This document shows, piece after piece, positions 1 through 64,000 of a DNA stretch of 64,000 nt. How positions within the stretch are numbered: position 1 is the first letter of the stretch; each line of letters opens with the position of its first letter. Below the pieces are notes generated by a model. That model saw only the letters and a program-made list of their open reading frames with translations. It did no database searches and had not been told where the DNA came from. Source of the DNA: Geodermatophilus sabuli (GTDB taxonomy: Bacteria; Actinomycetota; Actinomycetes; Mycobacteriales; Geodermatophilaceae); contig NZ_OBDO01000014.1 in NCBI RefSeq assembly GCF_900215145.1, positions 1-64,000 of the forward strand, in the 5' to 3' direction. The position numbers were made by a program, and so were the translations under genes.

Positions 1-41
1 AGCGCCTCCTGCAGCAAGCCCACGACAACCTCCCGTCCACT

Positions 42-68
42 GCGGAAACGTCGTCAGGACGTTCCCGC
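42..68 (-). terminator. hairpin downstream of the amino-acid permease
   Basis: Two 11-base arms (42-52 and 58-68) pair with one mismatch around a 5-base loop. The hairpin lies about 20 bases past the stop codon of the minus-strand permease. There is no U-tract, which is usual for high-GC actinobacterial terminators. The rest of bases 1-88 shows no gene. Confidence 0.45.
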
Positions 69-88
69 GGAAACGGGGTCAACGGCTA

Positions 89-1588
89 TCAGCTGCCGCG
101 GGGGTCCTGCACCCGCTCGCGCACCACGCCGGCCCCCGCGGCCCGCGCACCCACCCGCGAGTTGCGGTAGCCGTACCCGGCGTAGAGCAACAGGCCCAGG
201 ACCAGCCAGAGGAGGAAGCGCAACCAGGTCTCGATGCTGAGGTTGAGCATCAGGTAGAGGCAGGCGGCGGCGGCCAGCCCGGGCAGCACCGGTGAGAACG
301 GCACCCGGAACGGGCGGTGCAGCTCCGGCCGGGTGCGGCGCAGCACGATCACCGCGACCGACACCAACAGGAACGCGAACAGCGTGCCGATGCTGACCAG
401 CTCGGCCAGCGTGCCCAGCGGCACGAACGTCGCCAGCACGAGGACGAGGGCGGCGAAGGCTAGCGTGATCCGGACCGGCACCCCGGTACGGGGGCTGACC
501 TTGGCCACGGCCGGCGGCAGCAGCCCGTCGCGGCCCATCGCGAACCCGATCCGGCTGACGGTGATGAGGTCGACCAGGATCACCGAGGTCAGGCCCGCGA
601 CCGCGGCCAGCGAGATCAGTGCCGACGCCCAGCCCACGCCCACCTGGTCGAAGGCGTCGGCGATCGGGGCACCGCGGTCGAGCCGGTCGTAGCGCACCAT
701 CCCGACCACGACCAGCGAGACGCCGATGTAGAGCGCGGTGGACAGCGCCAGGGTGCCGAGCAGGCCCAGCGGCAGGTCGCGGCCGGGGCGGCGGGTCTCC
801 TCCGACAGGTTCGCCACCGCCTCGAAGCCGGTGTAGGCGAAGAACACCACCGCCGCGGCGGTCAGCACGCCGCCGATGCCGAAGGCGACGGGGTCCAGGC
901 CGAAGACCGCCGAGACGACGGGCTGGGCCAGCCCACCGTTCTCCTCGGCCGGACGGCTCGCCGGGACGAACGGGGTCAGGTTGGCGCCCCGGACGAACCA
1001 GGCGCCGGCGACGACGACGAAGACGCAGACGGCGACCTTCACGACGACGAGCGCGCCGGTCACCCGCGCCGACTCGCGGATGCCGAGGACGGCGACGACG
1101 GTCAGCAGGACGACGATCAGCGCGGCTCCGACGTTGACCGTGGACTCCTCGCCGAACAGGGACGGTGGCAGGTCCAGCAGGTTGCCGACGTAGCCCGACC
1201 ACCCGCGCGCCACCACCGCGGCGCCCAGCGCGAACTCGAGGAACAGGTCCCAGCCGATCACCCAGGCGACCACCTCACCGGCGGTCGCGTAGGCGTAGGA
1301 GTAGGCGCTGCCCGCGGTCGGCGCCGAGGCGGCGAGCTCGGCGTAGCAGAGGGCGGCCAGCAGCGCGACCAGCCCGGCCAGGGCGAAGGAGAGCACCACG
1401 GCCGGCCCCGCGGTGTCCCGGGCCTCCACGCCGGTGAGCGTGAAGATGCCGGTGCCGATCACCACCCCGATGCCGAAGCCGACCAGGTGGCGGGCGCTCA
1501 GGTGGCGGCGCAACCGCCCGACGTCCGCCGCCGTCGCGTCCCCGTCGTCCCCCAGCGCTTCCACCGGCTTGGTCCGGAACAGGTGCAC
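89..1588 (-). CDS. APC-superfamily amino-acid permease
   Basis: Predicted secondary transporter of 499 residues, normal for the cationic amino-acid transporter (CAT/YfnA) branch of the APC superfamily. After a short polar N-terminus (RHLSARHLVGFGIGVVIGTG) it shows about 12 hydrophobic segments. The glycine-rich IGTGIF motif of the first helix, which binds the substrate backbone in this superfamily, is clear near residues 42-50. It should sit in the cytoplasmic membrane and import amino acids by proton symport; the substrate cannot be read from sequence. The GTG start is preceded six bases upstream by TAGCGT, a good -10 element, so the mRNA may be leaderless. That element overlaps the stop codon of the upstream hydrolase gene. 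Confidence 0.9.
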   Translation of the reverse strand: MHLFRTKPVEALGDDGDATAADVGRLRRHLSARHLVGFGIGVVIGTGIFTLTGVEARDTAGPAVVLSFALAGLVALLAALCYAELAASAPTAGSAYSYAYATAGEVVAWVIGWDLFLEFALGAAVVARGWSGYVGNLLDLPPSLFGEESTVNVGAALIVVLLTVVAVLGIRESARVTGALVVVKVAVCVFVVVAGAWFVRGANLTPFVPASRPAEENGGLAQPVVSAVFGLDPVAFGIGGVLTAAAVVFFAYTGFEAVANLSEETRRPGRDLPLGLLGTLALSTALYIGVSLVVVGMVRYDRLDRGAPIADAFDQVGVGWASALISLAAVAGLTSVILVDLITVSRIGFAMGRDGLLPPAVAKVSPRTGVPVRITLAFAALVLVLATFVPLGTLAELVSIGTLFAFLLVSVAVIVLRRTRPELHRPFRVPFSPVLPGLAAAACLYLMLNLSIETWLRFLLWLVLGLLLYAGYGYRNSRVGARAAGAGVVRERVQDPRGS

Positions 1589-1594
1589 CGGGCC

Positions 1595-1600
1595 ACGCTA
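1595..1600 (-). promoter_or_regulatory. -10 element TAGCGT for a leaderless permease mRNA
   Basis: On the minus strand TAGCGT (TANNNT type) ends six bases before the GTG start of the permease, so transcription would begin at or next to the start codon. The same TAGCGT-to-start arrangement occurs at RNase J and at the racemase gene in this window. Confidence 0.5.
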
Positions 1601-2533
1601 GGTCCGGCCGGCGTCGCCCGCCTGTCGGCCGCCGGGCGCGGCCAGCCACCGGAGGACACGGTCGGCGGTGCCCGGCGCGTCCTCCAGGTGCGGCAGGTGC
1701 CCGATCCCCGGCAGCACCTCCAGCTGCCAGTCCGGCCGGGTGGCCGCCAGGGCCCGGGCGGCGGCGACCGGCGCCAACGGGTCGTCCTCGCCCTGGAGGT
1801 ACAGGGTGGGCGCGAGGACCCGGGCGACCGTCGCGCGGAACCGCCGGGGGCGCATGAGCAACGCCATCGTGTCGGTGATCGACCGCCACTGCGCGGCCTG
1901 CGCGGCGGCGGCGTCCGGCCGGGCGGCCCGCTCCCGGGTCTCGGCCACCACGATCGGCACCACCTCGGCCGGCAGGCGGTCGACGTGGGGCGTGGCCTGG
2001 CGCACCTGCTGGGCGACCACCTCCTCCGGCGTCATGCGACGCAGGCGGGTGGCGACGGCCCGCTCGACCGGTGGCAACCGGAGGAACGCGCGCCGGGCGG
2101 CCAACAGCGGGTCCAGCGGCAGGCGGGTCGGTCGGGGGACCGGCGGGCCGATCAGCACGAGCCGGTCCACCGTCTCCGGCGCCTCGGCGGCGTGCAGCAA
2201 CGCCAGGACGCCGCCCATCGACTGGGCCACGAGCACCACCGGCTCGCCGACCACCCGCTCGACGATCCGGCCGATGAGCCGCCGGTTGCCCGCCGCGGTG
2301 CCGGCCGCCGAGCGGCCGTGCCCGAGCAGGTCGACGGCGAGCACCCGGCGCTCGGCGGCCAGCAGCGGCCCGAGCAGCCCGAACCCCAGGGTGGAGGAGC
2401 CCAGGCCGTGGACGCACAGCAGCGGAGGGGCGCCGGCCGGGCCACCGAGGTCGAGGACGTGGACGCGGTCCCCGGCGAGTTCCACGCTGGTGGACCGGGC
2501 ACCCGGCGGCCACGGGGCGAGCGGTGCCTCCAC
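1598..2533 (-). CDS. alpha/beta hydrolase
   Basis: A 311-residue single-domain alpha/beta-hydrolase. The oxyanion-region motif HGLGSS and the nucleophile elbow AQSMGG (GxSxG type, Ser near residue 106) are visible. The acid DDP and a C-terminal GHLPHLE histidine complete the usual triad. The GTG start has a good purine-rich site (GGAGGGAG) upstream. It is probably a cytoplasmic esterase or lactonase; the substrate is unknown. It is transcribed in the same direction as the downstream permease, but the permease seems to have its own promoter. The region just upstream, next to the pdxY stop, holds a short element related to one at 25.2 kb. Confidence 0.85.
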   Translation of the reverse strand: MEAPLAPWPPGARSTSVELAGDRVHVLDLGGPAGAPPLLCVHGLGSSTLGFGLLGPLLAAERRVLAVDLLGHGRSAAGTAAGNRRLIGRIVERVVGEPVVLVAQSMGGVLALLHAAEAPETVDRLVLIGPPVPRPTRLPLDPLLAARRAFLRLPPVERAVATRLRRMTPEEVVAQQVRQATPHVDRLPAEVVPIVVAETRERAARPDAAAAQAAQWRSITDTMALLMRPRRFRATVARVLAPTLYLQGEDDPLAPVAAARALAATRPDWQLEVLPGIGHLPHLEDAPGTADRVLRWLAAPGGRQAGDAGRT

Positions 2534-2604
2534 AGCGGCTCCCTCCGGCCCCGTCCCGAGGCTCGCGCCGAGCGTGCGAGGCGTGAGGAGGACAGGGTCC
2601 TTCT

Positions 2605-3456
<852 letters not shown>

Positions 3457-3521
3457 GGTCAGAACCGTCGCACAACGGTCACGGGTCCCCACCAGCCAGT
3501 TCCGTCGCTGCCGGGGCCGGG

Positions 3522-3527
3522 CAGGAT
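3522..3527 (+). promoter_or_regulatory. -10 element CAGGAT for leaderless mshC-like mRNA
   Basis: CAGGAT (NANNNT type) is followed by exactly seven bases and then the ATG at 3535, the spacing expected for a leaderless transcript. The alternative in-frame ATG at 3526 lies inside this hexamer, which argues for 3535 as the start. Confidence 0.4.
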
Positions 3528-3534
3528 GGGCGGC

Positions 3535-4710
3535 ATGGCACTGCCTCCCCTGAGCTCCTCCGGCGTCGTCGGCGTGGCCGGCCGGATCGACGAGCCGGTC
3601 GACGTCCGCACCGGTGACCTGCGCCTGGCCGGGCGGCCGCTGCCGGTGACCAGCCCGGCGCGCGTCTACGTCTGCGGCATCACCCCCTACGACGTGACGC
3701 ACCTCGGGCACGCGGCGACGTTCGTGTGGGCCGACGTGCTCGGCGCGGTGCTGCGGATGGCCGGCGCCGACGTCGTCAGCAGCCGCAACGTCACCGACGT
3801 CGACGACGTGCTGACCCGCGCGGCCGACGCCCGCGGCCGGCACTACGACGAGTTCGCCCTGAGCCAGGAGTTCGCCTTCGAGCAGGACATGCGGGCCCTC
3901 GGCGTCCGGCCGCCGACGCACGTGCCGCGCGCCCGCCACCACATCCAGCACGTACAGCAGCTGGCCGCGGCGCTGCTGCGCGCCGACCGCGCCTACGTCC
4001 GGGAGGGCGCCGTCCACTTCCGCGCCGGGGACGTCGCCGCCCGTGCCGGGCTGGACGCCGCCCGCGCCCGCGAGCTCGCCGCCGAGTTCGGCGACACCCC
4101 CGACGACCCGCTGCGCGAGGACCCGCTGGACGTGCCGGTGTGGCGGCCCTCCGGGGACCGCGACCCCGCCTGGCCCAGCCCTTGGGGCTGGGGACGGCCC
4201 GGCTGGCACGCCGAGTGCGCGGCCATGGCGACGGCGACCCTCGGCCACGGCGTCGACGTCCTCGTGGGCGGGGCGGACCTCGCCTTCCCGCACCACGCGC
4301 ACCAGACGGCCATGGCCGAGGCCGCCTCCGGCGTCGGGCCGTTCGCGCGGGCCCAGGTGCACGTGGGCGCGGTGTCGCAGGACGGCGCCAAGATGGCCAA
4401 GTCCACCGGCAACCTCACCCTGGTCGCCGATCTGCTGAAGGTGGCCACCGGGCCGGCGCTGCGCCTGCTGGTGCTCGACCGGCCCTGGGCGCAGCCGTGG
4501 GAGTACCGGCCGGAGCTGCTGGACGGTGCGCAGGCGCGGCTGGACGCGCTGTTCTCCGCCGCGGGCCGGCCGTCGTCGTCCGCCGCGGCCGCTCGCGCGG
4601 TCACCGACCGGCTGCTCGACGACCTCGACGTCCCGGGCGCCCTGGACGTCGCCGTCGCCGACGGCGGGGACGCCGCTCGGCTGCTGATCCGCGTGCTCGC
4701 CCTCGGCTGA
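3535..4710 (+). CDS. mshC: MshC-like cysteine:glucosaminyl-inositol ligase
   Basis: A class-I cysteinyl-tRNA-synthetase paralogue of 391 residues. MshC joins cysteine to GlcN-inositol in mycothiol synthesis using ATP. Visible features are VCGITPYDVTHLGHA (Cys47 as a zinc ligand and the HIGH-like HLGH), GWHAECAAM and FPHHAH (further zinc ligands), and KMAKSTGNL in place of KMSKS. After the HH pair the sequence continues AMAEAASG, as in MshC, whereas tRNA synthetases have HHENE and a C-terminal anticodon-binding domain, absent here. It is slightly shorter than typical MshC (about 410). The Ser-to-Ala change in the KMSKS loop and the unusual neighbour pdxY leave open that this is a second, specialised copy. 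Confidence 0.75.
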   Translation: MALPPLSSSGVVGVAGRIDEPVDVRTGDLRLAGRPLPVTSPARVYVCGITPYDVTHLGHAATFVWADVLGAVLRMAGADVVSSRNVTDVDDVLTRAADARGRHYDEFALSQEFAFEQDMRALGVRPPTHVPRARHHIQHVQQLAAALLRADRAYVREGAVHFRAGDVAARAGLDAARARELAAEFGDTPDDPLREDPLDVPVWRPSGDRDPAWPSPWGWGRPGWHAECAAMATATLGHGVDVLVGGADLAFPHHAHQTAMAEAASGVGPFARAQVHVGAVSQDGAKMAKSTGNLTLVADLLKVATGPALRLLVLDRPWAQPWEYRPELLDGAQARLDALFSAAGRPSSSAAAARAVTDRLLDDLDVPGALDVAVADGGDAARLLIRVLALG

Positions 4711-4801
4711 GGACCGTCCGCGGCTCCGCGGCGGGCTGGATCGACCGGCGGCCCCGTGCCAGGCTGGACCGGCCCGTCGCCGAGCCGACCGGAGGCCGAC
4801 C

Positions 4802-5323
4802 GTGGACCGACTGCGCCCTGCTGACCCGTTCGAGCCCGCGCCGCGCCGCGGCGAGGTGGTCGGGTTCGGGCCGCCCTACGAGCGCGACGGCGTCACCGTC
4901 ATCACCGCGACCGCGACGCGCGCCCACACCGCCACCCGCCGCGACAGCCGATCCACCGGGCCGTCCGCTGAGCCGGCGTTCGACGCGGAGATGGCCGGTG
5001 TCCGGCCCTTGGGTGCGTTCGTCGTCCGGGACGGCCGGGTGCGCTGGCGGCCGGCCGTGGACGTCACGCGGCTGCTGACCACGGCCGAGCTCGTGGTGGG
5101 CGGTGTGCTCGCGGCGCGTCAGCTGGCGGCCCGGCCCAGCGCGGCGAAGGCGCGGGTGTCCATGGGGCCCGGTGGCTGGGTGAGCATGAAGGGCGGCGTG
5201 ATGGCGGTGCGCCCCGCGGAGCGTGGCTGGCGTCGACGGCGTCCGGTGCCGCCGCTCGCCCGCCGTCCGTGGTGGGCACGGCTGCTCGCTGCGGTCACCC
5301 TGGAGTCGCTGGTCAACCGGTAG
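4802..5323 (+). CDS. GerW/YtfJ-like small protein
   Basis: A 173-residue protein of unknown function. Its first half resembles the GerW (YtfJ) sporulation-protein family: GEVVGFGPPYERDGVTVI near residues 16-33, then PLGAFVVRDGRVRWRPAVDV near residues 63-82, the two conserved blocks of that family. The glycine-rich stretch that usually lies between them is missing. The C-terminal 80 residues are basic and Ala/Arg-rich with a weakly hydrophobic end. The GTG start follows a GGAGG-type site. In non-endospore-forming actinobacteria this family has no settled role. It is followed by the devR promoter, so it is probably not part of that unit. Confidence 0.6.
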   Translation: MDRLRPADPFEPAPRRGEVVGFGPPYERDGVTVITATATRAHTATRRDSRSTGPSAEPAFDAEMAGVRPLGAFVVRDGRVRWRPAVDVTRLLTTAELVVGGVLAARQLAARPSAAKARVSMGPGGWVSMKGGVMAVRPAERGWRRRRPVPPLARRPWWARLLAAVTLESLVNR

Positions 5324-5379
5324 GCGCCGGCGGGTTCGACGCCGCCGGCGGGTCGATCATGGGAGCGGCTGGTCACGCG

Positions 5380-5424
5380 GGGACCTTCGACTCTGCGTAC
5401 GGAGGCGGATCGGCGTCCTAGCCT
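5380..5424 (+). promoter_or_regulatory. devR promoter with DosR-box-like palindrome
   Basis: GGGACCTTCGACTC (5380-5393) matches 11 of 14 positions of the mycobacterial DosR box GGGACTTTCGGCCC. A -10 TAGCCT lies at 5419-5424, giving a start site near 5431 and placing the box centre at about -44.5, next to the -35 position. This is the geometry of DosR-activated promoters and suggests autoregulation of the downstream regulator. Confidence 0.6.
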
Positions 5425-5471
5425 GACGCGAGCGGCCCGACGGGGGCCGGGGCGGAACGGACGGTGCGCGG

Positions 5472-6149
5472 GTGGACGACGGGCGGCAGGAGCACGCGAT
5501 CCGGGTCTTCCTCCTCGACGACCACGAGGTGGTCCGGCGCGGGGTGGCCGACGTCCTGGAGAGCGACCCCGGCATCACCGTCGTCGGGGAGGCGAAGAAC
5601 GTCGCCGAGGCGCTGGCCCGCGTCCCCGCGCTACGGCCGGATGTCGCCGTCCTCGACGTCCGGCTCCCCGACGGGGACGGTGTCTCGGTCTGCCGGGAGC
5701 TGCGGTCGAGGATGCCCGAGCTCAAGGTGGTCATGCTGACCAGCTACAGCGACGACGAGGCGCTGTTCGAGGCGATCATGGCCGGGGCCTCCGGCTACCT
5801 GCTCAAGCAGATCCTGGGGCAGGACCTGGTGTCCGGCATCCGGGCCGTGGCCGCCGGTGGCTCGCTGCTGGACCCCGTCGCCACCACGGCGGTGCTGGAG
5901 CGGCTGCGCCGGGTGGCCGACCCGGGCGGTCCGCTGGCCAAGCTCAGCGACCAGGAGCGCACCGTCCTCGAGCTGATCGGGGAGGGGCTGACCAACCGGC
6001 AGATCGGCGAGCGCATGTTCCTGGCCGAGAAGACGGTGAAGAACTACGTGTCGCACCTGCTGGCCAAGCTGGGGCTGGAGCGCCGCACGCAGGCCGCCGT
6101 CCTCGCGACCGAGCTGCGCGGGACGGGGAGCGCGTCCCGCCCCGCCTGA
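5472..6149 (+). CDS. devR: DevR/DosR-type response regulator
   Basis: A NarL/LuxR-class response regulator of 225 residues. The receiver domain (about 10-125) has the acidic pair DDH, the phospho-acceptor in [13 protein letters not shown], and the switch lysine in GYLLKQ. The C-terminal LuxR helix-turn-helix (about 155-215) contains [16 protein letters not shown] followed by ERRTQAAV, nearly identical, as I recall it, to the DNA-recognition region of mycobacterial DosR. It should activate hypoxia/redox-stress genes when phosphorylated by the convergent DevS-like kinase, whose gene ends eight bases away. The GTG at 5472 gives the expected short N-terminal extension. Confidence 0.9.
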
Positions 6150-6157
6150 CCGGCCGG

Positions 6158-7948
<1,791 letters not shown>

Positions 7949-8428
7949 TCAGCGGGAGCGGTCGGCGAGGCGGGGCGGACCGTCGCCGACCGGCTCTGCG
8001 ACGGGCACGTCCCGCCGGGGCCCGGCACGCCACCCGGCCAGCAGGCCGATGACGACGCTGATGTAGCAGCGGTCCGGCCAGGCCACCGGGGCCGGCCAGG
8101 GCAGCGCGTCCAGCACCGCGACCTCCCCGGGGTCGGTGACCGACCGGGAGGGCCCGACGACCGTCACCGTCCACCCGGTGCAGGTCTCCGGGTCCAGCGA
8201 GTCGACCTGGAAGGCGACGACCGCCCCGCTGGTGCCGGGCACCAGGGAGCTGCCCGACCACGACGGGATCACCACCCGGTCTCCGTGCACGCGGAAGGGC
8301 ACCGGCGCGATCGCCGGGAGGGCGTTGCGGGTGTAGCCCAGCCGGCCGATGCGGGCGCTGCGCAGCAGGGACCGGCAGGCGGGGTCGTCGAGGTCCTCGA
8401 CCACGTGGTCAGGGGCGGGGAGCGACAC
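7949..8428 (-). CDS. pyridoxamine 5'-phosphate oxidase-fold protein
   Basis: A 159-residue protein with the split-barrel flavin-binding fold of the pyridoxamine-phosphate-oxidase-like family. The opening CRSLLRSARIGRLGY and ALPAIAPVPFRVHGDRVVI are typical of these small flavin- or F420-linked proteins, which are common among DosR-regulated genes in mycobacteria. It probably binds FMN or F420; the reaction is unknown. The GTG start has an AGGAGG site. It lies 72 bases upstream of devS in the same direction and may be co-transcribed with it. A DosR-box promoter precedes it. Confidence 0.8.
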   Translation of the reverse strand: MSLPAPDHVVEDLDDPACRSLLRSARIGRLGYTRNALPAIAPVPFRVHGDRVVIPSWSGSSLVPGTSGAVVAFQVDSLDPETCTGWTVTVVGPSRSVTDPGEVAVLDALPWPAPVAWPDRCYISVVIGLLAGWRAGPRRDVPVAEPVGDGPPRLADRSR

Positions 8429-8500
8429 AGGGGCCTCCTGACGCGCGCGGCGCGGACGGGCGGAGGAGGGCCCCGCCGGTCGTTCGAGGGGCCTGGTCCG

Positions 8501-8543
8501 ACTCTGCGTGGGCGCGGCCGCCGGGCAGAGGGTCCTACGTCCC
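8501..8543 (-). promoter_or_regulatory. DosR-box promoter of the flavin-binding protein/devS unit
   Basis: GGGTCCTACGTCCC (8530-8543), read on the minus strand as GGGACGTAGGACCC, matches the DosR consensus GGGACTWWAGTCCC at 11 of 14 positions. On the minus strand the -10 CAGAGT lies at 8506-8501, giving a start near 8494 and a box centred at -42.5, directly against the -35 position. Confidence 0.55.
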
Positions 8544-8593
8544 GAGCCGGGCCGCCGGTCGTCCCGCGCCCGGTTCCCGGGCCGGATCGGGGG

Positions 8594-9124
8594 TCAGCCG
8601 GGGCGCCCGGTCAGGTCCGCCGCGACCTCCTCCGCCCACCGGCGCACCAGGTCCCAGTCGCGCGAGTCGCCGACGGGGGCGCGCATGGCCGTGGCCATCG
8701 CCCGCTCGCCGAAGCTGAGCAGCGACAGGTCCAGCCGCCCGGGGAACACCTGGTGGCCGCGGGCACCCAGCAGGGCGCTGGTCGGGGCGACGTCGTGCGC
8801 CTCGTCCGGCGGGAACGGGGGAGACCCGATGGGGCCGCTGGAGAACAGCCACACCGGGCGCTCGCGCAGCGCAGCGGTGTGCGCCGCCGCGTACTCCCGC
8901 GCCGGTTCCAGCCAGCGTCCGGCGTAGACGGCGCTGCCCAGGAGGACGGCGTCGAACGGCGCGGGGTCGGGCCGGGACTCCACCGGCGCGAGGACGGCGG
9001 TCACCCCGGCCGCCTTGCCGGCCGGCGTCTCGGGGAGGTCGCGGGCCAGCGCGGCGGCGATCTCCTGGGTGGCTCCGTGCCGGCTGGCCACCACGACGAG
9101 CACCCGGGACCCGGCGGCGGTCAC
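8594..9124 (-). CDS. flavodoxin-domain protein (HemG-like)
   Basis: A 176-residue flavodoxin-fold protein. The FMN phosphate-binding loop is VVVASRHGATQEIA at the N-terminus and an isoalloxazine-loop-like LLGSAVYAGRWLEPA follows near residue 60. Such proteins resemble menaquinone-dependent protoporphyrinogen oxidase HemG and are frequent in actinobacterial stress clusters; the electron partner is unknown. Its GTG start overlaps the stop of the universal stress gene by four bases (GTGA), so it is the last gene of a CBS-USP-flavodoxin operon. Confidence 0.82.
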   Translation of the reverse strand: MTAAGSRVLVVVASRHGATQEIAAALARDLPETPAGKAAGVTAVLAPVESRPDPAPFDAVLLGSAVYAGRWLEPAREYAAAHTAALRERPVWLFSSGPIGSPPFPPDEAHDVAPTSALLGARGHQVFPGRLDLSLLSFGERAMATAMRAPVGDSRDWDLVRRWAEEVAADLTGRPG

Positions 9125-10014
9125 CGGGCGCCGCCGGTCAGGGGGACGACGGCGACCGGGCAGCCCGCCCGGTGCAGGACGGCGTGGGTCGTGGACCCCA
9201 GCCGGGCCAGCCGCCGGCGCCGGTGGCCGACGACGACCAGGTGCGCGGTCAGGCCGGCAGCGACCACGGCGGCCGCGGTGCGCTCGCGGACGACGACCTC
9301 CCGGACCTCGACGTCCGGATGCCGGTCCCGCCACCCGGCCAGCGCCTCGGCGAGCAGCCGCTGCTCGTCGGCGGCGACCCCCACCCAGTCCACCAGCGGG
9401 CCGAGTGACTGCAGCGACGGTTCGAGGGCGACGTCCCGCCAGGCGTGCACGGCCACGAGGTCGGTGCCGCGGGCGGCGGCCTCGGCGAAGGCGAAGGCCA
9501 GCACCGCCTCGTCGCCGGGGCGGCCCTCCACCCCGGCCACGACCGACCGGCGCCCGGTGACCAGCGCGGCGGTGTCGTCGGGCAGCACCACCACCGGGCA
9601 GGGGGCGTCCAGCGCCAGGGCGGTGGCGGTGGACCCGAGGAGCAGACCGGCCACGCCGCCCGCGCCGCGGGCGCCGACCACGACCAGCTGCGCCCCGGTG
9701 CCGGCCGCCCGCAGCGCATCGACCGGGTCGCGCTCGTCCACCTGCCAGCGCACCCGGCCGGCGCCGAGTGCCGCCTCGGCCCCCTCGGCCGCGGCGCGCA
9801 GCACCGTCTCGGCGTTGGTCTGCAGCACGCCGGGCACGTCGACGTCGCTGAGCGGCGGGACGGGGAAGTCCGTCGTCGGCCAGGACAGGGCGCTCACGAG
9901 CAGCAGCGGGGCCTCGCGCAGCCGCGCCTCCTCGACCGCGAACGCCACGGCTCGGGCGGCGCCCGCCGAGCCGTCGACGCCGGCGACGACCGGGGGCACC
10001 CCGGCGGCGGTCAC
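9121..10014 (-). CDS. tandem universal stress protein
   Basis: A 297-residue protein made of two UspA domains (about 8-145 and 155-297). Each begins with a strand motif (VVAGVDGSAGAARA, then SVVAGVEGRPGDEA) and ends with an ATP-binding type motif: GARGAGGVAGLLLGSTA in the first, and a diverged GHRRRRLARLGSTTHAV in the second. Cytoplasmic, probably nucleotide-binding. Mycobacterial tandem Usp proteins of this layout belong to the DosR regulon. It overlaps the upstream CBS gene and the downstream flavodoxin gene by four bases each, showing translational coupling. Confidence 0.9.
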   Translation of the reverse strand: MTAAGVPPVVAGVDGSAGAARAVAFAVEEARLREAPLLLVSALSWPTTDFPVPPLSDVDVPGVLQTNAETVLRAAAEGAEAALGAGRVRWQVDERDPVDALRAAGTGAQLVVVGARGAGGVAGLLLGSTATALALDAPCPVVVLPDDTAALVTGRRSVVAGVEGRPGDEAVLAFAFAEAAARGTDLVAVHAWRDVALEPSLQSLGPLVDWVGVAADEQRLLAEALAGWRDRHPDVEVREVVVRERTAAAVVAAGLTAHLVVVGHRRRRLARLGSTTHAVLHRAGCPVAVVPLTGGAR

Positions 10015-10655
10015 GCCACGCTCCCCTCGGAGCCGGCCGCGGGGACCACCCGCACGCCGATGATGCCGCTGACCGTCCGGGCCAGCGCCCGCAGCGCGCC
10101 CGCCTCCGTCTCCGCCGACCCCCCGGGGGTGCCACCGGTGCGCCGCACGGTCGCGATGCCCTCGCTCACGGACACGTCCCAGCAGTCGAGGTCCCCGGTG
10201 TAGCCCTCGACCAGCCGCAGCAGGTCGGCGCGCAGCTCGTCGTCGGACCGGATGAGGGTGCGCAGGAGGTCGCGCCGGCTGACGATGCCGACCAGCCGGC
10301 CCCGGTCCACCACCGGCACGCTGCGCAGCCGGGCGTCGACGAACAGGCGGGCCACGTCGGCGACGTCCGCGGTGGGGTCGACGGTGCGCACGTGTTCGGT
10401 CATCACGCCGCGGACGAGGGCCGGCGGGGGAGGGACGTCGCTGTCCTCCTCGCGGCGCAGGTGCAGGCGCGGGTCCGGGGGCAGCCGGTCGCGGAGGACG
10501 TCGGCCTCGGCGACGATGCCGAGCAGCCGGTCCCCGTCGTCGACCACCGGCAGTGCGGCGAACCCGCGATCGGCGAGCACCTCGGCCGCGTACTTCGCCG
10601 AGGTGTCCGGGCCGACGGTGACGACCTCGCGGGTCATGACGTCTCGAGCCTGCAC
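10011..10655 (-). CDS. CBS-domain pair with BON-like tail
   Basis: A 214-residue protein with two CBS motifs (about 4-60 and 80-135: VMTREVVTVGPDTSAKYAAE and VMTEHVRTVDPTADVADVAR) and a C-terminal BON-like segment (about 145-210). It probably senses adenine nucleotides; related proteins occur in mycobacterial hypoxia regulons. The GTG at 10655 is preferred because GAGGAGG lies a few bases upstream and the protein then starts at VQARDVMT, the family beginning. It is the first gene of the operon with the stress protein and flavodoxin. Confidence 0.85.
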   Translation of the reverse strand: MQARDVMTREVVTVGPDTSAKYAAEVLADRGFAALPVVDDGDRLLGIVAEADVLRDRLPPDPRLHLRREEDSDVPPPPALVRGVMTEHVRTVDPTADVADVARLFVDARLRSVPVVDRGRLVGIVSRRDLLRTLIRSDDELRADLLRLVEGYTGDLDCWDVSVSEGIATVRRTGGTPGGSAETEAGALRALARTVSGIIGVRVVPAAGSEGSVA

Positions 10656-10686
10656 GCGCCCTCCTCGATGTGGGTGTCCCCGCCCG

Positions 10687-10715
10687 ACGCTAGGGCGGGA
10701 CGTCGGCGCCGCCAA
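10687..10715 (-). promoter_or_regulatory. promoter of the CBS-USP-flavodoxin operon
   Basis: On the minus strand TTGGCG (10715-10710) and TAGCGT (10692-10687) are separated by 17 bases, giving a start near 10680 and a leader of about 25 bases. No DosR-like box abuts this -35; the nearest good one (10761-10774) is at about -87. Confidence 0.5.
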
Positions 10716-10760
10716 GAGCCCCCGGGCGGCCGGACGGCGCGACGAACGTCCTGACCGGGC

Positions 10761-10804
10761 GGGACGCTCGGCCCGCTGACACCGGCGGGCGCGTCGGCCA
10801 GGGT
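10761..10804 (+). promoter_or_regulatory. DosR-box promoter of the DUF6544 gene
   Basis: GGGACGCTCGGCCC (10761-10774) matches 12 of 14 positions of the DosR box GGGACTTTCGGCCC. It is followed by CTGACA (10776-10781), a 17-base spacer and CAGGGT (10799-10804). The predicted start is near 10811, so the box is centred at -43.5. It may also serve the divergent CBS operon. Confidence 0.65.
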
Positions 10805-10840
10805 GGACGCTGACCTGTCCCAGCCGTCGGGAGGAGCCGC

Positions 10841-11656
10841 GTGGACCTGAGATCCGCGGTGCTCGGCCGCGGCATGGCCCGCCGGCTCGCCGACCGGCTG
10901 ACGCGTCTGGACCTGCCCACCGGTGGCGACCCGCGTCCGGTCACCGACGACGACCTGGCTGGCCTGCCCGCGCCGGCGCAGCGCTGGCTGCGGTGGTCCG
11001 GCGTCGTCGGCCGGCCGCGGGACTGGTCGTTCCGGATGCGCACGACGGGCCGGTTCCGGCTGCGTCCCGGCCAGGCGTGGATGCCGTTCGAGGCCTGGCA
11101 GTACGACTCCGGCCCCGCCGTGGCCCGCGTCTACACCATGCGGGTGGACCTCTTCGGCGTGCTGCCGATGCACGGCGTGGACAGCTACGCCGACGGCGTC
11201 GGCCGGATGCGGGGGACGCTGCTCGGCGTGGTGCCGGTCGCCGACGGCTCCGGGCCGGAGTTCGACGTCAGCGAACTGGCGACGTGGGTGGCCGAGGCGG
11301 CGATGACGGCACCGTCGATGCTGCTGGTGCCCGCCACCACCTGGTCCGCGGTGGACGACGGCTGCTTCGACCTCGCGTTCGACTCCGGCGGGAGGACGGT
11401 GACCGCGCGGCTCACGGTGGCCGCCGACGGTCGGTTGACCGGGCTCAGCACCGAGGACCGGTACGCGGCGCTCCCCGGCGGGCTGGTGCGGGCGCGGTGG
11501 TCCACCCCGGTGGAGGGCTGGCTCACCGTCGGCGGTCGGGCGCTGCCGGCGGGCGGGACCGCCGTCTGGCACCTGCCCGAGGGCGACCACGTCTACGGGC
11601 GGGTCCGGGTGGACCCGGCCTCCCTGTCGTGGAACGTGCCACCGACCGGGGGCTGA
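10841..11656 (+). CDS. DUF6544-family protein
   Basis: A 271-residue protein of unknown function. LPAPAQRWLRWSGVVGRPR near residue 45, GRFRLRPGQAWMPFEAWQY near residue 68 and the GDHVYGRVRV end are the conserved blocks of the DUF6544 (formerly DUF6920) family. No signal peptide or membrane helix is evident. The GTG start follows GGGAGGAG. Because its promoter has the best DosR-like box in the window, it is likely induced with the devR island. Confidence 0.75.
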   Translation: MDLRSAVLGRGMARRLADRLTRLDLPTGGDPRPVTDDDLAGLPAPAQRWLRWSGVVGRPRDWSFRMRTTGRFRLRPGQAWMPFEAWQYDSGPAVARVYTMRVDLFGVLPMHGVDSYADGVGRMRGTLLGVVPVADGSGPEFDVSELATWVAEAAMTAPSMLLVPATTWSAVDDGCFDLAFDSGGRTVTARLTVAADGRLTGLSTEDRYAALPGGLVRARWSTPVEGWLTVGGRALPAGGTAVWHLPEGDHVYGRVRVDPASLSWNVPPTGG

Positions 11657-11673
11657 GGAGAGCGGGGACGCGG

Positions 11674-11834
11674 GTGTACGGAACCGGACCGGGTCCGGGG
11701 GACCGCCGGGTGGTCGTGGGGGTGGACGGCTCGCCGGGTACACGCGCGCTGCCCGCTCCGGGTCCGGGGGTCCGAGGACCCCGCGCCGGCCTGAGCAGGG
11801 CGGTCCGGTCCGGCACGCCGGGCGGTCCGCAGGG
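11674..11834 (+). pseudogene. universal stress protein remnant
   Basis: From a GTG at 11674 the reading frame gives a short stretch containing RRVVVGVDGSPGTRALP, a clear UspA first-strand motif. The frame then degenerates into Pro/Gly/Arg-rich sequence and collides with the end of the convergent membrane-protein gene. No ATP-binding half is present. It looks like the 5' stump of a deleted stress-protein gene next to the stress island. Confidence 0.4.
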
Positions 11835-12917
11835 TCACCGCCGGGCCTCCTGCGGCGCGCTGTCCGGGACCCGGCCGACGCCCCGGCGCCAGAGCAGCCA
11901 GGTGACCGCACCCACCGGGACGGGTAGGAACCAGGTGAGGAACCGGAACAGCAGCACCGCGCCGGCGGCGGCCGGGGCGGTCACCCCGGCGGCGGTGAGC
12001 CCGGCCACGTAGCTCAGCTCGGCCACCCCGAGCGCGCCCGGCGTGATCGGCACGATCGTGACCAGCCGGGTCACCGAGAACACCGCCAGGACCACGAGCC
12101 ACGGGACGTCGGCGGCGGTGCCCCCGACGGTGCGCAGGCAGGTGAGGAGCAGGAGGAAGAGCGTGGCGTGGCTGGCGACGGCGGCAGCCGTGAGCTGCGG
12201 CCACCGCGCGCGCACGAGGTCGCGGGAGTCGGCGCGGAAGCGCTCGGTCCGCCCGACCCAGCCCGACGGCGGGCGGCGCCGGACCAGCCGCGCCACCCGG
12301 CCGGCCAGCCGTTCGGCCGCGGCCGCCAGCGTCGCCGCGGCCCGGTCGTGGGTCACCAGCACGACCAACGCGGCGGCCCCGGCGAGGAGCAGGGCGCTGC
12401 CGAGCAGCGCGGTCAGCCCCAGCCTCACGTCGACGTCTCCCACCAGCCCCAGCCCGGCCAGCGCGAGGGCGGGCATCGCCAGCTTGACCAGGTTGTTCCA
12501 CACGCCGGTCAGGGCCACGGCCCGCGTGATGTCGGCGGCCGGGAATCCGAACGAGTGGTACATCGCGACGTTGGTGCCGACGCCGAAGGCGAAGCCGACC
12601 GGCACGGTGTTGGAGACGGCGGTGGAGGCCTGGTCGCTCATCACCGCCCGGCCGAGGCCGAGCCCGGGCAGGGCCGCCATCCACAGCGGGGCGTAGGAGA
12701 ACAGGTTGACCAGCGCGACCGCGGCGACGAGCGCGATCTCCGCCCCGTCGACCCGGCGGACGAGGTCCCAGGCCGCGGCGTAGTCGCTGATCTGCGGCAG
12801 CGCACCGGCGAAGATCGCCACGATCACCACGACGGTCAGCGTCGTGCGCGCCGCCCGGCCGGTGAGCGCCCGCCGCAGCGCGCTGCGCCGGCGGCGGTCC
12901 CGGGGCGTCCCGCTCAC
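11835..12917 (-). CDS. flippase-like membrane protein (LPG synthase TM family)
   Basis: A 360-residue integral membrane protein of the lysylphosphatidylglycerol-synthase transmembrane (UPF0104) family, with about eight hydrophobic segments. Family hallmarks are VPVGFAFGVGTNVAMYHSFG near residue 110 and the C-terminal RLVTIVPITPGALGVAELSYV. Relatives move lipids or lipid-linked precursors across the membrane; the substrate is unknown. The GTG start overlaps the stop of the preceding fusion gene by four bases (GTGA). The protein resembles the C-terminal part of that fusion, suggesting two cooperating or duplicated flippase modules. Confidence 0.8.
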   Translation of the reverse strand: MSGTPRDRRRRSALRRALTGRAARTTLTVVVIVAIFAGALPQISDYAAAWDLVRRVDGAEIALVAAVALVNLFSYAPLWMAALPGLGLGRAVMSDQASTAVSNTVPVGFAFGVGTNVAMYHSFGFPAADITRAVALTGVWNNLVKLAMPALALAGLGLVGDVDVRLGLTALLGSALLLAGAAALVVLVTHDRAAATLAAAAERLAGRVARLVRRRPPSGWVGRTERFRADSRDLVRARWPQLTAAAVASHATLFLLLLTCLRTVGGTAADVPWLVVLAVFSVTRLVTIVPITPGALGVAELSYVAGLTAAGVTAPAAAGAVLLFRFLTWFLPVPVGAVTWLLWRRGVGRVPDSAPQEARR

Positions 12918-15313
12918 GCGCCGAAGCGGTGCTCGAGGCGCGCGGTCAGCAACCAGCCCAGCAGCGCCGGCAGCCACCAGGTCAGCACCCGGAACACGAG
13001 AGCGGCGGCGCAGGCGCTGGCCAGCGGCGCCCCGAGCGCCGTCAGCGCCAGCAGCAGGCTGACCTCCGCGGCGCCGGGCGCCCCGGTTGCCGGCAGCACC
13101 GACCACAGCAGGTGCAGAGCGGCGTAGACGGTGGCGGTGGCCAGCAGCCGCACCGAGCCCCCCGCCGCGTGCATCGCGGCGGCCAGCGCCCCCGCCTCCA
13201 GCACCACCCCGGCGGTGGACCAGCAGAACTGGGCCCCCCACCGCCAGGGGTCACCCGCCGGCACCCGGGCGAGCGTGCTCAGCAGCGACGGCGGCCGCCG
13301 CGACCCCGGGGCGGTGTCGTGCCGGCCGGCCAACCACTGGCCGGTGAGCACCAGCGCCCACGCGCCGAGACCGAGTGCGACGGCCGGCACGAGGGCCTCG
13401 GGGGCGTCCCAGTCGCCCAGCCGGCCCTCCACCGCCGCCATCACGAGCATGCCGCCGGCGACGACGACCGCGGCGACGACCGCGCCGACGCGGTAGCGGC
13501 CGATCGACCGGCGGGCGTCTTCGGGCAGCACGCCGGCCCGCTCGAGGAACCGGGCCGCCGACCGGCGCCAGCCCTCGCCGCCGTGCAGCAGCGAGGCGGA
13601 CTCCGCGACCAGCGAGGCGGCGTAGGTACGGCCGAGCGCCAGCCGCCGTTCGACGGTCATCAGCGCCGCCGCCGCGTTCGCCGCCCGGGCGAGCACGGCC
13701 AGCGCGACCGCCGCGCCCAGCCAGCGCCAGCCGCCGTCCTCCACGACGTCGAAGAACTCCGTCGCCCCGGCCAGCAGCGGCACGCCCACGAGGACCAGCC
13801 CCGCGCCGGCCGCCACGGCGAGGCGGGCCGCGAGCCCGGGTGGGCCGAACTCGGGCCGGTCGGGGTCGGGCAGGCCCAGGCGACCGCGGATCACGCGGCG
13901 CAGCGCCTCCAGCCGGGCGCGGTCGGCCCGCAGCGCGCTCCGGGTCACCGAGGTCAGGCTCATCGGCGTCAGCTGGGGCAGCGCCGCGGCCACGACGTCC
14001 GGCCCGAGCGCGGTGATCGCGCCGTCGACCACCGGGCCGGGGTCGGTGCGCAGGGCCAGGGAGGCCAGCAGCTCGGCGACGTCCGCGTCCATCGCGTCGT
14101 CCGAGGCGCCGGTGAGGGCGTTGCCGAAGTCGACCACCCACGGCCGGCCGTCGGGGTCGACCAGGAGGCTGGCGGCCACGAGGTCGTGGTGGGCCACCCG
14201 GGCTCCGCGCAGCAGCGCGACCTGCCGCCACACCTCGGTCAGCAGCTCCGGCGTCAGCTCCTCCACCGGCAGCTCGTCGAGCCCGCGGCCGACGACGTAC
14301 TCCTGCACGACGATCGCGCCGCGGTCCTTGCCGCGGGCGAGCAGGACCCGGGGCACGTGCACCCCGCGCTCCCGGGCGATCATCGCCGTGACGGCCTCGT
14401 GCTCGGCCTGCTGACCGAGGGGGGCGACGGCGTCGGCGTCCTTCACGTCCCGGACGGCCAGCAGCCGCCACAGCCGGTACAGCCAGTCCCGTTCCCGGCG
14501 GTCGGGTTCCAGCCACTTCACGTACAGCCGGCGGCCCTGCTCGTCGACGGCCTCGAACGGGATCGAGCTCCGCGCCTGGACGGCGGCCGGCCGCACGTCG
14601 CGCGCCGGCAGGCCGTAGTGCGCCAGCCACCGCGCCACGCGGTCGGGCGGCACCTCCAGCCGCGGGACGCCGAAGGCCCAGTGCACCAGCGAGCCGATCG
14701 CCCAGCCGACGCCGAGCCCGCCGGCGATGTCCAGGGGCAGGTGGGCGCCGACGTAGACGCGGGCCAGGGCGACGGCCCAGGCCAGCGCCCAGGCCGTGCG
14801 CCGGGCCCGCCGCGACAGGTACGGCACGACGGCGGTGGCCAGCGCGGCGGCCACCGCCGAGTGGCCGGAGACGAAGCCGAGGCCCTCGACCGGCCCCTCG
14901 GGGAAGTGCGCGTCCAGGGGGAAACCGCCCGGCCGCTCCCGCTGCACCACGCTCTTCACCAGGTCGGCGGCGAGGTAGGCCAGCACCCCGGAGACCAGCA
15001 TGTCCCGCGCCATCCGCACCCGGCCGGTCAGCGCCGCGACGGCGGCGACCACCGGGACCGCCGCGACGTTGCCCAGCTGCATGACCGCCCAGACGACCGG
15101 GAAGGCCTCCGGGGGCAGGTCGTTCACGATCTGGAAGAGGTTCTGCTCGAACACCGGCAGCCGGCCGCGCTGGGCGACGAGGAGGCCCAGGCCCAGCACG
15201 GCGAGACCGAGGACGACGCGCACCAGGTCGACGGGATGGCGCTGCACCGGCCGCCGGCCGGTGCGCGGCGGCTCGACCGCCGCCTCACCGGCAGGCAGGA
15301 CGCGGGAGGTCAT
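12914..15313 (-). CDS. PAP2 phosphatase / kinase-like / flippase-like fusion
   Basis: A 799-residue membrane protein with three parts. Residues 25-220 are a PAP2 lipid phosphatase with all three motifs: K120...RP128 (KSVVQRERP), SGHS 149-152 and R185...H191...D195. Residues about 240-500 are a kinase-like domain with LYVKWLE, HHDLVAASLLVD and VVDFGNAL; the usual catalytic-loop Asn is replaced, so activity is uncertain. Residues about 520-799 are a UPF0104-type flippase-like domain ending FRVLTWWLPALLGWLL. The protein probably handles undecaprenyl- or glycero-phospholipid head groups at the membrane. The ATG at 15313 is preferred to a start 40 codons upstream because the extra residues look non-coding. 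Confidence 0.8.
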   Translation of the reverse strand: MTSRVLPAGEAAVEPPRTGRRPVQRHPVDLVRVVLGLAVLGLGLLVAQRGRLPVFEQNLFQIVNDLPPEAFPVVWAVMQLGNVAAVPVVAAVAALTGRVRMARDMLVSGVLAYLAADLVKSVVQRERPGGFPLDAHFPEGPVEGLGFVSGHSAVAAALATAVVPYLSRRARRTAWALAWAVALARVYVGAHLPLDIAGGLGVGWAIGSLVHWAFGVPRLEVPPDRVARWLAHYGLPARDVRPAAVQARSSIPFEAVDEQGRRLYVKWLEPDRRERDWLYRLWRLLAVRDVKDADAVAPLGQQAEHEAVTAMIARERGVHVPRVLLARGKDRGAIVVQEYVVGRGLDELPVEELTPELLTEVWRQVALLRGARVAHHDLVAASLLVDPDGRPWVVDFGNALTGASDDAMDADVAELLASLALRTDPGPVVDGAITALGPDVVAAALPQLTPMSLTSVTRSALRADRARLEALRRVIRGRLGLPDPDRPEFGPPGLAARLAVAAGAGLVLVGVPLLAGATEFFDVVEDGGWRWLGAAVALAVLARAANAAAALMTVERRLALGRTYAASLVAESASLLHGGEGWRRSAARFLERAGVLPEDARRSIGRYRVGAVVAAVVVAGGMLVMAAVEGRLGDWDAPEALVPAVALGLGAWALVLTGQWLAGRHDTAPGSRRPPSLLSTLARVPAGDPWRWGAQFCWSTAGVVLEAGALAAAMHAAGGSVRLLATATVYAALHLLWSVLPATGAPGAAEVSLLLALTALGAPLASACAAALVFRVLTWWLPALLGWLLTARLEHRFGA

Positions 15314-15686
15314 GGCCCGGTGCTCACCCCGCGCCGGCCGGGGACCGCCGCCGGCCCCCGCGCAGGTAGGCAGCGCCAGCGACACCTGGACGACGCCCAC
15401 CAACCCGATCGCGGCGCGCTGCCGCGGGCCCAAGGTCCTCCCACCGGCGTCGTGCCATGCCGATCCCTCCCTCGACCGCGGTGTCCTCGACCGCCGCCTG
15501 CCAGGATGCCCGGCCGCTCCCGGACGCGGGAGGGGTGCCGGCGGGGCGCCGGGCAGGGACCTCCGACACCGTCGGGACGACGACGGAGGGCGGTGTCCGG
15601 TCAGCGGGTGTCGGTCGACGCTGGGGCCGCCCGCCGACGGCCCACGCGTCCCGCCCGGCCCGAGCGGGGGAGCGGAGGTCCCTGCC

Positions 15687-17222
15687 GTGACCGAGGAGCA
15701 CGCCCCCTACCCCGTGCGGGTCGAGGCGGCGATGGACCGGCCGCTGTCGCGCTGGCTGTGGCTGGTCAAGTGGTTCCTGCTCATCCCGCACGTCGTCGTC
15801 CTGGCGTTCCTGTGGGTCGCCTTCGTCGTGCTGACCGTCGTGGCGTGGTTCGCGATCCTGGTCACCGGCCGTTACCCGCGGCCGCTGTTCGCCTTCACCG
15901 TGGGCGTGCTGCGGTGGTCGTGGCGGGTCCACTACTACGGCTACGGGGCGCTCGGCACCGACCGCTACCCGCCGTTCACCCTCGCCGACGTGCCCGACTA
16001 CCCCGCGCGGCTGGACGTGCCATACCCGGAGCGGCTCTCCCGCGGCCTGGTGCTGGTCAAGTCCTGGCTGCTGGCGCTGCCGCACCTGCTGCTCCTGTCG
16101 CTGTTCGTCGGGGGCGGCATCTGGCTGGCCGGGGGCGACGGCCCGGAGGACTCCGGCTGGGCCGCCGGCGGCCTCATCGGCCTGCTGGTCCTGGTCGCCG
16201 GGATCGTGCTGCTGTTCACCGGCCGCTACCCGCAGCCGGTCTACGACTTCGTGCTCGGGTTGGACCGCTGGGTGCTGCGCGTCGCCGCCTACGTGGCCCT
16301 CATGACCGACCGCTACCCGCCGTTCCGGCTGGACATGGGCGGTGCCGACCCGGGCACCCGTCCCGTCGGCCCCGGCGGGCCCCGGCCGCAGGGCCCGACC
16401 GCGGCACCGGTGCCGCCGGCGGGCTGGAGTGCCGGTCGGGTGGTCGCCGTCGTGGTCGGCGCGCTGCTGCTGTTCACCTCCACGGGCCTGCTCGTGGGCG
16501 GCGCGAGCCTGGCGTGGGCCGACACCACCCAGCGCGAGGACGGCTACCTGTCGACGCCGACCGGTCTGCTCAGCACCTCGCGGTACGCGTTGGTCACCGG
16601 CTCGATCACCCTGGACGTCGCCGGGGACGAGTGGCTCGTCGACGACGTGCTCGGCGACGCCCGCCTGCAGGTCACCCCGGCCGACCCGGACGTGGCGGTC
16701 TTCCTCGGGGTGGCCCGCGCGGCCGACGCCGGCCGGTACCTGGCCGGCGTGGGACACCGGCAGGTCCAGGAGACCAGCCCGGACGGGCGCCTGACCGGGG
16801 GCCGGGACGTCCCGGGCAGCGCGCCGACGGGCGCGCCCGGCGACCTGGACATCTGGGTCGCGCAGGCGGAGGGCGCGGGCACGCAGACGGTCGACTGGAC
16901 GCCGGCCGACGGCGACTGGACCGTGGTGGTCATGCGGGCCGACGGCAGCGCCGGCGTGGACGTCGGCGCGCGGGCCGGTGTCACCGCGCCGGCTCTGCCG
17001 TGGCTGTGGGGTGCCCTGCTCCTCACCGGCGCCGTCCTCCTCGTGGCCGGAGCGCTGCTCGTGGGCCTGGCGGTACACCGCGCCGTGGCGTCGCCCGGTC
17101 CGGCCGGCGGCGTGCCCGCCCCGCCGATCCCGCCGCCCGGGCCCCCGGTGGTCCCGCCGGCACCGCGCAGCGCCCCGTCCACCGACCAGCCGGTCGGCCG
17201 GCTCCCGGAGGAGCCGCGCTGA
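15687..17222 (+). CDS. DUF4389-family membrane protein
   Basis: A 511-residue protein with two DUF4389 units at residues about 5-105 and 112-215. Each has a pair of membrane helices and repeated TGRYP and DRYPPF motifs. After a Pro/Gly linker a single helix (about 250) is followed by an extracytoplasmic beta-rich region (about 275-430), another helix (about 435-460) and a Pro-rich tail. Function unknown; in actinobacteria such proteins are membrane-anchored and usually standalone. The GTG start follows GGAGG. The 250 bases before it, back to the divergent fusion gene, show no other gene. Confidence 0.8.
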   Translation: MTEEHAPYPVRVEAAMDRPLSRWLWLVKWFLLIPHVVVLAFLWVAFVVLTVVAWFAILVTGRYPRPLFAFTVGVLRWSWRVHYYGYGALGTDRYPPFTLADVPDYPARLDVPYPERLSRGLVLVKSWLLALPHLLLLSLFVGGGIWLAGGDGPEDSGWAAGGLIGLLVLVAGIVLLFTGRYPQPVYDFVLGLDRWVLRVAAYVALMTDRYPPFRLDMGGADPGTRPVGPGGPRPQGPTAAPVPPAGWSAGRVVAVVVGALLLFTSTGLLVGGASLAWADTTQREDGYLSTPTGLLSTSRYALVTGSITLDVAGDEWLVDDVLGDARLQVTPADPDVAVFLGVARAADAGRYLAGVGHRQVQETSPDGRLTGGRDVPGSAPTGAPGDLDIWVAQAEGAGTQTVDWTPADGDWTVVVMRADGSAGVDVGARAGVTAPALPWLWGALLLTGAVLLVAGALLVGLAVHRAVASPGPAGGVPAPPIPPPGPPVVPPAPRSAPSTDQPVGRLPEEPR

Positions 17223-17242
17223 GCCGGGCCGCCCGGCTCAGC
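17218..17242. terminator. hairpin spanning both convergent stop codons
   Basis: Two perfect 12-base arms (17218-17229 and 17231-17242, GCTGAGCCGGGC type) around one base. The TGA of the DUF4389 gene and the stop of the convergent DUF5655 gene both lie inside the stem, so it could end transcripts from both sides. Confidence 0.6.
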
Positions 17243-17594
17243 CGGCCAGCGCCGCGGCCTCCCGCAGCCAGCCGGTGACCTCGTCGTCCACCTCGGCGGC
17301 GTCCCGCAGTTCGAGGTGGTGCACCCAGTGCCGGCGCGAGGGGTGCGCCACCTCCTTCCACCGCGGGGACGGCTCCTCCCGGTCCAGCGCGATGGACAGG
17401 ACGACGTCGGCGGCGGGGTGCGCGAGGTAGCGGCCGGGCAGCCAGAGCCATGCGAACCCGCGCCGGCGGCGGAAACCGATCTGGCTGACGGTCACCCGGA
17501 CGTCGGCACCGCCGACCGCTGCGAGGACCGCGCGCACCCGCTCGTACACCGCCCGGCCCAGCGGGCTGTCGGTCAGGAACTCCTCGGGCTTCAT
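17238..17594 (-). CDS. DUF5655-domain protein
   Basis: A 118-residue cytoplasmic protein. LGRAVYERVRAVLAAVG followed by VTVSQIGFRRRRGFAWLWLP and the C-terminal HHLELRDAAEVDDEVTGWLREA match the small DUF5655 family, whose function is unknown. The ATG at 17594 has a strong GGAGGGAGG site; the open frame upstream of it has no coding character. Confidence 0.75.
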   Translation of the reverse strand: MKPEEFLTDSPLGRAVYERVRAVLAAVGGADVRVTVSQIGFRRRRGFAWLWLPGRYLAHPAADVVLSIALDREEPSPRWKEVAHPSRRHWVHHLELRDAAEVDDEVTGWLREAAALAG

Positions 17595-17732
17595 CTCGCT
17601 CCTCCCTCCGTCGGGCGCCGATCCCGCGGCGCCGCGCGGGAAGGACTGTCGCGCGGGCGCCGGAGGAGGCACGGTGTGCGCCGTCGTCCCCAGGCGCGCG
17701 GGACGACGGCTCGAGCAGATCGAGGTCTTCCC

Positions 17733-18494
17733 ATGGTGCTGCACGACCGGAGGCCCGCGACGCCGCGCGACCCCGGGGCGGCGTTCGCCGAACTGTCCCG
17801 CATGCGCATCCCGGCCCAGCCGCTCACCGACAGCCTCGCCCGCATCGCGGAGCTCGCGACGGCGGTGCTGCCCGGCCCCGCCGAGGCGGCGGTGGCCGTG
17901 CTCCGGGCCCCGGGCGAGGTCGCGCGGGGGGTCACCGCCCCGCTGGCGGCCGACCTGGACCGGCGGTTGCAGGCCACCGGTCCGGTTCCCCTGCCGCCGG
18001 CGGACGGCGAGCCGGTGCTGATCCCGGACACCGGACACGAGGCGGTACTCGCGGAGTTCGCCTCCTGCGCCCGGCGACACGGGGTCAGCAGCGTGCTGTC
18101 GATCGGTCTGGCCCTCGACGGGCGGCCGGTCGGCTCCCTCAGCGTCTTCCGCACCGGCGGCGGCCCGTTCGACGCCGTGGCGGTGGAGCTGGCGCGGGCC
18201 TTCGCCGCGGTCGCCGCCGGCACGGTGGCCCGCGCCGGCGAGCACGCCGCCGCGGCGGAGACCGCCCGGACGTTGCGCCTGGCGATGGAGTCGCGGGCGG
18301 TCATCGAGCAGGCGAAGGGCGTGCTCATGGCCCGGCACCACTGCTCCGCGGAGGACGCGTTCCGGCGGCTGGCCACCGAGTCGCAGCGGACCAACCGCAA
18401 GCTCCGCGACCTCGCCGTCGACCTCGTGGGCGCCGTTCAGCAGCGACCGCGCCGCTCCCGAGGCGCCGCCGTCCCCGGCCGCGGGCCGGGATGA
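17733..18494 (+). CDS. GAF-ANTAR RNA-binding antiterminator
   Basis: A 253-residue regulator with an N-terminal GAF-like sensor domain (about 25-165) and a C-terminal ANTAR domain (about 180-235). The ANTAR core is [20 protein letters not shown] followed by [20 protein letters not shown], with the conserved Ala, hydrophobic and Arg positions of the three-helix bundle. ANTAR proteins bind paired RNA hairpins and prevent termination. The ligand and target RNA are unknown; no adjacent dual hairpin is obvious. The ATG at 17733 is the first good start in frame. Confidence 0.85.
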
Positions 18495-18576
18495 CACCCG
18501 CCCCGGCGTCCCTGGGTTTGTGCAGGTGGCGCCCCGCCCACCAGGCTGGGGAGACCCCGACCGCCCGGAGGGCAGC

Positions 18577-20235
18577 ATGGACACCGCAGGCACGGACACC
18601 ACCCTGGACATCACGGCGACACCGGAGTGGGCCGCCCTCGCCGACCACCACCGCACGCTGGCCGGCCGGCACCTGCGCGATCTGTTCGCCGAGGACCCCG
18701 ACCGCGGCCGGCGGCTGACCGCCGACGCCGGGGACCTGCACCTGGACTGGTCCAAGCACCGGGTCACCGACGAGACGGTGCGGCTGCTGGTCGCGCTCGC
18801 CGAGCGGGCCGGGCTGCGCGAGCGGATCGACGCGATGTTCCGCGGGGAGCACGTCAACCCCACCGAGGACCGCGCCGTCCTGCACGTCGCGCTGCGTGCG
18901 CCGGCCGGCGCCGCGCTCACCGTGGACGGGCAGGACGTGACCGGCGACGTGCACGGGGTGCTGGCGCGGATGCGGTCCTTCGCGGGCCGGGTGCGGTCGG
19001 GGGAGTGGCGCGGGCACACCGGGCAGCCGATCCGGGCGGTGGTCAACATCGGCATCGGCGGCTCCGACCTCGGTCCGGCGATGGCGTACACGGCGCTGCG
19101 CGACTCCACCGACCGGGGGGTCACCGCACGGTTCGTCTCCAACGTCGACCCGACCGACTTCGCCGAGGCCACCCTCGGCCTGGATCCGGCGCAGACGCTG
19201 TTCGTCGTCTCGTCCAAGACGTTCACGACGCTGGAGACGCTGACCAACGCGCGGGTCGCCCGGCAGTGGCTGCTCGACGGCCTGGGCGGGGAGGAGTCCG
19301 CGGTCGCCAAGCACTTCGTCGCCGTCTCCACGAACACCGACGCGGTGCGGGAGTTCGGCATCGACCCGGAGAACATGTTCGAGTTCTGGGACTGGGTCGG
19401 CGGCCGGTACTCCTTCACCTCGGCGATCGGCCTGTCCCTCATGGTCGCGATCGGGCCGGACGCCTACGACGAGATGCTGGCCGGCTTCCACACGATCGAC
19501 GAGCACTTCCGGACGGCGCCGTTCGCCGCCAACCTGCCGGTGCTCCAGGGGCTGCTCAACGTCTGGTACACGGACTTCTTCGGCGCCCAGACCCACGCCG
19601 TCCTGCCCTACAGCCAGTACCTGTCGCGGCTGCCGGCGTACCTGCAGCAGCTGACGATGGAGAGCAACGGCAAGTCCGTCCGCTGGGACGGGCAGCCGGC
19701 GACGACGGCGACCGGCGAGGTCTACTGGGGTGAGCCGGGCACCAACGGCCAGCACGCCTTCCACCAGCTGCTGCACCAGGGGACGACGCTGGTGCCGGCG
19801 GACTTCATCGGCTTCGGCGAGCCCAACCACGACATCGGCGAGATGCACGACCTGCTGATGGCCAACATGTTCGCCCAGTCGGCGGTGCTCGCCTTCGGGC
19901 GGACGGCGGAGGAGGTCGCCGCCGACGGGACGCCGGCGGAGCTGGTGCCGCACAAGGTGATGCCCGGCAACCGGCCGTCGACGACGATCCTGGCGCCGAA
20001 GCTTACGCCGTCCACCCTGGGTCAGCTGGTCGCCCTGTACGAGCACACGGTCATGACCCAGGGCGTCATCTGGCAGATCGACTCGTTCGACCAGTGGGGT
20101 GTGGAGCTGGGCAAGGTGATGGCCCGCGAGCTGGAGCCCGCGCTGACGTCGGCCGAGGCGCCGCGGGTCGACCAGGACCCGTCGACGACCGCGCTGGTGG
20201 AACATTACCGGAGGCTGCGCGGCCGGGCGGTGTGA
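18577..20235 (+). CDS. pgi: glucose-6-phosphate isomerase
   Basis: Interconverts glucose-6-phosphate and fructose-6-phosphate in glycolysis and gluconeogenesis. The 552-residue length is standard for the long bacterial/eukaryotic PGI form. Visible motifs are [23 protein letters not shown], the signature [15 protein letters not shown] and MESNGKSV. The catalytic Glu lies in the [18 protein letters not shown] segment and the C-terminal lysine in the [11 protein letters not shown] signature. The ATG at 18577 follows CGGAGGGCAGC. It stands alone, ending at a perfect palindrome shared with the convergent prfC. Confidence 0.97.
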
Positions 20236-20237
20236 CC

Positions 20238-20271
20238 GGGAGGGGCAGAAATGGCCATTTCTGCCCCTCCC
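20238..20271. terminator. perfect 34-bp palindrome between pgi and prfC
   Basis: A perfect inverted repeat with no loop, whose core is GCAGAAATGGCCATTTCTGC flanked by GGGAGGG and CCCTCCC. It starts three bases after the pgi stop and ends five bases before the prfC stop. The same 22-base core recurs at 41124-41145, so it is both a bidirectional terminator and a member of a repeat family. Confidence 0.7.
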
Positions 20272-20275
20272 ACGG

Positions 20276-21898
20276 TCAGCCGAGTTCGGCGGCCACCATC
20301 GGCACCAGGGTGAGGTGTGGCTTGTTCTGGGCGAGCACCCGCAGCGACCACTTGTCGCTGAACAGCGCCAGCAGCTCACCGTCGGGGCGCTGCAGCACCT
20401 CGGCGCCGCTGGCGGCGGACAGCTCGCCGGCCGACGCCGCGTCGGTGACCCGGGCCAGGCGGTAGGGCAGCGGCTCCAGGGCGATCCGGGCGCCGAACTC
20501 GTGTTCCATCCGGTGCGCGGCCACCTCGAACTGCATGGGCCCGACGACGGCGAAGACGGGGGCGCCGTCGCCGCGGCGCTCGGAGGTCAGCACCTGGACG
20601 ACGCCCTCGCCGGCCAGCGTCTCGACGCCCTTGCGGAACTGCTTGTACCGGCTGGTGTCGGCGACGCGGGCGACCGCGAAGTGCTCGGGCGCGAAGGTCG
20701 TCACCGGCGGGTACGTGACCGGGCGGTCGGCGTACAGGGTGTCGCCGACGCCGAGCGCCGCGGCGTTGACCAGGCCGACGACGTCCCCGGGGTAGGCGGT
20801 CTCGATGGTCTCCCGGTCACGGCCGAAGACCTGCTGGGCGTACTTGGTGGCGAACGGCCGGCCGGTGCGGGCGTTGGTGACGACCATGCCGCGCTCGAAG
20901 ACGCCCGAGCAGACCCGGATGTAGGCCAGCCGGTCGCGGTGCCCGGTGTCCATCCCGGCCTGCACCTTGAACACGAACGCGCTGAACGGGGCGTCCACCG
21001 GGTGCGGCTCGCCCGCCTCGTCGGGCCGGGCGGTGGGCGCGGGGGCGAGGTCGACCAGGGTGTCCAGCAGCTGGCCGACGCCGAAGTTGGAGACGGCCGA
21101 GGCGAACAGCACGGGGGTGGTGACGCCCGAGAGGAACAGCTCCTGGTCGTGCTCGCCGGCCGTGGCGGCGAGCAGGTCGGCCTCCTCGTGGGCGACGGAC
21201 CACGCCTCGCCCTCGCGGGCGGCGGCCGCGGCGGGGGACAGCACCTCCTCGGGGGCGACGGTGGCGCCACCGGCGGTGCGGGTGAAGCGCCGGTAGCTCC
21301 CGTCGCGCCGGTCGAGCACCCCCCGGAAGTCCCCGGCGAGGCCGACCGGCCAGGTCAGCGGCGTCGGCGTGAGCCCGGTGCGCTCGGCGACCTCGTCCAT
21401 GAGCTCGAGGGCGGCCTTGCCGGGGCGGTCCCACTTGTTGACCACGGTGACCACCGGGATGCCCCGGTGCCTGCAGACGGCGAACAGCTTCATCGTCTGG
21501 GCCTCGAGACCCTTGGCGCCGTCGATGAGCATGACGGCGGCGTCGACCGCGGTCAGCACCCGGTAGGTGTCCTCGGAGAAGTCCGCGTGGCCGGGGGTGT
21601 CCAGCAGGTTCACCACGCAGTCGCGGTAGGCGAACTGCAGGGCCGCGGAGGTGATGGAGATGCCGCGGTCCCGCTCCATGTCCATCCAGTCCGACACGGT
21701 GCCGCGGCGCCCGGCCTTGCCGTGCACCGCGCCGGCCTGACCGATCACCCGGGCGTGCAGGGCCAGGGCCTCGGTGAGCGTCGACTTCCCGGCGTCGGGG
21801 TGACTGATCACCGCGAACGTCCGTCGTCGGGCGGTTTCACCGACGATGCGGTCGGCCTCGAGCCGTCCACCGACGGTGGTCATGGGGGACGTGCTCAC
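20276..21898 (-). CDS. prfC: peptide chain release factor 3
   Basis: A translational GTPase of 540 residues that recycles RF1/RF2 from terminating ribosomes. G-domain motifs are clear: SHPDAGKST (G1), the G2/switch region RDRGISITSAAL, DTPGHADFSEDTYR (G3) and NKWDRP (G4). The C-terminal beta-barrel and RF3-specific VGPMQFEVAAHRMEHEFG and SDKWSLRVLAQ segments separate it from EF-G. The GTG at 21898 is chosen because CAGGAG lies eight bases upstream; the in-frame ATG five codons later has none. It is convergent with pgi. Confidence 0.95.
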   Translation of the reverse strand: MSTSPMTTVGGRLEADRIVGETARRRTFAVISHPDAGKSTLTEALALHARVIGQAGAVHGKAGRRGTVSDWMDMERDRGISITSAALQFAYRDCVVNLLDTPGHADFSEDTYRVLTAVDAAVMLIDGAKGLEAQTMKLFAVCRHRGIPVVTVVNKWDRPGKAALELMDEVAERTGLTPTPLTWPVGLAGDFRGVLDRRDGSYRRFTRTAGGATVAPEEVLSPAAAAAREGEAWSVAHEEADLLAATAGEHDQELFLSGVTTPVLFASAVSNFGVGQLLDTLVDLAPAPTARPDEAGEPHPVDAPFSAFVFKVQAGMDTGHRDRLAYIRVCSGVFERGMVVTNARTGRPFATKYAQQVFGRDRETIETAYPGDVVGLVNAAALGVGDTLYADRPVTYPPVTTFAPEHFAVARVADTSRYKQFRKGVETLAGEGVVQVLTSERRGDGAPVFAVVGPMQFEVAAHRMEHEFGARIALEPLPYRLARVTDAASAGELSAASGAEVLQRPDGELLALFSDKWSLRVLAQNKPHLTLVPMVAAELG

Positions 21899-22042
21899 GG
21901 GGGTGCTCCTGGGGACGCGGGCGGGGCGGGGCTGCCGTTCCCGGACCGGAGGCCGGGCAGGCCGCGCGCGTTCCCGGGGTCCGCCCCTCCCCACGACGTT
22001 ACGGCACGTGGGGGTCCTGCCGCCGTGTCCGTCGCCACCCGC

Positions 22043-22068
22043 GCCCGGGCCGGCCACCCGGCCCGGGC
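22043..22068 (-). terminator. terminator of the meta-cleavage operon
   Basis: Perfect 11-base arms (22043-22053 and 22058-22068, GCCCGGGCCGG type) around the loop CCAC, beginning about 12 bases past the last gene of the minus-strand catabolic operon. Confidence 0.6.
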
Positions 22069-22080
22069 ACGGGCGCCCGG

Positions 22081-23247
22081 TCAGGCCCGCCCGAGCTCGG
22101 CGAAGGTGTCCGCGACCCAGTCGGCGACGAAGGTGCTCACGTGGGGCAGGTGGTCCAGCCCGATGTGCTCCGTCGCGCCCTCCTCCGGCGTGAACACCCG
22201 CAGCTCGCGCTTGGGGGAGTTCACCGCCTGGTCGAAGGAGCGGTGCGCCATCTCCAGGGGGATCTGCCGGTCGTTGGCGCCGTGCGCGATGAGGAACGGC
22301 ACGGTGATCCGCTCCACCACGCCCTCGAGGTGGACGTCGTCGGCGAACTCGATGAACTGCTGCAGGTCGGTGTGGCCCCAGACCCACAGCACGTGCTCCC
22401 AGTAGTGGGGCACCGGCCGCTCGCCCTCGCGCTCGAGCCGGCGGCGCTGCACCGCGCCCCAGTCGTGGTTGGCGCCCCAGGCCACGCACAGGGCGAAGCG
22501 CTTCTCGAACGCCGCCGCGCGCGGCGCGTAGTAGCCGCCCAGCGACCAGCCGACGACGCCGATGCGCGCGGCGTCGACATCGGGGCGCTGCTCCAGCCAG
22601 TCCACCGCCGCGCCGGCCCAGACCTCGGCGTCGATCCGGGCCGTCAGCCCCTGCAGCCGCAACGCCTCGCCGGTGCCGGGCTGGTCGAGCATGAGACAGG
22701 AGATGCCGCGGGCGGCCAGCTCCTCCCAGTGGTTGGAGGCGTACATGTGCTCCTTGGTGGAGTCCAGCCCGTTGACCAGCACCATCACCGGTGCGGGGCC
22801 GTCGTCGGTGGCCGGCGCGGCGCTGAAGTAGGCCGGCAGCGTCGTCCCCTCGTACGGGATCTCCACGCGGGAGACCCGCGGGCTGTGCGTCTCGAAGGCC
22901 CGCTGCGCCAGCTCCAGCATCCGCCGGTACGTCGGGACCCGGTTCGGGTCGGAGTGCGCGAGCATCCGCTCGGCCTGGGCCAGGTAGTTGCTGGCGCGGA
23001 ACCACAGCTGCCCGGCGGTGCGGGTGTGGCCACGCTTCTCGGCCTCCTCGGCCTGGCCGACGAGCTGGTCGGTCAGCGCCGTCCACGCGCGGAGGAAGTC
23101 CGGGGTGCCGGCGTCCTCCCCGGCGTTGGCGGCGTCCTTGATCGGCCGGCAGGCGCGGTCGACCTCGTCGATCAGCCCGCCGGAGTTCAGCGTCGCGACG
23201 ACGCTGAGGTTCCAGGTGTAGGGGCCGGTGGGGAAGTACTCGAACAC
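22081..23247 (-). CDS. alpha/beta hydrolase, 2,6-dihydropseudooxynicotine hydrolase-like
   Basis: A 388-residue enzyme with an N-terminal helical cap region (about 1-130) before an alpha/beta-hydrolase core, the architecture of 2,6-dihydropseudooxynicotine hydrolase and related C-C bond hydrolases. The nucleophile elbow is VVGWSLGGYYA; the acid lies in AHGANDRQIPLE and the histidine in EHIGLDHLPH. In this operon it probably cleaves the dienoate or diketone formed after ring fission. The GTG at 23247 follows GAGAGGA and gives the natural N-terminus VFEYFPTGPYTW; the open frame upstream of it is not convincing. Last gene of the operon. Confidence 0.8.
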   Translation of the reverse strand: MFEYFPTGPYTWNLSVVATLNSGGLIDEVDRACRPIKDAANAGEDAGTPDFLRAWTALTDQLVGQAEEAEKRGHTRTAGQLWFRASNYLAQAERMLAHSDPNRVPTYRRMLELAQRAFETHSPRVSRVEIPYEGTTLPAYFSAAPATDDGPAPVMVLVNGLDSTKEHMYASNHWEELAARGISCLMLDQPGTGEALRLQGLTARIDAEVWAGAAVDWLEQRPDVDAARIGVVGWSLGGYYAPRAAAFEKRFALCVAWGANHDWGAVQRRRLEREGERPVPHYWEHVLWVWGHTDLQQFIEFADDVHLEGVVERITVPFLIAHGANDRQIPLEMAHRSFDQAVNSPKRELRVFTPEEGATEHIGLDHLPHVSTFVADWVADTFAELGRA

Positions 23248-23261
23248 GGTGGTCCTCTCGA

Positions 23262-24251
23262 TCAGGCGGTGCGCTTGCGGGTCCGCGGGCGCGGCCGGGC
23301 GGGGCGGACCGGCGGCAGCTCGAGGCCCTCGACGACGCGGTTGCGGATGGTGCCGATGCCCTCGACGGTCATCTCGACGACGTCGCCGGGCCGCAGCGGG
23401 GGCGGGGTCTGCTCGCCGCGGCGGCCCCACAGCTCGGCCAGGCAGCCGCCGTTGCCGCAGGTGCCGGAGCCGAGCACGTCACCGGCCCGGACCTCGGTGC
23501 CGCGGGAGGCGTAGGCGATGAGCTCCTCGAACGGCCAGCCCATGTTGGACAGCAGGTCCTGGCCGACCTCGACCCCGTTGACCGACACCCGCATGTCCAG
23601 GGCGAGGAAGCCCTCGTCGTCGCGGTACGGCTCGAGCTCGTCGGCGGTCACCAGCCAGGGGCCCAGCGTGGTGGCCGAGTCCTTGCCCTTGGCCGGGCCG
23701 AGCTTGACCGCCATCTCCCGGAACTGCAGGTCGCGGGCCGACCAGTCGTTGAGGACGGTGTACCCGAACACGTGCTCGCGCGCCGCCGCCGGGGTCAGCG
23801 AGGCGCCGGCAACGCCGTCGACGGAGCCGACGACGACGGCCACCTCGAGCTCGAAGTCGAAGCGCCGGGATCCGGGCGGGACGGCGACGTCGTCGAACGC
23901 CCCGATGAGCGCGTAGGGGTTGGTGAAGTAGAACGTCGGCGCCTGGTACCACTCCGGCGCGACCGGCTCGCCGCTGGGCGCCACCATCCCCTCGACGTGC
24001 TCCTCGAACGCGACGAAGTCCCGCACGGTCGGCGCGGCGAGCGGCGGCAGCAGGCGCACCGACCCGACCGGCACGGCCGGGCCGGCCAGCGCCGCCGTCC
24101 CGGCCTCCAGGGCCGCGGGGAGCCCCGCGCGGACGAGGTCGAGCACCGTCGTCCGCGCGGGGAGCTCGTGCAGCCCGGCGGTGCCGTCGTGGCGTGTGGA
24201 CACGACGCCGGACCGGACCTGGCCGTCGGCCTCCCAGGTGGCGAACCGCAT
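23262..24251 (-). CDS. fumarylacetoacetate hydrolase family protein
   Basis: A 329-residue FAH-fold enzyme. The metal-binding region reads FDFELEVAVVVG near residue 148 (acidic ligands), followed by GYTVLNDWSARDLQ and KGKDSATTLGPWLVT, all family signatures. The C-terminal RAGDVLGSGTCGNGGCLAE closes the active site. In a meta-cleavage pathway it could act as hydratase, decarboxylase or acylpyruvate hydrolase. It starts at ATG with a 4-base overlap with the extradiol dioxygenase stop, showing tight coupling. The basic C-terminal tail RPRPRTRKRTA is unusual. Confidence 0.85.
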   Translation of the reverse strand: MRFATWEADGQVRSGVVSTRHDGTAGLHELPARTTVLDLVRAGLPAALEAGTAALAGPAVPVGSVRLLPPLAAPTVRDFVAFEEHVEGMVAPSGEPVAPEWYQAPTFYFTNPYALIGAFDDVAVPPGSRRFDFELEVAVVVGSVDGVAGASLTPAAAREHVFGYTVLNDWSARDLQFREMAVKLGPAKGKDSATTLGPWLVTADELEPYRDDEGFLALDMRVSVNGVEVGQDLLSNMGWPFEELIAYASRGTEVRAGDVLGSGTCGNGGCLAELWGRRGEQTPPPLRPGDVVEMTVEGIGTIRNRVVEGLELPPVRPARPRPRTRKRTA

Positions 24252-25189
24252 CAGACCGGCGGGGCCACGAACAGGCCCTTGTCCGGGTCGTTGAACGACT
24301 TCGCCGCGACGAACTCGTTCATGGCGTTGGCGGTGCCCCACTGGTCGGAGACCTCGGGGTTGCTGAAGTCGTAGACGTGCGGGTGCCAGGTGTCCTCGTC
24401 GAGGACGTCCAGCTCCGTCGTGTACTCCACGGTGTTGCCGTGCGGGTCGAGGAAGTAGCTGAAGGTGTTGTTGCCGGCCAGGTGGCGGCCCGGGCCCCAG
24501 ATCTTCTCCACGCCGGCGCGCAGCAGCCGGCCGGTGCCGCGCATGTACTCGTCGACGCCGCGCAGCTCGAAGCTGGCGTGGTGCAGCGAGGGGTGCGGGC
24601 CGCGGGCGATGGCCATCGAGTGGTGCCAGGGGTTGGTGCGCAGGAACCACATCATCGAGCCCATCCGCGGGTGCATGAGCGTGTCCGACAGGGAGAAGCC
24701 CAGGTGCCGGTCGTAGAAGGCGACGGTCGCCTCGGGGTCGGCGGAGTTGACGACGACGTGCGAGAGGCGGACCGGGACGGACTCGCCCTCCTCGATCGGG
24801 CGGTGCTGCCGCACGGCGACGTCCGAGCTGATCTCGACGGTGCGGCCCTCGTTGTCGAAGAACCGGAAGCCGTAACCGCCGCCGGGCGTCTGCAGGGTGC
24901 CCGGCTCGGTGACCAGCCGAACGCCTTCGGACGCCAGCCGGCCGGCGAGGGTGTCGACGTCGGCGGCGTCCCCCGCCCCGAAGGAGATCAGGTCGATCCG
25001 CTTGTCGGTCGCCTCGCGCAGCCGGACGACGTACTGCTCCGGGCTGCCCTCGGCGGCGAGGAAGGTGAGCCCGGAGTCGGTGTGCTCCTCCTTCAGGCCC
25101 CAGGTGCTGGTGAAGAACTCGCGCTGCACGGCGAGGTCGGGCACGGCGAGGTCGACGTGCCGCAGGTGCGTGATCAGGCGCTGGGTCAT
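24251..25189 (-). CDS. type I extradiol (VOC) ring-cleavage dioxygenase
   Basis: A two-domain vicinal-oxygen-chelate dioxygenase of 312 residues. The second domain carries the iron ligands: His144 (RLSHVVVN), His203 or 204 (LHHASFEL) and Glu255 (GNTVEYTTE), matching the His-His-Glu triad of catechol 2,3-dioxygenases. Domain 1 (about 1-125) is the non-catalytic half. It should open a catechol formed by the upstream hydroxylase next to its diol. The exact substrate is not readable. It overlaps the FAH gene by a few bases. Confidence 0.9.
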   Translation of the reverse strand: MTQRLITHLRHVDLAVPDLAVQREFFTSTWGLKEEHTDSGLTFLAAEGSPEQYVVRLREATDKRIDLISFGAGDAADVDTLAGRLASEGVRLVTEPGTLQTPGGGYGFRFFDNEGRTVEISSDVAVRQHRPIEEGESVPVRLSHVVVNSADPEATVAFYDRHLGFSLSDTLMHPRMGSMMWFLRTNPWHHSMAIARGPHPSLHHASFELRGVDEYMRGTGRLLRAGVEKIWGPGRHLAGNNTFSYFLDPHGNTVEYTTELDVLDEDTWHPHVYDFSNPEVSDQWGTANAMNEFVAAKSFNDPDKGLFVAPPV

Positions 25190-25212
25190 GGTGGTATCGC
25201 TTTCTTCCGATC

Positions 25213-25274
25213 AGGACGGCCCTCCTGCAGGGGCCCGGCGCGAGCGTGCGAGCGCTGGGGAGCAGGAGGGTCCT
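25213..25274 (-). repeat. 3'-end hairpin element, copy related to 2.56 kb
   Basis: Arms 25213-25228 and 25262-25274 (GCAGGAGGGTCCT) pair over 13 positions with a 2-base bulge; the loop holds GAGCGTGCGAG. The element begins three bases past the stop of the FAD monooxygenase gene. A related sequence with the same GAGCGTGCGAG and GGGTCCT segments lies just past the pdxY stop (2561-2603). Confidence 0.5.
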
Positions 25275-25277
25275 CTC

Positions 25278-26408
25278 TCAGGCGGGTTGGCTGGTCAGCT
25301 GGGCGATGCTGCGCATCACCGCGGGGATGTCGCCCTGGATGTGGTCGAGCTGCCACTGGGCGACCTGGTTGGAGGCCTCGACGACGGTGCTCGCGCGCTC
25401 GAAGCGGCGGGCGGTGAAGGCGTCCCACAGGTCGGCGTCGACCGCGTCGCGGGTGAGCAGCAGGTCGGTGAGCGCGTAGGCGTCCTCGAGGGCCTGCGCG
25501 CCGCCCTGGGCGATGGTGGGCGGGCAGGTGTGCGCGGCGTCACCGATGAGCACGACCCGGCCGCGGTTCCACGGCGCCGGCAGCACGTGCGTCTCGAACC
25601 AGGTGTAGTTCACCCGGCCCGGGTCGGTCAGCGTCGCGCGGATCTCGTCCCACGGGCCGTGGTAGGCCTGCGACAGCTCCCTCATGGTGGCCAGCTGCTG
25701 CTCGGGGGTCAGCGTGGAACGGTCCTGGGCCGGCTCCACGATGTAGGCGTAGAGGCTGTCCTGCCCGGTGGGGCAGTAGCCGGCGATGAACGAGGGTCCG
25801 CCGTAGTAGAGGTCGGTGCGGGTGACGCTCGCCGGCCGGGGGCCGAAGGCGCGCCAGATGCCCATGCCGACCGCCTTCGTCTCCAGGTCGATGCCCAGCG
25901 CCCGGCGGGTCCAGGAGCGGACGCCGTCGGCGCCGACGACGAGGTCGTAGCGGCCGGTCCCGCCGTCGGCGAACGTCACGTCGACGCCGTCGTCGTCCTG
26001 CCGGAGCTCGGTGTGCGTGGTGCCGAGGCGGACCTTGACGCCGACCTCGACGGCGCGGTCGACGAGGATCCGGGCGAGCTCCGGCCGGGGCATCCCCATC
26101 GCGGCGGGCAGGTCGGGGCCGCCGGTCTTCGCGTCGGGGATCTCGGCGACGACGGTGCCGGCCGGGTCCGGGGCGCGGATGCCGGTGACGTCGAAGGCGT
26201 AGCCGGCCGAGCGCACCTGCTCCCAGACGCCGAGCGTGCGCAGCTCGCGCAGCGCGTTGCCCTGCAGGGTGATGCCGGAGCCGAGCGCGGTGGCCTCGGG
26301 CCTGATCTCGACCAGGTCGACGGCGACGCCGGCCTCGGCGAGGCGGATGGCGGTGGCGGTGCCGGCCAGGCCGGCTCCGACCACGAGGACCGAGTTCACG
26401 GCGGGCAC
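25278..26408 (-). CDS. FAD-dependent aromatic hydroxylase
   Basis: A class-A flavoprotein monooxygenase of 376 residues. The dinucleotide fold VVGAGLAGTATAIRLAEAG is at the N-terminus, the DG motif is LVVGADGVRSWTRR near residue 165, and the GD motif is RGRVVLIGDAAHTCPPTIAQGGAQALEDA (given as two parts: VVLIGDAAHTCPP and AQGGAQALEDA) near residue 290. Such enzymes use NAD(P)H to hydroxylate phenolic or hydroxypyridine acids. It probably makes the diol cleaved by the next enzyme. The GTG at 26408 has GGGAG upstream and lies 12 bases after the cyclase gene. Confidence 0.88.
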   Translation of the reverse strand: MPAVNSVLVVGAGLAGTATAIRLAEAGVAVDLVEIRPEATALGSGITLQGNALRELRTLGVWEQVRSAGYAFDVTGIRAPDPAGTVVAEIPDAKTGGPDLPAAMGMPRPELARILVDRAVEVGVKVRLGTTHTELRQDDDGVDVTFADGGTGRYDLVVGADGVRSWTRRALGIDLETKAVGMGIWRAFGPRPASVTRTDLYYGGPSFIAGYCPTGQDSLYAYIVEPAQDRSTLTPEQQLATMRELSQAYHGPWDEIRATLTDPGRVNYTWFETHVLPAPWNRGRVVLIGDAAHTCPPTIAQGGAQALEDAYALTDLLLTRDAVDADLWDAFTARRFERASTVVEASNQVAQWQLDHIQGDIPAVMRSIAQLTSQPA

Positions 26409-26419
26409 GGTCGGCTCCC

Positions 26420-27424
26420 TCACTTGACGGCGATCGGGTTGACGGGGGCGCCGACGGCGCCGGTCACGGGCAGGGGGGCGGCGGTGAGGAAGAAGTCCCA
26501 CTGGCCGTCGGTGGCGCAGTCGGCCGCGAGCGCGTCGAGGTCCCACATCTCGCCGATGAACAGGCCGATGTTCGGGATGGCGACCTGGTGCAGCGGCTGG
26601 AAGGCGACGTCGAACTCGTTGGGCCGCACCTCGAAGCCCCAGGTGTCGGTCGCGATGCCGGCGATCTCGGTGCCGTGCAGCCAGTCGGCGGTGGTGAAGG
26701 ACAGGCCGGGGGCGGCGCCGCCGGCGTAGTCGCCCCAGCCACGGCCCTCGGCGATGTCGCGACGGGCGCGGGTGAGCCGACCGGTGCGGACACAGAGCAG
26801 GTCACCGCGGCCGACGCGGGCGGACCCGCCCTGGGCGGCGATCGTCGCCTCGAGGTGCTCGGCGGTGATCGCGAAGCCGTCGGGCAGCTCGCCGTCGGTG
26901 CCGATCGCCCGGCCGACGTCGAGCAGGACGCCGCGGCCGGCGAACAGCGCCGCGGTGGTCTCGATGCCGGTGACCGAGTCGCCGTCACTGGTGACGACGT
27001 CACCCGCGCGGCGGCCGTTGTACGCCATCCCGTGGTCGAAGATGTGGCCGAGGCCGTCCCACTGGGTGGAGGCCTGCAGCGGCATGAAGATGACGTCGTC
27101 GGCGCCGCCGATGCCGTGCGGGAAGCCCTGGGTGCCGCGCTCGGCGTCCACGCCGGTGTCGGTCATGGTGTGCACCGGGTTGGTCCGCCGGCGCCAGCCC
27201 TTCTGCGGGCCGTCCATGTCGAAGGACTGGGCCAGGGAGAAGCTCGCGCCCCGCCGGACCAGCCGGGCGCCCTCGACGCGCTTGGCCTCGTCGAGGAAGT
27301 TCAGGGTGCCCAGCACGTCGTCGGCACCCCAGCGGCCCCAGTTGGAGCAGCGCTTCGCCGCGGCGGCGATGGCGGACTCGGGGTCGGTGCGGTCCAGTGG
27401 GGGGATGTCGGTGGCGCGGGTCAC
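26420..27424 (-). CDS. cyclase-family (COG1878) hydrolase
   Basis: A 334-residue metal-dependent hydrolase of the kynurenine-formamidase/cyclase superfamily, long subtype. The metal/active-site region reads STQWDGLGHIFDHGMAYNG near residue 118, where short formamidases have HxDxPxH; the Gln-Trp-Asp-Gly form is normal for this subtype. It may open an amide, lactone or ring-fission product. It is the first gene of the five-gene operon and is divergent from the LysR regulator; the GTG start lies 47 bases from the LysR-type box. Confidence 0.82.
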   Translation of the reverse strand: MTRATDIPPLDRTDPESAIAAAAKRCSNWGRWGADDVLGTLNFLDEAKRVEGARLVRRGASFSLAQSFDMDGPQKGWRRRTNPVHTMTDTGVDAERGTQGFPHGIGGADDVIFMPLQASTQWDGLGHIFDHGMAYNGRRAGDVVTSDGDSVTGIETTAALFAGRGVLLDVGRAIGTDGELPDGFAITAEHLEATIAAQGGSARVGRGDLLCVRTGRLTRARRDIAEGRGWGDYAGGAAPGLSFTTADWLHGTEIAGIATDTWGFEVRPNEFDVAFQPLHQVAIPNIGLFIGEMWDLDALAADCATDGQWDFFLTAAPLPVTGAVGAPVNPIAVK

Positions 27425-27470
27425 GTCCCTACGGTCGGGGGCGCCGAGGTATCAGGGAAGACCGAAAGAG

Positions 27471-27485
27471 TGATGCCGGGCATCA
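27471..27485. promoter_or_regulatory. LysR-type operator TGATGCCGGGCATCA
   Basis: A 15-bp perfect inverted repeat around one central base, of the T-N11-A form used by LysR regulators. It lies between the divergent catabolic operon and its LysR gene. An identical copy occurs at 28453-28467, followed in both cases by GCG. Confidence 0.8.
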
Positions 27486-27493
27486 GCGTCGTC

Positions 27494-27499
27494 TATAGG
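27494..27499 (+). promoter_or_regulatory. -10 element TATAGG of the LysR gene
   Basis: TATAGG ends ten bases before the GTG start of the regulator, so its mRNA would have a leader of only a few bases. The LysR box lies directly upstream, as expected for negative autoregulation. Confidence 0.4.
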
Positions 27500-27509
27500 C
27501 TGCGCAGTC

Positions 27510-28430
27510 GTGAACCTGGGCAGCCTGGACCTCAACCTGCTGGTGTCGCTGGACGCGCTGCTCGACCAGCGCAGCGTCACGCGGGCGGCGCAGCAACTGG
27601 GGCTGAGCCAGCCGGCGCTGTCGGCGTCCCTGGCCCGGCTGCGGCGACACTTCGGCGACGAGCTGCTCTCCCGTGTCGGCAACTCCTACCGGTTGACGCC
27701 GCTGGCCGCGCAGCTGAAGCCTCGGGTGCGGGTGGCGCTGGACGGCGTGGAGCGGGTGTTCAGCGCGCAGCCGGAGTTCGACCCCGGCCAGTCGACCCGC
27801 GAGTTCTCGCTGCTGGTCAGCGACTACGGCTGCGCCGTCTTCGGGGACGCGCTGACCCAGTTGCTGGAGGAGGAGGCGCCGGGAGCGCGGCTGCGGCTGG
27901 CGCACAACACCCCGGACGCGGTCGACCAGGCCCAGCAGACGCTGCTCAACACCGACCTGATGCTGCTGCCGCGCGGCTTCCTCACGGACCTGCCCCACGC
28001 CGACCTCTACCGCGACCGGTGGGTGCTCGTGGTCTCGGCCGACAACACCGACGTGGGGGAGTCGCTCACCGTCGAGCAGCTGGGGTCGATGCCCTGGGTG
28101 GCGACCTACCACGGGCCGACGGCGTCCACCCCGGCCGCGCGGCAGATGCGGATGCTCGGCATCGAGCCGCGGGTCCAGGTGGTCACCGAGAGCTTCCTGA
28201 CCGTGCCGGGCCTGGTCGCCGGCAGCGGACGGATCGCCCTGCTGCAGGAGCGGCTGGTCCAGCTGCTGCCGCTGGACGTCGGCGTCCGGGCCCTGCCGCC
28301 GCCGGTCGAGGTGGGTCCCCTGCTGGAGGCGATGTGGTGGCACCCGGTCTACGACCGGGACCCGGAGCACCAGTTCTTCCGCGACCTCGTGCTGCGGGCG
28401 GCGCACCAGGCGACCGCTCCGGTGGGCTGA
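27510..28430 (+). CDS. LysR-family regulator
   Basis: A 306-residue LysR-type regulator. The winged helix-turn-helix is at residues 5-65 (SVTRAAQQLGLSQPALSASL), followed by the linker helix and an effector-binding domain (about 95-300), closest in style to the NodD/LinR group. It presumably binds an aromatic inducer and controls both the divergent meta-cleavage operon and the MFS gene downstream, because the same 15-bp box occurs in front of each. The GTG start has no obvious ribosome-binding site, consistent with a near-leaderless message. Confidence 0.9.
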   Translation: MNLGSLDLNLLVSLDALLDQRSVTRAAQQLGLSQPALSASLARLRRHFGDELLSRVGNSYRLTPLAAQLKPRVRVALDGVERVFSAQPEFDPGQSTREFSLLVSDYGCAVFGDALTQLLEEEAPGARLRLAHNTPDAVDQAQQTLLNTDLMLLPRGFLTDLPHADLYRDRWVLVVSADNTDVGESLTVEQLGSMPWVATYHGPTASTPAARQMRMLGIEPRVQVVTESFLTVPGLVAGSGRIALLQERLVQLLPLDVGVRALPPPVEVGPLLEAMWWHPVYDRDPEHQFFRDLVLRAAHQATAPVG

Positions 28431-28452
28431 TCCCGGGCGTCATCACCGTGAC

Positions 28453-28467
28453 TGATGCCGGGCATCA
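28453..28467. promoter_or_regulatory. second LysR-type operator, identical copy
   Basis: TGATGCCGGGCATCA, identical to 27471-27485, lies 107 bases upstream of the MFS transporter start. Several extra TGATG half-sites occur around it (28441-28445 inverted, 28484-28488, 28519-28523). Confidence 0.8.
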
Positions 28468-28517
28468 GCGATCAGCAGTTCCCTGATGGGTGCCGCCGTC
28501 CGCACACTCCTCGCCCA

Positions 28518-28531
28518 GTGATGCCGGTCAC
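28518..28531. promoter_or_regulatory. CRP/FNR-like palindrome GTGA-N6-TCAC
   Basis: GTGATGCCGGTCAC is a GTGA-N6-TCAC inverted repeat like CRP-family sites. It lies 29 bases before the transporter start. Similar sites precede the hydrolase at 33.1 kb and the racemase at 42.4 kb. Confidence 0.4.
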
Positions 28532-28559
28532 GGGACCGGCGCCCGATCGAGGAGTGCCC

Positions 28560-29813
28560 GTGTCGGAACAGGTCACGACCCCTGCGCAGGTCGTCGAGGA
28601 GCCGTTGGCCGGCGAGGTCGCCGTCGACCCCGCCACCGGCCGCCCGGCCGGGCGGCCGCAGGCTCTCGTCCTGCTGCTCTCCAGCTGCCTGGCGGTGCTC
28701 GGATCGGTGCTCCTCGCGCCGGTCCTCCCTCGCATCCAGGACGCCTTCGCCGGCACGCCCGGCGTGGAGGCGCTGACGCCGATCGTGCTGACCGCCCCGG
28801 CCCTGGTCATCGGTCTGACCGCGATGGTGGCCGGCCGGATCGTCGACCGGGTCGGCCGCAAGCGGCTGCTGGTCAGCGCGCTGGTGGTCTACGCGTTCGC
28901 CGGCACCGCGCCGCTGTGGCTGGACAGCCTGCAGCTGATCGTCGCCAGCCGGGTCCTCGTCGGGCTGACCGAGGCGGCGATCATGACCTGCTGCACCACG
29001 CTGCTGGCCGACTACTTCCACGGCTCACAGCGGGAGCGGTACTTCGGTCTGCAGGTCGTCTTCACGACGGTCGCGGCGACCGTCTTCTTCGGCCTGGGCG
29101 GCGCGCTGGGGGCGCAGGACTGGCGGACGCCGTTCTGGCTGTACGCGGTCAGCCTGCCGCTGGCCGCGCTCGCCGTGAAGTACGTGTGGCAGCCGGCTCC
29201 GCAGGCCGCCGCGCGAACGGCGAAGCTGGCGCCGCTGCCCTGGCGACCGCTGCTGGCGCCCGTGGGCGTGAGCCTCCTCGGCGGGCTGGTGTTCTACGTG
29301 CTCATCGTCGAGCTGTCCTTCGTGCTCGACGGCATCGGGGTCGAGTCCACCGGGACCATCGGCGCGGTCAGCGCGATCGGCTCCCTCGGCACGGCGGCCG
29401 GCGGGTTCCTGTTCGCCCGGATCGCCCGCCTCGGCCCGGCGGTCACCGTGCCGGCGGCCTTCGCGCTGTCGGGGGTGGGCCTGATCGGGCTGGGCCTCGC
29501 CGGCTCGCTGCCGATGGTGGTGGTGTGCGCCGTGGTCACCGGCTTCGGCAACGGGCTGCTCCTGCCCGCGATGCTCAGCTGGGCACTCGGGTCGCTGAGC
29601 TTCGAGCAGCGCGGCCGCGGCACGGGCTTCTGGACGTCGGCCATGTTCATCGGCCAGTTCATCTGCCCGCTGCTGGTCCTGGGTCTCAGCGACGCGATCA
29701 GCGGCCTGGACTCGGCGCTGATGGTCCTGGGCGCGGTGGCGGTCGTGGCCGCTCTGGGCGTCCGGCTGGCGCGGCCGGTCGGCACCTCGGAGCCGGTGAC
29801 CGCCGCGCACTGA
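28560..29813 (+). CDS. MFS transporter for the aromatic substrate
   Basis: A 417-residue major-facilitator protein with about 12 membrane helices. The loop 2-3 signature is GRIVDRVGRKRLLVS near residue 100. It is not of the AAHS type by obvious motif and the transport direction is unknown, but control by the same LysR box as the catabolic operon makes uptake of the pathway substrate likely. The GTG at 28560 has GAGGAG five bases upstream; an earlier GTG at 28554 falls inside that site. Confidence 0.85.
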   Translation: MSEQVTTPAQVVEEPLAGEVAVDPATGRPAGRPQALVLLLSSCLAVLGSVLLAPVLPRIQDAFAGTPGVEALTPIVLTAPALVIGLTAMVAGRIVDRVGRKRLLVSALVVYAFAGTAPLWLDSLQLIVASRVLVGLTEAAIMTCCTTLLADYFHGSQRERYFGLQVVFTTVAATVFFGLGGALGAQDWRTPFWLYAVSLPLAALAVKYVWQPAPQAAARTAKLAPLPWRPLLAPVGVSLLGGLVFYVLIVELSFVLDGIGVESTGTIGAVSAIGSLGTAAGGFLFARIARLGPAVTVPAAFALSGVGLIGLGLAGSLPMVVVCAVVTGFGNGLLLPAMLSWALGSLSFEQRGRGTGFWTSAMFIGQFICPLLVLGLSDAISGLDSALMVLGAVAVVAALGVRLARPVGTSEPVTAAH

Positions 29814-29963
29814 CCCGTCGCCCCCGCGTCGCATCCGGCCGACTGTCCCCCGTGGACGGCCGGCCGGATGCGCGTCGGTCGGGGCGCGACGGCAACCGGC
29901 GGGCTTCACGCGGCGGACACCTGCGCCTCGTGTCGGCGTCACGGGCTCGCCGCTCCACCCCGA

Positions 29964-29969
29964 CAGCGT
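29964..29969 (+). promoter_or_regulatory. possible -10 CAGCGT of glycerophosphodiesterase
   Basis: CAGCGT ends six bases before the ATG, and no ribosome-binding site is visible, suggesting a leaderless transcript. Weak on its own. Confidence 0.3.
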
Positions 29970-29975
29970 GCGGGC

Positions 29976-30740
29976 ATGCGCGTCATCGGCCATCGCGGCA
30001 CGCCCACCTGCTCCCGTTCCCCCGAGAACACCCTCGCCGCCGTCCGCACCGCCCTGGAGGCCGGTGCCGACGGGGTCGAGGTCGACGTCCGGAGCACCTC
30101 GGACGGCGTCCTCGTCCTCTCCCACGACCGGGACCTCGGGCGGGTGCTCGGCACCGGCGCCGGCACCGGCCCCGTGGTCGCGCACACCTCGTCGGCCCAG
30201 CTCCTGGACCTCGAGCTGCCCGGCGGCACCGTCGTCCCGACCCTCGGCGCGGTGCTCGACCTGGCCGCGGTGTCCGGTGCGCACGTCCTCACCGAGGTGA
30301 AGCCCGAGGCCGGTGGGCCGGAGGCCTGGCGGACGGCGAGCCTGCTCGCCGCCCTGCTGATCGACCGCCGGCGCCGGCTGCCCCGCGCCGACCGCGTCAC
30401 GACGACGTCGTTCGACCTGGCCACGGCCGCGTCGCTGTCCGGGTGCGGCACCGTCTCGAGCGCGCTCATCGTCGCGCCGGCACTCGACCCCGATCGGGCC
30501 GCCCGTCAGGCCCGCGAGCGCGGCCTGACCGACGTCCACCTGGCACCCGCCCACGTCCGCCACGACCGCGGGGTCGTGGCCCGCATCCGCGCGCTCGGCC
30601 TCCTGGTCGGCGTCGGCGTGATCGACGACCCGGCCGAGGCGGACGAGCTGGCCGGTCTCGGTGTCCACCTGGTGTGCACCGACGACCCGGCCGGGCTCGC
30701 CCGCCACCGGGCGCCCGCCGTCCCGGCGGCGGCGGGGTGA
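29976..30740 (+). CDS. glycerophosphodiester phosphodiesterase
   Basis: Hydrolyses deacylated phospholipids to glycerol-3-phosphate and an alcohol. The 254-residue TIM-barrel begins MRVIGHRG and has SPENTLAA, GADGVEVDVRSTSDGVLVL and SHDRDL, the catalytic His pair and metal-binding Glu/Asp of the GDPD family; EVKPE near residue 110 is the next metal ligand. No signal peptide, so cytoplasmic. It is convergent with the BVMO gene, whose stop lies eight bases away. Confidence 0.92.
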   Translation: MRVIGHRGTPTCSRSPENTLAAVRTALEAGADGVEVDVRSTSDGVLVLSHDRDLGRVLGTGAGTGPVVAHTSSAQLLDLELPGGTVVPTLGAVLDLAAVSGAHVLTEVKPEAGGPEAWRTASLLAALLIDRRRRLPRADRVTTTSFDLATAASLSGCGTVSSALIVAPALDPDRAARQARERGLTDVHLAPAHVRHDRGVVARIRALGLLVGVGVIDDPAEADELAGLGVHLVCTDDPAGLARHRAPAVPAAAG

Positions 30741-30747
30741 CCGTTCC

Positions 30748-32247
30748 TCAGCCGCCGGCGGGCACCAGCTCGTAGGCGTCGAGGTCCAGCTCGGCGGTGC
30801 GCTTGCGGTAGTCCTCGACGCTGCCCGACCAGTTGTTCGTGATGCGTCCGTCGGGCGTCTTGTACCAGCTGTTGCAGGCCCCGGCGAAGGACGTGCCGCG
30901 CAGCTCGTCCTGCAGCTCGGCGTTGAAGTGCTCGAGGACCTCCGGCCGCAGGTCGAGCGCGGCGCGCTCGGCCTTGCTGGCCTCCAGCGCCTTCACGACG
31001 TAGTCGAACTGGCACTCGAGCATCGCGATGATCGAGTTGTGGCCGAGGTTGGTGTTGGGCCCGTAGAGGATGAACATGTTCGGGAAGCCCGACACCGTCA
31101 TCCCGAGGTAGGCCTCCGGGCCCTCGCGCCAGGCGTCGCGCAGCGAGACGCCGTCGCCGCGACGCGGCGGCCAGCTCTTCGGGGATCGGCCGACGATGTC
31201 GACGTGGCCGAGGAAGGAGAGCGTCTCGAAGCCGGTGGCGTAGACGATGACGTCCATCTCGTGCAGCCGGCCGTCGTCGGTGCGGACGCCCTGCGGCTCG
31301 ATCCGCTCGATCCGCTCGGTCACGAGGTCGACGTTGTCGCGCATGAGCGCCGGGTAGAACGTGTCGGCGATCAGCAGGCGCTTGCAGCCGATCGGGTACT
31401 TCGGCCACAGCTTCTCGCGCAGCTCGGGGTCGGGCACCTGCGACTCCAGGTGCTCCCGGGCGATCCGGGTGAACTCCTGGGCGACCGGGTTGTCCTGCAG
31501 CTTCATCGCCCCGATCCAGCCCTCGTGCTCCCAGTAGAAGCCGTCACGGCTCTCCCGCAGCGTGGCCGGGTCGTCGAGGAACATCCGCCGTTCCTCCTCG
31601 GTGTACGGCCGGTCCAGGCGGGGGACGCAGTAGTTCGGCGTCCGCTGGAACACCGTCAGGTGCCCGGCCACCTCGGCGACCTCGGGGATGAACTGGACGG
31701 CGCTGGCGCCGTTGCCGATGCTCGCGACCCGCTTGCCCCGCAGGTCGACGTCGTGCCGCCACCGCGCGGAGTGCCAGGAGTCGCCGTCGAAGTGCTCGCG
31801 GCCCTCGATGCCCTTGAAGCTCGGCCGGTTCAGCTGTCCCCACGCCGCCACGAACGCCCGCGCCCGGATCTGCTCACCGGACAGGGTGGTGATGACCCAC
31901 AGCGCGGCGTCCTCGCTCCACACCGCCTCGGTGATCTCGGCGTTCAGGCGGATGTGGTGGTTGAGGCCCTGCCGCGCGACGAGCCGTTCGATGTTGGCCT
32001 GGATCTCCGGCTGCATCGCGAAGACGCGGCTCCAGTCCGGCTGCTCGTCGAAGGAGAACCAGTACAGGTGCGACTGGACGTCGCAGCTGGCGCCCGGGTA
32101 GCTGTTGTCGCGCCAGGTCCCCCCGACGCGGTCCTCCTTCTCCAGGATGACGAAGGACTCCTCGCCGGCCATCTTCAGCCTCATGCCCATCCCGAGCCCG
32201 GCCAGGCCGGCTCCCAGGATGGCGACCTCGTACACCTCGGTGTCCAT
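30748..32247 (-). CDS. Baeyer-Villiger-type flavin monooxygenase
   Basis: A class-B flavoprotein monooxygenase of 499 residues using FAD and NADPH to insert oxygen next to a ketone or oxidise a heteroatom. The first Rossmann motif is AILGAGLAGLGMGM, the fingerprint FxGxxxHxxxW is FDGDSWHSARW near residue 153, and the NADPH-binding motif is ASIGNGASAVQFIP. The ATG at 32247 gives the natural family N-terminus. With the hydrolase gene upstream it could form a ketone-to-ester-to-acid pair. Confidence 0.9.
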   Translation of the reverse strand: MDTEVYEVAILGAGLAGLGMGMRLKMAGEESFVILEKEDRVGGTWRDNSYPGASCDVQSHLYWFSFDEQPDWSRVFAMQPEIQANIERLVARQGLNHHIRLNAEITEAVWSEDAALWVITTLSGEQIRARAFVAAWGQLNRPSFKGIEGREHFDGDSWHSARWRHDVDLRGKRVASIGNGASAVQFIPEVAEVAGHLTVFQRTPNYCVPRLDRPYTEEERRMFLDDPATLRESRDGFYWEHEGWIGAMKLQDNPVAQEFTRIAREHLESQVPDPELREKLWPKYPIGCKRLLIADTFYPALMRDNVDLVTERIERIEPQGVRTDDGRLHEMDVIVYATGFETLSFLGHVDIVGRSPKSWPPRRGDGVSLRDAWREGPEAYLGMTVSGFPNMFILYGPNTNLGHNSIIAMLECQFDYVVKALEASKAERAALDLRPEVLEHFNAELQDELRGTSFAGACNSWYKTPDGRITNNWSGSVEDYRKRTAELDLDAYELVPAGG

Positions 32248-32273
32248 GGATCCCCCTCGTCGTCGGTGCGCGT

Positions 32274-33089
32274 TCAGCGCCGGATCGGGTGCTCGGTCAG
32301 GAAGTCGGTGACGATGCGCAGCAGGTCCTCGGGGCGCTCGATGTGCATGCCGTGGCTGGAGCCCGGGCCGGTGACCAGCTCGTAGCGGGCCCCGGGGATC
32401 CGGTCGGCCACCGCCTTGGCCTGCCACTGCGGGGTCAGCAGGTCCTGCTCGCCGACGACGACCAGCGTCGGGGCGGTGATGTCACCCAGCCGGTCCAGCG
32501 TGTCGTGCGCCAGGTCGGCGTCCCACTGCTCGGTGGTCACGGCCATCTGCGCGTCGTCCTGCGGGAAGGCGGGCAGCATCGGCTCCAGGAGCTGCAGGAA
32601 GTCCGGCCGGTCCAGGATCTGCGGGGAGAAGGCGAGGCCGGCGGCCCCCAGCGCGGCCTCCATGTCCCGCTTCTCGTAGGGGTGGCGCAGCGCGGTGAAC
32701 ACCGACCGCTGGAACCCGTCGCAGCGTCCCCACGTCGCGTACAGGACCGCCGTCGCCACCTGCTGCGGGGTGGCCAGCGCCATCTCCTGGGCCACCGCGG
32801 AGCCGAGTGACCACCCGAGCACGTGGGCCCTCGGCACCTCGAGCGCCTCCAGGAGGGCGGAGGCGTCGTCGGCCATGGACGCCGCGGTGATCGCACCCTC
32901 GCCGCGGTCGCTACCGCCGAGGCCGCGGTTGTCGAAGGCGATCACCCGGAACCGCTCGGCCAGGCGGGGGACGACCTCGCCCCACAGCCCGATCGACCCG
33001 GAGGTCCCCATCACCAGCAGGACCGGGTCGCCGTCCCCGGTGGTCTCGTAGTTCAGGCGGACGCCGGTCCGGACTGCCTGCTGCGGCAT
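32274..33089 (-). CDS. alpha/beta hydrolase paired with the BVMO
   Basis: A 271-residue alpha/beta hydrolase. The nucleophile elbow is VLGWSLGSAVAQEMA (GWSLG, Ser near residue 98), the acid follows in VVVGEQDLLTP, and the triad His is in GSSHGMHIERPED. Located 26 bases upstream of the monooxygenase in the same direction, it may hydrolyse esters or lactones made by that enzyme. The ATG start is preceded by GAGGAGTGAC. A GTGA-N6-TCAC palindrome lies about 40 bases upstream. Confidence 0.87.
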   Translation of the reverse strand: MPQQAVRTGVRLNYETTGDGDPVLLVMGTSGSIGLWGEVVPRLAERFRVIAFDNRGLGGSDRGEGAITAASMADDASALLEALEVPRAHVLGWSLGSAVAQEMALATPQQVATAVLYATWGRCDGFQRSVFTALRHPYEKRDMEAALGAAGLAFSPQILDRPDFLQLLEPMLPAFPQDDAQMAVTTEQWDADLAHDTLDRLGDITAPTLVVVGEQDLLTPQWQAKAVADRIPGARYELVTGPGSSHGMHIERPEDLLRIVTDFLTEHPIRR

Positions 33090-33129
33090 GTCACTCCTCG
33101 GTCGGGCTCCACGGCTACGGCGCCAGCAC

Positions 33130-33143
33130 GTGACGCCGGTCAC
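33130..33143. promoter_or_regulatory. CRP/FNR-like palindrome upstream of hydrolase-BVMO
   Basis: GTGACGCCGGTCAC, followed by AGG exactly as at 42.4 kb, sits 41 bases upstream of the minus-strand hydrolase start. Confidence 0.4.
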
Positions 33144-33178
33144 AGGAACCCGAGCATGGCATGCGGGAGCGGAACGGG

Positions 33179-33214
33179 CACAGCCCGCCCCGACGTCGTC
33201 CCGGGCGGGCTGTG
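33179..33214. terminator. 12-bp hairpin, possible orphan terminator
   Basis: Perfect arms 33179-33190 and 33203-33214 (CACAGCCCGCCC type) around a 12-base loop. It is not directly behind any intact gene; it lies just before the broken hydrolase, so it may remain from rearrangement. Confidence 0.45.
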
Positions 33215-33231
33215 GTCGGTCCTGCGGGTCA

Positions 33232-33531
33232 GGCGGTCGTCGGTCACTCCCTCGGCGGCTACACCGCCCTCGCCGTCGCCTGCGGACGGACGCCCGACGG
33301 CGTTCCCGCACGAGACGCCCGACGGCCGTCCGGCGCCGGTACCGGTGGACGCCGACGAGCGGGTGCGGGCCCTGGTCCTGCTCGCCCCGGCCACCCCGTG
33401 GTTCCGCACCCCGGGGGCGCTGGCCGGTGTCCGCGTGCCGATCCGCATGCTCACCGGGTCTCGACCGGCGCGCCCACCACCCGCGGCTGCCCACCGACGT
33501 CGAGGGCTTCCTCGCCCGGCACCTCACCTGA
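33232..33531 (+). pseudogene. frameshifted alpha/beta hydrolase relic
   Basis: Hydrolase-like peptide runs on in three different frames: VVGHSLGGYTALAVACGR (nucleophile elbow) from about 33232, then DERVRALVLLAPATPWFRTP and VRVPIRMLTG (the strand after the cap) at about 33353-33460, then HHPRLPTDVEGFLARHLT and a stop at about 33475-33531. The order is right for one dienelactone-hydrolase-like protein, but the N-terminal third is missing and at least two frameshifts break it. Confidence 0.65.
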
Positions 33532-33535
33532 GCGG

Positions 33536-34099
33536 CTACAGCCAGCCCAGCACCGAGGCGCCGATGCCCACGTGCAGCACCGAGCCGGGGACCACGCCGA
33601 CCGCCGTCCCCAGGGCGTGCGGCAGCCAGCGCACGCTGGACAGCCCCGCCGCGTAGCTGACCACCCAGAACGGCACTGGGCTGACCCGGGCCGTGAGCAC
33701 CGCGAGGAAGCCCCGGTCCCGCAGCAGCCGGTCCGCCCGCGCCAGCCACCTCCCGGTCAGCCGGGCCACGGCGTCGCGGCCGAGTCGCCGGCTCAGCGCG
33801 AAACCGGCCAGCCCGCCGAGCAGCCCGGCCGCCACAGCCACGGCGAGCCCGGCCGGGAAGCCGGCCGCCGCCCCGAGCAGCACCGACAGCGCCGTGCGCG
33901 GCACCGGGGTGCACAGCGCCAGCGCCACCGCCAGCACGACGGCGCACCAGCCCCCGGGCCCCGCCTCGTGCAGCCAGGCGCGCAGGGCCGGGACGCCGGG
34001 CCGGTCCACCGTCAGCGCCAGGACGACGGCGGCGGTCAGCAGCAGCCCGAGGACGGCGACCCGCAGCCGCCAGGCGGGCGCGGGACCGTCCGCCGGCAC
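33536..34099 (-). CDS. TVP38/TMEM64-family membrane protein
   Basis: A 187-residue membrane protein of the DedA/VTT superfamily, TVP38 branch. Hydrophobic segments alternate with the re-entrant motif AAAGFPAGLAVAVAAGLLGG and the conserved FALSRRLGRDAV and RVSPVPFWVVSYAAGLSSV. Relatives act as lipid scramblases or in membrane homeostasis; the role here is unknown. The GTG start is eight bases after the RNase J stop, so it is probably co-transcribed with it. Confidence 0.85.
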   Translation of the reverse strand: MPADGPAPAWRLRVAVLGLLLTAAVVLALTVDRPGVPALRAWLHEAGPGGWCAVVLAVALALCTPVPRTALSVLLGAAAGFPAGLAVAVAAGLLGGLAGFALSRRLGRDAVARLTGRWLARADRLLRDRGFLAVLTARVSPVPFWVVSYAAGLSSVRWLPHALGTAVGVVPGSVLHVGIGASVLGWL

Positions 34100-34106
34100 G
34101 CCCGGC

Positions 34107-35792
34107 TCAGGCGTCGACGACGATCGGGATGATCATCGGGCTGCGCCGGTAGGTCTTGTTGGCCCACGAGCCGACCGCGCGGGCGATCAGCTGCTCCAGC
34201 TGCAGCGCACCGCCGACGCCCTCCTCGGCCGCCTTCGCCAGCGCCTTCTCGATCACGGGGATCGCCGTCTCGAACGTCGCCTCGTCGTGGACGAAGCCGC
34301 GGGCGAGGAAGTCCGGTTCCTCGGCCAGCGCGCCGGTGTCGGCGTCGACGATGGCCACCACGGTGATGACGCCCTCCTGGGCGAGCGTGCGGCGGTCGCG
34401 CAGGTGGGCCTCGGTGGCCTCGCCGACGGTCGTGCCGTCGACGTAGACGTTGCCTGCGGGCACCTTGCCGGTGATCCGCACCTTGCCGTCGAGCAGGTCG
34501 ACCACCACGCCGTCCTCGGCGATGACCACGCCGCGCGGGTGCACGCCGGTGCGGACCGCGATGTCGGCGTTGGCCTTGAGGTGCCGCCACTCGCCGTGCA
34601 CCGGCATGACGTTGCGCGGCCGGACGACGTTGTAGCAGTAGGCGAGCTCCCCGGCGCTGGCGTGGCCGGAGACGTGCACCTTCGCGTTGCCCTTGTGGAC
34701 GACGTTGGCGCCCCAGCGGGTCAGCTCGTTGATCACCCGGTAGACGGCGTTCTCGTTGCCCGGGATGAGCGAGCTGGCCAGCAACACGGTGTCGCCGTCG
34801 GTGATCCGGATGACGTGGTCGCGGTTGGCCATGCGCGACAGCGCGGCCATCGGCTCGCCCTGGGAGCCGGTGCAGATCAGGCACACCCGGTCGGCGGGGA
34901 GCTTCTCCAGCTCCTTCATGTCCACGAGCAGGCCCGGCGGCACGGTGAGGTAGCCCAGCTCGCGGGCGATGGTCATGTTGCGCACCATCGAGCGGCCGAC
35001 GAACGCGGCCTTGCGCCCGTGTGCCGCGGCGACGTCGAGGATCTGCTGGATGCGGTGCACGTGGCTGGCGAAGCTGGAGACGATGACCCGCTTCGGCGCG
35101 GTGCGGAACACCGTCTCGATCGCCGGCACCAGCTCCCCCTCGGAGGTGGTGAACCCGGGCACCTCGGCGTTGGTGGAGTCGGTGAGGAAGAGGTCGACGC
35201 CCTCCTCGCCGAGCCGGGCGAACGCACGCAGGTCGGTGATCCGCCGGTCGAGCGGGAACTGGTCCATCTTGAAGTCGCCGGTGTGCAGCACCATCCCGGC
35301 GGGGGTGCGGATCGCGACGGCCAGCGCGTCCGGGATGGAGTGGTTGACGGCGACGAACTCGCAGTCGAAGGGGCCGAACCCCATCTCGTCGCCCTCGCTC
35401 ACCTGGCGGGTCACCGGCCGGATCCGGTGCTCCTTGAGCTTGGCCTCGATGAACGCCAGCGTGAGCTTGGAGCCGATCAGCGGGATGTCGGGCCGCTCCC
35501 GCAGCAGATAGGGGACGCCGCCGATGTGGTCCTCGTGCCCGTGGGTGAGCACGATCGCCTCGACGTCGTCGAGCCGGTCCCGGATCGAGGTGAAGTCCGG
35601 GAGGATCACGTCGACCCCCGGCTGGTGCTCCTCGGGGAACAGGACCCCGCAGTCGACGACGAGCAGCTTCCCGGCGAACTCGAAGACCGTCATGTTGCGG
35701 CCGATCTCCCCGAGGCCACCGAGGGCGACCACCCGCAGGCCGCCGGCGGGGAGCGGCGGGGGTGTGCGGAGCTCGGGGTGCGCGTGACTCAT
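34107..35792 (-). CDS. rnj: ribonuclease J
   Basis: A 561-residue beta-CASP metallo-beta-lactamase nuclease with 5'-exo and endonuclease activity in mRNA decay and rRNA processing. The metal site HGHEDHIGG is near residue 85, followed by HTGDFKMD, the beta-CASP motifs DSTNAE, SSFASHVHRIQQ and PVHGEWRH, and a C-terminal dimerisation domain. The usual neighbour dapA is absent. The ATG at 35792 lies seven bases after TAGCGT on the minus strand, consistent with a leaderless mRNA. Confidence 0.96.
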   Translation of the reverse strand: MSHAHPELRTPPPLPAGGLRVVALGGLGEIGRNMTVFEFAGKLLVVDCGVLFPEEHQPGVDVILPDFTSIRDRLDDVEAIVLTHGHEDHIGGVPYLLRERPDIPLIGSKLTLAFIEAKLKEHRIRPVTRQVSEGDEMGFGPFDCEFVAVNHSIPDALAVAIRTPAGMVLHTGDFKMDQFPLDRRITDLRAFARLGEEGVDLFLTDSTNAEVPGFTTSEGELVPAIETVFRTAPKRVIVSSFASHVHRIQQILDVAAAHGRKAAFVGRSMVRNMTIARELGYLTVPPGLLVDMKELEKLPADRVCLICTGSQGEPMAALSRMANRDHVIRITDGDTVLLASSLIPGNENAVYRVINELTRWGANVVHKGNAKVHVSGHASAGELAYCYNVVRPRNVMPVHGEWRHLKANADIAVRTGVHPRGVVIAEDGVVVDLLDGKVRITGKVPAGNVYVDGTTVGEATEAHLRDRRTLAQEGVITVVAIVDADTGALAEEPDFLARGFVHDEATFETAIPVIEKALAKAAEEGVGGALQLEQLIARAVGSWANKTYRRSPMIIPIVVDA

Positions 35793-35799
35793 GCCGCTA

Positions 35800-35805
35800 A
35801 CGCTA
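35800..35805 (-). promoter_or_regulatory. -10 element TAGCGT for leaderless rnj mRNA
   Basis: On the minus strand TAGCGT is followed by seven bases and the ATG of RNase J. No ribosome-binding site is present in the seven bases. Confidence 0.5.
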
Positions 35806-35984
35806 CGGCCGGGCCGAGCCTGCGCCGAGCCTGGCTCAGCGCGCGGCGAGTTCCCGGTCCGGGGCGGCCGGCTGCCCCGGCGTCCGCGGGGCGGACGGGG
35901 CGTCGCTCGGTGACCGGGGAGCCCACCGGCCGGCACCAGGGCCGCGACCGTCGCGCGGCGGCTCTCGGGCGGTTGGATGGTGGG

Positions 35985-36521
35985 GTGTGCACGGACTGGC
36001 TGGTCAGGGACGCGACCCCGGACGACGCCGCGGCCTGCGCGGAGGTCTACGCGCCCTACGTCCGCGACACCACGATCTCCTTCGAGACGGAGCCGCCGTC
36101 GGCCGCGGAGATGGCCGGGCGGATCACCGCGGCCCTCGCCACGCACGCCTGGGTGGTGCTCGAGGACGCCGGGCGGGTCGTCGGCTACGCCTACGGTGGG
36201 CCGTTCATGGCCCGGGCCGCCTACCGCTGGTCGGTGTCGGTCAGCGTCTACACCGAGCGGGGACGCCGCCGTCGCGGCGCCGGCCGGGCGCTGTACACCG
36301 CGCTGTTCGACCGGCTGGCCGCCCGCGGCTACCGGATGGCCTTCGCCGGCATCGCGCTGCCCAACGACGCCAGCACCGGGCTGCACCGGGCGCTGGGCTT
36401 CGAGCCGGTCGGCACCTACCGCCGGGTCGGCTGGAAGCACGGCGCCTGGCACGACGTCGCCTGGTGCCAGCGTCCCCTCGCGGACGCGGCGGACGCCGGG
36501 CCGCCCGCACCGCCGTCCTGA
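35985..36521 (+). CDS. GNAT acetyltransferase, phosphinothricin-type
   Basis: A 178-residue GNAT enzyme resembling phosphinothricin/methionine-sulfoximine N-acetyltransferases: LVRDATPDDAAACAEVYAPY, then DTTISFETEPPS, the acetyl-CoA loop RGRRRRGAGRALYTAL, and GFEPVGTYRRVGWKHGAWHD. It acetylates an amine, probably of an amino-acid analogue, using acetyl-CoA. The GTG at 35985 is the first start. The last five codons and the stop lie in the first copy of a 23-bp tandem repeat. Confidence 0.88.
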   Translation: MCTDWLVRDATPDDAAACAEVYAPYVRDTTISFETEPPSAAEMAGRITAALATHAWVVLEDAGRVVGYAYGGPFMARAAYRWSVSVSVYTERGRRRRGAGRALYTALFDRLAARGYRMAFAGIALPNDASTGLHRALGFEPVGTYRRVGWKHGAWHDVAWCQRPLADAADAGPPAPPS

Positions 36522-36616
36522 GGCCACGGATACCGCCGTCCTGAGGCCACGGGCACCGCCGTCCTGAGGCCACGGGCACCGCCGTCCTGAGGCCACGGGC
36601 ACCGCCGTCCTGAGGC
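36509..36616 (+). repeat. 4.7 copies of a 23-bp tandem repeat
   Basis: The unit is ACCGCCGTCCTGAGGCCACG followed by GGC. Full copies start at 36509 (last two bases AT instead of GC), 36532, 36555 and 36578, with a 16-base partial at 36601. The first copy codes the end of the acetyltransferase, and each contains a TGA. The array stops 11 bases before the ATG of the acyl-CoA dehydrogenase. Confidence 0.95.
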
Positions 36617-36627
36617 AGCCTGGGCCC

Positions 36628-37779
36628 ATGAGCAGCCTGCCCGACCACGAGCGCGAGATGGTCGCACTCACCGCCGCGTTCGTCGACGAGCGGGTGCGCC
36701 CGCGGGTCGCGGAGTTCGAGGCCGAGGACCGCTACCCCGCCGACCTCATCGACGAGATGAAGGCCCTGGGCTTCTTCGGGCTCCTGGTGCCCGAGGAGCA
36801 CGGCGGCAGCGACGTGAGCGCGGCCTGCTTCGCGCGGGTCACCGAGGAGCTGGCCCGCGGCTGGATGAGCCTGGCCGGCGCCATCGGCGGGCACTCGGTC
36901 ATCTCCTCCCTCCTCCGCACCGCCGGTACGCCGGAGCAGCAGCGCGCCCACCTGCCCCGGATGGCCGACGGCTCGCTGCGCGCCACCATGGCGCTCACCG
37001 AGCCCTCCGGCGGCAGCGACCTGCAGGCCATGCGCACGCACGCCGACCGGGTCGGCGACGCCTACGAGGTCACCGGCAGCAAGACGTGGATCTCCAACGC
37101 CCAGCACTCGGGCCTGATCGGCCTGCTGTGCCGGACCGACCGCACCGCGACCCCGCCGCACACCGGCATGAGCGTGCTCCTCGTCGAGCCCGGCGAGGGG
37201 CTGACGATCGGACCGAAGATCCCGAAGCTCGGCTACCGGGGGGTGGAGGCGTGCGAGCTGGTGTTCGACCGGATGCGGGTGCCGGCCGGCGCCGTCCTGG
37301 GGGGCGAGCCCGGCCGGGGCTGGGCGCAGATGATGCGCGGCCTGGAGGTGGGCCGGGTCCAGGTCGCCGCCCGCGCGGTCGGCGTGGCGGCGGCCGCGCT
37401 CGCCGCGGCCACCCGCTACGCCCAGGAGCGCGAGTCCTTCGGCAAGCCGATCTGGCAGCACCAGTCGGTCGGGAACCTGCTCGCCGACATGGCCACCCGC
37501 GTCGCCGCCGCCCGGCTGCTCACCGCGCACGCCGCGGAGCGGCTGGACACCGGCGAGCGGGCGGACATGGAGGCCGGCATGGCCAAGCTGTTCGCCTCCG
37601 AGGCGGCGATGCAGGTCGCGCTGGACGCGATGCGGGTGCACGGCGGTTACGGCTACAGCCGCGAGTTCGACGTCGAGCGGTACTTCCGCGACGCGCCGCT
37701 GATGATCATCGGGGAGGGGACCAACGAGATCCAGCGGACCGTCATCGCCGCCCAGTGGATCGCCCGGCACCGGATCTGA
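36628..37779 (+). CDS. acyl-CoA dehydrogenase
   Basis: An FAD-dependent acyl-CoA dehydrogenase of 383 residues. FAD-binding motifs are ATMALTEPSGGSDLQAM and KTWISNAQHSG; the catalytic Glu lies in IIGEGTNEIQRTVIA, and VHGGYGYSREFDVERYFRDA precedes it. It introduces the alpha-beta double bond into an acyl-CoA. Placed directly upstream of isobutyryl-CoA mutase, it could act on branched or short chains. Its ATG lies just beyond the tandem repeat. Confidence 0.92.
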   Translation: MSSLPDHEREMVALTAAFVDERVRPRVAEFEAEDRYPADLIDEMKALGFFGLLVPEEHGGSDVSAACFARVTEELARGWMSLAGAIGGHSVISSLLRTAGTPEQQRAHLPRMADGSLRATMALTEPSGGSDLQAMRTHADRVGDAYEVTGSKTWISNAQHSGLIGLLCRTDRTATPPHTGMSVLLVEPGEGLTIGPKIPKLGYRGVEACELVFDRMRVPAGAVLGGEPGRGWAQMMRGLEVGRVQVAARAVGVAAAALAAATRYAQERESFGKPIWQHQSVGNLLADMATRVAAARLLTAHAAERLDTGERADMEAGMAKLFASEAAMQVALDAMRVHGGYGYSREFDVERYFRDAPLMIIGEGTNEIQRTVIAAQWIARHRI

Positions 37780-37782
37780 GCG

Positions 37783-37822
37783 TGGACAGCACCGCCCAGC
37801 CGGGAGATACTAGGACGTCCAA
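37783..37822 (+). promoter_or_regulatory. icmF promoter with GGACGTCC palindrome
   Basis: TGGACA (37783-37788), a 17-base spacer and GATACT (37806-37811) form the best sigma-70-type promoter I found. The palindrome GGACGTCC (37813-37820), flanked by TA and AACTA, sits between the -10 and the start site near 37818, a typical repressor position. icmF begins 50 bases on. Confidence 0.7.
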
Positions 37823-37867
37823 CTAATTCGGCTCGGGGTTCCCACGGGCCGGAGACCAGGGAGTGGC

Positions 37868-40800
37868 ATGCCTGCCTCGTCGTCCGACCTGCACGTCCCC
37901 GTCCACCCGGTCCGCTTCGTGACCGCGGCCAGCCTGTTCGACGGGCACGATGCGGCGATCAACGTCATGCGGCGGCTGCTGCAGACGCAGGGCGCGGAGG
38001 TGGTGCACCTCGGGCACGACCGCAGCGTCGACGCGGTCGTCCGCGCCGCCCTGGAGGAGGACGCCCAGGGCGTGGCGATCTCCTCCTACCAGGGCGGGCA
38101 CGTCGAGTACTTCACCTACCTGGTCGAGCGGCTGGCCCAGGCCGGCGCCGGGCACGTGCAGGTCTTCGGCGGCGGCGGGGGCGTGATCGTGCCCGAGGAG
38201 ATCGCGCTGCTGCGCGAGCGCGGGGTCACGATCTTCTCCCCGGAGGACGGCCAGCGCCTCGGGCTGCCCGGGATGATCAACGAGCTGATCCGCGCCTGCG
38301 ACGTCGACCTGACCGCGCAGGGCCCCGACGTCGACGCCGTGCTCACCGGCGACCCGGCGGCCCTCGCGCGGGCGATCACCGTGCTGGAGGCCGGCCGCGA
38401 CCCGGAGCTGGCCGCCCGGCTGCGCGAGGTGGCCGCGGCGCGCACCGTGCCGGTGCTGGGGATCACCGGCACCGGCGGCTCGGGCAAGTCGTCGCTGACC
38501 GACGAGCTGCTGCGCCGGCTGCGGCTGGACCAGGAGGACAAGCTGCGGGTCGCCGTCCTGGCGATCGACCCGACCCGTCGCCGCGGCGGCGGCGCGCTGC
38601 TGGGCGACCGGATCCGGATGAACGCCCTCGAGACCGGCGACGGGTCGCACACCTTCTTCCGCTCGCTGGCCACCCGGCACGCGGGGGCGGAGACCCCGGA
38701 GCACCTGGACGACGTGCTGTGCGCGGTCAAGGCGGCCGGCTTCGACCTGGTCCTGGTCGAGACGCCGGGCATCGGGCAGGGCGATGCCGGCATCGTGCCG
38801 TTCTCCGACGTGGCGCTCTACGTGATGACGCCGGAGTTCGGCGCCGCCTCGCAGCTGGAGAAGATCGACATGCTCGACTTCGCCGACGTCGTGGCGATCA
38901 ACAAGTACGAGCGGCGGGGAGCCGAGGACGCGCGTCGCGACGTCGCCCGCCAGATGGTGCGCAACCGCGAGGCGTTCGGGTCTCCGTGGGAGGAGATGCC
39001 GGTCTTCGGCACCAGTGCCGCCCGGTTCAACGACGACGGCGTGACCGCGCTCTACCAGCACCTGCTCGGGCTCCTGACCGGCAAGGGACTGCCCGCCGGC
39101 GCCGGCGTCCTCCCGCGGGTCGACGTCCGGGCCTCCTCCGGACTGACCAGCGTCGTCCCGGCCCAGCGGTCGCGGTACCTGGCCGAGATCGCCGACGCCG
39201 TCCGGGAGCACCACCGCACCACCGAGGCGCAGGCCGCCGTCGTCGGCCGCCGCGCCGCGCTGCGCACCACCGCCGAGCTGCTGGGCAGTGGTGACGGGGT
39301 CGACGACACCGCCGGGCGGGTGCGGGAGCTGCTCGAGGCCGCCGACCGCGAGCTGCTGCCCGAGGTGCGCACGCTGCTGGACGAGTGGCCGGCGCGGGTC
39401 GAGGACTACTCCGGCGACGAGTTCGTCTACACCGTCCGCGGCAAGGAGATCTCCACGCCGCTGACCCGGGAGACGCTGTCGGGGACGAAGGTGCGCCGGG
39501 TGTCCCTGCCCCGCACGCGGGACGAGGCGGAGCTGCTCCGCTTCCTGCGCCGGGAGAACCTGCCCGGCTTCTACCCGTTCACCGCCGGGGTGTTCCCCTT
39601 CAAGCGGGCCGGGGAGGCGCCGGCCCGGATGTTCGCCGGCGAGGGCGACGCGTTCCGCACCAACCGCCGCTTCAAGCTCCTGAGCGCCGGCAACGAGGCG
39701 ACCCGGCTGTCGACGGCGTTCGACTCCGTCACCCTCTACGGGCGCGACCCGGACCCGCGGCCGGACGTCTACGGCAAGGTCGGCACCTCCGGGGTCTCCA
39801 TCGCCACGCTCGACGACATGCGCGAGCTCTACCGCGGCTTCGACCTGTGCAGCCCGACCACCTCGGTGTCGATGACGATCAACGGGCCCGCACCGACGAT
39901 CCTGGCGATGTTCCTCAACACCGCGATCGACCAGCGGCTGGAGGGCTTCCGCGCGGAGGAGGGCCGCGGGCCCGACGCGGCGGAGGCCGAGGAGATCCGC
40001 GCCTGGGTGCTTGCCAACGTCCGCGGCACGGTGCAGGCGGACATCCTCAAGGAGGACCAGGGGCAGAACACCTGCATCTTCTCCACCGAGTTCGCGCTGC
40101 GCTGCATGGCCGACATCCAGCAGTGGTTCATCGACCACGCCGTCCGCAACTTCTACTCGGTGTCGATCTCCGGCTACCACATCGCCGAGGCCGGGGCGAA
40201 CCCGATCAGCCAGCTGGCGTTCACCCTCGCCAACGGCTTCACCTACGTGGAGTCCTACCTGGCCCGCGGCATGGACATCGACGACTTCGCGCCGAACCTG
40301 TCCTTCTTCTTCTCCAACGGCATGGACGCCGAGTACTCGGTGATCGGCCGGGTGGCCCGCCGGATCTGGGCGGTGGCCATGCGCGAGAAGTACGGCGCGA
40401 ACACCCGGTCGCAGCAGCTCAAGTACCACGTGCAGACGTCGGGGCGGTCGCTGCACGCGCAGGAGATGGACTTCAACGACATCCGCACCACGCTGCAGGC
40501 GCTGTGCGCCATCTACGACAACGCCAACAGCCTGCACACCAACGCCTACGACGAGGCGGTGACCACGCCCAGCGCCGCCTCGGTGCGCCGGGCCCTGGCC
40601 ATCCAGATGATCATCGACAAGGAGTGGGGCCTCGCCGGCAACGAGAACCCGCTGCAGGGGTCGTTCGTCATCGAGGAGCTCACCGACCTCGTGGAGGAGG
40701 CGGTGTTGCTGGAGTTCGAGCGGATCGCCGAGCGCGGCGGCGTGCTGGGCGCCATGGAGACCGGGTACCAGCGCGGCCGGATCCAGGACGAGTCGATGCT

Positions 40801-41122
40801 CTACGAGCACCGCAAGCACGACGGCAGCCTGCCGATCGTCGGCGTCAACACCTTCCTCGCCCCCGAGCAGGACGACGAGCCGCGGACGGTCGAGCTGGCC
40901 CGCGCCACCGAGACGGAGAAGCAGTCCCAACTGAGCAGACTCGCTGATTTCCATGCCCGCCACGCCGACGCGGCGCCGGCCGCGCTCGCCCGGCTGCAGC
41001 AGGCGGCGATGGAGGGCGGCAACGTCTTCGCCGCGCTGATGGACGCCGTCCGGGTCTGCTCGCTCGGCCAGATCTCCGACGCCTTCTTCGAGGTCGGCGG
41101 CCAGTACCGCCGCAACGTGTGA
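37868..41122 (+). CDS. icmF: fused isobutyryl-CoA mutase IcmF
   Basis: An adenosylcobalamin-dependent mutase of 1084 residues that interconverts isobutyryl-CoA and n-butyryl-CoA. The order is B12-binding domain (about 12-150, SLFDGHDAAINVM with His27 as lower cobalt ligand), a MeaI-type G-protein chaperone (about 185-400, P-loop ITGTGGSGKSSLTDELL and NKYERRG), and the substrate-binding mutase domain (about 540-1084, with SMTINGPAPTILAMFLN and RSLHAQEMDFNDIRTTLQA). This architecture is diagnostic for IcmF and differs from methylmalonyl-CoA mutase. The ATG follows CAGGGAG. It links valine/isobutyrate and butyrate metabolism. Confidence 0.97.
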   Translation: MPASSSDLHVPVHPVRFVTAASLFDGHDAAINVMRRLLQTQGAEVVHLGHDRSVDAVVRAALEEDAQGVAISSYQGGHVEYFTYLVERLAQAGAGHVQVFGGGGGVIVPEEIALLRERGVTIFSPEDGQRLGLPGMINELIRACDVDLTAQGPDVDAVLTGDPAALARAITVLEAGRDPELAARLREVAAARTVPVLGITGTGGSGKSSLTDELLRRLRLDQEDKLRVAVLAIDPTRRRGGGALLGDRIRMNALETGDGSHTFFRSLATRHAGAETPEHLDDVLCAVKAAGFDLVLVETPGIGQGDAGIVPFSDVALYVMTPEFGAASQLEKIDMLDFADVVAINKYERRGAEDARRDVARQMVRNREAFGSPWEEMPVFGTSAARFNDDGVTALYQHLLGLLTGKGLPAGAGVLPRVDVRASSGLTSVVPAQRSRYLAEIADAVREHHRTTEAQAAVVGRRAALRTTAELLGSGDGVDDTAGRVRELLEAADRELLPEVRTLLDEWPARVEDYSGDEFVYTVRGKEISTPLTRETLSGTKVRRVSLPRTRDEAELLRFLRRENLPGFYPFTAGVFPFKRAGEAPARMFAGEGDAFRTNRRFKLLSAGNEATRLSTAFDSVTLYGRDPDPRPDVYGKVGTSGVSIATLDDMRELYRGFDLCSPTTSVSMTINGPAPTILAMFLNTAIDQRLEGFRAEEGRGPDAAEAEEIRAWVLANVRGTVQADILKEDQGQNTCIFSTEFALRCMADIQQWFIDHAVRNFYSVSISGYHIAEAGANPISQLAFTLANGFTYVESYLARGMDIDDFAPNLSFFFSNGMDAEYSVIGRVARRIWAVAMREKYGANTRSQQLKYHVQTSGRSLHAQEMDFNDIRTTLQALCAIYDNANSLHTNAYDEAVTTPSAASVRRALAIQMIIDKEWGLAGNENPLQGSFVIEELTDLVEEAVLLEFERIAERGGVLGAMETGYQRGRIQDESMLYEHRKHDGSLPIVGVNTFLAPEQDDEPRTVELARATETEKQSQLSRLADFHARHADAAPAALARLQQAAMEGGNVFAALMDAVRVCSLGQISDAFFEVGGQYRRNV

Positions 41123-41123
41123 G

Positions 41124-41145
41124 GGCAGAAATGGCCATTTCTGCC
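41124..41145. repeat. 22-bp perfect palindrome, second copy of the pgi/prfC element
   Basis: The core GCAGAAATGGCCATTTCTGC plus one G/C pair outside is identical to the core at 20244-20265. It begins right after the icmF stop and ends ten bases before the next start. It may be a terminator or attenuator inside an otherwise co-directional pair. Confidence 0.75.
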
Positions 41146-41155
41146 ACTGGCGACC

Positions 41156-41920
41156 GTGCCGGCTGATGACCTCGGGACGGCGGTCGACCTGCCGCGGGCG
41201 CCGCGGCGGGTGGTCTCGCTGGTGCCCTCGCTCACCGAGGCGCTGGCGGTCACCGTGCCCGAGCGGCTGGTGGGCGCCACCGACTGGTGCACCCACCCGG
41301 CCGGCCTCGACGTGCCCCGGGTGCGGGGCACCAAGAACCCCGACCGCGCCGCGATCGAGGCGCTGGCGCCGGACCTCGTGGTCGCCAACCAGGAGGAGAA
41401 CCGGCGCCTGGACGTCGACCGGCTGCGCGCGGCGGGTGTCCCGGTGTGGGTGACCGTCATCGAGTCGGTCGACCAGGCCCTGGCCTCGATGCGGCGGCTC
41501 TTCGACGAGGTGCTCGACGTCGGCGAGCCGGGGTGGCTGACCGCGGCGGCCGACGTCTGGGCCGAGCCGGCACCGGGGAGGGGGCTGCGCGTCGCGGTCC
41601 CCGTGTGGCGGGACCCGTGGATGGTCGTGGGCGCCCGCACCTTCACCGGCGACGTCGTGGCCCGCCTCGGGCTCGTCAACGTGTTCGCCGGATCCGACGA
41701 CCGCTACCCGGCGGTGGCGGTCGAGGCGATCGCCGCGGCCGGGCCGGACGTCGTCGTCCTCCCCGACGAGCCCTACGAGTTCACCGCGGACGACGGGCCC
41801 GAGGCCTTCCCCGGCACCCGCACCGCGCTGGTCTCCGGCCGCGACCTCACCTGGTACGGCCCGTCGCTGGCCCCCGCCCGGGCCCGGCTGCTCGAGGCGA
41901 TCGGGGCGATCGGGACGTGA
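41156..41920 (+). CDS. BtuF-like helical-backbone metal/cobalamin-binding protein
   Basis: A 254-residue protein with the two-lobed BtuF/FepB-type fold: RVVSLVPSLTEALAV at the start, GATDWCTHP, VRGTKNPDRAAIEALAPDLVVANQ, then the second lobe with AVPVWRDPWMVVGARTF and VVVLPDEPYEF. Periplasmic cobalamin-binding proteins have this pattern, but there is no signal peptide or lipobox, so it is probably cytoplasmic. Next to a B12-dependent mutase it may hold or sense cobalamin; that is inference. The GTG start follows the palindrome directly and has no clear ribosome-binding site. Confidence 0.75.
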   Translation: MPADDLGTAVDLPRAPRRVVSLVPSLTEALAVTVPERLVGATDWCTHPAGLDVPRVRGTKNPDRAAIEALAPDLVVANQEENRRLDVDRLRAAGVPVWVTVIESVDQALASMRRLFDEVLDVGEPGWLTAAADVWAEPAPGRGLRVAVPVWRDPWMVVGARTFTGDVVARLGLVNVFAGSDDRYPAVAVEAIAAAGPDVVVLPDEPYEFTADDGPEAFPGTRTALVSGRDLTWYGPSLAPARARLLEAIGAIGT

Positions 41921-41922
41921 CC

Positions 41923-42384
41923 TCAGGCGGGGCGGGCGCGGACCAGGTTCATCGCCACCATGCTCAGTGCGACGACCCCGTCCTGGTTGAGCAGCTCGAT
42001 GCGGGTGCGCAGCAAACCCCGGTCGGGCTTGGAGCGCGACAGGCGTGCCTCCTCGACCGTCGTGCGCAGGGTGAGCTCGTCGCCGGGCCGCACCGGGGCG
42101 GTCCAGCGCAGCTCGTCGATGCCGGGGGAGCCGAGGCTGGAGACGGGGGAGAGGTACTCGTCGGCGAACAGCCGCATCATCAGCGCGCAGGTGTGCCAGC
42201 CGCTGGCGATCAGCCCGCCGAACGGGCCCGCGGCCGCCGCCCCGGGGTCGACGTGGAAGGGCTGCGGGTCGAAGCGCCGACCGAAGTCCACGACGTCGGC
42301 CTCCGCCACCCGCAGGGGGCCGTGCTCGGTGGTCGTCCCCGGCACGTAGTCCTCGAACCAGCGCTCGCGCCCCTGTCCGCTCAC
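41923..42384 (-). CDS. MaoC-family hot-dog dehydratase
   Basis: A 153-residue single hot-dog domain. The opening RWFEDYVPGTT, the catalytic DFGRRFDPQPFHVDP (Asp/His pair) and GLIASGWHTCALMMRL are the hallmarks of MaoC-like (R)-specific enoyl-CoA hydratases. It probably hydrates an enoyl-CoA in the acyl-CoA set around it. The GTG at 42384 is preferred over an upstream start because the protein then matches the family N-terminus. Confidence 0.88.
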   Translation of the reverse strand: MSGQGRERWFEDYVPGTTTEHGPLRVAEADVVDFGRRFDPQPFHVDPGAAAAGPFGGLIASGWHTCALMMRLFADEYLSPVSSLGSPGIDELRWTAPVRPGDELTLRTTVEEARLSRSKPDRGLLRTRIELLNQDGVVALSMVAMNLVRARPA

Positions 42385-42424
42385 GGGCCCGAACGTAGGG
42401 CACCGGGACCTCCCGCGCGTCCCG

Positions 42425-42438
42425 GTGACCGTGGTCAC
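42425..42438. promoter_or_regulatory. CRP/FNR-like palindrome upstream of the racemase
   Basis: GTGACCGTGGTCAC followed by AGG lies between the divergent MaoC and racemase genes, overlapping the region just downstream of the racemase -35 position. Confidence 0.45.
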
Positions 42439-42445
42439 AGGTTGC

Positions 42446-42451
42446 TAGCGT
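42446..42451 (+). promoter_or_regulatory. -10 element TAGCGT for leaderless racemase mRNA
   Basis: TAGCGT is followed by seven bases and GTG at 42459. The alternative GTG at 42450 falls inside the -10 element, so 42459 is the better start. Confidence 0.5.
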
Positions 42452-42458
42452 GATCGGC

Positions 42459-43613
42459 GTGCAGCCGCCCTCCGGCCCCCTCGCCGGCATCCGCGTCGTC
42501 GAGCTGGCCGGGCTGGGTCCCGCCCCGTACGCCTGCATGCTGCTGGCCGAACTCGGGGCCGACGTCGTCCGGGTCGACCGCCCCGGCGGCGGCACGCAGC
42601 TGGTGCCGCCGGCCAGGGAGGCGCTGCACCGCAGCCGCCCGTCGGTGGCCGTCGACCTGAAGAGCCCCGACGGCCGCGACGTCGTCCTCCGGCTGGTGGA
42701 GTCCGCCGACGTGCTGGTGGAGGCCCTGCGGCCCGGCGTCATCGAGCGGCTGGGCCTGGGCCCCGACGACTGCCTGGCCCGCAACCCCCGGCTGGTGTAC
42801 GCGCGGATGACCGGCTGGGGCCAGGAGGGCCCCCTGGCCGCCCGCGCGGGGCACGACATCAACTACCTCGGGCTGACCGGCGCCCTGCACGCCATCGGGA
42901 CGGCGGACAAGCCGATCGCCCCGCTCAACATCGGCGCCGACTTCGGCGGCGGGTCGATGTTCCTGCTCGTCGGGGTCCTCGCGGCGCTGCTGGAGCGGGG
43001 CACCAGCGGGCAGGGTCAGGTCGTGGACGCGGCCATGGTCGACGGGGCCAGCTCCCTGGTCACGATGGTCTACGGGATGCTCGCCGCCGGGATGTGGCAG
43101 GACCGCCGCGCGGTGAACCTGCTCGACGGCGGCGCCCCGTTCTACGACACCTACGCCTGCGCCGACGGCCGGCACGTCGCCGTGGGGGCGATCGAGCCGC
43201 AGTTCTACGCGCAGTTCCTCGCCGGCCTCGGCCTCACCGGGGACCTGCCCGGCGGCCAGTTCGACGTCGCCCGCTGGCCCGAGCAGCGGCAGGTGATCGC
43301 CGGGGTGTTCGCCACCCGCACCCGCGACGAGTGGACGGCGACCTTCGAGGGCACCGACGCCTGCGTCACCCCGGTGCTGGGCCTGACCGAGGCCCCGGCG
43401 CACCCGCACCTGGCCGCCCGCGGCACCTTCGCCGACGTGGACGGTCACCCCCAGCCGGCCCCGGCGCCCCGCTTCTCCCGCACGCCCGCCGCGGTGCGCG
43501 GCGCCCCCCGCCCCCCGGGGCGGGACACCCGGACGGCGCTGCAGGCGTGGGGGATCCCGGGCGACGAGGTGGACCGGCTGCTGGACTCCGGCGCCGTCGT
43601 CCAGGCCGACTGA
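42459..43613 (+). CDS. alpha-methylacyl-CoA racemase (CaiB/BaiF fold)
   Basis: A 384-residue type-III CoA-transferase-fold protein. [20 protein letters not shown] matches the racemase subgroup, with the His and Asp acid/base residues in the AGHD region, and [26 protein letters not shown] at the N-terminus (positions about 8-33). It epimerises 2-methylacyl-CoA thioesters so that (S)-specific acyl-CoA dehydrogenases can act on them. The start is set by the leaderless promoter; a GTG three codons earlier is possible. The next gene is an enoyl-CoA hydratase 48 bases downstream. Confidence 0.87.
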
Positions 43614-43661
43614 CCCGGCCCCCGAGGTCGGCGACACGCAGACGACTCCCGAGGAGGTCCG

Positions 43662-44426
43662 GTGGCGGACGAGGTACTGGTCGATCGGCGCGACGGCATC
43701 CAGGTCATCACGATCAACCGGCCGGAGGCGAAGAACGCGCTCACCCGGGCGGTGGCCGAGGCCGTGGCCGCCGCCGTCGACGAGCTCGACGCCTCCGACG
43801 AGCTGCGGGTCGGCGTCCTCACCGGCGCCGGCGGCACCTTCTCCGCCGGGATGGACCTCAAGGCCTTCCTCCGGGGGGAGACCCCGGCGATCGAGGGCCG
43901 CGGCCTGTGCGGCATCACCCAGACCCCGCCGCGCAAGCCCTTCCTCGCCGCCGTCGAGGGGTGGGCGCTGGCCGGCGGGTTCGAGCTGGTGCTGGCCTGC
44001 GACCTCATCGTCGCCGCGGAGGACGCCCGCTTCGGCGTCCCGGAGGTCAAGCGGGCCCTCGTCGCCGCCGGCGGCGGCGCACTGCTGCTGTCGCGGCGGG
44101 TGCCGCCGAACGTGGCGATGGAGATGCTGCTGACCGGCGACCCGCTGGCCGCCCCGCGCGCGGCCGAGGTGGGGCTGGTCAACCGGCTGACCCCGGCCGG
44201 CGGCGCGCTGGACGGCGCCCTGCAGCTGGCCGCGACCATCGCCGCCAACGGCCCGCTGGCGCTGGCCGCGACCAAGCAGATCGCCCGGGGCAGCGCCGAC
44301 TGGACGACCGAGGAGGGCTGGGCCCGGCAGGCCGAGGTGCTTGCGCCGGTGTTCGGCAGCGAGGACGCCCGCGAGGGCGCCACCGCCTTCGCGGAGAAGC
44401 GGGCGCCGGTCTGGCGGGGCCGCTGA
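43662..44426 (+). CDS. enoyl-CoA hydratase (crotonase family)
   Basis: A 254-residue crotonase. The oxyanion-hole segments are LTGAGGTFSAGMDLKAF near residue 58 and EGWALAGGFELVLACD near residue 105; the two catalytic Glu positions (GFELV and VPEVKRAL) are both retained. It probably hydrates 2-enoyl-CoA. Its GTG start follows GAGGAGG. Co-directional with the racemase and probably in the same transcript. Confidence 0.9.
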   Translation: MADEVLVDRRDGIQVITINRPEAKNALTRAVAEAVAAAVDELDASDELRVGVLTGAGGTFSAGMDLKAFLRGETPAIEGRGLCGITQTPPRKPFLAAVEGWALAGGFELVLACDLIVAAEDARFGVPEVKRALVAAGGGALLLSRRVPPNVAMEMLLTGDPLAAPRAAEVGLVNRLTPAGGALDGALQLAATIAANGPLALAATKQIARGSADWTTEEGWARQAEVLAPVFGSEDAREGATAFAEKRAPVWRGR

Positions 44427-44479
44427 CCGGGACGGTGCGAGGACGTCGTCCCCGTGCCGGAAACGGTGTCGGACCGGGG

Positions 44480-44493
44480 ACCACCGCGGTGGT
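44480..44493. promoter_or_regulatory. palindrome ACCACCGCGGTGGT before the MFS exporter
   Basis: A perfect 14-bp palindrome 46 bases upstream of the transporter start. It may be an operator; no adjacent regulator gene of obvious fit is present. Confidence 0.35.
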
Positions 44494-44538
44494 AGACCGG
44501 CAGGGTGCAGGCCGACGGTCTGCCGGGACGAGGGAGCC

Positions 44539-45831
44539 ATGAGCGCGGAGACCACGCCGGACACCGGGATCGCCGCCGCGGAGCCGGCGGCCACGCGACC
44601 CATGGGCGCGCTGGCGATCCTGCGCATCGGCGGCTTCCTCGTGTTGTACCTGAACGCCGCGGCGGTCTTCCTCGGTGTCATGGGGCAGGCGATCGCGCGG
44701 AGCTGGCTCGCCTTCGAGCTCACCGGCTCCAACGCGGCCCTCGGCGGGGTGCTGCTGTCCTTCGGCATCGCGCTGCTGATCGCCACACCGTGGGGCGGGG
44801 TGGCCGCCGACCGGCTGCCCAAACGCCTGGTGCTGCAGGTGTCGGTGCTCGTGCTGGCCACCTCCAGCGCATGGATCGGCCTGGCGGTGGTCTTCGACGT
44901 CATCCAGTACTGGATGCTGCTCGGCGCCGGCGTGCTCCAGGCCGTCGGCTTCGCGCTGTTCAACCCCGCCCGGATGGCGTTCCTCTCCGAGTTGGTGCCG
45001 CGCGGGTCGGTGCCGCAGGCGGTGTCGTTGCTGCTGGTCAACGCCGAGGTGAACCGGGTCGTCGGCCCGGCCCTGGCCGGCGTCGTGGTCGGGACGGTCG
45101 CCTGGGGCACCGAGGCGGTCTTCCTCGCCAGCGCCGGGCTCGCGACCGTCGGGCTGCTGCTCACCGGCGCGCTGCCGCCGGGCCGTCGCCGCGGGGAGCC
45201 GTCGGACCGCTCCCCGTTCGGCGAGCTGGCCGACGGCGTCCGCTACGTCCGCCGGCACCCCGAGCTGTCCGCGCTGACCTGGTGCGGCATCGGCGTCACC
45301 ATGTGCGGGATGCCGTACCTGGCGTTCATGCCGACGATCTCCAGCGACCTGTTCGGGCTCGGCTCGGTCGGCTACGGCGTGCTGTCGGCGACGTCGGCCG
45401 TCGGTGGCGTCACCGCGGGTCTGCTGCTCGGGCGGCGATCGTCGCGGGCACGGGAGAACCGGGTGTTCGTCGTGTCCGGTGCTCTGTTCGGCCTGGCCAT
45501 CTGCGGCCTGGCGGTGTCGCCGAACGCCGGCGTCGCGCTCGTCGTCCTGCTGGTGGTCGGCGGGTCGATGCTGGCGTTCCAGACGACCAACCAGTCGCAG
45601 CTGATCGCGCTGTCGGACATGGAGTACCACGGCCGCGTGCAGTCGCTGATCATGCTCAGCTTCGGCGCCTTCGGCATCGCGGCGCTGCCGCTGGGCCTGC
45701 TCGCCGACGTCATCGGGCTGCGCTGGACCCTCACCGGGATGGGCGTCGGCGTCCTGCTGTTCGTGCTGCTCTTCGTGCTCGTGAGCCGGCGCCGCGTGGG
45801 CCGCGCCCAGCGGCTGCGCGACCTCGGCTGA
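44539..45831 (+). CDS. MFS transporter, EntS/MFS_3 type
   Basis: A 430-residue major-facilitator protein resembling the EntS/MFS_3 exporters: about 12 helices, SWLAFELTGSNAALGGVLL and WGGVAADRLPKRLVLQ in the first half, and LVPRGSVPQAVSLLLVNAEV followed by GPALAGVV, the signatures of that group. Relatives export siderophores or drugs. The ATG follows AGGGAG. It is convergent with the small SnoaL-like gene, the two stops sharing a 15-bp palindrome. Confidence 0.87.
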   Translation: MSAETTPDTGIAAAEPAATRPMGALAILRIGGFLVLYLNAAAVFLGVMGQAIARSWLAFELTGSNAALGGVLLSFGIALLIATPWGGVAADRLPKRLVLQVSVLVLATSSAWIGLAVVFDVIQYWMLLGAGVLQAVGFALFNPARMAFLSELVPRGSVPQAVSLLLVNAEVNRVVGPALAGVVVGTVAWGTEAVFLASAGLATVGLLLTGALPPGRRRGEPSDRSPFGELADGVRYVRRHPELSALTWCGIGVTMCGMPYLAFMPTISSDLFGLGSVGYGVLSATSAVGGVTAGLLLGRRSSRARENRVFVVSGALFGLAICGLAVSPNAGVALVVLLVVGGSMLAFQTTNQSQLIALSDMEYHGRVQSLIMLSFGAFGIAALPLGLLADVIGLRWTLTGMGVGVLLFVLLFVLVSRRRVGRAQRLRDLG

Positions 45832-45843
45832 CCGCCGCGGTCA
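45829..45843. terminator. palindrome joining two convergent stop codons
   Basis: TGACCGCCGCGGTCA is palindromic around its centre. Its first three bases are the MFS stop and its last three are the stop of the minus-strand SnoaL-like gene. The stem is short, so its terminator strength is doubtful. Confidence 0.35.
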
Positions 45844-46215
45844 GCGCCAGTCGACGCCCGGCAGCGTCGCGCTCCAGGACTCCACGATCCGGCCGTCGGC
45901 CACCCGGTGCACCACGAGCCAGGTGACCACCGAGGTGTCCCCGGTGTCGAGGTTCACCCCCGTGGTCGTCGCGCGGGTCCACACCCGGTCCTCGGCGGTG
46001 ACCTGGTCGTCGACGGTCGTCGCCGGGTCGTGCAGCAGTTGCCAGGAGTTCGCGACCTCGCGCTTGAACTCCGCGCGGGTCAACGAGCGGGTGCCGGTGG
46101 AGGAGTGCCGGACGTAGGGCTCGCCGATCAGCTCGTCGATGACGCCGAGCTCCCGCCGGTTCCACAACCCGTCCCAGTACCGCCGCACGATCCCGGTCAT
46201 CGCCTGCTGGTCCAC
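45841..46215 (-). CDS. SnoaL-like (NTF2-fold) protein
   Basis: A 124-residue protein of the SnoaL/NTF2-like superfamily: MTGIVRRYWDGLWNRREL, DELIGEPYVRHSS and WLVVHRVADGRIVESWS are typical of the cone-shaped alpha+beta fold. Members are cyclases, isomerases, hydrolases or non-enzymatic; no function can be assigned. The GTG start lies 66 bases from the terminator of the next gene. Confidence 0.75.
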   Translation of the reverse strand: MDQQAMTGIVRRYWDGLWNRRELGVIDELIGEPYVRHSSTGTRSLTRAEFKREVANSWQLLHDPATTVDDQVTAEDRVWTRATTTGVNLDTGDTSVVTWLVVHRVADGRIVESWSATLPGVDWR

Positions 46216-46243
46216 GAGGCCGGATCGTAGAGGCCCGTCCCGG

Positions 46244-46271
46244 CCCCGCCCCGAGCCGGCTCGGGGCGGGG
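46244..46271 (-). terminator. terminator of the second acyl-CoA dehydrogenase
   Basis: A perfect loopless 28-bp inverted repeat (CCCCGCCCCGAGCC and its complement) beginning seven bases past the dehydrogenase stop on the minus strand. Confidence 0.65.
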
Positions 46272-46278
46272 GCCTCCG

Positions 46279-47520
46279 TCAGTCGACGACCACCCGGCCC
46301 GGGGGCAGCAGCGGCTCGCGCTTGAGCTCGGTGCGGGCGATCGACCTCAGGTGCACCTCGTCCGGGCCGTCGAACAGCCGCATCGCCCGGTGCCAGGCGT
46401 ACATGGCCGCCAGCGGCGTCACGTCCGTCATGCCGGCGCCGCCGTGCACCTGGATGGCGCGGTCGATGACGCGGGTGGCCGCCCGGGGCACGGCCACCTT
46501 CGCCATCGCCACGAGGTCCTTGGCCGCCTTGTTGCCCTCGGTGTCGATCACCTGGCAGGCGCGGTGGCACAGCAGCCGGGCCTGCTCGATCTCCAGCCGG
46601 GACTCCGCGATCGACTGCTGCACGACGCCCTGGTCGGCCAGCGGCCCGCCGAACGCCGTCCGCTCCTGCGCCCGCGCGCTCAGCAGGGCCAGCGCCCGCT
46701 CCGCCGCGCCGAGGGCCCTCATGCAGTGGTGGATCCGGCCGGGGCCCAGCCGGGCCTGGGCGGCGGCGAACCCGCCACCCTCCTCGCCGACCACGTTCGT
46801 CACCGGCACCCGGACGTCGTCGAAGCGCACCTGGGCGTGGCCGTGCTGGTCGTGGTGGCCCAGGACCGGGTAGTCCCGGACGACGGTCACGCCGGGCGTC
46901 TCCCGGGGGACGATGACCATCGACTGCTGCCGGTGCGTCGGCGCCGAGGGGTCGGTCTTCCCCATGAGGATGAACAGCGCGCAGCGCGGGTCCATCGCGC
47001 CGCTGGTCCACCACTTGCGCCCGTTGATGACGTACTCGTCGCCGTCCCGGGTGATGCGGGTGCCGATGTTCGTCGCGTCGCTGCTGGCCACGTCGGGCTC
47101 GGTCATGGCGAACGCCGAGCGGATCTCCCCCTGCAGCAGGGGCTCCAGCCACTGCTTCTTCTGCTCCTCGGTGCCGAGCAGGTGCAGCAGCTCCATGTTC
47201 CCGGTGTCGGGGGCGGCGCAGTTGATCGCCTCGGGCGCGAGGTCCAGGCTCCACCCCGACAGCTCGGCGATCGGCGCGTACTCCAGCTGGGTCAGCCCCG
47301 ACTCCGCGGGCAGGAACAGGTTCCACAGCTCCCGCTCGCGCGCCTTCTCCTTGAGCCTCTCGACCACCGCCGGCACCTCGTGTCCGTCGGGGCCCGCCTC
47401 CCGCCGGGCGGCGTGGTACTCCGCCTCGGCCGGCAGCACCTCCTCGCGCATGAACACGACCATCCGGTCGTAGAGCTCGCGGGCGCGGGCGGAGGGCGGG
47501 GGCAGCTCGTTGTGCGACAT
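46279..47520 (-). CDS. acyl-CoA dehydrogenase, ACAD10/11-like
   Basis: A 413-residue acyl-CoA dehydrogenase of the FadE/ACAD11 subgroup. FAD-binding motifs are SAFAMTEPDVASSDATN and GRKWWTSGAMDPRC, and the C-terminal active-site region is MRLFDGPDEVHLRSIAR, where this subgroup has an Asp-containing GPDEVH. It probably acts on long, branched or hydroxylated acyl-CoAs. The ATG has AGGAG seven bases upstream; the earlier in-frame start lacks one. It stands between the MFS/SnoaL pair and the IclR gene. Confidence 0.9.
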   Translation of the reverse strand: MSHNELPPPSARARELYDRMVVFMREEVLPAEAEYHAARREAGPDGHEVPAVVERLKEKARERELWNLFLPAESGLTQLEYAPIAELSGWSLDLAPEAINCAAPDTGNMELLHLLGTEEQKKQWLEPLLQGEIRSAFAMTEPDVASSDATNIGTRITRDGDEYVINGRKWWTSGAMDPRCALFILMGKTDPSAPTHRQQSMVIVPRETPGVTVVRDYPVLGHHDQHGHAQVRFDDVRVPVTNVVGEEGGGFAAAQARLGPGRIHHCMRALGAAERALALLSARAQERTAFGGPLADQGVVQQSIAESRLEIEQARLLCHRACQVIDTEGNKAAKDLVAMAKVAVPRAATRVIDRAIQVHGGAGMTDVTPLAAMYAWHRAMRLFDGPDEVHLRSIARTELKREPLLPPGRVVVD

Positions 47521-47592
47521 GGCATCTCCTGTCGGACCGGCGGGGGGCTCCACCTCGACCGTAGGGACTCCCGCTGCCGCCCGCGCGGGGGG

Positions 47593-48423
47593 TCAGGCGC
47601 TCGCGGTGCCGCCGTCGGTCGCCCGGTGGAGGTCGAGGTGCGGGCGGGACTGCCAGACCGCCCACTCCGCGCTGACGTCCCCCGCGGTGCGCAGCAGCTT
47701 GGGCAGGTGCTCGCCGAGCAGGTGCTCGGTGGAGGTCTCCGCCGCGTGCACGGTCACGTTCATGGCCGCCCGGACCGCGCCCGACGCGTCACGGACCGGG
47801 ACGGCGACCGAGCGGACCCCGGGTGCGAGCTCCTCGTCGGCCAGCGCCCAGCCCCGGGCCCGGACGCCGACCAGCTCGTCGCGCAGCTGCTCGGGGCTGC
47901 GGCCGATGTAGGCGGGCAGCCCGGCGCGGCTGGGCTGGGCCAGCGTCACCTCGAGCTCGTCGGGGGAGAGGGCGGCCAGCAGCACCTTCCCCTGCGACGT
48001 CTGCACCGCCGGGAACCGCGTGCCGATCTCCACGCGCAGGGTGATGAGCTTGGGCACCGACACCCGGGCGACGTAGACGACGTCGGAGCCGTCCAGCTGC
48101 GTCATGGACGACGACTCGCCGGTCTGCGCGACCAGGGCCTCCAGGTGCGGCCGGGCGATCTCCCACAGCCCGAGCGCCCCCACGTAGGCCATGCCGAGGG
48201 TGAGCACCTTCGGCGTGAGCTGGAAGGCGTGGCCGACCGACCGGACGAAGCCGAGCTCCTCCAGCGTGAGCAGCAGCCGGCGCGCCGTCGGCCGGGCCAG
48301 CCGCGCGGCCGCGGCGACCTCCGACAGCGTCATGCTCCGGTGGTCGGCGTCGAAGCAGGCCAGCACGTCCAGCCCGCGTGCCAGCGCCTCGACGAAGTCC
48401 GGTCCGGTCCCGCGTCCCGCCAT
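47593..48423 (-). CDS. IclR-family regulator
   Basis: A 276-residue IclR regulator. The N-terminal winged helix is at residues 8-70 (LARPTARRLLLTLEELGFV) and the effector domain at about 80-255 (SSMTQLDGSDVVYVARV and FPAVQTSQGKVLLAAL), closest to the PcaR/PobR/CatR aromatic group. It is the only regulator gene seen in the 47-64 kb catabolic region and the best candidate for binding the CGGAC/GTCCG palindromes there. A 16-bp hairpin separates it from the amidohydrolase gene upstream. Confidence 0.9.
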   Translation of the reverse strand: MAGRGTGPDFVEALARGLDVLACFDADHRSMTLSEVAAAARLARPTARRLLLTLEELGFVRSVGHAFQLTPKVLTLGMAYVGALGLWEIARPHLEALVAQTGESSSMTQLDGSDVVYVARVSVPKLITLRVEIGTRFPAVQTSQGKVLLAALSPDELEVTLAQPSRAGLPAYIGRSPEQLRDELVGVRARGWALADEELAPGVRSVAVPVRDASGAVRAAMNVTVHAAETSTEHLLGEHLPKLLRTAGDVSAEWAVWQSRPHLDLHRATDGGTASA

Positions 48424-48448
48424 GGTGTCTCCCCCTCCGTCGGTCGAC

Positions 48449-48487
48449 GGCGCCGCGGGGAGGGCGGACGGCCCTCCCCGCGGCGCC
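48449..48487 (-). terminator. terminator of the amidohydrolase gene
   Basis: Perfect 16-base arms (48449-48464 and 48472-48487, GGCGCCGCGGGGAGGG type) around a 7-base loop, starting seven bases past the amidohydrolase stop and before the IclR start. Confidence 0.65.
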
Positions 48488-48493
48488 CGGAGC

Positions 48494-49981
48494 TCAGCGT
48501 CCGAGGACGCGGTCCTCGCCGCCGGCCCGCTTGGACTCGTCCTTGAAGTCGCTGTACTGGTACGGGTTGTCGAGGATGTCCGCCTCGGCCTCCGGCTTGT
48601 CGGGGAACATCCCGGCCTGCCACGCCTCCTCGCCGATCTCCGCGCGCAGGAAGTCGATGGTGTTCTCGATCTCGCGGCGCACCGGGGCCAGGTCGATCCC
48701 GACCAGCTTGCCGGCGTACTTCACCACGCGGCCGTCGACCACGACGGTGTGCACGTCGGAGCGCTGCGCCTGGAACACGACGTGCCCGAGCGGGTTGAGC
48801 AGCGGGAAGGACACCGGGGAGTCGTCGTTCTTGACGAGGACGAGGTCGGCCTTCTTGCCCGGCTCGAGGCTGCCGAGGTCGGAGTCGCGGCCGATCGTGT
48901 GCGCGCCGCCCCGGGTGGTCCACTCGACGACCTGCTGCGCGCGCAGGCGCAGGTGGGTGATCGTCTCCCCCTTGAGGTGCGCGGTCAGGTGCTCGGACAT
49001 GCGGTCGGCGTTGAGCGTCGCCCGCATGGCGGAGAACATGTCGCCGCTCCACCACACGCTGGTGTCCATCGACAGCGACACCGGGATGCCGTACTGCAGC
49101 ACCTGCTCGGTGGGGGCGTGCCCCTGCCCGGCGCTGCACTCCGACTCCGTCGCCACCGAGATCGACCCGCCGGTCGCGGCGATCCGCTGGTAGGAGTCCC
49201 GGGTCAGCGTGGACGCGTGGACGTAGGTGGTCTCCGGCGTCATGAACCCGTTGTCGTACATCTGCTGGATGCCGGTGTCGCTCGTGGCACCCCAGACACC
49301 GGCGTGCGTGGTCACCGGGAGGCCGAGGTCCCGGGCCACCTCGAAGGCCGCCTTCTCCGGGAACGCCGGGTCGCCGGTGACGTCGAAGGCGATCTGCACG
49401 CCCATCATGTCGTCGCGGGCGTCGCGCAGCCGCTCGAGGAACGACCGGACGGCGGGGTCGGCGGTCCACTCCCAGGGGCCGGCCTGGATGTTGCCGTAGG
49501 CGAGGACGAACCGGCCGGGCACCGACCGCAGGGCGTCGAGGGCGGCCTCGGCGTGGTCGACGGAGTGCAGGTTGTGCGACCAGTCGACGGTGGTGGTGAC
49601 GCCGGCGTCCAGGGACTCGATGGCGGCCAGCCGGTTGCCGGCCGCGATGTCCTCGGGTCGGAACTTCTTGCCGTGCTCGAGGTAGTACCAGACGAAGTAC
49701 TGGGTCAGCGTCCAGTCCGCGCCGTAGCCGCGCATCGCCGTCTGCCACATGTGCCGGTGCGTGTCGATCATCCCGGGCATGACGACGCCGCCGGACGCGT
49801 CGATCTCCTGGGTGCCCTCGGGCACCTCCAGGCGCGGGCCCACGGCGGCGATCCGGTCGTCGACGACCAGGACGTCGGCGTCGGCGAGCACCGTGCAGGC
49901 GTCGTCCATGGTGAGCACGGTGCCGCCACGCAGCACCACGGGGCGTCCGGCCACCGGGACCGGGCCGTCGGAACTGGTCAT
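48494..49981 (-). CDS. amidohydrolase, TRZ/ATZ (cytosine deaminase-like) family
   Basis: A 495-residue metal-dependent amidohydrolase. The first metal ligands are in MPGMIDTHRHMWQTA, another His in VTTHAGVWG, one in TYVHAS, and the Asp in SLSMDTS; the C-terminal GSLEPGKKADLVLV is typical of the TRZ/ATZ deaminase/chlorohydrolase group. It would deaminate or hydrolyse an aromatic or heterocyclic substrate. The ATG has a strong GAGGAGGAG site. It is divergent from the CoA-transferase operon and shares a two-operator intergenic region with it. Confidence 0.87.
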   Translation of the reverse strand: MTSSDGPVPVAGRPVVLRGGTVLTMDDACTVLADADVLVVDDRIAAVGPRLEVPEGTQEIDASGGVVMPGMIDTHRHMWQTAMRGYGADWTLTQYFVWYYLEHGKKFRPEDIAAGNRLAAIESLDAGVTTTVDWSHNLHSVDHAEAALDALRSVPGRFVLAYGNIQAGPWEWTADPAVRSFLERLRDARDDMMGVQIAFDVTGDPAFPEKAAFEVARDLGLPVTTHAGVWGATSDTGIQQMYDNGFMTPETTYVHASTLTRDSYQRIAATGGSISVATESECSAGQGHAPTEQVLQYGIPVSLSMDTSVWWSGDMFSAMRATLNADRMSEHLTAHLKGETITHLRLRAQQVVEWTTRGGAHTIGRDSDLGSLEPGKKADLVLVKNDDSPVSFPLLNPLGHVVFQAQRSDVHTVVVDGRVVKYAGKLVGIDLAPVRREIENTIDFLRAEIGEEAWQAGMFPDKPEAEADILDNPYQYSDFKDESKRAGGEDRVLGR

Positions 49982-50008
49982 CGTCTCCTCCTCGAGACTG
50001 GCAACCGA

Positions 50009-50035
50009 GTGCGGACCTGCGTCCGTATACCGGTC
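50009..50035. promoter_or_regulatory. operator repeat A1 (CGGAC-N4-GTCCG)
   Basis: Contains CGGACCTGCGTCCG within a 27-base sequence that matches 24 of 27 positions at 50171-50197 in the same orientation. For the minus-strand amidohydrolase a TTGACA (50083-50078), 18-base spacer and GAGGGT (50059-50054) give a start near 50047, so the operator lies just downstream of it. Confidence 0.65.
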
Positions 50036-50130
50036 AGGACGTCGAATCGAGTCACCCTCGCGCCGCCTCGGGGAGACTGTCAAGACAGCTGCACGCCATG
50101 GCCGCCCCGTCTCGCAACACCGGCCATCGC

Positions 50131-50159
50131 TTGACAGTGACGAGGGCAACGCCAAGACT
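50131..50159 (+). promoter_or_regulatory. promoter of the CoA-transferase/LigAB operon
   Basis: TTGACA (50131-50136), a 17-base spacer and AAGACT (50154-50159). The predicted start is near 50166, five bases before operator A2. Confidence 0.6.
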
Positions 50160-50170
50160 CGGGACGCGGT

Positions 50171-50197
50171 GTGCGGACCAGCGTCCGCATGCCGGTC
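50171..50197. promoter_or_regulatory. operator repeat A2 (TGCGGAC-N4-GTCCGCA)
   Basis: TGCGGACCAGCGTCCGCA (within 50172-50189) is a perfect inverted repeat with 7-base arms. Its position just downstream of the start site is that of a repressor operator. Confidence 0.65.
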
Positions 50198-50223
50198 GCT
50201 GGGCGATGAGAGGGGCTTGGCCG

Positions 50224-51438
50224 ATGACCGCACACGCGCTCCCACCGGGCGCGACGCCGGGTGGCGGGCCGCTCTCGGGCCTGCTGGTCGCCGACTTCTC
50301 CCGGGTGCTCGCCGGGCCCTACGCCACCATGCTCCTCGCCGATCTCGGCGCCGAGGTGGTCAAGGTGGAGAGCCCCGCCGGTGACGACACCCGCAGCTGG
50401 GCCCCGCCGGTCCGCGACGGCGTCTCCACCTACTACCTGGGCGTCAACCGCAACAAACGCTCGATCGCGCTGGACCTCAAGGACCCCGACGACGCCGCCG
50501 CCGCCCGCGAGCTGGCCCGCCGGGCCGACGTGGTCATCGAGAACTTCAAGCCCGGCGGGCTGGCCCGCTTCGGTCTGGACTACGAGACCGTCGCCGAGGG
50601 CAACCCCGGCGTCGTCTACGCCTCGATCAGCGGCTTCGGCAGCGGCCCGCAGGGCCGGTCGCTGCCCGGCTACGACCTCATCGTGCAGGCCATCTCCGGC
50701 CTCATGAGCCTCACCGGCGACCCCGAGGGCGAGCCCTTCCGCGCCGGCATCTCCGTCTTCGACGTGATGGCGGGGCTGCACGCGACCATCGGCGTGCTCA
50801 GTGCGCTCAACGCCCGGCACGCGAGCGGGCGGGGCCAGCACGTCGAGGTCAACCTGCTGGCGTCGGCGCTGTCGGGCCTGGTCAACCACTCCAGCGCGTA
50901 CGTCGCCGGCGGCGTCGTGCCGTTCCGCATGGGCAACAGCCACCCCAGCCTGTTCCCCTACGAGCCGCTGCCGTGCTCCGACGGCGACCTGATCATCACC
51001 GCCGGCAACAGCGGCCAGTTCCGCAAGCTGGTCGGGGTGCTGGGCGTGCCCGAGCTGGCCGACGACCCCCGCTTCCTGCGCAACGAGGACCGCACCGCCA
51101 ACCGCGACCAGCTGCGGCCGCTGCTGGTGGAGCGGCTGCGCACCCGGACCAAGCAGGAGTGGTTCCGCGACATCATCGCCGCCGGCGTGCCGTGCGGGCC
51201 GATCAACACCGTCGACCAGGGCGTGGCCTTCGCCGAGGAGGTCGGGCTCGACCCGGTCGTGACCGTTGGGGAGGGCGCGGCCGCCGTCCCGTCGGTGCGC
51301 AACCCGATCACCTTCTCCGACACCCCCGCCGACTACCGACTGCCCCCGCCGGGCCTCGACGAGCACGGCGCGGAGATCCGCGCCTGGCTGTCCGCACCGG
51401 TGGCCGGGAGCCCCGACGAGGTGGAGGGCACGGCGTGA
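50224..51438 (+). CDS. CaiB/BaiF CoA-transferase
   Basis: A 404-residue type-III CoA-transferase. The nucleophilic Asp lies in SLPGYDLIVQAISGLMSLTG near residue 156, as in formyl-CoA transferases and unlike the racemase at 42.5 kb. GLLVADFSRVLAGPYATMLL opens the fold and ELARRADVVIENFKPGGLAR follows. It should move CoA from a donor thioester onto a carboxylate. Its stop overlaps the next start (GTGA), coupling it to the citryl-CoA-lyase-like gene, so the CoA ester it makes is probably the lyase substrate. Confidence 0.9.
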   Translation: MTAHALPPGATPGGGPLSGLLVADFSRVLAGPYATMLLADLGAEVVKVESPAGDDTRSWAPPVRDGVSTYYLGVNRNKRSIALDLKDPDDAAAARELARRADVVIENFKPGGLARFGLDYETVAEGNPGVVYASISGFGSGPQGRSLPGYDLIVQAISGLMSLTGDPEGEPFRAGISVFDVMAGLHATIGVLSALNARHASGRGQHVEVNLLASALSGLVNHSSAYVAGGVVPFRMGNSHPSLFPYEPLPCSDGDLIITAGNSGQFRKLVGVLGVPELADDPRFLRNEDRTANRDQLRPLLVERLRTRTKQEWFRDIIAAGVPCGPINTVDQGVAFAEEVGLDPVVTVGEGAAAVPSVRNPITFSDTPADYRLPPPGLDEHGAEIRAWLSAPVAGSPDEVEGTA

Positions 51439-52274
51439 GCGACGACGGCCGGCCCCGGTACGACACCGCGCTCGGCGCCTCCAGCCTGGAGAGCATCACG
51501 CTGCTGGGCTCCGACCTCGCCCGCGACGTGATGGGCGAGGTCGGCTTCGGGGAGCTGGCCTTCTGGCTGGCCACCCAGCGGCGTCCGTCGAGGGGCGAGA
51601 CCCGGGTCTTCGAGGCGGTGCTGGCGGCGCTGGCCGACCACGGCTTCACGCCGACCGCGATCGTCACCCGGCTGACCTACCTCTCCGCCCCGGACTCCGT
51701 GCAGGGGGCGCTCGCGGCCGGCCTGCTCGGCGGCGGCTCCCGGTTCCTGGGGGTCACCGAGGACTGCGGCCGCTTCCTGCACGACGTCCTCACGGGCGTG
51801 GACGGCGACCTGCCCAGCGACGACGCCGGATGGGACGCCCTCGCGCTGGAGACCGTGCAGGCCCAGCGGGCGGCCCGACGCTTCGTGCCGGGGCTGGGCC
51901 ACCACGTGCACAAGCAGGGCGACCCGCGCACCCCGCGGCTGTTCGAGATCGCGGCGGAGGAGGGGCTGTACGGCCCCCACCTGTCGCTGTTCGCGGCGAT
52001 CGGCCGGGTGCACCCCCAGGTGCTGGGGAAGACGCTGCCGCTCAACGGCGCCGGCGTGTGCGGGGCGGCGCTGGCCGACCTCGGGCTGCCGCTGGAGCTG
52101 CTGCGCGGGTTCGCCCTGCTGGCGCGCACCGCGGGTCTCATCGGTCAGCTGGCCGAGGAACTGCGGCACCCTGTCGGCAACGAGATCTTCCTGTCGGTGG
52201 ACCTCAACAACCGGTCCGTCGCACCCGACCCGTACACCCCAGACATCGACGCCAACGGAGGTCGGCATGGCTGA
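51435..52274 (+). CDS. citryl-CoA lyase-like (citrate synthase fold)
   Basis: A 279-residue protein of the small citrate-synthase/citryl-CoA-lyase fold. The catalytic-His block is RFVPGLGHHVHKQGDPRTPR, comparable to GFGHRVY...DPR of citrate synthase. Where citrate synthase has a catalytic Asp in an NVD segment, this protein reads LPLNGAGVCGAALADLG, so the base is apparently replaced. It probably splits or forms a citrate-like CoA thioester by a Claisen-type reaction. Placed between a CoA-transferase and a LigB-type dioxygenase, it may act in the lower part of a ring-cleavage pathway. Confidence 0.8.
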   Translation: MSDDGRPRYDTALGASSLESITLLGSDLARDVMGEVGFGELAFWLATQRRPSRGETRVFEAVLAALADHGFTPTAIVTRLTYLSAPDSVQGALAAGLLGGGSRFLGVTEDCGRFLHDVLTGVDGDLPSDDAGWDALALETVQAQRAARRFVPGLGHHVHKQGDPRTPRLFEIAAEEGLYGPHLSLFAAIGRVHPQVLGKTLPLNGAGVCGAALADLGLPLELLRGFALLARTAGLIGQLAEELRHPVGNEIFLSVDLNNRSVAPDPYTPDIDANGGRHG

Positions 52275-53130
52275 AGTCGCCGCGGTCATCGCGTCCACGC
52301 ACCACCCCTTCTACTACCGGGCGAGCACGTCGACCGGCGCGGACCGGCCGCCGTTCGCTGACGAGTGGGTCGCCAAGATCGAGCGCTTCCGGGAGACGCT
52401 CACCCGGGCCGAGCCCGACGTGCTGGTGATGGTCGGCAGTGACCACTTCCACCAGCTGTGGCTGGACAACATGCCCCAGTTCCTCGTCGGCAAGGCGCCC
52501 TTCTTCGACGCCAACTGGTACAACGAGGAGCGCGAGTTCGGGCTCCCGCGGATGACGCTGAAGGGCGAGGAGGAACTCGCCGCGCACATCCTCCGCGACG
52601 GCCTGGACCGCGACTTCGACCTGGCGTTCAGCAACGAGCTGCGGATCGACCACAGCATCACGTGCCCGATCATCACGCTGCGGCCGCAGGCGGACCTGCC
52701 GATCGTGCCGATCTACACCAACATCTTCGCCCCGCCGCTGCCGCAACCGAAGCGGTTCGTGCAGCTGGGCCGGGCGATCCGCGAGATGGTCGAGTCCTGG
52801 GAGAGCGGCAAGCGGGTCGCGATAATCGGCACCGGTCACCTGTCGCTGGAGCTCGGCGGCCCCCGCCAGTTCGGCGAGCACGGCCCCGACCCCGAGTTCG
52901 ACCGCAAGGCCGTCGAGTGGATCGCCAGCGGTGACATCGAGGGCTGCCTGGCCGAGGTGAGCCTGGACAGCCTGCACAGCCCGGGGAACGCCACCCACGG
53001 CTTCATGGACTTCATGCTGATGATGGGCGTCGCCGGCGAGGGCCGGAAGGCCGACCACGTCGACACCCTCGACCTGTTCCACACGATGGAGGCCTACTTC
53101 ACCTGGTACCCCAACGGGGCACCGGCCTGA
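52267..53130 (+). CDS. LigB-superfamily extradiol dioxygenase, catalytic subunit
   Basis: A class-III extradiol dioxygenase of 287 residues, catalytic (beta) partner of the following LigA-like protein. Likely iron ligands are His12 (IASTHHPFYY) and His60 or 62 (VGSDHFHQLW); His191 in GTGHLSLELGG corresponds to the acid/base His of LigB. The third ligand, a Glu in a GNxxHE-type segment of LigB-type enzymes, appears as GNATHGFMDF here, with Gly in that place by eye. It overlaps the preceding gene by eight bases. The substrate is probably a protocatechuate- or gallate-like diol. Confidence 0.85.
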   Translation: MAEVAAVIASTHHPFYYRASTSTGADRPPFADEWVAKIERFRETLTRAEPDVLVMVGSDHFHQLWLDNMPQFLVGKAPFFDANWYNEEREFGLPRMTLKGEEELAAHILRDGLDRDFDLAFSNELRIDHSITCPIITLRPQADLPIVPIYTNIFAPPLPQPKRFVQLGRAIREMVESWESGKRVAIIGTGHLSLELGGPRQFGEHGPDPEFDRKAVEWIASGDIEGCLAEVSLDSLHSPGNATHGFMDFMLMMGVAGEGRKADHVDTLDLFHTMEAYFTWYPNGAPA

Positions 53131-53161
53131 GGCCGCGGACGGCGAGAACGGAGACCCACGC

Positions 53162-53521
53162 GTGAGCAAGTACCTGCTCGACAAGTTCCTCTACACCGTG
53201 GACCGCGACCCGGAGCTGGTCGAGCGCTACCGGGAGGACCCGGCCGGCACGGTGGAGTGGTGGGAGGCCGAGATGGCCAACAGGATCCTCAACGTCATCG
53301 ACGCCGAGAAGACGACGTGGCTGTCGTTCACCGAGGACGAGCGGAAGGCGCTGCGGGAGCACGACCACGTCACCCTCTTCCAGATGGGTGCGCACCCCTT
53401 CCTCACCCTGACGCTGTTCATCGCGATGTTCGAGCGCGACCACGGCCCGCTGGAGTACCAGAAGGCCTACGGCAAGGCGATGGAACACATCTCCATGCCG
53501 TACCCGGACATCTCCACCTGA
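53162..53521 (+). CDS. LigA-like small subunit of the extradiol dioxygenase
   Basis: A 119-residue all-helical protein matching the LigA (protocatechuate 4,5-dioxygenase alpha subunit) family: YLLDKFLYTVDRDPELVERY, EERKALREHDHVTLFQMGAH-type core (here DERKALREHDHVTLFQMG) and a C-terminal helix pair. LigA caps the LigB active site and helps select the substrate. The GTG start follows GGAGA, 31 bases after the catalytic subunit. Confidence 0.87.
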   Translation: MSKYLLDKFLYTVDRDPELVERYREDPAGTVEWWEAEMANRILNVIDAEKTTWLSFTEDERKALREHDHVTLFQMGAHPFLTLTLFIAMFERDHGPLEYQKAYGKAMEHISMPYPDIST

Positions 53522-53533
53522 GGGAGCACCGCC

Positions 53534-54517
53534 GTGCGGGCCGCCGTCCTGACCACCCTCGGCGCGCCGCCCCGGCTCGGCACCCACCCGGCGCCCGAGC
53601 CCGCCGCGGGTCGCACCCTCGTGCGGGTGACCGCGGCGCCGGTCGTGCCGCTGGACCTGCTCTGCGCCTCGGGCACCTCCTACTTCGGCCGTCCGGCGAC
53701 GCCGTACGTGCCCGGGGTGCAGGGCGTGGGCGTCGTCGAGCAGTCGGGGGCGCACCCGCCCGGCAGCCGCGTCTGGTTCGCCACGTCGGCCGGGATGGCG
53801 CCCGGTGACGGCAGCCTCGGCGAGTTGTGCGCGGTGCCGGATGCCGACGTCGTCCCGGTGACTGCCGACGTGCCCGACGTGCTCGCCGCGGCCCTCGGGC
53901 TCTCCGCCGTCGCCGCGTGGATGGCGCTGACCTGGCGCGGGCGGTTCCGGGCCGGGGAGCGGGTCGTCGTGCTCGGCGCTGGCGGCGCGGTCGGCCAGGT
54001 CGCCGTCGGTGCGGCGAAGCTGCTCGGCGCCGCCCGGGTGGTCGGCGTGTGTCGGCCGGGGGAGTCGGCGGAGCGGGCCCGCCGCGCCGGCGCCGACGAG
54101 GTGGTGCCGACGTCGGCCGACGCCGACGACCTCGCCGCCCGGCTGGGCGCGGCCACCGACGGCGCGGCCGACGTCGTCGTCGACCCGGTGTTCGGGACGG
54201 CGGCGACGGCGGCCGCCCGCGTGCTCGCCCCGTTCGGCCGGCTGGTCAACATCGGCGGGGCCTCCGGTGACGAGGCGCGGTTCTCCTCCGCGGTGCTGCG
54301 CAGCCGCAGCGCCGAGGTGCTCGGCTACACCAACAACGCGCTGACCCCGGAACAGCGGGCCGCGGCGCTGACCGACGTCCTCGGGCACGCCGAGCGAGGG
54401 GCGCTGTCCCTCGACCACCTCGTCCTGCCCCTGGCCGAGGTGGAGCGTGGCTGGGCGCTGACCGCCGAGGGCGGCTGCGGGCGCGTCGTCCTGGTCCCCG
54501 GTACGCCGGCGGACTGA
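53534..54517 (+). CDS. quinone oxidoreductase-like MDR protein
   Basis: A 327-residue medium-chain dehydrogenase/reductase without zinc-binding cysteines, so of the quinone-oxidoreductase type. The NADPH-binding motif is VVVLGAGGAVGQVAVGAAKLLG near residue 140, and the N-terminal GroES-like half reads VPGVQGVGVVEQSG. It would reduce an enone or quinone with NADPH. It begins 12 bases after the LigA gene and is the last gene of the CoA-transferase operon. Confidence 0.85.
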   Translation: MRAAVLTTLGAPPRLGTHPAPEPAAGRTLVRVTAAPVVPLDLLCASGTSYFGRPATPYVPGVQGVGVVEQSGAHPPGSRVWFATSAGMAPGDGSLGELCAVPDADVVPVTADVPDVLAAALGLSAVAAWMALTWRGRFRAGERVVVLGAGGAVGQVAVGAAKLLGAARVVGVCRPGESAERARRAGADEVVPTSADADDLAARLGAATDGAADVVVDPVFGTAATAAARVLAPFGRLVNIGGASGDEARFSSAVLRSRSAEVLGYTNNALTPEQRAAALTDVLGHAERGALSLDHLVLPLAEVERGWALTAEGGCGRVVLVPGTPAD

Positions 54518-54553
54518 CGCCCGGCCCGCCCTCCCGCCGTGCGGTTGTGGCCC

Positions 54554-54605
54554 TTGACACACCGCGCGGAGCTCGGGCATCGTCGCGCTGTCCGCGACGC
54601 GGACA
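54554..54605 (+). promoter_or_regulatory. P450 promoter and operator B
   Basis: TTGACA (54554-54559), an 18-base spacer and CATCGT (54578-54583) give a start near 54590. The perfect palindrome TGTCCGCGACGCGGACA (54589-54605) covers it. The -35 region CTTGACACACCG is identical to that of the monooxygenase at 58.5 kb. Confidence 0.65.
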
Positions 54606-54659
54606 ACTGTCCACTACCGCAGTCGTGCGGCCTCGCGCGTTGGAAGGACCTCCCCGGAC

Positions 54660-55865
54660 ATGACCACGACCGCCCCGACCTCGGCCCCCACCTACGACGG
54701 GGACATCTTCACGGACGAGGCGCTGCTCGAGCCGTACGAGGACTACCGGGCCCTGCGCGAGCTCGGGCCCGCGGTGTGGCTGTCGCAGCACGCCGCGTAC
54801 GCCGTGGCACGGTACGACGAGGCCAAGGCCGTCCTCATGGACGGCGACACCTTCCGCTCGGCCAACGGCATCGCGCTCAACGAGCCGGCCAACCAGGCGA
54901 TCCTCGGCTGCACGCTCGCCAGTGACGGCGAGCTGCACGCGCACCTGCGCCAGGTGGTAGCCCACCGGCTGACCCCGCGCGCGCTGCGCCCGATGAAGGA
55001 CACCGTCACCGAGAAGGCTGAGGAGCTCGTCGCCACCCTGGTGGAGAAGGGCTCCTTCGACGCGGTCGCCGACCTCGCCCGGGCGCTGCCGCTGTCGATC
55101 GTCCCCGACTTCATCGGCTGGCCGCAGGAGGGCCGCGAGCACCTGCTGCGCTGGGCCGGCGCCAACTTCGACTCCTTCGGGCCGATGAACGCCCGCACCG
55201 AGCGGGCGCTGCCGCAGTGCGGCGAGATGGCCGCCTACGGCGCCGAGATCGTCCGCACCCGCAACGTGTCGCCCGGCAGCCTCGGCGCCGGCGTGCTGCA
55301 GGCCGTCGACAGCGGGGACATCTCCACCGAGCAGGCGATGATGCTCATGCTCGACTACCTCGCCCCGTCGCTGGACACCACGATCAGCGCGGTGGGCAGC
55401 GCGGTCTGGCTGTTCGCCCAGAACCCCGACCAGTGGGACCTCATCCGCAACGACCCCGGCCTGATCCCCAACGCCGTCAACGAGGTCGTCCGGATCGAGT
55501 CGCCGATCCGCTCCTTCGGCCGGCTCACCAGCAAGGACACCCGGATCGGGGACGTGGAGGTCCCCGAGGGCTCCCGCGTGCTGGTCATCTACGCCTCGGC
55601 CAACCGGGACGAGCGCAGGTTCGACCGGCCCGACGAGTTCGACGTCACCCGCGCCAACGCCGTCCACCAGCTCGGGTTCGGCATGGGCGAGCACGGCTGC
55701 GCCGGCGCGGGCCTGGCCCGCATGGAGACCGAGTCCCTGCTGCGCGCCCTGGCGCCGCGGGTCGCCCGCTTCCACCTGCAGGGCACCGAGCGCGCGCTGA
55801 ACAACCTCATCCGCGCCTTCGGCCGGGTCGACGTCACCGTCGACCGCACCGCAGCGGAGGCCTGA
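54660..55865 (+). CDS. cytochrome P450, CYP199-like aromatic-acid demethylase
   Basis: A soluble class-I P450 of 401 residues. The haem-binding loop is FGMGEHGCAGAGLARME with the thiolate ligand Cys347; the ExxR motif is VNEVVRIESPIRSF and the I-helix reads YLAPSLDTTISAVG, close to the SAGLDTT of CYP199A enzymes that O-demethylate methoxybenzoates. It may produce the hydroxy-aromatic acid used by the LigAB pathway. No ferredoxin or reductase gene is adjacent, so it must borrow redox partners. The ATG follows GGAAGGACC. Confidence 0.87.
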   Translation: MTTTAPTSAPTYDGDIFTDEALLEPYEDYRALRELGPAVWLSQHAAYAVARYDEAKAVLMDGDTFRSANGIALNEPANQAILGCTLASDGELHAHLRQVVAHRLTPRALRPMKDTVTEKAEELVATLVEKGSFDAVADLARALPLSIVPDFIGWPQEGREHLLRWAGANFDSFGPMNARTERALPQCGEMAAYGAEIVRTRNVSPGSLGAGVLQAVDSGDISTEQAMMLMLDYLAPSLDTTISAVGSAVWLFAQNPDQWDLIRNDPGLIPNAVNEVVRIESPIRSFGRLTSKDTRIGDVEVPEGSRVLVIYASANRDERRFDRPDEFDVTRANAVHQLGFGMGEHGCAGAGLARMETESLLRALAPRVARFHLQGTERALNNLIRAFGRVDVTVDRTAAEA

Positions 55866-55876
55866 GGCCCCGCACC

Positions 55877-55903
55877 GAGCCCCCTGCCGCCGGCAGGGGG
55901 CTC
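55877..55903. terminator. bidirectional terminator between P450 and glycerate kinase
   Basis: Perfect 12-base arms (GAGCCCCCTGCC at 55877-55888 and its complement at 55892-55903) around a GCC loop, directly between the two convergent genes. Confidence 0.8.
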
Positions 55904-57044
55904 AGTGCCGTGCGCGCAGGTCCTCGCCGATGCGCCGGCCCACGGTCTCCAGCAGGGCGGCGGCCTCGGTCATGCAACGCTCCGGGTCCGGCTCGAGGTC
56001 GGTGAGTGGGTGGGTGGCGCCCAGCCCGGCGGCCCGCGCCTCCTCCGGGCTGATCAGGCTCCGCCCCACCGCCGCCACCACCGGCGTCCCGACCTCGTGG
56101 GCCAGCGCGGCCAGCCCGATCGGCCCCTTGCCGCGCAGGCTCTGGGCGTCCAGGGAGCCCTCGCCGACCACCACCAGCGCCGCGCCGCGCACGGTGTCGG
56201 CGAACCCGGTGAGGTCCAGCAGCAGTCGCACGCCGGGGGTGAGCCGGGCACCCAGCACGCTGGACAGGCCGAAGGCGATGCCGCCCGCGGCGCCGGCGCC
56301 GGGCTCCCCGCGCCGGTCGGCCCCGGTCGCGGCGGCGACGACGTCCGCCCAGCGAGCGAGAGCGGCGTCGAGGGTGGCCACGGCGTCGGGGGTGGCGCCC
56401 TTCTGGGGGCCGTAGACCGCCGCGGCGCCCTCGGGTCCGGTCAGCGGGTTGTCGACGTCGCAGGCGACCACCAGTTCGGTCCCGGCCAGCCGCGGGTCCA
56501 ACCCGGACAGGTCGAGCCGGTCCGCGGTGGCCAGGACGGCGCCGCCGGGTGGGACCTCGGCGCCGTCCGCGGTCAACACCCGGGCCCCCAGGCCGACCAG
56601 CGCTCCGGCGCCGCCGTCGGTCGTGGCGCTGCCGCCGACGCCGAGCACGACCCGCCGCGCCCCGGCGTCGAGCGCGTCCGCGACCAGCCGGCCCACGCCG
56701 AGGGTGGTGGCGTGCAGGGCGGTCCGCTCGGTGGGTCCGGGCGGCGGAAGCAGTCCCAGGCCGGCGGCCGCCGACATCTCGGCCACCGCGGTGTCCCCAC
56801 GCACGGCGTAGCGGGCCGCCACAGGCTGCCCGAGCGGGCCGGGCACCTCGCAGGTGCGCGGCGTGAAGCCGTGCGCGAGCACCAGGTCCACGGTGCCCTC
56901 GCCGCCGTCGGCGATCGGTGTCTGGACCAGCTCGGCGTCGGGCAGGGCGCGCCGCAGGCCCCGGGCCAGTGCGGCGGCCACCTCCGCTGCGCTCAGCGAG
57001 CCCTTGAACTTGTCGGGGGCGAGCACGATCCGCGGCCCGGTCAT
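55902..57044 (-). CDS. glxK: glycerate kinase
   Basis: A 380-residue glycerate kinase of the GlxK/GarK family (2-phosphoglycerate-forming in characterised members). The start IVLAPDKFKGSLSAAEVAAA, TPIADGGEGTVD, LGVGGSATTDGGAGAL and VVVGEGSLDAQSLRGKGP are diagnostic. It feeds glycerate into glycolysis. It lies 17 bases downstream of the LarA homologue in the same direction, so the two probably share a transcript. Confidence 0.93.
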   Translation of the reverse strand: MTGPRIVLAPDKFKGSLSAAEVAAALARGLRRALPDAELVQTPIADGGEGTVDLVLAHGFTPRTCEVPGPLGQPVAARYAVRGDTAVAEMSAAAGLGLLPPPGPTERTALHATTLGVGRLVADALDAGARRVVLGVGGSATTDGGAGALVGLGARVLTADGAEVPPGGAVLATADRLDLSGLDPRLAGTELVVACDVDNPLTGPEGAAAVYGPQKGATPDAVATLDAALARWADVVAAATGADRRGEPGAGAAGGIAFGLSSVLGARLTPGVRLLLDLTGFADTVRGAALVVVGEGSLDAQSLRGKGPIGLAALAHEVGTPVVAAVGRSLISPEEARAAGLGATHPLTDLEPDPERCMTEAAALLETVGRRIGEDLRARH

Positions 57045-57061
57045 CTCCGGTGTCTACCCGG

Positions 57062-58351
57062 TCAGCCGGCCAGGTAGGGGATCGTCTGCGGCCCCTCGGG
57101 GAGGTAACAGACCCGGGCGCCGGGCCCGTGCCGGCCGACGGCGTCGTCGATCGCCCCGGCCAGGTCGGTCGCCGGCACCAGGTGCGCGGCCCGCACCTCC
57201 TCGGGCGGCAGCCCGGAGCAGTACAGCTGGACCTCGGCCGTGGCGAGGATGCGGGCCAGCACCTGCACCTGCCACTGGTCGGGGACGCTGAACCCCGGGG
57301 AGTTGATGAGGTCCAGGAGGCCGGCCGGGTCCGGTGCCGCCGCGAGCACCTCGGCGAAGGAGCCGTGCGCGGGCAGCCCGTCGGCGCACTCGGCCGCCAC
57401 GACCACCGTCCCGCCGGGGCGCACGACCCGCTCGGCGGCGGCCATGCCCTTCACCGCCTGGTAGAGGTTCTGGTCCAGCGGGAAGCCGGAGTTCGTCGTC
57501 ACGACGACGTCCATCGGGTGCGGGACGGCGCGCATCGCGGCCGCGCGGGCGAGCTCGCAGGCGCGGACGTGCATGGTGAACAGCTCACCGCACACCACGT
57601 GGGTGATCCGCTTCGCCCGGTCCAGCAGCACGTCGAGGGCGAGGTCGGGCGGAGCGGCCGCGGCGCAAGCCCGGATGTCCCGGTGCACCGGGTTGTCCTC
57701 GACCACGCCCCAGGTCGCCTTCGGGCTGCCGATGCGGGCGGCGTCGTGCAGCACCATCACGGTGTCCAGGCCCGCCAGGCCGGGCGCGACCATCTTCGGG
57801 CCGCCGCTGAAGCCGGCGAAGAAGTGCGGCTCGACGAAGCCGGTGGTGATCCGCAGGTCGGCGGCCAGCCACCGCGAGTTGAGCTCCAGGGGCACGCCGT
57901 CGCCGACCGTGCCCAGCGAGGTGAGCGAGGAGCGGTCGCGGGCATCGTGGTTGACGAGCTCGCACCGGCTCATCACCTCTTCGCCGAGCATGGCGCGCAG
58001 CTCCTCGGGGGTGTTGCCGCGGTGCGTGCCGGTGGCCACCAGGACGACGACCTCGCAGCCACGCACGGCGCCGTCGATCTCCTCCAGCAGGGCGGTCAGC
58101 ATCTGCTCGCGCGGCTGGGCCCGGGTGCCGTCGCACACCGAGACGGCGATCGTCATGCCGTCGCGGACCATCGCCGCCAGCGGCGGAGTCCCGAGGGGAG
58201 CGCGGAGGGCCGCCCGCAGCGCGGCGGCGGGGTCGGGGAGCGCCGGGTCGTCGTGCGGCGTGACCACGAGGGCGCCGTCGTGGAGGGGGACGTCGACGGT
58301 GCCCCGGCCGTAGGCGAGGGACACGACCGGAGCCGCCGGTCCGACCGTCAT
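57062..58351 (-). CDS. LarA-family nickel-pincer racemase homologue
   Basis: A 429-residue member of the lactate-racemase LarA superfamily, whose enzymes racemise 2-hydroxy acids with a nickel-pincer nucleotide. The catalytic His regions are VLVATGTHRGNTPEE near residue 105 and GFVEPHFFAGFSGGPKMVAPG-type sequence near residue 170 (His and Lys of the cofactor pocket). Paired with glycerate kinase, it could interconvert glycerate or another 2-hydroxy acid; that is inference. The cofactor genes larB, larC and larE are not in the window. The start could also be a GTG six codons upstream. Confidence 0.87.
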   Translation of the reverse strand: MTVGPAAPVVSLAYGRGTVDVPLHDGALVVTPHDDPALPDPAAALRAALRAPLGTPPLAAMVRDGMTIAVSVCDGTRAQPREQMLTALLEEIDGAVRGCEVVVLVATGTHRGNTPEELRAMLGEEVMSRCELVNHDARDRSSLTSLGTVGDGVPLELNSRWLAADLRITTGFVEPHFFAGFSGGPKMVAPGLAGLDTVMVLHDAARIGSPKATWGVVEDNPVHRDIRACAAAAPPDLALDVLLDRAKRITHVVCGELFTMHVRACELARAAAMRAVPHPMDVVVTTNSGFPLDQNLYQAVKGMAAAERVVRPGGTVVVAAECADGLPAHGSFAEVLAAAPDPAGLLDLINSPGFSVPDQWQVQVLARILATAEVQLYCSGLPPEEVRAAHLVPATDLAGAIDDAVGRHGPGARVCYLPEGPQTIPYLAG

Positions 58352-58474
58352 CGCTGCACCGTCTCCCACCCCGCGTCCGTGTGCCGACCGGTCGTACGGT
58401 GCTGTCGGCCGCGAGGCGTGTCAAGTTCGCGGACCGGGGTCCCGATCCGGCCCCCGGTCCGCGACATGTGTCTC

Positions 58475-58534
58475 TTGACACACCGGCGCGACGCGCCGGA
58501 GACTTGCTGCGGATGGTTGTCCGTCAGACGGACA
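58475..58534 (+). promoter_or_regulatory. monooxygenase promoter and operator C
   Basis: TTGACA (58475-58480), an 18-base spacer and GAGACT (58499-58504) give a start near 58511. The perfect palindrome TGTCCGTCAGACGGACA (58518-58534) follows at about +8. The rest of 58352-58666 holds no gene. Confidence 0.65.
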
Positions 58535-58666
58535 CCGGCAGCTGGGCCCCCGGTTCACTGCCGGCCCGGAACGGACGGCCCCTGCGCAGTGGCCCGCCTC
58601 GCGAGGCCACCGACGTCCTGCTCCACCCGACCCGCACGAGCCTCGCTCAGCAGAACAGGAGCCACC

Positions 58667-59860
58667 ATGACGACGACCGCACCCGACCAGGCCCTCGCCT
58701 CCTCGGGCGGCGTGGAGCCGGCCGACCTGGTCGCTGCCGCCCGAGCGCTGCAGCCACTGGTCCGGGAGAGCGCGGCCGCCAACGAGGCAGCCGGGCGGCT
58801 CGTCGACGCGGTCGACGACGCCCTGCACGAGGCCCGCCTGTACGGCATGTGGACCCCCCGCGAGCTGGGCGGCGCCGAGTGCGACCCGCTCTCCTCGCTG
58901 GAGATCGTCCAGACGCTGGCAGCGGCCGACCCGTCGACGGCGTGGGTGCACATGGCCGCCTCGCTGGCCATCGGCACCGGCGGGGCCTACCTGCAGGACG
59001 CGGCCGTCAAGGAGATGTTCTCCGGCGAGCGCCTGCCCGTCGTGGCCGGCCAGGGCACCCGCCCGGGCACCGCGAAGACCGACGGTGACGGCTTCCGGCT
59101 CAGCGGCGACTGGAGCTTCGCCTCCGGCATCAAGCACTCGCAGTGGATCCACACGCTCGGCATCATCGAGGAGACCGGCGAGCCGCGGATCTTCGTCCTC
59201 CCGGTCGAGAAGGCCGAGCTGATCGAGACCTGGGACGTCATGGGTCTCAAGGCCACCGGCAGCATCGACTACAAGATCCGCGACGTCTTCGTGCCCGAGA
59301 CCTTCACGCACCTCGGCCCGGTCGAGGAGGGCCGCCGCGGCGGCTGGATCTTCAAGCTCGGCATCATGCACTTCGCCCTCATCGGCCACTCGGGGTGGGC
59401 GCTGGGCGTCGCGCGCCGGATGCTCGACGACCTCTCCGAGCAGGTGCGGGGCAAGGCCGGCCGGGCCGGGTCCATGGCCGAGAGCACCCGGTTCCACGCC
59501 ATCTACGGCGAGCTCGAGGCGAGGTACCACGCCGCCCGTGCGTTCGTGTACGAGGTGTGGCGGGAGGCGACCGCGACGCTGGAGAACGGCGGCGAGCTCG
59601 ACTCCGACCAGCGCACCCGGCTGCGGCTGGCGCTCTACAACGCGACCTGGACCGCGGAGGCCATCAGCGTCGAGGTCTACAAGGCGGCGGGCACCTCGGC
59701 GCTGCGCACCGGCGCGATGCAGCAGTACTTCCGCGACATGCACGCCGGCACCCAGCACGTCACGTCGGCTCCGCACGTGCTCGAGGGCTGCGGCAAGTTC
59801 CTCGCCGGGCTGGCCCCGGACCACACCTGGCTCTACATGAACCTCGTGCCCAAGGGCTGA
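58667..59860 (+). CDS. HsaA-like flavin-dependent monooxygenase, oxygenase component
   Basis: A 397-residue protein of the acyl-CoA-dehydrogenase fold but of the group-D flavin monooxygenase type (HsaA, HpaH/C2 relatives): LYGMWTPRELGGAECDP, ADPSTAWVHMAASLA, DGFRLSGDWSFASGIKHSQW and MGLKATGSIDYKIRDVFVP, and no acyl-CoA dehydrogenase catalytic Glu motif. It would hydroxylate a phenol ring with reduced flavin supplied by a separate reductase, which is not encoded nearby. The ATG follows ACAGGAG. It has its own operator-bearing promoter. Confidence 0.87.
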   Translation: MTTTAPDQALASSGGVEPADLVAAARALQPLVRESAAANEAAGRLVDAVDDALHEARLYGMWTPRELGGAECDPLSSLEIVQTLAAADPSTAWVHMAASLAIGTGGAYLQDAAVKEMFSGERLPVVAGQGTRPGTAKTDGDGFRLSGDWSFASGIKHSQWIHTLGIIEETGEPRIFVLPVEKAELIETWDVMGLKATGSIDYKIRDVFVPETFTHLGPVEEGRRGGWIFKLGIMHFALIGHSGWALGVARRMLDDLSEQVRGKAGRAGSMAESTRFHAIYGELEARYHAARAFVYEVWREATATLENGGELDSDQRTRLRLALYNATWTAEAISVEVYKAAGTSALRTGAMQQYFRDMHAGTQHVTSAPHVLEGCGKFLAGLAPDHTWLYMNLVPKG

Positions 59861-59868
59861 GCCGAACC

Positions 59869-59916
59869 GACGACGGAGGGCCGGACCGGGATCTCCCGAT
59901 CCGGCCCTCCGTCGTC
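59869..59916. terminator. strong bidirectional terminator
   Basis: Perfect 17-base arms (59869-59885 and 59900-59916, GACGACGGAGGGCCGGA type) enclose a 14-base loop that itself contains GGGATCTCCC. It separates the convergent monooxygenase gene and SDR operon. Confidence 0.85.
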
Positions 59917-59925
59917 AGGGGGGCG

Positions 59926-60747
59926 TCAGAAGACGCCGGCGAGCGTGCCGCCGTCCACCGGGTACACGGCGCCGGTCATGAACGACGACGCGTCGGAGGC
60001 GAGCAGGACCGCCAGGCCCTGCACCTCGCGCGGGTCGCCCATCCGCTTCAGCAGCACCGTGTCGGCCCACGCCTGGTCGATCGCCGGGTCCTTGGGCCCG
60101 CGGCCGCCGATGTTGGTGTGGAACGGGCCGGGGGCGATGCCGTTGACCCGGATGCCGTCGGGGGCGAGGTCCACCGCGGCCTGGCGCACCAGGTTGGCCA
60201 GCGCGCCCTTGGAGGCGCTGTAGCCGTAGCCGACCATGGCATCGGCCCGCAGCCCCGCCGTCGACACGGTGACGACGACGGACCCACGGCCGGCCGGGCG
60301 CATCACCCGGGCCGCGGCGCGGACGGTGGCCAGCGTGCCCACCAGGTTGACCGCGAGGGCGCCGTCGAAGGTCGTCCAGTCCAGGTCGTAGAGCCGGCCC
60401 TCGGGGCTCTGCACCGACGGCCCGCCGGCGATGCCGGCGTTGGCGAACACCGCGTCAAGCCCGCCGTGCTCGCGGGCGGCCTCGGCCACGGCGGCCTCCA
60501 CCTGCGCGGCGTCGGAGACGTCGCAGACGCGGGTGCCGACCGTCCCGCCGGCGGTGGTCAGGGCCGCCGCGCTGCGCGTCAGCTCCGCGCCGTCGACGTC
60601 GAGCATCGTCACCGCCGCACCGCTCTGCAGCAGGCCCTCGGCGATCGCCAGGCCCAACCCGCTGGCCGCGCCGGTCACCAGGGCGTGCCTGCCGTCCAAC
60701 CGGAGCCGGTCAGGCAGGGGGCGCGGGTCGGGCGCGGGGGAGCTCAT
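59926..60747 (-). CDS. short-chain dehydrogenase/reductase
   Basis: A 273-residue classical SDR. The cofactor motif is ALVTGAASGLGLAIAEG with an Asp after strand 2 (TMLDVDG), indicating NAD(H); NAG is in VFANAGIAG, and the catalytic Ser, Tyr and Lys are in VVVTVSTAGLRAD and YGYSASKGAL. It oxidises a secondary alcohol or a diene-diol. Its ATG overlaps the stop of the alcohol dehydrogenase gene by four bases. Third gene of the hydrolase/ADH/SDR operon. Confidence 0.9.
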   Translation of the reverse strand: MSSPAPDPRPLPDRLRLDGRHALVTGAASGLGLAIAEGLLQSGAAVTMLDVDGAELTRSAAALTTAGGTVGTRVCDVSDAAQVEAAVAEAAREHGGLDAVFANAGIAGGPSVQSPEGRLYDLDWTTFDGALAVNLVGTLATVRAAARVMRPAGRGSVVVTVSTAGLRADAMVGYGYSASKGALANLVRQAAVDLAPDGIRVNGIAPGPFHTNIGGRGPKDPAIDQAWADTVLLKRMGDPREVQGLAVLLASDASSFMTGAVYPVDGGTLAGVF

Positions 60748-61805
60748 GCGGGGTCGTCCCCTCGGGGGTCGGAGCGGGTGGGGTCGCGCAGGTCGACGAG
60801 CACCTTGAACGCCAGGCTGGTGCGTTCCTCGAGCAGGTCCAGCGCCACGGCCGCCGTGGCCAGGGGCACCCGGTGGCTCACCAGCGCGTCGACGGTGGCG
60901 GTGTTGCGGCGCACGAGGTCCGCGGCGGCGGCGAACTCCGCGTAGGTGCAGCAGCTGACGCCCAGGACGTCGAGCTCCTTGATGGGCAGCGGGCCGGGGC
61001 TGGTGGGCGCCGAGGCGGCGGTCATCCCGACGACGACGACCCGGCCGCCGTGCCCGGCCAGCTCCAGGGCGGTGCCGAAGACGGCGGGGGCGCCGGTGGT
61101 GTCGACGACGACGTGCGGCCCCTCGGGCCCGGCGAGGTCGGCCACGGCGGCGGCGAGGGCGGGGGAGTCCGGGGCAGCGGTGGCGAAGCCGATCGCGGCC
61201 AGCAACTCCCGGCGGGCGGGAACAGGGTCGGTGACGAGCACGGCGGCGCCGCGGTCGCGGGCGGCCAGCGCGCAGGCGACGCCGATCGGCCCGCCGCCCA
61301 GGACGACGACGGACTCCCCGTCGGCCACCCGCCCGCGGGCCACGGCGTGCACGGCGATCGACACCGGCTCGACGAGCGCGGTCTGCTCCGCGGTCAGCCC
61401 GGTGGTCACCACCAGCGCGCCGGTGTCGACCAGGAGGTGCTCCTGCAGCGCGCCGTCCCGGTGGACCCCGAGCAGCTGCAGCCGGCTGCAGACGTTGACC
61501 CGGCCGTCCCGGCAGGGCCGGCACTCCCCGCAGGGCAGGACCGGCCAGACCGCCACCCGCTCGCCCACGGCCGGTCCGCCGGCGGGGTCGGCGACGGCCA
61601 CGACGGCGGAGAACTCGTGGCCCTGGACGCGAGGGAGCAAACCGTCGTGGGACGGGCCCAGATCGGCGTGGTAGAGGTGCAGGTCGGAGCCGCAGATGCC
61701 GACGGCCTCCACCCGCAGCAGGGTCTGCCCCGGCCGCGGAGGGCCCGGCTCCGGCCGTTCGACCAGCCGGATGGTGCCCGGGCCCTCCGTGACCGCGGCC
61801 CTCAT
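60744..61805 (-). CDS. zinc-dependent alcohol dehydrogenase (MDR)
   Basis: A 353-residue zinc MDR of the sorbitol/threonine dehydrogenase type. The catalytic zinc region is VGICGSDLHLYH and QGHEFSAVV; the structural zinc site has four cysteines in CGECRPCRDGRVNVC; the NAD-binding motif is VVVLGGGPIGVACALAARD. It would oxidise a secondary alcohol, possibly a polyol or aryl-alcohol intermediate. It is coupled by 4-base overlaps to both the hydrolase upstream and the SDR downstream. Confidence 0.92.
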   Translation of the reverse strand: MRAAVTEGPGTIRLVERPEPGPPRPGQTLLRVEAVGICGSDLHLYHADLGPSHDGLLPRVQGHEFSAVVAVADPAGGPAVGERVAVWPVLPCGECRPCRDGRVNVCSRLQLLGVHRDGALQEHLLVDTGALVVTTGLTAEQTALVEPVSIAVHAVARGRVADGESVVVLGGGPIGVACALAARDRGAAVLVTDPVPARRELLAAIGFATAAPDSPALAAAVADLAGPEGPHVVVDTTGAPAVFGTALELAGHGGRVVVVGMTAASAPTSPGPLPIKELDVLGVSCCTYAEFAAAADLVRRNTATVDALVSHRVPLATAAVALDLLEERTSLAFKVLVDLRDPTRSDPRGDDPA

Positions 61806-62608
61806 CGGGCGGTGGCGTCCGAACCGGCGAGGAAGCCCAGCACCTCGGCCGCGACCTCGTCCGGCCGCTCGTGGTGCAGGCCGTGCCGGGTGCGCGGCAG
61901 GTCGCGCAGCTCGGCGCCGGGGATCGCCTTCGCGTAGGCCTCGCTGTGCGCCCGGGGGACGATCACGTCGATCTCCGCGGCGATCACCAGGGCGGGGCAG
62001 CTTATCCGCGGCAGCCGCGCCGGGAGCTCGGGGTCGTGCAGGTACGGGTCCCGGGCGAAGCGGGCGAAGGCGGCCATGTCCTTCTCCGTCTGCGCGATCT
62101 GCTCCGGCGTCGGCGGGGCGGAGAGCGCGGCCTCGACGAGGGCGTCGTCGTAGAACAGCGCGCGCACGAGGTCCGGCGGGGCCATGGAGAACAGGTCGGC
62201 CGGCGGCGCCTCGGGCACCGAGAGGCCGGCCGGCGCCATCAGCACCAGGTGCTCGACGCGGTCGGGGATCGTGCTGGCCAGCTCCGCGGCGGTCCAGCCG
62301 CCGAAGGACGCTCCGACGAGGTCGAAGCGGTCGACGCCCAGGACGTCCAGCAGTCGCAGGTAGTGCTGCACGAGGTCGGCCATGGTGGCGACCTCGGGCA
62401 GCTCGTCGCTCAGGCCGAACCCGGGGTGGTCGGGGGCGATGAGGTCCACCGCCTCCGACATCCGCTCGTGGAACGGCTCCCAGTTGCCCGCACCGCCGGC
62501 GGCGTGCAGGAAGAGGACCGGGCGGCCCGAGCCCTTGCGGAACAGGCTGATCTCCCCGGAGCCCATCGGCACCCTCGTCGGCGTCGGGACAGCTGCGGGA
62601 ACGGTCAC
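61802..62608 (-). CDS. alpha/beta hydrolase, meta-cleavage-hydrolase-like
   Basis: A 268-residue alpha/beta hydrolase. The oxyanion region is VLFLHAAGGAGNWEPF, the nucleophile elbow LVGASFGGWTAAELA (GASFGG, Ser near residue 105), the acid AEIDVIVPRAHSEAY and the His in RTRHGLHHERPDEV. The C-C hydrolases of meta-cleavage pathways look like this, but a lactonase or esterase is possible. The GTG at 62608 has AGGAG five bases upstream. First gene of its operon, with an operator just before it. Confidence 0.87.
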   Translation of the reverse strand: MTVPAAVPTPTRVPMGSGEISLFRKGSGRPVLFLHAAGGAGNWEPFHERMSEAVDLIAPDHPGFGLSDELPEVATMADLVQHYLRLLDVLGVDRFDLVGASFGGWTAAELASTIPDRVEHLVLMAPAGLSVPEAPPADLFSMAPPDLVRALFYDDALVEAALSAPPTPEQIAQTEKDMAAFARFARDPYLHDPELPARLPRISCPALVIAAEIDVIVPRAHSEAYAKAIPGAELRDLPRTRHGLHHERPDEVAAEVLGFLAGSDATAR

Positions 62609-62633
62609 GGGAACTCCTGCCTCGAGACGTGAA

Positions 62634-62688
62634 CGGACAATCGTCCGCCCGGGCCAGCACCGTGACGCATGACACGTCGCGGTGTCAA
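62634..62688 (-). promoter_or_regulatory. promoter and operator D of the hydrolase operon
   Basis: On the minus strand TTGACA (62688-62683), an 18-base spacer and CACGGT (62664-62659) give a start near 62652. CGGACAATCGTCCG (62634-62647), a CGGAC-N4-GTCCG palindrome, lies just downstream of it. Confidence 0.6.
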
Positions 62689-62765
62689 CGTCGCCACGGG
62701 CTGCGGTGGCCATCTGGGCCCCGGACCGCGGAGGGGAGTTGACCGGCGCGCGGCAGGGGGCGCAA

Positions 62766-62816
62766 CGGACAACTGACCGCCAGACGGTTGACAAGGAATG
62801 TGGCCGCTGTCACTGT
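62766..62816 (+). promoter_or_regulatory. promoter of the solute-binding protein with degenerate operator E
   Basis: TTGACA (62788-62793), a 17-base spacer and CACTGT (62811-62816) give a start near 62823. CGGACAACTGACCG (62766-62779) differs from CGGAC-N4-GTCCG at one position and lies upstream of the -35, unlike sites A to D. No gene is visible elsewhere in 62609-62916. Confidence 0.5.
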
Positions 62817-62916
62817 TCCGCCACCACCACGACGCCCGGCCCGCTCCCCGCGGCTGCCCGGCGGCCCGTGTACGGCGATCCCCGCAGCTGTGCGACCCCG
62901 AGAAGAGGACCACTCC

Positions 62917-64000
62917 ATGGCTCATCGCGTGATCCGCTCGCCGCGCTCCCGGCGGCTGGCCCTGCCGGTCGCCGCGGCGGCCCTGGTCCTGACCACCGTG
63001 GCGTGCGCCCCCACGAGCAGCAACGAGGGCGCCGCCGACAGCGGCGCCGAGGCCGTGGTGTCCGACGAGACCCTCGACCAGCTGCGCGCCGACGTCGAGG
63101 AGGCGATGGCCGTGCCGGAGTTCGAGCCGCAGGGCGAGGCGTTCTCGGTCGCCCCCTTGGCGGGCAAGAAGATCCTCTCCATGCCGGTCAGCAGCCAGCT
63201 CGAGGGCTGCGACCGGATGGCCCGCACCGTCGTCGACATCGCCAAGAGCGTGGGCATGACCGACAGCACGTACTTCCAGAACGACGGCGGCCCGCAGGCG
63301 TGGGTGCAGGGCATGAACCTGGCGATCAACCAGGGCTACGACGGTGTGGCGCTGGTCTGCGGCATCGACCCCGCCGCGCTGGCCCCGCAGATGGAGGCGG
63401 CGAAGGCGGCCGGCATCCAGGTGGTCGACATGCACCTGTCCGACGTCTCGGAACCGCCGTCGGACCTCATCGCCGGGCAGACCAACGGCCAGTTCAACCG
63501 GTCCATGGAGCTCGGCGTGGCGCAGGCCCTCGTCGAGTCCGAGGGCCGGCCGATCGACGCGCTGGTCATCACCTCGAACGAGAACCCGCCCTCGATCGGC
63601 ATGGAGCAGACGGTCAAGGACCAGTTCGCCGAGCTGTGCGGAGACGACTGCGGCGTCGAGTCGATCAACATCCCCATCCCCGACTACGCCACCGAGCTCA
63701 CCAGCGCCGTCTCCTCGGCGCTGGTGGCCAACCCCGACATCCGCGCGGTCTTCACCGTGTTCGACGCCCAGACGCCGTTCGTCCTGCCGGCCATCCAGTC
63801 GTCCAACGTCGACGCGAAGACCTACGCCTTCGGCGCCGACCGCACGTTCGTCGCGCTGATGACCGACCCGGAGAACCCGATGGGCACGGACATGGGCCCG
63901 AACTTCGACTGGATGGCCTACACCGGCGCTGACCAGCTGTTCCGCGTTCTCGCCGGCCAGCAGCCGATCCCGTCCGACGAGGCGTTCTCGCCGTACCGCC
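62917..64000 (+). CDS. sugar-type ABC transporter solute-binding lipoprotein (partial)
   Basis: The frame is open to the window end (361 codons seen). An Arg-rich N-terminus and a hydrophobic stretch lead to the lipobox LTTVAC (Cys near residue 30), so it is a lipid-anchored extracytoplasmic protein. The mature part has the periplasmic-binding type-1 (RbsB-like) layout: KKILSMPVSSQLEGCDRMAR, then GYDGVALVCGIDPAALAPQM, GIQVVDMHLSD and ALVANPDIRAVFTVFD. In aromatic or polyol clusters such proteins feed ABC importers whose genes should follow beyond the window. The ATG follows GAAGAGGACC. Confidence 0.88.
   Translation, partial: MAHRVIRSPRSRRLALPVAAAALVLTTVACAPTSSNEGAADSGAEAVVSDETLDQLRADVEEAMAVPEFEPQGEAFSVAPLAGKKILSMPVSSQLEGCDRMARTVVDIAKSVGMTDSTYFQNDGGPQAWVQGMNLAINQGYDGVALVCGIDPAALAPQMEAAKAAGIQVVDMHLSDVSEPPSDLIAGQTNGQFNRSMELGVAQALVESEGRPIDALVITSNENPPSIGMEQTVKDQFAELCGDDCGVESINIPIPDYATELTSAVSSALVANPDIRAVFTVFDAQTPFVLPAIQSSNVDAKTYAFGADRTFVALMTDPENPMGTDMGPNFDWMAYTGADQLFRVLAGQQPIPSDEAFSPYR

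What the first reader, a model, noticed from the sequence alone, without database searches (positions are those of the whole stretch)
50224..54517. LigAB dioxygenase operon with CoA-transferase and citryl-CoA-lyase-like gene: possible CoA-dependent ring-fission pathway
Known 4,5-cleavage routes of protocatechuate or gallate end with hydratase and aldolase acting on a citrate-like acid. None of those genes is visible here. Instead a type-III CoA-transferase and a citrate-synthase-fold lyase are translationally coupled to LigB/LigA. The cell may activate the citrate-like fission product as a CoA thioester and split it by a retro-Claisen step. This is the strongest candidate for an undescribed system in the window.
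Basis: inference. Interest (0 to 1): 0.8.

Follow-up and report, generated by a model that had tools for sequence, protein, structure and literature searches.

The report
Swappable ring-opening module in soil bacteria
A compact set of genes found in many soil bacteria appears to open an aromatic ring and finish the fragment through coenzyme A, using a ring-opening enzyme with an unusual active site that an unrelated enzyme replaces in sister species.

Summary
They belong to a seven-gene module: IclR regulator | amidohydrolase (AHY), divergent from CaiB CoA-transferase, citrate-synthase-fold "citryl-CoA lyase" (Ccl), LigB-like, LigA-like, MDR reductase. In 80 named loci picked by LigB, CaiB and Ccl flank it in 78, IclR in 72, AHY in 71, MDR in 62. 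In 397 genomes drawn from the order, Ccl occurs in 108: 64 with LigB, 39 with a hydroxyquinol-type intradiol dioxygenase beside Ccl, 1 counted in both, 6 with neither. The ring-cleaving enzyme has been swapped repeatedly between unrelated folds, so both probably give the same product. Catalytic signatures are missing: LigB lacks Glu242 (Gly) and His195 (Leu), and Ccl lacks citrate synthase's Asp (Ala or Ser). The names "protocatechuate dioxygenase" and "citryl-CoA lyase" are unsafe. Most likely a self-contained route opens a polyhydroxylated benzene and finishes it through a CoA thioester to acetyl-CoA plus a C4/C5 acid. The substrate is unproven: hydroxyquinol-type or gallate-type. Most novel reading: a LigAB-fold enzyme that cleaves intradiol. 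None of ten paper searches listed a title or abstract start describing the module.

The parts
47593..48423 (-). IclR-family regulator of the PcaR/PcaU/PobR type
   Evidence: TIGR02431 257.5 bits, below cut-off 284.75; 72 of 80 loci
48494..49981 (-). AHY: amidohydrolase-superfamily (PF01979, PRK08204) protein; proposed hydrolase or hydratase of the ring-fission product
   Evidence: PRK08204 395.7 bits, cut-off 391; H75, H77, H226, H255, D306 in 102 of 102 aligned (metal role recalled); 71 of 80 loci
50224..51438 (+). CaiB: type III CoA-transferase
   Evidence: PF02515 389 bits; Asp (catalytic by recall) in 114 of 114 aligned; 78 of 80 loci
51435..52274 (+). Ccl: citrate-synthase-fold protein annotated citryl-CoA lyase; catalytic Asp replaced by Ala
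   Evidence: PRK06224.1-5 267 bits, cut-off 193; Asp column A 107, S 6 of 113, both His kept 113 of 113
52267..53130 (+). LigB-like subunit; Gly at Glu242, Leu at His195
   Evidence: PF02900; residue columns in 103 close relatives; model nearest DesB and LigAB
53162..53521 (+). LigA-like small subunit
   Evidence: PF07746 in 7 of 7 members, best 1.2e-4; 80 of 80 loci
53534..54517 (+). MDR-type oxidoreductase
   Evidence: PF00107; best NCBIfam PIG3 quinone oxidoreductase, 89.5 bits, below cut-off 296.8; 62 of 80 loci
54660..55865 (+). Accessory cytochrome P450 resembling CYP199A4 (4-methoxybenzoate O-demethylase by recall)
   Evidence: 273 bits to a CYP199A4 chain, other P450 chains of similar score; its 40% cluster lies near the module in L037, L056 and the window, of 125 loci

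Best explanation
This is a self-contained catabolic module for a polyhydroxylated benzene. Step 1: the LigB/LigA-like pair opens the ring between two hydroxylated carbons, giving the same dicarboxylic product as the hydroxyquinol-type intradiol dioxygenase that takes its place in sister species. Step 2: AHY hydrolyses or hydrates the product (enol-lactone, pyrone or muconate form). Step 3: MDR, where present, reduces an activated C=C. Step 4: CaiB moves CoA from a donor such as succinyl-CoA to the acid. Step 5: the citrate-synthase-fold protein, which lacks the usual Asp, splits the thioester to acetyl-CoA and a C4 or C5 acid. Shown here: gene content, conservation, the swap, the residue changes. 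Inferred: that the LigB-like enzyme is a ring-opening dioxygenase, and every chemical step. Two concrete fillings fit: (i) hydroxyquinol-type: maleylacetate, 3-oxoadipate, 3-oxoadipyl-CoA, acetyl-CoA + succinate; (ii) gallate-type: 4-oxalomesaconate, 4-oxalocitramalate, its CoA ester, acetyl-CoA + a C5 dioxo acid.
For: 397 genomes of the order, apparently the same draw each time: Ccl in 108, the intradiol type in 41, LigB in 66. Overlap: Ccl with LigB 64, with intradiol 39, with both 1, with neither 6; a dioxygenase without Ccl 4; within 5 kb of Ccl 61 of 64 (LigB) and 39 of 39 (intradiol). Eight changes between the two on a CaiB tree of 105 rows, 5-6 forced by starred branches. The intradiol proteins keep Tyr, Tyr, His, His in 19 of 19 and score best against hydroxyquinol 1,2-dioxygenases. 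The same kinds of accessory gene accompany both versions: MetE-like, a diverged 4-hydroxybenzoate-hydroxylase-like protein in L104 and L072 (LigB) and L195 (intradiol), a gamma-resorcylate-decarboxylase-like protein in L053 (LigB) and its 43% relative in L194 (intradiol). LeuC + LeuD + CaiB + Ccl stand together in Cupriavidus.
Against: No activity data. Ccl lacks Asp, so lyase chemistry is uncertain. LigB lacks Glu242 and His195, so oxygenase activity is not assured. MDR is missing from 18 and AHY from 9 of 80 loci, some cut by contig ends; AHY was also not found in L028, L145 and L146. CaiB and Ccl of the proteobacterial plasmids are only 34-41% identical to the window's. Rhizobial plasmids L030 and L034 carry LigB+LigA with no CaiB or Ccl in the stretch read. 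Rhodococcus BX2 (L032) has CaiB+Ccl with neither dioxygenase. Species share history, so the Fisher P (1.2e-21) is not a true probability.
Confidence: 0.6

Rival explanations
1. Vicinal triol (gallate or pyrogallol type) with ordinary extradiol regiochemistry. On such a triol the extradiol bond also lies between two C-OH carbons, so an intradiol enzyme gives the same product and no exotic LigB chemistry is needed. Product: 4-oxalomesaconate or 2-hydroxymuconate, then hydration and CoA-dependent cleavage.
For: LigM vanillate/3-O-methylgallate O-demethylase directly after LigB-LigA in L146 (709.6 bits, cut-off 580); 4-hydroxybenzoate-hydroxylase-like genes, below family cut-offs; CYP199A4-like P450 in the window; LeuD in two Rhodococcus modules; best structural matches are DesB-gallate and LigAB.
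Against: DesB keeps the His and Glu that are lost here. RraA-like (CHA-aldolase family) genes exist elsewhere in this genome (5 places), so oxalomesaconate might not need CoA. The swapped-in enzymes are hydroxyquinol-type.
Confidence: 0.3
2. The LigAB-like enzyme is not a ring-cleaving oxygenase; the amidohydrolase opens the ring, as KpiC does in 4-hydroxypyridine catabolism, and LigB does another metal-dependent step.
For: KpiC, a PF01979 amidohydrolase, converts 3,4-dihydroxypyridine to a product 32 Da heavier (PMC7356986; passages and two sections read). LigB lacks Glu242 and His195.
Against: AHY stands with both versions, whereas it is LigB+LigA that an intradiol dioxygenase replaces, so the dioxygenase slot is LigB's.
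Confidence: 0.07
3. LigB/LigA and the intradiol enzyme act on different substrates, and the module is a common lower pathway fed by either.
For: Both occur together in G747 (L191; L038 is the same locus) and in L051; L146 has a more distant (46%) intradiol relative. Distant LigB relatives stand beside FAA-hydrolase genes instead.
Against: Near-complete exclusion (1 of 102 genomes with a dioxygenase has both) and the same kinds of accessory gene with both versions argue for one substrate.
Confidence: 0.15

Closest known systems
Protocatechuate 4,5-dioxygenase LigAB / gallate dioxygenase DesB (class III extradiol)
   Same: Two-subunit LigB+LigA make-up as in LigAB; His12, His61 and His127 equivalents kept; model nearest 3wku and 1bou
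   Different: Glu242 is Gly and His195 is Leu in the close family; a His three residues before the His195 position; neighbours point to a CoA-based lower route
Hydroxyquinol 1,2-dioxygenase pathway (intradiol, then maleylacetate reductase and 3-oxoadipate CoA-transferase/thiolase; pathway recalled)
   Same: The intradiol version of the module carries an enzyme nearest this clade; gamma-resorcylate-decarboxylase-like and FAD-hydroxylase-like genes stand beside it in L194
   Different: The recurrent neighbours are CaiB, Ccl, AHY and MDR; I did not search for maleylacetate reductase, PcaIJ or PcaF as families
Citryl-CoA lyase (6hxp, named) and ATP-citrate lyase C-terminal domain
   Same: Citrate-synthase family by sequence; both catalytic His kept
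   Different: Catalytic Asp replaced by Ala or Ser in 113 of 113 loci, by Thr or Ala in 7 of 7 plasmid relatives
Itaconate/citramalate CoA routes (CoA-transferase, hydratase, citramalyl-CoA lyase; recalled)
   Same: Cupriavidus pBB2 places Ccl with CaiB, LeuC and LeuD, the logic of hydration, CoA transfer and cleavage
   Different: No ring-cleaving enzyme is annotated there; the known citramalyl-CoA lyases are CitE-fold (recalled)

Membership tests
LigAB-type class III extradiol dioxygenase | LigB fold plus LigA-type subunit | tested here: met
   PF02900 over cut-off; PF07746 in 7 of 7 members, window protein itself below cut-off; Foldseek 1bou_B 1.7e-10
LigAB-type class III extradiol dioxygenase | 2-His-1-Glu metal site (His12, His61, Glu242; numbering from PMC11926856) | tested here: not met
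   His12 column His in 102 of 103 (1 gap), His61 in 103 of 103; Glu242 column Gly in 102 of 103 (1 gap)
LigAB-type class III extradiol dioxygenase | Second-sphere His195 | tested here: not met
   Leu in 103 of 103; Asn in 4 of 4 distant relatives
LigAB-type class III extradiol dioxygenase | O2-dependent extradiol cleavage | not testable with these tools
   needs enzyme assay
Citryl-CoA lyase (citrate-synthase superfamily) | Curated family score | tested here: met
   PRK06224.1-5 subfamily 267 bits, cut-off 193
Citryl-CoA lyase (citrate-synthase superfamily) | His, His, Asp catalytic residues (roles recalled) | tested here: not met
   Both His kept 113 of 113; Asp replaced by A 107, S 6
Type III CoA-transferase | PF02515 and catalytic Asp (role recalled) | tested here: met
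   389 bits; Asp 114 of 114
Hydroxyquinol pathway | Hydroxyquinol as substrate | not testable with these tools
   indirect only: clade of the swapped-in intradiol enzyme
Gallate / protocatechuate 4,5-cleavage pathway | ligI/J/K-type genes with the dioxygenase | tested here: not met
   Own genome: none of 11 PF04909 places and none of 5 RraA-like places lies on the window's contig C16

The most novel reading that the evidence does not exclude
The LigB/LigA-like enzyme is a natural intradiol-cleaving dioxygenase built on the extradiol LigAB fold. It has lost the acid-base His195 and the Glu metal ligand, and it does the job of a hydroxyquinol 1,2-dioxygenase. Replacing the equivalent His in homoprotocatechuate 2,3-dioxygenase (H200F) was reported to turn extradiol into intradiol cleavage (recalled; and the papers opened did not confirm it). 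The lower route would be a new set (MDR, CaiB, Asp-less citrate-synthase fold) standing in for maleylacetate reductase, 3-oxoadipate CoA-transferase and thiolase.
Probability: 0.25. Interest if true: 0.9.

Novelty: new variant of a known kind. Interest (0 to 1): 0.7.

Why it matters
The module is common in this order (Ccl in 108 of 397 genomes; LigB in 66 of 397), sparse across the phylum (LigB in 10 of 396 at E 1e-60), and occurs on rhizobial and Rhodococcus plasmids. Its enzymes carry names that their residues do not bear out. Repeated exchange of a LigAB-fold enzyme and an intradiol dioxygenase in one operon is a natural experiment on what sets the cleavage site of aromatic dioxygenases. 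If the LigAB-fold enzyme cleaves intradiol, fold no longer predicts cleavage position. If the lower route is CoA-based, it adds a way of finishing ring-fission products and affects how breakdown of lignin- or flavonoid-derived aromatics is predicted from genomes.

Tried and rejected
Protocatechuate as the obvious substrate: the genome has two adjacent PcaGH-like PF00775 genes on C10 and a canonical LigB near an RraA-like aldolase gene on C18, so a third route is less likely, though not excluded.

Pyridine ring opening (PydA/KpiC precedent): set aside. KpiC's nearest characterised relative in the paper is an enamidase (PMC7356986), AHY is of the PRK08204 type, and the accessory genes look phenolic. 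KpiC's sequence was not compared with AHY.

Riboflavin/lumichrome catabolism (PMC12746152, abstract and passages): catechol dioxygenase plus retro-aldol, no mention of CoA; rejected.

3-His metal site as in DOPA dioxygenase (PMC11926856, passages): the family has His244 one residue before the Glu242 position, but the 4 distant relatives do not keep it, so it was not adopted.

The AlphaFold2 model is only moderate (mean pLDDT 69.5, pTM 0.77; residues 60-83, 125-134 and 192-203 under 50); it supports the fold, not the active site.

The gene caller was home-made. At first it failed on lower-GC loci (L138, L124-L126) and was retrained. A motif count for CaiB (78 of 114) was a poor pattern and was replaced by an alignment (114 of 114). 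The Ccl count wrongly included a Limimaricola plasmid protein among the loci; one search recounts it.

The 20 loci L180-L199 were picked by hand from Ccl hits; 16 of them lack LigB, and 15 of those 16 have the intradiol gene. The residue counts draw on 125 such loci less those without a full-length gene; L038 and L191 are one genome and are counted twice there. Only the 397-genome survey is free of that choice.
Full report
WHAT IS THERE. The window is bases 1-64000 of contig C16 (100 kb) of a 5.5-Mb genome. The nearest named LigB relatives are in Geodermatophilus. Genes at the finding: CaiB-type CoA-transferase 50224-51438, citrate-synthase-fold protein (Ccl) 51435-52274, LigB-like 52267-53130, LigA-like 53162-53521 and an MDR oxidoreductase 53534-54517. 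On the other strand, back to back with CaiB, lie an amidohydrolase (AHY, 48494-49981) and an IclR regulator (47593-48423). The LigA call is weak for the window protein alone (PF07746, E 0.012) but is made by 7 of 7 family members.

A CONSERVED MODULE. Among these 80, LigB and LigA are found in 80, CaiB and Ccl in 78, IclR in 72, AHY in 71 and MDR in 62; 70 have the first six and 54 all seven. In L060 and L062 the LigB match begins 50-85 bases from the end of the DNA held. Genera include Geodermatophilus, Modestobacter, Blastococcus, Kribbella, Nocardioides, Streptomyces, Dactylosporangium, Nonomuraea, Micromonospora and Actinomycetospora. Beyond the module, the recurrent neighbours are mostly shared within a genus; the clear exception is a MetE-like gene. 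So it looks self-contained. In an even draw of the phylum, LigB was found in 10 of 396 genomes at E 1e-60. Plasmids of Aminobacter, Sinorhizobium and Martelella carry LigB+LigA with CaiB and Ccl. Their LigB is 64-65% identical to the window's, but their CaiB and Ccl are only 34-41%. Two rhizobial plasmids (L030, L034) carry LigB+LigA without CaiB or Ccl in the stretch read. In one Neorhizobium plasmid the LigB match is in two pieces. Rhodococcus BX2 (L032) has CaiB+Ccl with neither dioxygenase, beside a FAD hydroxylase-like and a glyoxalase-fold protein.

THE RING-CLEAVAGE SLOT IS SWAPPED. In Rhodococcus opacus plasmid pRho-G13 (L127) the same operon (IclR, FAD hydroxylase, alpha/beta hydrolase, AHY-type amidohydrolase, CaiB, Ccl, LeuD) has an intradiol dioxygenase in the place where Rhodococcus sp. 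NBC_00297 (L027) has LigB+LigA. Its best solved relatives are PnpC (254 bits) and hydroxyquinol 1,2-dioxygenase (241 bits), against 109 bits for the best catechol 1,2-dioxygenase. Three searches over 397 genomes of the order (same number, same quality and genus totals each time) gave Ccl in 108, this intradiol type in 41 and LigB in 66. Overlap: Ccl with LigB 64, with intradiol 39, both 1, neither 6; four genomes have a dioxygenase and no Ccl at the threshold. LigB lies within 5 kb of Ccl in 61 of 64 (in the other three it is on another contig) and the intradiol gene in 39 of 39. On a quick tree of 105 CaiB proteins (86 LigB, 16 intradiol, 3 both, of which L038 and L191 are one genome) the two versions change 8 times, 5-6 forced by starred branches. 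The tree is a quick one with some long rows, and species share history, so the P value (1.2e-21) overstates the independence.

WHAT THE SWAP IMPLIES. Two unrelated dioxygenases in one slot should make the same product. Intradiol cleavage leaves two acids. An extradiol enzyme does so only if the cleaved bond lies between two hydroxylated carbons, as in gallate or pyrogallol (established chemistry, recalled). So either the substrate has three neighbouring hydroxyls, or the LigAB-like enzyme itself cleaves intradiol.

ODD ACTIVE SITES. In LigB the ligands are His12, His61 and Glu242, with His127 and His195 near the substrate (PMC11926856, passages). In 103 close relatives from these loci, the window included, the His12 column is His in 102 (1 gap), His61 in 103 and His127 in 103. 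The Glu242 column is Gly in 102 (1 gap) and the His195 column is Leu in 103. A His stands three residues before His195 in 103 of 103. Four distant relatives have Asn at His195 and Gly, Gly, Gly, Gln at Glu242. The own genome's canonical LigB (C18) keeps all of them. The Ccl proteins of 113 loci keep both catalytic His in 113, but the Asp column is Ala 107, Ser 6; seven further plasmid proteins annotated citryl-CoA lyase have Thr (5) or Ala (2); citryl-CoA lyase 6hxp and ATP-citrate lyase have Asp (which corrects). AHY keeps HxH, His, His, Asp in 102 of 102. CaiB keeps its Asp in 114 of 114, and the intradiol proteins keep Tyr, Tyr, His, His in 19 of 19.

HINTS ON SUBSTRATE. Similar accessory genes go with either dioxygenase. 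A methionine-synthase-like protein (PF01717; a demethylase role is a guess) lies in 12 loci by tblastn, 11 distinct genomes since L038 and L191 are one: with LigB in L028, L050, L058, L072, L074, L084 and L104, with intradiol in L195, L197 and L198, with both in L038/L191. A 4-hydroxybenzoate-hydroxylase-like protein, below the family cut-offs, stands in L104 and L072 (LigB) and L195 (intradiol). A gamma-resorcylate-decarboxylase-like protein stands in L053 (LigB; 272 bits to 3s4t) and a 43% relative in L194 (intradiol). LigM, a vanillate/3-O-methylgallate O-demethylase, follows LigB-LigA in L146. The P450 next to the module in the window resembles CYP199A4. These point to methoxylated or hydroxylated benzoates as the source. 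They do not separate hydroxyquinol from gallate as the compound that is cleaved.

MECHANISM PROPOSED. Ring opening by LigB/LigA; hydrolysis or hydration by AHY; reduction by MDR where present; CoA transfer by CaiB; cleavage by Ccl to acetyl-CoA and a C4 or C5 acid. With hydroxyquinol: maleylacetate, 3-oxoadipate, 3-oxoadipyl-CoA, acetyl-CoA + succinate. With gallate: oxalomesaconate, oxalocitramalate, its CoA ester, acetyl-CoA + dioxoglutarate. These schemes are inference from atom counts, not results. The order of AHY and MDR is a guess. The Asp-less Ccl may do other chemistry, for example a hydrolytic retro-Claisen on a 3-oxoacyl-CoA.

NOVELTY. Ten searches of the paper library listed no title or abstract start describing this module. 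The library lacks most subscription journals, so this is weak evidence of absence. Papers opened: PMC7356986 (passages and two sections), and PMC12746152, PMC13118837, PMC5291488, PMC4879150 and PMC11926856 (passages only). The H200F extradiol-to-intradiol conversion is recalled; the passages read did not confirm it.

Noticed in passing
G000:C18:41212-41997 and C18:37876-38316: A canonical LigB with the metal and acid-base residues lies 3 kb from an RraA-like (CHA-aldolase family) gene, suggesting an ordinary 4,5-cleavage route elsewhere in the genome.
   Followed up: partly
G000:C3:143333-158614: A LigB-family hit, three RraA-like genes in a row and two PF04909 amidohydrolases lie within 16 kb; possibly another 4,5-cleavage cluster.
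   Followed up: no
window 55902-58369: A glycerate kinase (PF02595) and a lactate-racemase-like protein (Lar_N, LarA_C) stand side by side on the minus strand next to the module.
   Followed up: partly
window 58667-59860: An acyl-CoA-dehydrogenase-fold protein (PF08028), possibly a flavin-dependent hydroxylase, that occurs with the CYP199A4-like P450 in L037 and L056.
   Followed up: partly
L147:9119-11347, L148:6725-10064, L122:9001-9879: Distant LigB relatives (36-39% identity) lacking the same Glu and His; FAA-hydrolase genes (PF01557) lie near them in L147 and L148, and one is annotated about 7.5 kb away in L122: a wider clade of LigB proteins without the canonical site.
   Followed up: partly
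L115-L121: Seven other 'citryl-CoA lyase' genes on plasmids stand in varied contexts (CoA-transferases, MaoC, acyl-CoA dehydrogenases, CoA ester lyases, TRAP or tricarboxylate transporters) and 7 of 7 lack the catalytic Asp, so the family name may be wrong widely.
   Followed up: partly
L038 and L191: One genome reached by two tools carries LigB+LigA and the intradiol gene in the same module, a possible snapshot of a swap in progress.
   Followed up: partly
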